From the NCBI GenBank assembly GCA_024696725.1, contig JAILGO010000190.1, positions 1 through 17,803 of the forward strand: a stretch of 17,803 bases of DNA, in the 5' to 3' direction. Positions 1 through 17,803 of the stretch are shown here, in pieces. The notes beneath the pieces were generated by a model. It was given only the letters and a program-made list of their open reading frames with translations, was not told where the DNA came from and made no database searches. Every line of letters begins with the position of its first letter. Position 1 is the stretch's first letter. The position numbers and the translations under genes are program-made. This DNA is from Eubacterium sp. Its GTDB lineage: Bacteria > Bacillota > Clostridia > Oscillospirales > Acutalibacteraceae.

Positions 1-3000
1 ATAGTGAATATTAATTTCACACCGAGCCAGACGACGCTTCACATTCGTCCGTGGGCGTTCAATAACTGCTCGGGTACGACGTTTTATATAGATATCCCCG
101 CGAACGTAAGGTATATAGACGACCACGCCTTCTGGGGAACGAACTTTAATTACAATACGATTAACTGCGCCGACTGCGCAATCGGCGAGGACGCCTTCGG
201 AAACGGCGAGGGCGGCTACGCGCGCTTCTTCGCGCCGGGCGGCTCTCAGACCACGGCTTATACCTGGGTAAAGAGCAACCGCGAAAATAACGAATATAAC
301 TGGTGGTATTACTGTAAAAACGACGCTCATACCTACTCTTCGGTAACGGTCGCTCCGACCTGTACCGAGCAGGGCTGCGACGAGTACGGCTGTATTTACT
401 GCGACGCGGAAAAACAGAAGAGCAACTTCGTCCCCGCGCTCGGACACAGCTATCGCTTTACGGGAAATACGAGCCTTACGCTTCACTATACCTGCGCCCG
501 CTGCGGCGAAACAAGATTTACCTACAGCGCGATAGATACTCTTTCGGGCTTCACCTTAAGCTCGACCGCGGGTAATACAAAATTCCTTCAGAGCGACTAT
601 GACGGAAGGGCGGACCTCGACGTTAACGGCGTCGTCAACGCAAAGGATTTCGTGCTTCTGCGCGATATTCTCGCTTCGCCCGACCTTACCGGTAAGGAGA
701 CGACCTTCGATATCTCAACCTCCTATCAGACTATCGACGGCTTCGGCGCTTCGGCGGCGTGGTGGTCTCAGGACGTCGGAACGTGGGAGAACGCCGAGGA
801 TATTATCAGGCTCCTCTATTCAGAGGACGAGGGAATAGGTCTTAATATCTACCGCTACAATCTCGGCGGCGGCTCGGAGGACCAGCAGGATTATAATCTC
901 TACGTCGCGGGAGCAAGAACGCATTGCTTTATGAACCCCGATAAAACCTATAACTGGAATAACGACGCGGGCGCAATGAACGCTCTTTCGATTGCGAACA
1001 GGCTGAACCCGAATTTAAGAGTTACGCTGTTTGCAAACTCCGCGCCGTACTTTATGACCAAAAACGGAAAAACCTACGGCGCTCTCGTAGATAACGGACA
1101 GGGCGGCTATAAGGGAAGCGAAAACCTCGATTCCTCAAAATTCCAGGACTACGCCGACTATATCTCCGAATGCGCTTCGCACTTTATCGGCGAGGGCTAT
1201 AACGTTACCTCGGTATCGCCGATTAACGAGCCCGAATGGGACTGGTCGGGCTGGTACAACGGCGACGGCACTCAGAGCTCAAATCAGGAAGGCTGCCACT
1301 TTGACGAGGGTACGGCAAGATATTTCTATAATAACTTTATGGTGCCGAGCCTGCGCTCACGCTCCGAGCTTAACGGAAAGGTTGAGCTTGAGGTCTGGGA
1401 GAGCGGTCAGATGAATCACAACTGGTGGTGGACGCGCTTCCTTAACGAGTGCTTCTCGAAGAACTCAAGCTATTCCTCAAATAACGCCAACATAAGAAGC
1501 TACGTCGATACTGTCGCGACTCATTCCTACTGGGCGGGACAGGACGCAAGAGAAGCGGTCGCCGCACAGGTAAGAGGAAGCGATTACGGCCAGGGCTTCC
1601 GCTGTACCGAATACTGCCAGATGGACAGCGACGTGACTACCAACGTCCTCGGACATATTCAGGCGGAGGGCATACATACTAACGGTATGACCATAGACTA
1701 CGGCCTTGCGCTTGCGGATACAATCTATCAGGATATGACTATTCTCAACGCGAAGGAGTGGGACTGGTGGACAGCCTGCGGACGCGGAATCTATCCCGAC
1801 AGCCTTGTTTATATCAACGACACAAACCACGACCACATTGAAACTTCGAAACGCTTATGGTGTATGGGTAACTATTCTAAATTCATAAAAGAGGGCGCTA
1901 AGAGAATAGCCGTTACCAAGGGAGCGGCACTCGGCTCTCAGCTTGTAACGAAGCCCGAAAACATATTTACATGGACGAGCGGTGAAAACTCGGGAACGGA
2001 TAAATATAATTATCTCGATTGCTCGGCTTATCAGAATCCGAACGGCGATATCGTAATCGTGTATGTCAATAACTCCGATACGATTGAATATACCTGCTTT
2101 ACCGACAGTAATAATTACAGCGGCTTCGATACCTACGTAACCGACGCGTCGCGCGACCTCGAAAACGTCCAGACGGGAAATATCGGCGACCCCGTTTGTA
2201 TTCCCGCAAGGTCGGTAACTACCGCCGTGTTATACTATAAGGGCGCTCCCGCCGAATCAAAGAGCGGCGCGTACCTGTTTACCTATTTCACGGGCAACGC
2301 GAGAAATGAGCAGACTATTCACTTTGCCGTTTCAAAGGACGGATATAACTATACTCCGCTTAACTCAAATAACGCCGTAATTACTCAGCAGCTCGGAAGA
2401 CAGTGCTGCCGCGACCCGTATATCTTTAAGGGACAGGATAATTATTATTATCTTATCGCAACCGATATGGACGCCTCGACGAATCAGTGGTGGGGTAACA
2501 GCAACACTATGGTTCTCTGGCGCTCAACCGACCTCGTTAACTGGACCGACGAAACGATAATCAATATGAGCAATATCACGGGCGCCGACGATATTCAGCG
2601 CTGCTGGGCGCCTCAGGTTCTCTGGGACGAGGAGGAGCAGAAGTATTTCGTTTACTTCGGTCTCGCCTCGTGGAGCGTAACTCAGAACCTTACGGTTATG
2701 TATTACTGCTATACCGACGATTTGCTCGACGAGTCGCATTATTCCTATCCTCAGCTTCTCTATAAGCCCGAGAATAACAGCGACCTTAAGAACGCAATCG
2801 ACGGCGATATTATCTACGACAGCGAAAGCGACACCTATTATCTTTATTATAAGGACGAGGATAACGCGACAATCTGCTGGGTTAAGAGCAAAAACCTGAC
2901 GGGTCCCTATACCGACGCGACGAATCCTCAGAAGGTGCTTAATACCGATATCGGTCTTGAGGGCTGTAACTCGTTCTTCATTACGGGAACGAACACTCTC

Positions 3001-3183
3001 GTTATGCTTGCGGACGCTTACGGCGACGGCTACTTCGTAATGAATCAGTCGACCGACTTTGAGAATTTCTATCCCGTGCCGTCTACGGCGTTTACGATAA
3101 ACAACTGCCGTCCGCGTCACGGCTCGGTTATCCCGATTACGAATCAGGAATATAAGAGATTAGTTAATAACTTCGGAATTTAG
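1..3183 (+). CDS. Multidomain secreted glycoside hydrolase (LRR/BspA-like, half-dockerin, GH30, GH43), 5' partial
   Basis: The reading frame is open at the left edge, so the N-terminus and any signal peptide lie outside; numbering here counts from the GTG at 4. Residues 1-100 resemble BspA-type leucine-rich repeats. Residues about 108-175 are Cys-rich with several CxxC pairs. Residues 204-215 form a dockerin-type calcium loop (D204, D206, N208, N212, D215), but only one repeat is present. Residues about 233-750 look like GH30: the 'DGFGAS' strand, NEP with E409 as likely acid/base, CTEY with E536 as likely nucleophile, then a beta-domain starting near 'GNYSKFIKEG'. Residues about 755-1055 look like a GH43 five-bladed propeller: RDPY with D804 as likely base, D933 or D935 as pKa modulator, and E986 in 'LEGCN' as likely acid. 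The pair suggests attack on arabinose-, galactose- or xylose-containing polysaccharides; exact substrate cannot be read. It ends TAG, 12 bases before metY. Confidence 0.85.
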   Translation: MVNINFTPSQTTLHIRPWAFNNCSGTTFYIDIPANVRYIDDHAFWGTNFNYNTINCADCAIGEDAFGNGEGGYARFFAPGGSQTTAYTWVKSNRENNEYNWWYYCKNDAHTYSSVTVAPTCTEQGCDEYGCIYCDAEKQKSNFVPALGHSYRFTGNTSLTLHYTCARCGETRFTYSAIDTLSGFTLSSTAGNTKFLQSDYDGRADLDVNGVVNAKDFVLLRDILASPDLTGKETTFDISTSYQTIDGFGASAAWWSQDVGTWENAEDIIRLLYSEDEGIGLNIYRYNLGGGSEDQQDYNLYVAGARTHCFMNPDKTYNWNNDAGAMNALSIANRLNPNLRVTLFANSAPYFMTKNGKTYGALVDNGQGGYKGSENLDSSKFQDYADYISECASHFIGEGYNVTSVSPINEPEWDWSGWYNGDGTQSSNQEGCHFDEGTARYFYNNFMVPSLRSRSELNGKVELEVWESGQMNHNWWWTRFLNECFSKNSSYSSNNANIRSYVDTVATHSYWAGQDAREAVAAQVRGSDYGQGFRCTEYCQMDSDVTTNVLGHIQAEGIHTNGMTIDYGLALADTIYQDMTILNAKEWDWWTACGRGIYPDSLVYINDTNHDHIETSKRLWCMGNYSKFIKEGAKRIAVTKGAALGSQLVTKPENIFTWTSGENSGTDKYNYLDCSAYQNPNGDIVIVYVNNSDTIEYTCFTDSNNYSGFDTYVTDASRDLENVQTGNIGDPVCIPARSVTTAVLYYKGAPAESKSGAYLFTYFTGNARNEQTIHFAVSKDGYNYTPLNSNNAVITQQLGRQCCRDPYIFKGQDNYYYLIATDMDASTNQWWGNSNTMVLWRSTDLVNWTDETIINMSNITGADDIQRCWAPQVLWDEEEQKYFVYFGLASWSVTQNLTVMYYCYTDDLLDESHYSYPQLLYKPENNSDLKNAIDGDIIYDSESDTYYLYYKDEDNATICWVKSKNLTGPYTDATNPQKVLNTDIGLEGCNSFFITGTNTLVMLADAYGDGYFVMNQSTDFENFYPVPSTAFTINNCRPRHGSVIPITNQEYKRLVNNFGI

Positions 3184-3195
3184 GAGGAAAGATAA

Positions 3196-4464
3196 ATGAA
3201 TATTGATTCAATTTGTGTGCAGGGCGTCTATGAGCCCAAAAACGGTGAGCCGAGAGTAATCCCGATAGTACAGAGCACGACGTATAAATACGATTCTTCT
3301 GTAGCTATGGGCGACCTTTTCGACCTTAAGGCGAGCGGATATTTCTATACCCGCCTTCAGAACCCGACCAACGATTATGCTGCGGGAAAAATCGCGGCGC
3401 TTGAGGGCGGCGTAGCGGGTATGCTTACCTCGTCGGGACAGGCGGCTAATTTCTACGCCGTATTTAACGTAGCTCAGGCGGGCGACCATATAATTTCGTC
3501 CTCGGCTATTTACGGCGGTACGTTCAATCTCTTTAATGTAACTATGAAAAAGCTCGGCTTTGAGTTCACCTTCGTTCCTCCTCACGCAACCGAAGAGGAA
3601 ATTCAGGCGGCTGTAAGACCGAACACAAAGGCGATTTTCGGCGAGACGATATCTAACCCGAGCCTTGATATTATGGATATAGAGGTATTCGCTAAGGTAG
3701 CGCATAAAAACGGTATTCCGCTTATTATCGACAATACCTTCGCTACTCCCGTTCTCTGCCGTCCGTTTGAATTCGGCGCGGATATCGTAACCCATTCCAC
3801 TACAAAGTATATGGAGGGACACGCCTCGACTATCGGCGGCGCAATCGTCGACAGCGGTAACTTTGACTGGACTCAGAACGATAAGTTCCCCGGTCTTACA
3901 ACTCCCGACGAGAGCTATCACGGTATAGTATATACCGATACCTTCGGCAAGGGCGCTTATATCACTAAGGCGACCGTTCAGCTTATGCGCGACCTCGGCT
4001 CGATTCAGGCTCCGCAGAACGCCTTCCTTCTCAACGTAGGACTTGAAACGCTTCACCTTCGTATGCCGCGCCACTGTGAGAACGCGCTCGCGGTTGCGAA
4101 GTATCTTAAAAAGCACCCGAAAATCACCTGGGTTAAGTGCGCTATGCTTGAGGACGACGACCAGCACGCGCTCGCCGAGAAGTATATGCCGCGCGGAACC
4201 TGCGGCGTAGTTTCCTTCGGCATTGAGGGCGGACGCGAGGCTGCTACCGTGTTTATGGACAGCTTAAAGATGGCGGCTATCGTTACTCACGTTGCCGATT
4301 CGCGTACCTGCTGCCTGCACCCTGCTTCGACTACTCACCGTCAGCTTACCGACGAGCAGCTTTATGAGTGCGGCGTAAGCCCCGACCTTATCCGCTTCTC
4401 CTGCGGTATTGAGAGCGCAGAGGATATTATCGCCGATATTGAGCAGGCGCTGGAGAAAATCTGA
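3196..4464 (+). CDS. metY: O-acetylhomoserine sulfhydrylase (PLP-dependent Cys/Met metabolism enzyme)
   Basis: A 422-residue protein of the Cys/Met metabolism PLP family, close to the usual length of O-acetylhomoserine (thiol)-lyases. These cytosolic enzymes make homocysteine from O-acetylhomoserine and sulfide. The PLP lysine is K204 in 'HSTTKYMEGH'. The cofactor-phosphate segment 'SSGQAANFYA' and the 'YGGTFNLF' segment are present, as are 'IDNTFATP' with the PLP-ring aspartate and a C-terminal 'RFSCGIE'. The long insert around residues 215-255, rich in Thr, Pro and Tyr, is typical of the sulfhydrylase branch rather than cystathionine gamma-synthase or gamma-lyase. The ATG has a strong AGGAGG that overlaps the TAG stop of the glycosidase, so the two may be cotranscribed. 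The next gene starts two bases after its stop. No S-box or T-box leader fits in the 12-base gap, so any methionine control would have to lie elsewhere. Confidence 0.9.
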   Translation: MNIDSICVQGVYEPKNGEPRVIPIVQSTTYKYDSSVAMGDLFDLKASGYFYTRLQNPTNDYAAGKIAALEGGVAGMLTSSGQAANFYAVFNVAQAGDHIISSSAIYGGTFNLFNVTMKKLGFEFTFVPPHATEEEIQAAVRPNTKAIFGETISNPSLDIMDIEVFAKVAHKNGIPLIIDNTFATPVLCRPFEFGADIVTHSTTKYMEGHASTIGGAIVDSGNFDWTQNDKFPGLTTPDESYHGIVYTDTFGKGAYITKATVQLMRDLGSIQAPQNAFLLNVGLETLHLRMPRHCENALAVAKYLKKHPKITWVKCAMLEDDDQHALAEKYMPRGTCGVVSFGIEGGREAATVFMDSLKMAAIVTHVADSRTCCLHPASTTHRQLTDEQLYECGVSPDLIRFSCGIESAEDIIADIEQALEKI

Positions 4465-4466
4465 GT

Positions 4467-5111
4467 ATGAGCAGAGATATATATACCCTTACAAGCCACA
4501 GAAACGACAGGGTTTTTATCCATATTATGTCGGGACATTTTGTATCCGCAAATAACCATATAAATTATTATATCGGTACCTCGGATATAAAGCATAACCA
4601 TAACGTGTCCGTTGACGCGGCTATGCTCCTCTCGGAGTATTACAACGCTAACGGTACGCACGTCGATACCGTACTGTGTCTTTATGAAACGCAGACCCTC
4701 GGCGCGTATCTCGCCCATGAGCTCGCCCGTCCCAATATGTTCAGCCCGAACCCGAACCAGACGGTCTACGTTATCGGAAGCGAATACGACGCGGCGGGAA
4801 ATCTTATCTTCCGCGACAATCTGAAAAAAATGATAAAGGATAAGACGGTGGTTATTCTCATATCCTGTATCACCTCGGGTAAAACGGTTGAAAGAGCTAT
4901 GGAAAGCGTAGAGTATTACGGCGGAACGACCGTCGGCGTCTCAAGCGCGTTCAGCGCGGTAGACAGTATAAGAGGCGTTCACGTAAACAGCATCTTCACC
5001 CTTGAGGATATACCGCATTACAGAGCGTACGATATGCACTCCTGTCCCTACTGCGCTCAGGGAATGCCCGTTGAAGCGATAAGCAACAGCTACGGCTATA
5101 CTTTACTGTAA
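4467..5111 (+). CDS. Phosphoribosyltransferase-fold protein with degenerate PRPP loop
   Basis: A 214-residue protein that I recognise as a Clostridia family often labelled orotate phosphoribosyltransferase-like. The fold signature is the strand-loop at residues 128-140, 'VVILISCITSGKT', which matches the PRPP-binding loop 'vlvvDDviTTGgS' of type I PRTases, but the two acidic residues are replaced by I132 and S133. A further conserved-looking segment is 'FRDNLKKMI' at 115-123. A CPYC pair sits at 193-196 near the C-terminus and could bind a metal or be redox active. No signal peptide or membrane segment is seen. The gene begins two bases after the metY stop with only a weak GGAG upstream, so translational coupling to metY is likely. 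A role in nucleotide or sulfur metabolism is possible, but orotate transferase activity should not be assumed. It ends just before a strong terminator. Confidence 0.7.
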   Translation: MSRDIYTLTSHRNDRVFIHIMSGHFVSANNHINYYIGTSDIKHNHNVSVDAAMLLSEYYNANGTHVDTVLCLYETQTLGAYLAHELARPNMFSPNPNQTVYVIGSEYDAAGNLIFRDNLKKMIKDKTVVILISCITSGKTVERAMESVEYYGGTTVGVSSAFSAVDSIRGVHVNSIFTLEDIPHYRAYDMHSCPYCAQGMPVEAISNSYGYTLL

Positions 5112-5113
5112 AG

Positions 5114-5143
5114 AAAAAAGCGACTGTTTTCAGTCGCTTTTTT
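5114..5143. terminator. Bidirectional intrinsic terminator between convergent genes
   Basis: A perfect hairpin with arms AGCGACTG (5119-5126) and CAGTCGCT (5131-5138) and a TTTT loop. It is flanked by an A-run (5114-5119) and a T-run (5138-5144), so each strand reads as stem plus U-tract. It serves the metY/PRTase-like unit on the + strand and the tadA operon on the - strand. The - strand stop codon of tadA (5130-5132) lies in the loop and the start of the right arm, and the last tadA codons (Lys-Lys-Ser-Asp) are written in the outer T-run and right arm. Confidence 0.93.
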
Positions 5144-5585
5144 TATCTCTTAAATTTTTAAAAAACTCGGTTAATACCGCCTGACATTCGTCCTCCATTA
5201 TTCCCGCGTAGATTTCGGGCTTGTGATTATAAGATATGCGGTTAAAGTCCGTAACCGAGCCGAAGGAGCCTGCCTTTGCGTCGAACGCGCCGTAGTAAAC
5301 CCTGCGAAGCCGCGAGTTGATTATCGCGCCGGCGCACATCGGACACGGCTCAAGCGTAACGTATAAATCGCAGTCTCCGAGTCTCCAGCCGCCGAGCGCT
5401 TTGCACGCGCCGTGTATCGCCTCAAGCTCAGCGTGGCAGAGGGCGTCTTTTTCTTTTTCTCTGCGGTTGCGTCCCGTTGAAATAATCCTTCCGTCTTTTA
5501 CGATAACCGCGCCGACGGGGACCTCGTTTTCGGCGAGCGCCTTCTGAGCCTCTCGGATTGCGATGCGCATAAACTCATTTTCCAT
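5130..5585 (-). CDS. tadA: tRNA-specific adenosine-34 deaminase
   Basis: A 151-residue zinc deaminase of the TadA family, normal length. It converts A34 to inosine in the wobble position of tRNA-Arg(ACG), allowing one tRNA to read CGU, CGC and CGA codons. The zinc site is complete: H51 and catalytic E53 in 'CHAELEAIH', and C81 and C84 in 'LEPCPMCAGA'. The segments 'EVPVGAVIV' and 'SRLRRVYYGAFD', including the usual TadA C-terminal 'KAGSFGSV', favour tRNA adenosine deaminase over cytidine or guanine deaminase. The ATG shares one base with the TAA of the upstream protease gene (TAATG), with a weak AAAGG upstream, so translation is probably coupled. It is the last gene of the four-gene leftward operon; its final codons are inside the shared terminator. 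Confidence 0.94.
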   Translation of the reverse strand: MENEFMRIAIREAQKALAENEVPVGAVIVKDGRIISTGRNRREKEKDALCHAELEAIHGACKALGGWRLGDCDLYVTLEPCPMCAGAIINSRLRRVYYGAFDAKAGSFGSVTDFNRISYNHKPEIYAGIMEDECQAVLTEFFKNLRDKKSD

Positions 5586-6610
5586 TACTGTACCTTTTCA
5601 ACGAACTGAGCCGTCATTATAATAAGAATTACGAAGGGGATAAAGAGTCCGGGCGCAAGACAGAGAAGCTTTCTGCCGAGCGAAAGCGCATAAGGCTCAT
5701 AGGTCTTCGGCGTCTTTTCGGGGAAGAGGAGCTTCTTTACGAAAAGATATACCGTTCCCGCAATCGCCGCAATACCCCAGACGATAAAGAGCGCGCCTGC
5801 CGCGTATTCTCCCGTCTTTTCGCCGGAGGTGTAGGTAAGAATTTCCTGAACTACCGAAAGTCCGTTCGCGAAGCCGTGTATAAGCATCGCGGGGACGACG
5901 CTCTGAGTCCTTACCGTTATATATCCGAGCGCGAGACCGAGAAGAAAAGCATAGATAAACTGAATGACGTTTCCGTGAGTGAGTCCGAAAACGATGCTTA
6001 CCGCGACTACGCCGAACGCCTTGCCGTATTTCTGAAGCACGCCGAGAATACAGCAGCGGTAAGCGAATTCCTCGAATATCGCGGGAACGACCGCTACCGA
6101 TACTACGAGCGTAACGGCGGCAAGCGGACTGTCGGTTTTAAGCATTTCGGGCTGAGTGAGCTTGTAGCCGAGCGCCTCCGTCACCTTCATAATAAACGAA
6201 ACCGCGAGGTTGCCGAGCACGCAGCAGCCCATTCCGAAGGATACCCACGCCGCGGTCTGAAGCGCTCCGATTTTATTCATGGGGATAAGCGGTCTGCCTT
6301 CAAAATCCTTCTTTCTTATCGCTGCAAAAATCACGTACGGGATAAGAAGGGAGGAAAAATGGATTGCGACCATATTAAAGCAGTTCTGAAAAGCTGCGGA
6401 GGTTTCATATACGGAATAATACTTCGAACGCTGAAGCATTAAAACGATTACCGTCTGAATGAAAAGATAAGCAATCAGCACTCCGCCGAGAAGAAAGCCA
6501 ATGCCTATAAGCGTGTTGCGCTCTCTCCGGCGTTTTTCCCGATAATAAAGCGTCGCCTGATACTGTTCAAGATATGAATTTACGGGCGGCTGTTGATAAT
6601 AATTCTGCAT
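5585..6610 (-). CDS. CPBP-family intramembrane metalloprotease (CAAX/Rce1-type)
   Basis: A 341-residue polytopic membrane protein of the CPBP (CAAX protease and bacteriocin-processing) family. Its motif 1 is E180-E181-x3-R185 ('FEEFAYR'), motif 2 contains H212 in 'FGLTHGN', and a further His, H245, is in 'LIHGFAN'; together these form the expected metal-dependent active site inside the membrane. About eight hydrophobic segments are visible, with a short charged, Tyr/Gln-rich N-terminus (residues 1-33, 'REKRRRER') that should face the cytoplasm. Substrates of bacterial members are mostly unknown; some process peptides or confer self-immunity, but no bacteriocin peptide gene is seen here. It starts three bases after the galU stop with AAAGGA upstream, and overlaps tadA by one base. 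Confidence 0.87.
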   Translation of the reverse strand: MQNYYQQPPVNSYLEQYQATLYYREKRRRERNTLIGIGFLLGGVLIAYLFIQTVIVLMLQRSKYYSVYETSAAFQNCFNMVAIHFSSLLIPYVIFAAIRKKDFEGRPLIPMNKIGALQTAAWVSFGMGCCVLGNLAVSFIMKVTEALGYKLTQPEMLKTDSPLAAVTLVVSVAVVPAIFEEFAYRCCILGVLQKYGKAFGVVAVSIVFGLTHGNVIQFIYAFLLGLALGYITVRTQSVVPAMLIHGFANGLSVVQEILTYTSGEKTGEYAAGALFIVWGIAAIAGTVYLFVKKLLFPEKTPKTYEPYALSLGRKLLCLAPGLFIPFVILIIMTAQFVEKVQ

Positions 6611-6613
6611 TTG

Positions 6614-7492
6614 TTAATCCTTTAAGTCATCGTTGATTTTTTTAATAAGCTCTCTTAGCTGAGCCCCGACCTCGGGGTGCTTTAAGCCGACCTCGATATT
6701 AGCCTGAAGAATACCGAATTTGTTGCCCATATCGTAGCGCGTTCCCACGTAGTCTACGGCTATAACGCCCTCGGTGCGCGCAAGCTCCTTCATAGCGTCG
6801 GTAAGCTGAAGCTCTCCGCCTGCGCCCTTCGGAGTGCGCTCGAGAATATCAAAAATCCCGGGCGGCATAACGACTCTTCCGAGTATTGAGAAGTAGCCCA
6901 TAATTTCTTCGGGCTTCGGCTTTTCGACCATATCGGTACAGAGGTGGTATTTTCCCTCTATCGGCTCGGTTTTGAGCGAGCAGTATTTACCTATATCCTC
7001 TGCGCTGACCTCGTTAACTCCTACCGCGCCCTTACCGTATTTTTCGTAAGCGTCGATAAGCTGCTTCGTTACGGGCTCGTCGGAAATTATAACGTCGTCG
7101 CCGTAAAGCACGGCGAACGGCTCGTTTCCTACAAAACCTCTTGCACAGAGCACCGCGTGACCGAGACCGCCCGTTTCTTTCTGGCGGAGGAAGTAGACGT
7201 TACCGAGCTTAGCCGTCGACTCGACCGCCTCAAGCAAATCCTTTTTATCGGGATTTTCGGCGAGCTTCGTCTCAAGCTCGAACGCGTGGTCAAAATGATT
7301 CTCGATAGCCTCTTTACCGCGGTTTGTAATGATTAATATTTCCTCGATACCGCTCGCGAAAGCCTCCTCGACAATATATTGTATTGCGGGTTTATCAACA
7401 ATATTCAGCATTTCCTTCGGTATTGCCTTCGACGCGGGGAGGACTCTCGTGCCGAGTCCCGCCGCAGGGATAATAGCTTTTCTTATTTTCAT
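6614..7492 (-). CDS. galU: UTP-glucose-1-phosphate uridylyltransferase
   Basis: Makes UDP-glucose from UTP and glucose 1-phosphate in the cytosol, feeding glycolipid, teichoic acid and exopolysaccharide synthesis. The nucleotide-binding segment 'PAAGLGTRVLP' followed by 'SKAIPKEML' is diagnostic of GalU, and 'VDKPAIQYIVEEA', 'YGDDVI', 'VEKPKPEE' and 'GGELQLTDA' match the family in order. A GTG at 7501 would extend the frame by three residues, but that GTG is inside the Shine-Dalgarno AAGGTGAT (7504-7497); the ATG at 7492 sits at proper spacing and begins 'MKIRKAIIPAAG' like other GalU proteins, so I use 292 residues. The gene lies ten bases after the RING/DUF2628 gene and three bases before the protease gene, in one leftward operon. 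Confidence 0.95.
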   Translation of the reverse strand: MKIRKAIIPAAGLGTRVLPASKAIPKEMLNIVDKPAIQYIVEEAFASGIEEILIITNRGKEAIENHFDHAFELETKLAENPDKKDLLEAVESTAKLGNVYFLRQKETGGLGHAVLCARGFVGNEPFAVLYGDDVIISDEPVTKQLIDAYEKYGKGAVGVNEVSAEDIGKYCSLKTEPIEGKYHLCTDMVEKPKPEEIMGYFSILGRVVMPPGIFDILERTPKGAGGELQLTDAMKELARTEGVIAVDYVGTRYDMGNKFGILQANIEVGLKHPEVGAQLRELIKKINDDLKD

Positions 7493-7502
7493 ATAAATCA
7501 CC

Positions 7503-8510
7503 TTATAAAAGCATTGAAATTAAATCCAGAACGATGTACGCGGCAATCGGCGCAAGAATAGTCGTACCGCCCTTTTTAGCGAGATAGAGGCGCTTTATGC
7601 CGTCTCTGTCAAGGCTTGCTTCAAGCGGGTCCCCGCCTGCCGAGGCGTTAAATTCAGCGCCGTTTTCAAGCTGCTCGTTTACGCTTTTTATAAACGAGGT
7701 CACCGTCATCTTATAGGAGTAGTCCGCAAGCAGGGCGCAGCCCAGCGCAACAATCAGCTTTAACGCGAAAACAGCGAATACTATCATGCTGAATTTCTGA
7801 AAATCAGCCATACCCTGAATCTCGTTAAGCCTGTTAAGAAGCTCATTCTGATTGCTCATCGGGTTCATAGTCGCAAGTCCCGATATCGCGTTGTAGGTAA
7901 GCGGAGCGAGCTTCATTGAAAGAAATGTAAGAAGGCTCGAAAGCGAAATGTTTATACAGAAAAGCGTAATCGCCTGCTTATACATCTTTCTGAAAAAGAA
8001 ATAGTACATACCGAAAATAAACGCTCCCCAGTTCCAGCCGAGCTTTTTGCCGCTCTGCTCCTGCGCCTTGAATACGCTGATAAAGCGCGCCGTGTTGGTT
8101 CTTACCGTGCTGGCTATATCGCCGAGGCTCTCGCCGTTTACCGTGTAAGTATCGCTGTCGTACGGCGTGCGCGTAAAAGCGGAAAGGTCGGGCGCGCCGA
8201 AGGGCGTAAAGCCTCTCGCGCCGTCGTTCTGCTCTCCTGCAGGCCCGGCTTTAGCGTCGGTATCCTCCTCTTCGCTGAAGTGAAATCTCTCACGGAGCTT
8301 CCTGTTAGCCTCCGTGTTTCTTATTTCCTCTCTGTGCTCGTCGTAGTAGCTGTAGCCCGACGGGTGAAGTCCTCTGTTTACGCAGTGACCGATAAGGTTA
8401 TAGCATTCCCTGTGGTGAGGCGTGCCGCAGTCCGGGCAGTAAACAATGTCGTCGCCCTCTTCAAAAAGCCTTTTGCACACGGGACAGCTCTGGTCTTTAA
8501 ATATGCTCAT
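7503..8510 (-). CDS. Prokaryotic RING finger (Prok-RING_1) plus DUF2628 membrane protein
   Basis: Three in-frame ATGs are possible (8540, 8513, 8510). GGGAG at 8521-8517 is six bases from the ATG at 8510 but only three from 8513, so 335 residues are used. Residues 9-43 hold C9, C12, C25, C28, H32, H33, C36 and C43, with 'EEGDDIVYCPDCGTPHH', the pattern of the Prok-RING_1 binuclear treble-clef domain. Residues 60-150 are charged and low complexity, probably a flexible linker. From 157 the 'KLGWNWGAFIFG' and 'RKMYKQA' segments match DUF2628; hydrophobic helices follow at about 179-199, 241-263 and 315-333. The protein is probably membrane-anchored with the zinc domain in the cytoplasm. RING-like domains mediate protein contacts, and in a few bacteria belong to ubiquitin-like systems, but no E1, E2 or ubiquitin-like gene is nearby. 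First gene of the galU-protease-tadA operon. Function unknown. Confidence 0.8.
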   Translation of the reverse strand: MSIFKDQSCPVCKRLFEEGDDIVYCPDCGTPHHRECYNLIGHCVNRGLHPSGYSYYDEHREEIRNTEANRKLRERFHFSEEEDTDAKAGPAGEQNDGARGFTPFGAPDLSAFTRTPYDSDTYTVNGESLGDIASTVRTNTARFISVFKAQEQSGKKLGWNWGAFIFGMYYFFFRKMYKQAITLFCINISLSSLLTFLSMKLAPLTYNAISGLATMNPMSNQNELLNRLNEIQGMADFQKFSMIVFAVFALKLIVALGCALLADYSYKMTVTSFIKSVNEQLENGAEFNASAGGDPLEASLDRDGIKRLYLAKKGGTTILAPIAAYIVLDLISMLL

Positions 8511-8545
8511 CATATTCTCCCGATAAAATAATTTAATCAAAGTAT

Positions 8546-8574
8546 ATTATATCTTTTATCTTTATAAAAATCAA
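8546..8574 (-). promoter_or_regulatory. Sigma-A-type promoter of the RING/galU/CPBP/tadA operon
   Basis: Read on the - strand: -35 TTGATT (8574-8569), a 17-base spacer, and a perfect -10 TATAAT (8551-8546). The predicted start near 8539 gives a leader of about 30 bases before the GGGAG and ATG at 8510. It is back to back with the prfB promoter. Confidence 0.8.
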
Positions 8575-8587
8575 TATGTATTTGAAC

Positions 8588-8616
8588 TTGAAAAATATTA
8601 CAAAATGTTATATAAT
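8588..8616 (+). promoter_or_regulatory. Sigma-A-type promoter of prfB
   Basis: -35 TTGAAA (8588-8593), 17-base spacer, perfect -10 TATAAT (8611-8616). The inferred start near 8623 leaves about 27 bases before the ATG at 8650, with CGGAG (8639-8643) as Shine-Dalgarno. Only 13 bases separate its -35 from the -35 of the opposing promoter. Confidence 0.8.
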
Positions 8617-8649
8617 TAATTGTTAAACTAAGACCTTACGGAGCTATAT

Positions 8650-9768
8650 ATGATTGTTTATGAAGAGCTGAAACAGCGCCTTACCGCGTTTGAGAAGGAT
8701 ATTACAAATCTCAGGGAAGCGCTGAATATTGAAAACGTGATAACGGAAATCGGCGAGCTTGAAGAGGAAAGCGGAAAAGCGGGCTTTTGGGACGATATGG
8801 AAAAGAGCCGTAAGACTATGCAGAAAATCGGCTCGCTCAAGGCGCGCGTTGCCTCCTGGGAATCGCTGAAAAACGATTACGAAGACGCGCTTTTAATGAT
8901 TGAAATGGCTGACGACGAGAACGACGAAAGCCTTGCAGACGACTGTACCGCCTCTGTTGACGAAATCGAAAAGCGCGTTGAGAGCCTTACTCTTTCTACG
9001 CTCCTCAGCGGCGAGTTCGACAGCTGTAACGCTATACTTACCTTCCACAGCGGAGCGGGCGGAACCGAGGCGCAGGACTGGGCTGAAATGCTGTTCAGAA
9101 TGTATAACCGCTGGGGCGAGCGCCACGGCTATAAGGTTTCGACTCTCGACTATCTTGACGGCGACGTCGCGGGCATAAAGAGCGCCACTATTCTTATCGA
9201 GGGCGAAAACGCTTACGGCTATCTCCACGGCGAAATGGGAATTCACCGCCTCGTGCGCGTTAGCCCGTTCGACTCCTCGGGACGCCGTCACACCTCGTTC
9301 GCCTCGCTTGAGGTTATGCCGGAAATCGACGACGACGTTGAGGTCGAAATCAGGGAAGAGGATATAAAAATGGACGTTTACCGCGCCTCCGGCGCAGGCG
9401 GCCAGAAGGTTAATAAAACCTCGTCGGCGGTACGTCTTACCCATATCCCGACGGGTATCGTAGTGTCCTGCCAGATTGAGCGCTCTCAGCATCAGAACCG
9501 TGAGGTCGCCATGAGAATGCTTAAGTCGAAGCTCGTTGAAATCAAGGAGCGCGAAAACCTTGAGAAAATCGAGGATATCAAAGGGGACCAGAAGGAAATC
9601 GCCTGGGGCTCCCAGATTCGCTCCTACGTCTTTATGCCGTATACTCTCGTAAAGGACCATAGAACGAACTACGAAATGGGAAATATCGCCGCCGTAATGG
9701 ACGGAGATATAGACGGCTTTATTAACGCATATCTTAAAATGAAAAGTATTGAAGGTAGTGATAACTAA
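8650..9768 (+). CDS. prfB: Peptide chain release factor 2 (single-frame, no programmed frameshift)
   Basis: A 372-residue class I release factor that reads UGA and UAA and triggers peptide release on the ribosome. The GGQ motif is G250-G251-Q252 in 'SGAGGQKVNKTSS'. The codon-recognition tripeptide is S205-P206-F207 in 'RVSPFDSSGRRH', which marks RF2; RF1 would have a PxT motif there. The N-terminal helical domain, starting 'MIVYEELKQRL', has normal length. Most bacterial prfB genes need a +1 frameshift at an in-frame UGA near codon 26. Here codons 22-26 read AGG GAA GCG CTG AAT in one open frame, so full-length protein is made directly. A weak CGGAG lies six bases upstream of the ATG. The stop overlaps the next gene as TAATG. 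Confidence 0.96.
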   Translation: MIVYEELKQRLTAFEKDITNLREALNIENVITEIGELEEESGKAGFWDDMEKSRKTMQKIGSLKARVASWESLKNDYEDALLMIEMADDENDESLADDCTASVDEIEKRVESLTLSTLLSGEFDSCNAILTFHSGAGGTEAQDWAEMLFRMYNRWGERHGYKVSTLDYLDGDVAGIKSATILIEGENAYGYLHGEMGIHRLVRVSPFDSSGRRHTSFASLEVMPEIDDDVEVEIREEDIKMDVYRASGAGGQKVNKTSSAVRLTHIPTGIVVSCQIERSQHQNREVAMRMLKSKLVEIKERENLEKIEDIKGDQKEIAWGSQIRSYVFMPYTLVKDHRTNYEMGNIAAVMDGDIDGFINAYLKMKSIEGSDN

Positions 9769-10505
9769 TGACCGATTTATTAACCGTAACCTCTATACAA
9801 AGCGTATCGGGCTTCGCGATTCATCTTATCGTCGCGATAATCCTCGGCGCTCTTATAGGTCTTGAAAGACAGTGGACGCGTCACGCGGCGGGAATTCTTA
9901 CTAACCTTATCGTGTGTCTCGGAGCCTTCGCGTTCACAGCGTTCAGCTTCCTTGTACCGGTTTCGGGAATTAAGGATATAACAAGAGTTGCAGCTCAGGT
10001 AGTAAGCGGTATCGGCTTTCTCGGCGCGGGCGTAATTCTGCGCGAGGGCGGTAACGTAAGAGGTCTTAATACCGCCGCTACGGTGTGGGCGAGCGCCGCG
10101 GTAGGCATACTCTGCTGTCTTGATAATCTCTTCTTTGCGATTATCGTCGGTATAGCAATCGTGTTTCTTCACCTCGTGCTTCATCCGATATCGGAAAAAA
10201 TTGATAAAATCAAAAAGTACGATAAAGGCGAAAAGGATATGGAGGAAACGCTTTATCATATTTCCGTCGTCTGCCCCGACGAGCTTGAGCTTGAAATAAG
10301 AAAGAACATTATGACGACTATTAAAAACGCTCCCGACGCGCTTCTTCACACTCTTGAAACGCTTAACTATTCAGACGATGAAAAGAAAATCAGAGCGTAT
10401 ATTTCAACGAGAGTCCGCGACGACACGGTTATAGAAAACCTTGTAACCCATATCGGTAAGAACGAGGGTATTCTCTCGGCAAGCTGGAAAATCGACCACG
10501 AATAA
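9768..10505 (+). CDS. MgtC/SapB-family membrane protein
   Basis: A 245-residue inner-membrane protein. The N-terminal two thirds match the MgtC/SapB family: 'GALIGLERQW' at 28-36, 'GIGFLGAGVI' at 81-90, and 'GLNTAATVWASAAVG' at 99-113, with four to five hydrophobic helices up to about residue 138. The C-terminal part (about 145-245) is soluble and charged; it could be the ACT-like domain found in long MgtC proteins. Family members affect magnesium-limited growth, membrane potential or F-ATPase; the exact role here is unknown. Its ATG overlaps the prfB TAA by one base, with AAGG about 15 bases upstream, so it is probably translated by coupling from the release factor gene. No magnesium riboswitch is possible at this position, since the upstream bases are coding. 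Confidence 0.88.
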   Translation: MTDLLTVTSIQSVSGFAIHLIVAIILGALIGLERQWTRHAAGILTNLIVCLGAFAFTAFSFLVPVSGIKDITRVAAQVVSGIGFLGAGVILREGGNVRGLNTAATVWASAAVGILCCLDNLFFAIIVGIAIVFLHLVLHPISEKIDKIKKYDKGEKDMEETLYHISVVCPDELELEIRKNIMTTIKNAPDALLHTLETLNYSDDEKKIRAYISTRVRDDTVIENLVTHIGKNEGILSASWKIDHE

Positions 10506-10540
10506 ACCGCTTTAAATGTAAATATTGTTATTTGTAAAAT

Positions 10541-10579
10541 TCCTTCTCCGTTAAACAATAATACGGAGGAGGATTTTTT
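10541..10579 (+). terminator. Terminator-like hairpin containing the pdaA Shine-Dalgarno
   Basis: Arms 10541-10551 (TCCTTCTCCGT) and 10563-10573 (ACGGAGGAGGA) pair over 11 bases with one G-U wobble, closing an 11-base AT-rich loop. A run of six T (10574-10579) follows and ends directly at the ATG of the deacetylase. It has the form of an intrinsic terminator for prfB-mgtC. The right arm is also the GGAGGAGG Shine-Dalgarno of the next gene, so the fold would hide that site in any read-through RNA. Confidence 0.72.
10565..10572 (+). promoter_or_regulatory. Shine-Dalgarno of the deacetylase gene, buried in a hairpin
   Basis: GGAGGAGG, seven bases before the ATG at 10580, is a near-ideal ribosome binding site and fixes that start. 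All of it is base-paired in the hairpin at 10541-10573, so ribosome access would depend on opening that structure. A weak -35-like TTGTAA at 10532 with AACAAT at 10554 would start RNA inside or past the left arm and could bypass the fold; this is uncertain. Confidence 0.6.
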
Positions 10580-11431
10580 ATGAAAAAGCTTTTACCTTTG
10601 TTATTATGCGCAGCCTTGCTTACGGCGTGCAGCGCAAATATTGATATGAAAACGGAGCCCGATAATACGGAAAGTATTATTACCGGGGAGAGCGAAACGC
10701 TTACCGGACTTACGGAGGAGCCGAGCGTAAAGCCCGTTTCAGGGCTCGAAAGCCTGTCGGTAAAAAAGATAAAATGGGGACACGGCGAAATAATAAACCA
10801 CCGTCCGCCCGAGGAGCCTTCAAGACTTAACAAGGACTATTTCGACCTTGACGGAGAGTGGCTTCTCAGCGATGGAAAAAAGCTCGCGCTCACCTTCGAC
10901 GAGGGATATGAAAACGGCTTCACTCCGTCGATTTTAGATACTCTTAAGGAAAAGAACGTAAAGGCGGTTTTCTTCGTTACCTATGACTTCGCGCGCGATA
11001 ATCCCGAGCTCGTTCAGCGTATGCTTGACGAGGGACATACCGTCGGAAACCATTCTTACCACCACTACGCTATGGACGAGCTTGATACACAGACCGCGAG
11101 GGAGGAAATAGACTTTCTTCACCGCTATATCAGGGATAAGTATAATTATACAATGAGTTATTTTCGCTTTCCTATGGGCGAGTTTTCCGAAAAAAGCCTT
11201 GCGATAGCTCAGTCGCTCGGTTATAAGAGCGTTTTCTGGTCCTACGCTTATGCCGACTGGGACCCCGAGTCTCAGCCCGAGCCCGACAGAGCCTTTGCCT
11301 CAATCTGCGAAAGCACCCATCCCGGCGAGATAATGCTGCTTCACGCGGTAAGCAAAACGAACGCCGAAATTCTCGCTAAGGTGATAGACGACGTGCGCGC
11401 GCAGGGTTATACTTTTACGACAGAACTTTAA
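10580..11431 (+). CDS. pdaA: PdaA-like polysaccharide deacetylase lipoprotein
   Basis: A 283-residue NodB-domain enzyme. A lipoprotein signal is clear: 'MKK', a hydrophobic core, and lipobox LTAC with C17, so the enzyme should be anchored outside the membrane. A Ser/Thr/Glu-rich linker runs to about residue 60. The NodB motifs follow in order: 'TFDEGYENG' with D107, 'HSYHH' with metal ligands H158 and H162, 'RFPMG' with R196, 'YADWD' with D226, and 'LLHAVS' with H255. The 'GYENG' form and the 'VFWS...DW' block resemble PdaA, the N-acetylmuramic acid deacetylase that prepares muramic delta-lactam in spore cortex. A non-spore peptidoglycan or chitin-type deacetylase remains possible. It lies between the prfB-mgtC unit and the mre operon, which fits a cell-wall role. 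Its Shine-Dalgarno is in a hairpin. Confidence 0.85.
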   Translation: MKKLLPLLLCAALLTACSANIDMKTEPDNTESIITGESETLTGLTEEPSVKPVSGLESLSVKKIKWGHGEIINHRPPEEPSRLNKDYFDLDGEWLLSDGKKLALTFDEGYENGFTPSILDTLKEKNVKAVFFVTYDFARDNPELVQRMLDEGHTVGNHSYHHYAMDELDTQTAREEIDFLHRYIRDKYNYTMSYFRFPMGEFSEKSLAIAQSLGYKSVFWSYAYADWDPESQPEPDRAFASICESTHPGEIMLLHAVSKTNAEILAKVIDDVRAQGYTFTTEL

Positions 11432-11450
11432 CAATATGTTGTATATAGTC

Positions 11451-11479
11451 GTGGCAGACGGGTTCTGCCACTATATTTT
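11451..11479 (+). terminator. Probable intrinsic terminator after pdaA
   Basis: A perfect 8-base stem, GTGGCAGA (11451-11458) and TCTGCCAC (11464-11471), with loop CGGGT, followed by TATATTTT. The U-tract is broken by two A residues, so termination may be partial. Confidence 0.65.
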
Positions 11480-11518
11480 GCGTAGTTGTTAAATATTTTA
11501 TGAATTGTTATTTTATTG

Positions 11519-11547
11519 TTGAGATTGACTGCTCAATATTATATAAT
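11519..11547 (+). promoter_or_regulatory. Sigma-A-type promoter of the mreBCD-mrdA operon
   Basis: -35 TTGAGA (11519-11524), 17-base spacer, perfect -10 TATAAT (11542-11547). An alternative pair, TTGACT (11525-11530) with TATATT (11547-11552) at 16 bases, overlaps it. The rest of the 162-base gap 11432-11593 holds the terminator above and an AT-rich stretch. AGGAG at 11580-11584 precedes the mreB ATG by nine bases. Confidence 0.75.
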
Positions 11548-11593
11548 ATATTTCTAATATTTTGCTATCTATAATTTACAGGAGATTACATAT

Positions 11594-12574
11594 ATGATTT
11601 TTTCAAGAGATATCGGTATCGACCTCGGCACCTCGACCACCCTTGTAGCGGACAGAAAAGGGAATATTATCATGAAAGAGCCGAGCGTCGTAGCCGTTGA
11701 CGTAAAATCAAAGCGCGTTCTCGCTACGGGCGACGAGGCGAAGGGAATGATAGGAAGAACGCCGGGCTCGATAGTCCCCGTTATGCCTATCCGCTCGGGA
11801 GTTATCGCGGACTTCGATATGACCTCGGATATGCTGAGAAGCTTTATCAGCCGCGCAGGTAAAAACGGAATCGTAACTAAAACGAGAGTCGTTATAAGCG
11901 TTCCCTCGGGCGTTACCGAGGTTGAACGCCGCGCAGTTGAGGACGCGGTACGCTCCGCAGGCGCTCAGGAGGTTGAGCTGATTGAGGCTCCGATGGCGGC
12001 TGCTCTCGGCGCCGGACTTCCCGTGTACGAGGCTACGGGCTCGATGATTATCGACATCGGCGGAGGTACGTGCGACGTAGCCGTAGTATCGCTCGGCGGA
12101 ATCGCCTCCGTAAACAGCATAAGAGTCGGCGGCGAGTCTATGGACGAGGCTATAGTTGAGTATATGAAGAAGGAGCACAGCCTTCTTATCGGCGAAAGAA
12201 CCGCCGAAGATATTAAAATAAAAATCGGCTCCGCCGCAGAATACGACGGCGAGGCCGTTATGGAAATTAAGGGAAGAAGCCTTGAGGACGGACTTCCCGC
12301 GAGCGCCGAAATTTCGTCAGCCGATATCCGCGGCGTGCTTTCTGTACCCGTTAACGCGATTATCGGCACCGTTAAACAGACGCTTGAGGTAACTCTCCCC
12401 GAGCTTGCCGCCGATATTATGGACCGCGGCGTGTACCTCACGGGCGGCGCGAGCCGTCTTAAGGGACTTAAGGACAGGCTCGAAAGTGAAATTAAAATCC
12501 CGGTTATCGTTCCCGAATCGCCCGAGGAGTGCGTGGTAAAGGGAACCTCCGTAAAGTTAAGAAGGGCTAAGTAA
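11594..12574 (+). CDS. mreB: Rod shape-determining actin homologue MreB
   Basis: A 326-residue bacterial actin, slightly shorter than typical MreB (about 335-347). It forms membrane-bound filaments that direct lateral wall synthesis. ATP-site motifs are present: phosphate 1 'DIGIDLGTSTT' (6-16), catalytic E131 in 'IEAPMAAALG', phosphate 2 'IIDIGGGTCDVAVVS' (152-166), and the adenosine motif 'YLTGGASRLKGL' near 287-298, where most MreB proteins have a third Gly (GGG). The N-terminal 'MIFSRDIG' resembles the Mbl/MreBH 'MFARDIGIDLG' style, so the paralogue type (MreB or Mbl) is open; the operon position favours mreB. It has its own promoter and AGGAG. Its TAA overlaps the mreC ATG as TAATG. Confidence 0.94.
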   Translation: MIFSRDIGIDLGTSTTLVADRKGNIIMKEPSVVAVDVKSKRVLATGDEAKGMIGRTPGSIVPVMPIRSGVIADFDMTSDMLRSFISRAGKNGIVTKTRVVISVPSGVTEVERRAVEDAVRSAGAQEVELIEAPMAAALGAGLPVYEATGSMIIDIGGGTCDVAVVSLGGIASVNSIRVGGESMDEAIVEYMKKEHSLLIGERTAEDIKIKIGSAAEYDGEAVMEIKGRSLEDGLPASAEISSADIRGVLSVPVNAIIGTVKQTLEVTLPELAADIMDRGVYLTGGASRLKGLKDRLESEIKIPVIVPESPEECVVKGTSVKLRRAK

Positions 12575-13401
12575 TGAAGGATTTTTTCAGAAACACACGT
12601 TTTAAAATTGTCCTTTCCGTTGCGGCTCTGCTTCTTTTAGGCGCGCTTATCGCGGGAGCTGCGGGACACGGCGAGACCGCTCAGTCCGCAGTAGTCGGCA
12701 CGGTTTTCGCTCCGTTTCATTACGTCGCTAAAAAGGCAAGTGACGGGATTGACCGCGTTTTCGGAAATCTTAAGCGCGACGCCGAATACGAAAAGGAAAT
12801 AAAGAGCTTAAGGGACCAGCTTAACGACTATAAGTCGAAGCTTTCGGACTATGAAAATATAAAACGCCAGAACGAGCTTTATAAGGACTTTCTTGAACTG
12901 AAGGAGAAGAATCCCGAATTTAAATTCGAGGAGGCGAGCGTTATCGCGAGAGACAGCGCCGATATTTATAAATCCTTTACGATAAGCAAGGGCTCCGTAA
13001 ACGGTATAGAGGTCGGCGACGCCGTGCTTTACCGTAAGGCGCTCGTCGGAGTCGTTCAGAAGGTATATCCCGATTACAGCGTGGTAAGGACCGTGCTCGA
13101 CGCGGGCTTTAACGTCTCGGCTTACGAGCTCGTCTCTAACGAAATTTCTTACGTAACCGGCACGGCGCGGCTCGCGGGGGAGGGAAAGTGTAAAATGGCT
13201 AACCTCTCCTCGTCGACAAAGGTCGCTTACGGCTCGATAATCTGTACCGCGGGAATAGGCGGTACGGTTCCCAAAGGACTTGTAATAGGTACGGTATCCT
13301 CGGTTGAGGAGGAGAATACGGATATTTCCTCCTATGCGGTTATTACTCCCGAAGTATCGCCCGACGAAATAACAGACTGTATTGTACTTACCGACTTTTA
13401 A
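12574..13401 (+). CDS. mreC: Rod shape-determining protein MreC
   Basis: A 275-residue bitopic membrane protein of typical length. A short basic N-terminus ('RNTRFK') and one transmembrane helix (about 11-29) precede a coiled coil (about 67-110, with heptad-like 'EKEIKSLRDQLNDY'), then the two beta-barrel domains that bind PBP2. Family marks include 'GSVNGIEVGDAVL' followed by 'GVVQKVYPDYSVVRTVLD' and the late 'AGIGGTVPKGLVIGTVSSV'. The protein sits on the outer face of the membrane, polymerises, and activates the PBP2-RodA complex. Start overlaps the mreB stop; AAGAAGGG about 12 bases upstream may help. mreD starts two bases after its stop. Confidence 0.95.
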   Translation: MKDFFRNTRFKIVLSVAALLLLGALIAGAAGHGETAQSAVVGTVFAPFHYVAKKASDGIDRVFGNLKRDAEYEKEIKSLRDQLNDYKSKLSDYENIKRQNELYKDFLELKEKNPEFKFEEASVIARDSADIYKSFTISKGSVNGIEVGDAVLYRKALVGVVQKVYPDYSVVRTVLDAGFNVSAYELVSNEISYVTGTARLAGEGKCKMANLSSSTKVAYGSIICTAGIGGTVPKGLVIGTVSSVEEENTDISSYAVITPEVSPDEITDCIVLTDF

Positions 13402-13403
13402 CG

Positions 13404-13934
13404 ATGGAAACTGCCGAAAAGAAAAGTAAAATCAGATATGCCCTGTGGCTTGTAATGCTGCTTATCGCCGCCCTGCTTCAGAACGTCGGGGGACTTTTCC
13501 CCGAAATCGGAGGAGCGCGGTGCTTCCTTCTCATTCCCGTCTGCGTTATGCTCGGAATAAATGAGGACGAAAGAACCGCGGCTTTTATAGGCCTTTTCGG
13601 AGGCTTCCTGTGGGACAGCGTATGCTCGCGTCACACGGGCTTTAACTGCATATATCTGATGTTTATCTGTTTTATCGCGTCCTCTCTCGTTACCTATATT
13701 TTCCGTAATACTTTCATGACGGGCTTTATAGCTTGCGCGGGCGCGACGGTTTTATACTGCCTGCTTTACTGGCTGTTTTTTATACTGACTTCGGGCTCCG
13801 ACGGTGCGGGAACGGCGCTTTTGCGTTTTTATATTCCGTGCGCCGTTTATACCGTGGTTCTGACTCCGTTTATCGAGGCGCTCGTTATAGCGGTAAAAAG
13901 CAGAGCCCTCGGAACGAGACAGCTCGACGCATAG
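13404..13934 (+). CDS. mreD: Rod shape-determining membrane protein MreD
   Basis: A 176-residue integral membrane protein with about five hydrophobic helices. MreD is weakly conserved; the call rests on length, helices, the 'LLQNVGGLFPEIGGARCFLL' start, the 'GLFGGFLWDSVCSRHTGFN' segment that matches the conserved 'G...GLl.D' region, and its place between mreC and mrdA. It is thought to bridge MreB, MreC and PBP2/RodA. No Shine-Dalgarno precedes the ATG, which is two bases after the mreC stop, so coupled translation is likely. The gap to mrdA is 36 bases. Confidence 0.9.
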   Translation: METAEKKSKIRYALWLVMLLIAALLQNVGGLFPEIGGARCFLLIPVCVMLGINEDERTAAFIGLFGGFLWDSVCSRHTGFNCIYLMFICFIASSLVTYIFRNTFMTGFIACAGATVLYCLLYWLFFILTSGSDGAGTALLRFYIPCAVYTVVLTPFIEALVIAVKSRALGTRQLDA

Positions 13935-13970
13935 CGTACTTAAAAATACTCAGGCGAAAGGAGGAACGCT

Positions 13971-16010
13971 GTGGGAAAAATCTATAAAAGCGCAAGAACA
14001 ACCTTTGCGTTTATACTTATTATTGCGGTACTGCTCGGATTTTTATACGAGCTTTATGATATACAGATACGAAACCACGAGTTTTACGCGGCGCAGAATA
14101 ATACCGTAAAAACGTATACCGTTCCTCTTCCTGCCGCGAGAGGTGAAATCGTTGACAGAAACGGAACTCCGCTCGTAACAAACCGTCAGGGTAACAGCAT
14201 CGTGCTGAACGCGGCGTACTTTCCGCCGTCGGACGATAACGCCGAGCGTAACAGAATAGTGCTTAACCTCATTAAGCTTTTCAGAAAGCAGAACGAGGAA
14301 TACGTTCATAACCTTCCGCTGAAGCTGAAGGGCGGGAAAATAGCGTTCTTTACCAAAAAGGACGACGAGCGTTACGAATCTGCGATTAAAACGATGAAAA
14401 GCCGCGATATGTTTAATCTTCAGAGCTACGCCACCGCGCAGAACTGCTTCGACGCAATGGTTGAAAAATACGGGCTTGAGGATTACGTCAGAGCGGGCGA
14501 CGTAAAAACCGCGCTTGAAATAGGCAACGTCCGTTATGAGCTTACAAGGCTTCTCTTTTCGGTGTCGAACCCCGTGACGATTGCCGAGGACGTAAGCGAT
14601 AAAACCGTAGCGATAATTAAGGAAAACGCCGAAAGCTTCACGGGCGCCGACGTTAAGGTGGTCGCGTACAGAGAGTATGCCGACTCGAAGCTTGCTCCGC
14701 ACGTTATCGGTACGATAAGAAAAATCAACGCCGAGGAATACGCTGCGCTTAAAAACGAGGGCTACGGAATCAACGACGAAATCGGCGAGTCGGGAATAGA
14801 AGCGGCTATGGAGGCGTATCTCCGCGGCGTTCCGGGCGAGCTGACCGTTACTATCGACGGCGACGGAAGAGTTACCGAGGAGGTAACCAGGGAGCCTGCG
14901 CAGGGCGATACAATAGTGCTTACGATAGATAAGAATCTTCAGGCTCTTGCCCAGAAAAAGCTTGAACAAATCTGTAAAAGCGTCGACTACTTCCGCTCGA
15001 CGGGAGCCGTTGTCGTTGAAAACTGCAATAACGGCGAGGTGCTTGCCGCGGCGAGCTATCCCGCGTTTGATTTGAACGATTATTATAAAAAATACAACGA
15101 GCTTGTAAAGGACAGAAACACTCCGCTTTATAACCGCTTCGCTATGGGTACCTACGCACCGGGCTCAACCTTTAAGCCTATGATGGCTACGGCTGCGCTT
15201 CAGGAGGGCGTTATTACCGAAAATACCGTGTTTAACTGCGATAAGGTGTTTAAGGTAAGGGATATGGAGTTCAAGTGTACGGGCGAGCACGGCGGAGAAA
15301 ACGTAAGAACCGGACTCCGCGACAGCTGTAATATTTTCTTCTATAACTGTGCTACAAGACTCGGAATAGATAAAATGAATCTCTACGGCTCAATGTTCGG
15401 ACTCGGCGAAAAGACGGGAGTTGAAATTCCCGAGGCTAAAGGTATTCTTGCGGGTCCCGAATACAGAAAGCGCTTCGATATGCTCTGGCTTCCCGGCGAT
15501 ACGGTCCAGGCGGCTATCGGCCAGTCCGATAACCTTTTCACTCCGCTTCAGCTCTGTAATTACTGCGCTACCGTAGCGAACGGCGGAACGAGGTATCAGC
15601 TCCATTTCGTCAAGTCGCGTATATCGAACGCGACGGGAGTCGTAAGCGAAACGGGAACTAACGTAGTGAGAACTCTCGACGTGAGCCCGAAAAACATAAA
15701 AACGGTTCAGGAGGGTATGCGTATGGTTGCCCTCGAGGGCGGACCCGCATACGTTTTCAGCAGAATCGACACTAAGGTCGCCTGTAAAACGGGTACGTCG
15801 CAGGTCGTGGTTAAGGGAATAAAGCATAATAACGGTTTCCTCATTACCTACGCCCCTTACGACAACCCCGAAATCAGCGTTGCAACGGCTATCGAGCTTG
15901 CGGGCTCGGGCTCCTCAACGTCTCAGATTACCTCGTCCGTAATCGACTATTACTACTCTCATAACTCTAATGAGAAAAAGGCTCAGCAGGAGGGAACGCT
16001 GCTGAACTGA
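13971..16010 (+). CDS. mrdA: Penicillin-binding protein 2 (class B transpeptidase)
   Basis: A 679-residue class B PBP that cross-links peptidoglycan during elongation. Residues about 8-28 are the single transmembrane anchor. The pedestal/dimerisation region begins at 'PAARGEIVDRNGTPL' (about 53-67) and carries a long insert to about 300. The transpeptidase domain has the serine active site S399-T-F-K402 in 'APGSTFKPM', the SxN motif S452-C-N454 in 'DSCNIFFYN', and K606-T-G608 in 'ACKTGTSQ'. All catalytic residues are present. The start is GTG at 13971, supported by AAAGGAGG at 13957-13964 with six-base spacing. The operon position after mreD identifies it as PBP2 rather than the division enzyme PBP3/FtsI or SpoVD. 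No rodA follows within this window, although rodA or minCDE often do in related genomes. Confidence 0.94.
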   Translation: MGKIYKSARTTFAFILIIAVLLGFLYELYDIQIRNHEFYAAQNNTVKTYTVPLPAARGEIVDRNGTPLVTNRQGNSIVLNAAYFPPSDDNAERNRIVLNLIKLFRKQNEEYVHNLPLKLKGGKIAFFTKKDDERYESAIKTMKSRDMFNLQSYATAQNCFDAMVEKYGLEDYVRAGDVKTALEIGNVRYELTRLLFSVSNPVTIAEDVSDKTVAIIKENAESFTGADVKVVAYREYADSKLAPHVIGTIRKINAEEYAALKNEGYGINDEIGESGIEAAMEAYLRGVPGELTVTIDGDGRVTEEVTREPAQGDTIVLTIDKNLQALAQKKLEQICKSVDYFRSTGAVVVENCNNGEVLAAASYPAFDLNDYYKKYNELVKDRNTPLYNRFAMGTYAPGSTFKPMMATAALQEGVITENTVFNCDKVFKVRDMEFKCTGEHGGENVRTGLRDSCNIFFYNCATRLGIDKMNLYGSMFGLGEKTGVEIPEAKGILAGPEYRKRFDMLWLPGDTVQAAIGQSDNLFTPLQLCNYCATVANGGTRYQLHFVKSRISNATGVVSETGTNVVRTLDVSPKNIKTVQEGMRMVALEGGPAYVFSRIDTKVACKTGTSQVVVKGIKHNNGFLITYAPYDNPEISVATAIELAGSGSSTSQITSSVIDYYYSHNSNEKKAQQEGTLLN

Positions 16011-16014
16011 TTTT
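15983..16014 (+). terminator. Weak terminator-like hairpin at the end of mrdA
   Basis: A 7-base stem, TCAGCAG (15983-15989) and CTGCTGA (15999-16005), lies in the last codons of mrdA, with TTTT at 16011-16014 after a five-base gap. A seven-T run also occurs at 16031-16037. The spacing is poor for an intrinsic terminator, so this is tentative. The rest of the 109-base gap to mgsA holds the promoter below. Confidence 0.3.
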
Positions 16015-16038
16015 AATAGACAAAGTTATATTTTTTTC

Positions 16039-16067
16039 TTGTAAGAATAAATAATTTATGTTATCAT
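16039..16067 (+). promoter_or_regulatory. Extended -10 promoter of the mgsA-like gene
   Basis: -35 TTGTAA (16039-16044), 17-base spacer, and -10 TATCAT (16062-16067) preceded by TG at 16059-16060, giving an extended -10. It suggests that the mgsA homologue is transcribed separately from the mre operon, with a leader of about 45 bases. Confidence 0.6.
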
Positions 16068-16119
16068 TTAGCTATATTAATTCTATTACCTTTGCAAATA
16101 TTTAGACAGGAGGGAAACT

Positions 16120-16533
16120 ATGAATATTGCATTAATTGCCCACGACGCTAAAAAAGAGCTCCTCGTTCAGTTCTGTATAGCATATTGCGGAATTATCAGC
16201 AGGCACGACGTCTGCGCTACGGGAACTACGGGTAAGCTCGTTAAGGAGGCAACGGGACTGAATATAAACTGCTTCCTCAGCGGTTCCCAGGGCGGCGGTC
16301 AGCAGATTGCGAGCCGTATCGCGTGTAACGAAATTGACCTTTTAATCTTCTTCCGCGACGCTCAGACCGCTAAACCGCACGAGCCCAACGACAGCGATTT
16401 ACTTCGCCTGTGCGATGTTCATAACATCCCGTTTGCGACTAATATCGCTACCGCCGAGGCGCTTATAAGAGGCGTTGAGCGCGGCGACTTTGAATGGCGT
16501 GAAATTGTTAATCCACGCTACAACAAGAAATAA
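16120..16533 (+). CDS. mgsA: Methylglyoxal synthase homologue lacking active-site aspartates
   Basis: A 137-residue protein, the same length as Bacillus subtilis MgsA and colinear with it. Methylglyoxal synthase turns dihydroxyacetone phosphate into methylglyoxal and phosphate. The phosphate site is kept: H8-D9, K12, and 'TGTTG' at 34-38. The loop normally 'SGPLGGDQQ' reads 'SGSQGGGQQ', so the position of the catalytic base (E. coli D71, B. subtilis D60) is G60, encoded GGT at 16297-16299. In 'PHEPND' the residue aligned with E. coli D101 is N90, although D91 follows; D80 and H87 (E. coli D91 and H98) are kept. It may be inactive, altered in chemistry, or a phosphate-binding sensor. Start is fixed by AGGAGG at 16108-16113. 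The symbol marks homology, not proven activity. Confidence 0.85.
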
Positions 16534-16534
16534 T

Positions 16535-16562
16535 CAACGGGGCGAGAAATCGCCCTTTGTTG
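16535..16562 (+). other. Hairpin with GAAA tetraloop between mgsA and hisS
   Basis: Arms 16535-16545 and 16550-16562 pair around the loop GAAA (16546-16549), with six strong inner pairs, one G-U pair and a two-base bulge. Only short broken T runs follow, so it may be a weak terminator or a leader structure. It ends six bases before the hisS Shine-Dalgarno AAGGAG (16568-16573). Confidence 0.5.
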
Positions 16563-16580
16563 TATCTAAGGAGATAAACC

Positions 16581-17803
16581 ATGGCGTTAATAACAAAGGC
16601 TGTAAAGGGAACGAGGGACGCGCTTCCTTCGGAAATACATAAGCTTCAGTATATCGAAGCGACCTGTATGACGGCAGCCGCAAAATTCGGATATAAAGAA
16701 ATGAGGACTCCCGTATTCGAGCATACGGAGCTTTTTCAGCGCGGAGTCGGCGACACTACCGACGTCGTACAGAAAGAGATGTATACCTTCGACGATAAGG
16801 GCGGACGCTCGATAACGCTCCGTCCCGAGGGAACGGCCGGCGCTGCGCGCGCCTTTCTTGAAAACGGGCTTTCAAACGCGGCGCTTCCGCAGAAGATAGC
16901 CTATCTTACCTCCTGTTACCGCTATGAAAAGCCTCAGGCGGGCAGACTGCGCGAGTTCCATCAGTTCGGCGTTGAGTGCTTCGGCGCCTCGTCGCCGCTT
17001 GCCGACGCGGAAATAATTTCTCTCGCGTCTCAGATTTTCGACGAGCTCGGAGTCAGGGCGCTTCACCTTGAAATCAACTCTATCGGCTGTCCCGAGTGCC
17101 GCGCAAAGTATCATGAGGCGCTGAAGGAGTATTTTAATCAATATAAGGACAGGCTCTGCAATACGTGTCAGGAAAGGCTCGAGCGCAACCCGATGCGCCT
17201 CCTCGACTGTAAGAGTCCCGAGGATAAGGCGCTTGCCGAAAACGCGCCCGTAATTACCGACTATCTCTGCGGGGAGTGCCGTAGTCATTTCGACAGCGTT
17301 AAGTCGTATCTTGACGCTATGAATATTGAATACACCGTCAACCCGAGAATCGTAAGAGGGCTTGACTACTATACAAAGACCGTTTTCGAATTTATCTCCG
17401 ATTCAATCGGAGCGCAGGGAACGGTGTGCGGCGGCGGTCGCTACGACGGGCTGATTGAGGAGCTTGGCGGGGCGAAGACTCCGTCGCTCGGCTTCGGTAT
17501 GGGTATCGAGAGGCTTCAGCTCGTAATGGAGGAGCAGGGCTGCGATTTCCCCGAGCCCGCGGTAAGCGACCTGTTTATCTGCGCTATGGGCGAAAAGGCA
17601 AGACTCAGCGCGGTTGAAATCGCAAAGGATATGAGAAGCGAGGGCTTCTCGGTTATCTATGACCTTAACGACAGGGGATTGCGCGCTCAGATGAAATACG
17701 CCGATAAGCTCGGCGCAAAATTCAACGTTGTAATAGGCGATGACGAGGTCGAAAAGAAGACCGCCGTGCTTAAGAATATGAAAACCGGCGAGGAGCGGGA
17801 AAT
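16581..17803 (+). CDS. hisS: Histidyl-tRNA synthetase, 3' partial
   Basis: Open to the window end (407 full codons), so the C-terminus is missing. It charges tRNA-His with histidine in the cytosol. Class II marks in order: 'VKGTRDALPSE' at the N-terminus, 'RPEGTA' (81-86), motif 2 'YRYEKPQAGRLREFHQFG' (113-130), the histidine-binding 'RGLDYYTKTVFE' (259-270), 'GGGRYDGL' (284-291), and motif 3 'GFGMGIERL' (304-312). The insertion domain carries Cys pairs at 170/173, 193/196 and 230/233 plus C210, as in many Clostridia HisRS, and may bind zinc. The anticodon-binding domain starts near residue 330 and is cut. ATG at 16581 is supported by AAGGAG with seven-base spacing. No T-box leader fits in the 47-base gap. 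Confidence 0.96.
   Translation, partial: MALITKAVKGTRDALPSEIHKLQYIEATCMTAAAKFGYKEMRTPVFEHTELFQRGVGDTTDVVQKEMYTFDDKGGRSITLRPEGTAGAARAFLENGLSNAALPQKIAYLTSCYRYEKPQAGRLREFHQFGVECFGASSPLADAEIISLASQIFDELGVRALHLEINSIGCPECRAKYHEALKEYFNQYKDRLCNTCQERLERNPMRLLDCKSPEDKALAENAPVITDYLCGECRSHFDSVKSYLDAMNIEYTVNPRIVRGLDYYTKTVFEFISDSIGAQGTVCGGGRYDGLIEELGGAKTPSLGFGMGIERLQLVMEEQGCDFPEPAVSDLFICAMGEKARLSAVEIAKDMRSEGFSVIYDLNDRGLRAQMKYADKLGAKFNVVIGDDEVEKKTAVLKNMKTGEERE

Follow-up and report, generated by a model that had tools for sequence, protein, structure and literature searches.

The Pfam MGS family includes, besides methylglyoxal synthase (MgsA), the MGS-like domains of carbamoyl phosphate synthetase and PurH, which do not synthesize methylglyoxal. 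For MgsA of E. coli, Saadat and Harrison reportedly found in 1998 that mutants of D71 and D101 lose most of their activity. The residue roles used in the following are those given in two papers. According to these, H19, D71, and H98 are catalytic while D91 and D101 serve in substrate recognition (PMC1877815), and the numbering of MgsA from C. difficile (H8, D60, and H87) agrees with the one applied here (PMC7843640). MgsA-Crh regulation in B. subtilis is described for its effect in PMC12291648 and is cited by title in PMC7843640. Methylglyoxal, a toxic dicarbonyl, has attracted interest in gut-host chemistry (PMC12291648).

We analysed a stretch of 17,803 nucleotides ("the window") from Eubacterium sp. 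(family Acutalibacteraceae, order Oscillospirales, class Clostridia, phylum Bacillota) which carries a gene for an MgsA-derived protein. The gene, its relevant codons, and its neighbours are:

11594 to 13934, plus strand: mreB, mreC, and mreD, upstream, in a neighbourhood conserved in the genus (MreB_Mbl match for 11594–12571; mreC and mreD named from sequence and position)
13971 to 16010, plus strand: PBP2-type transpeptidase gene (pbp2), immediately upstream (domain match)
16120 to 16533, plus strand: gene for the MgsA-derived protein, 137 aa, stop included (ORF call; TIGR00160, NF003559, and Pfam MGS matches)
16141 to 16146, plus strand: H8-D9 (E. coli H19-D20), kept (sequence, structure matches)
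16150 to 16161, plus strand: K11-K12-E13-L14, near-invariant across the lineage (alignment of order copies)
16219 to 16233, plus strand: TGTTG phosphate loop (residues 34–38), kept in the window protein, changed in many order relatives
16297 to 16299, plus strand: codon 60, GGT, with Gly at the catalytic-base position (E. coli D71; sequence, structure matches)
16378 to 16380, plus strand: H87 (E. coli H98), kept in the window protein and in 35 of 143 copies of the order sample
16387 to 16392, plus strand: codons 90–91, Asn-Asp; Asn at the E. coli D101 position, followed by an acidic residue (sequence, structure matches)
16480 to 16500, plus strand: R121-G-D-F-E-W-R127, C-terminal motif (lineage consensus RGDLxWR), retained despite the loss of catalytic residues
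16581 to 17803, plus strand: hisS, running past the window end (tRNA-synt_His match)

The frame at 16120–16533 starts with ATG and is preceded by a good ribosome-binding site, AGGAGG, at 16108–16113. Its product matches the Pfam MGS domain and passes both equivalog models, with 155.6 bits on TIGR00160 (cut-off 146.9) and 151.5 bits on NF003559 (cut-off 84). Several other genes of the window were noted in passing. The large protein encoded at 4–3183 carries a GH30 domain (235–603), a GH30 C-terminal domain, and a BspA-type leucine-rich stretch below the cut-off; by eye, a dockerin-like stretch and, at the C-terminus, a GH43-like part can be made out as well. The gene at 7503–8540 on the minus strand probably encodes a membrane protein, which has DUF2628 and, at its N-terminus, a prokaryotic RING finger domain. 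A peptide chain release factor (PCRF and RF-1 domains) is encoded at 8650–9768 in one continuous frame and looks like prfB without its usual programmed frameshift.

Residue numbering was fixed by equal-length matches to the solved MGS structures. Window residues 2–122 align with chain residues 13–133 of the E. coli protein (1b93), and residues 1–130 with 24–153 of the B. subtilis protein (6f2c), which equates G60 with E. coli D71, D80 with D91, H87 with H98, and N90 with D101. The equivalents of H19, D20, K23, the TGTTG loop, D91, and H98 are all present (H8, D9, K12, residues 34–38, D80, and H87). The Asp at the E. coli 71 position is absent (Gly60), as is the Asp at the 101 position (Asn90), for which the acid at residue 91 may stand in. 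A sequence-only reading of the gene had pointed to both replacements and to the retention of H8, D9, and the TGTTG loop; the sequence and structure matches confirm it in these respects. It had also taken the change of the neighbouring residues from GPLGGD to GSQGGG as a mark of a variant. Of these residues, Ser56 is unusual (residue 56 is Pro throughout the canonical set), but Q57 is no mark of decay because it is frequent in intact clostridial MgsA (SGPQGGDQQ).

Replacement of the catalytic base is uniform in the closest relatives of the window. The gene was matched in 78 of the 80 genus genomes searched. All 57 unique proteins of the genus and its nearest relatives (the genus set), which come from many separate assemblies, have Gly (54) or Ser (3) at residue 60, and so have all 59 unique genes of the genus and its near sisters (Gly in 56, Ser in 3). 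Counted by locus, 33 G and 1 S were found in 34 genus loci (out of the 78 genomes with a match), and 37 G and 2 S in 39 near loci from named records at 86% identity or more; the two locus sets overlap. The concordance of the 59 unique genes rules out a read error or local assembly fault at codon 60, and the earlier view that this is an evolved variant is borne out. Codon 60 is GGT in 24 of these genes, GGA in 19, GGC in 8, GGG in 5, AGC in 2, and AGT in 1. The use of all four Gly codons indicates that a small residue has been held at this site through silent changes. A gained acid near residue 60 was not seen in the copies of the genus and its near sisters.

Purifying selection maintains the gene in this set. 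The median dN/dS is 0.030 over those 123 of 1711 pairs which have a dS between 0.1 and 1.5, pairs outside this range having been left out (Nei-Gojobori counts, own script). Mean dN is 0.075 for the stretches 54–64 and 80–95 compared to 0.034 elsewhere, which is about twofold. The phosphate site is complete in 56 of the 57 unique genus-set proteins.

Asn90 has to be judged differently. From the rest of the family, 104 unique proteins were collected (a mixed sample which includes best hits as well as genomes chosen for low scores or two hits). Wherever position 90 is Asn or Ser in these (72 unique proteins), position 91 is Asp or Glu. The same pair occurs in 56 of the 57 unique genus-set proteins, and the remaining one has a different residue at 90 and an acid at 91. 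Asn90 is compatible with an intact base, since D60 is kept in 73 of the 104 proteins. By itself, Asn90 is no evidence of inactivity. It was set aside as a second telling mutation, being widespread in the family and paired with the acid at 91; what had been presented as a peculiarity of the window protein turned out to be ordinary in its family. Of the two changes, for which the sequence-only reading had asked whether they define a clade, Gly60 (rarely Ser) occurs in all copies read from the genus and its near sisters, and Asn90 is widespread in the family; both belong to a wider wear of the active site within the order. The suggestion of a shifted role for Asp91 is plausible in view of the constant acid at this position.

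The extent of this wear was assessed in an order sample of 147 evenly drawn genomes which are at least 90% complete. With the window protein (P0001) as query, the gene was matched in 143 of them, and all 143 best copies were read. D60 is kept in 61, H87 in 35, D90 in 62, G35 in 71, and H8 in 109 copies; only 13 copies have all four of H8, D60, H87, and D90. Residue 60 is D in 61, E in 27, A in 13, S in 11, I in 9, G in 6, M in 4, V and N in 3 each, L and T in 2 each, and Q and H in 1 each. The phosphate site is complete in just 48 of the 133 unique order-sample proteins, so phosphate binding, which together with binding of dihydroxyacetone phosphate had been suggested as a possibility for the window protein, is unlikely to be a function common to the whole lineage. 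On a tree built without the active-site columns, parsimony requires 25 changes of the D60 state; loss counts are rough only, the tree being weakly resolved (100 columns, 83 of 143 inner branches unsupported). Independently of the tree, D60 and non-D60 copies were found together in 10 of the 46 families and in 3 of the 163 genera that were read.

Intact sites prevail outside the order. The phylum comparators are 28 copies, from 28 of 60 matched genomes (the best 30 loci minus our own and that of one same-order genome), and these have D60 in 27, H87 in 28, and D90 in 28 cases. The lone D60 exception (L173) is a window-type copy in a genome which also holds an intact copy. For other orders of the class, 44 copies from 120 matched genomes were read (the 24 best loci and 20 picked from lower-ranking ones); all four catalytic residues are present in 28 of them and D60 in 37, which means that residue loss also occurs in other orders of the class. 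Six lineage copies from other families were scanned with the equivalog models. Five of these reach or exceed the NF003559 cut-off of 84, and none passes TIGR00160 (72 to 129.5 bits, cut-off 146.9). Residue 60 is I, G, S, and D, respectively, in four of the scanned copies, and L243, L249, and L254, which have Ile, Gly, or Ser at the base position, still pass NF003559, NCBI's model for methylglyoxal synthase.

Despite this wear, the gene is kept almost everywhere. It was not found in 4 of the 147 order genomes and in 7 of 300 family genomes; several of these are small or incomplete, and two (G395 and G486) are 97% complete. With the same query, matches were obtained in 129 of 196 genomes of a class sample (E 1e-8) and in 60 of 149 genomes of a phylum sample (E 1e-10). 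The gene seems to come closer to universality in groups with a worn active site than in those with an intact one; as a caveat, the query comes from the order, which may partly account for the wider presence there. Two unusual forms were noticed in the course of this survey. Extreme copies, with TGTTG and often H8/D9 changed, occur in genomes of 0.9–1.4 Mb from genera g33, g41, and g86 of the family (L285–L289). In one genus genome, G005, the gene (C18:16203–16901, minus strand) matches in two pieces (residues 1–68 and 60–136) which are about 265 bases apart within a 234-codon frame; this looks like an in-frame insert.

Some genomes carry a canonical copy in addition to a worn one. For the genome of the window, the sequence-only reading had proposed a search for a second mgsA with intact GGDQQ. 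None was found in this genome (G000), which is about 93% complete: P0001 gave a single match, and the MGS-domain search gave only the window gene and a match within a 1068-codon frame taken as carB; a purH MGS domain was not found. Two matches were obtained in 38 of 53 family genomes that had been picked for two hits or low scores. In one of these (G331), both copies are of the window type. Second copies were read from 20 of the other 37 and, in addition, from 7 genomes of the order sample and 1 of another class order, which amounts to 28 pairs (one of which combines two genomes of one genus). All 28 second copies have H8, D60, H87, and D90 intact, and each of the 28 paired window-type copies lacks at least one of these residues. 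D60 is missing from 17 of these paired copies; 10 differ from canonical MgsA only by N90, where the adjacent acid may compensate, and one (G217) differs only at position 87.

Constraint has shifted within the protein. In the 130 worn order copies, positions 5, 8, 52, 60, 61, 68, 77, 86, 87, 88, 90, 94, 95, 101, and 103 are freed relative to canonical copies, and these are mostly within or near the active site. Near-invariant in the worn copies are K11, K12, E13, L14, C19, A21, Y22, H29, E71, D73, C98, D99, P104, A106, T107, N108, E113, G122, W126, and R127; when weighted, C98, D99, T107, E113, and G122 are invariant while W126 and R127 are kept in about 94%. Canonical clostridial MgsA retains E113, G122, W126, and R127 to the same degree, whereas canonical MgsA from elsewhere does not. 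The full set of positions shared in this way by worn and canonical clostridial copies is 1, 21, 22, 33, 113, 119, 122, 126, and 127. That KKEL and RGDLxWR came up only when catalysis was lost was considered and rejected, canonical clostridial copies already having RGDLxWR and mostly KKE. The pattern of positions would fit a second function that is older than the loss, and oligomer packing could leave the same trace; hexamer assembly may be all that the conserved non-catalytic positions are needed for.

The gene is the ortholog of clostridial mgsA at a conserved locus, with pbp2 or a MinD-like gene upstream and hisS downstream in most loci. In the genus and its near sisters, the gene order is mreB-mreC-mreD-pbp2-gene-hisS. 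Among the 39 near loci, pbp2 is directly upstream in 37 and the other two have no upstream frame in the stretch; hisS is the first or second downstream frame in 36 of them and in 67 of 112 order loci. Many loci from other orders of the class have a rodA-like or minD-like frame ahead of the mgsA homologue (by eye and by MinD-like protein match).

With a catalytic residue lost in all sampled members of the genus, sites worn in many relatives within the order, and the gene kept almost everywhere, the protein probably has another job. We therefore favour, with a probability of roughly 0.64, a catalytically dead MgsA lineage which purifying selection retains on account of a second, non-catalytic function that predates the loss. 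The protein has retained the MgsA sequence core and, in the genus, the phosphate pocket, and has lost the general base which abstracts the C3 proton of dihydroxyacetone phosphate. To judge from the lost residues, it would no longer be a methylglyoxal synthase. The second function would most likely be a protein-protein contact via the conserved positions outside the active site, including the C-terminal RGDLxWR. Intact clostridial MgsA probably already had this function, which would have survived the repeated loss of catalytic residues. In the genus of the window, bound phosphate or triose phosphate could still be a ligand signal.

The last point leads to a special form of this explanation, a ligand sensor which binds phosphate or triose phosphate without turnover and signals to a partner. 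The MGS-like domains of carbamoyl phosphate synthetase, which relay the allosteric effector state, provide a precedent, and apart from residue 60 the pocket is conserved in the genus set. The incomplete phosphate site of most order proteins, however, would limit sensing to this and perhaps some other groups, and we regard the sensor as a tentative proposal with the odds against it. The same well-kept pocket, together with the passing of both equivalog cut-offs, could mean residual or altered catalysis. The protein might then still be a methylglyoxal synthase, with Asp91 replacing D101 and another group or a water molecule serving as base in place of D71. The retention of H8, D9, K12, TGTTG, D80, and H87 and the constant pairing of N/S90 with an acid at 91 are in favour of such a rearranged enzyme. 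However, residue 60 is Gly or Ser in every copy of the genus and near sisters that was read, with no acid gained nearby, and its 13 states across the order include no single conserved replacement; moreover, the active-site loops evolve at about twice the mean dN of the rest even among the genes of the genus and its near sisters. We thus consider continued catalysis in the window protein improbable. For part of the lineage this may be different: given the 61 order copies with D60 and the 10 paired copies which differ only by N90, some members may still be enzymes. Slow decay of a useless enzyme, with near-universal presence reflecting a mere lag, would account for an active site worn in many ways and for the few genomes without the gene. 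It is hard to reconcile with a dN/dS of about 0.03, with the four Gly codons at site 60, and with the invariant non-catalytic residues of the worn copies, and is the least credible of the explanations considered.

The gene neighbourhood may be historical, but one reading takes a partner from it. In 86 of 112 order loci and 30 of 41 family loci, the mgsA homologue is immediately preceded by a gene for a MinD-like ATPase, with a median gap of 38.5 nt between the two (124 loci). The ATPase scores 140–232 bits on TIGR01968 (cut-off 212.9; 1 of 4 tested passes) and has a short C-terminal tail after G-x-x-V-P-L (median 6 aa, 103 measured). MinC_C and MinE exceed their cut-offs in none of the 147 order genomes (matches below cut-off in 6 and 3, respectively), compared to 6 and 3 of 14 control genomes. 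The proteins, exemplified by L340:2209–2970 and L104:5222–5965, look like an orphan MinD lineage with a short C-terminus in these 147 genomes devoid of MinC_C or MinE above the Pfam cut-off. It could be imagined that, in an order lacking recognisable MinC and MinE, the MgsA-derived protein and this ATPase together make up a reduced positioning system. However, the genus of the window keeps the gene, and a MinD-like ortholog was not found there at E 1e-12 in three genomes (G000, that of the window, G034, and G041), nor was a MinD-like gene next door in any of the 39 near loci. In 51 genus genomes, the matches listed are weak (22–36% identity, at best 66 bits), apart from one 50-residue piece at 47% identity. 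Conversely, the MinD-like protein was matched in 5 of the 11 genomes where the mgsA homologue was not found, and in three of these five (G486, G395, and G363) no MgsA-like frame was seen by eye beside the MinD-like gene. The pair is thus common, not obligate; the ATPase is not supported as an obligate partner, and a dedicated two-component system is quite unlikely. Somewhat less unlikely, though still speculative, is a broader scenario in which clostridial MgsA at the mre-pbp2-min-rodA locus was bifunctional, being an enzyme and also tying triose-phosphate or phosphate status to elongation or division; the gut order would have lost the enzyme repeatedly while holding on to the second function, with some members having a separate true MgsA.

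A dead MgsA lineage would matter for annotation. A major order of gut Clostridia has genomes annotated as methylglyoxal makers on the strength of a window-type gene, and if the worn copies are inactive, much of the order is wrongly predicted to make methylglyoxal. The lineage also lends itself to a natural experiment on whether a classic bypass enzyme has a hidden second function, with some genomes holding an intact copy as well as a worn one. A description of such a worn MgsA lineage was not found in the open PMC literature, as searched by titles and abstract starts.

Compared to the described enzymes, the window protein is colinear over nearly its whole length with MgsA from E. coli (1b93), B. 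subtilis (6f2c), and C. difficile (PMC7843640). It differs from these by Gly at the D71 position and by Asn followed by Asp at the D101 position, and many of its orthologs in the order lack further catalytic residues. Unlike the MGS domains of carbamoyl phosphate synthetase and PurH, which are parts of larger enzymes, it is free-standing and MgsA-derived. For a regulatory protein contact on MgsA, the B. subtilis MgsA-Crh case provides a precedent. The closest counterpart is canonical clostridial MgsA encoded at a rodA/minD locus (L398, L402, L403, and L428), which is 64–72% identical to the window protein. The two share the kind of locus, the RGDLxWR C-terminus, and mostly the KKE start, whereas GGDQQ and HEPD are kept in canonical clostridial MgsA and not in the window protein.
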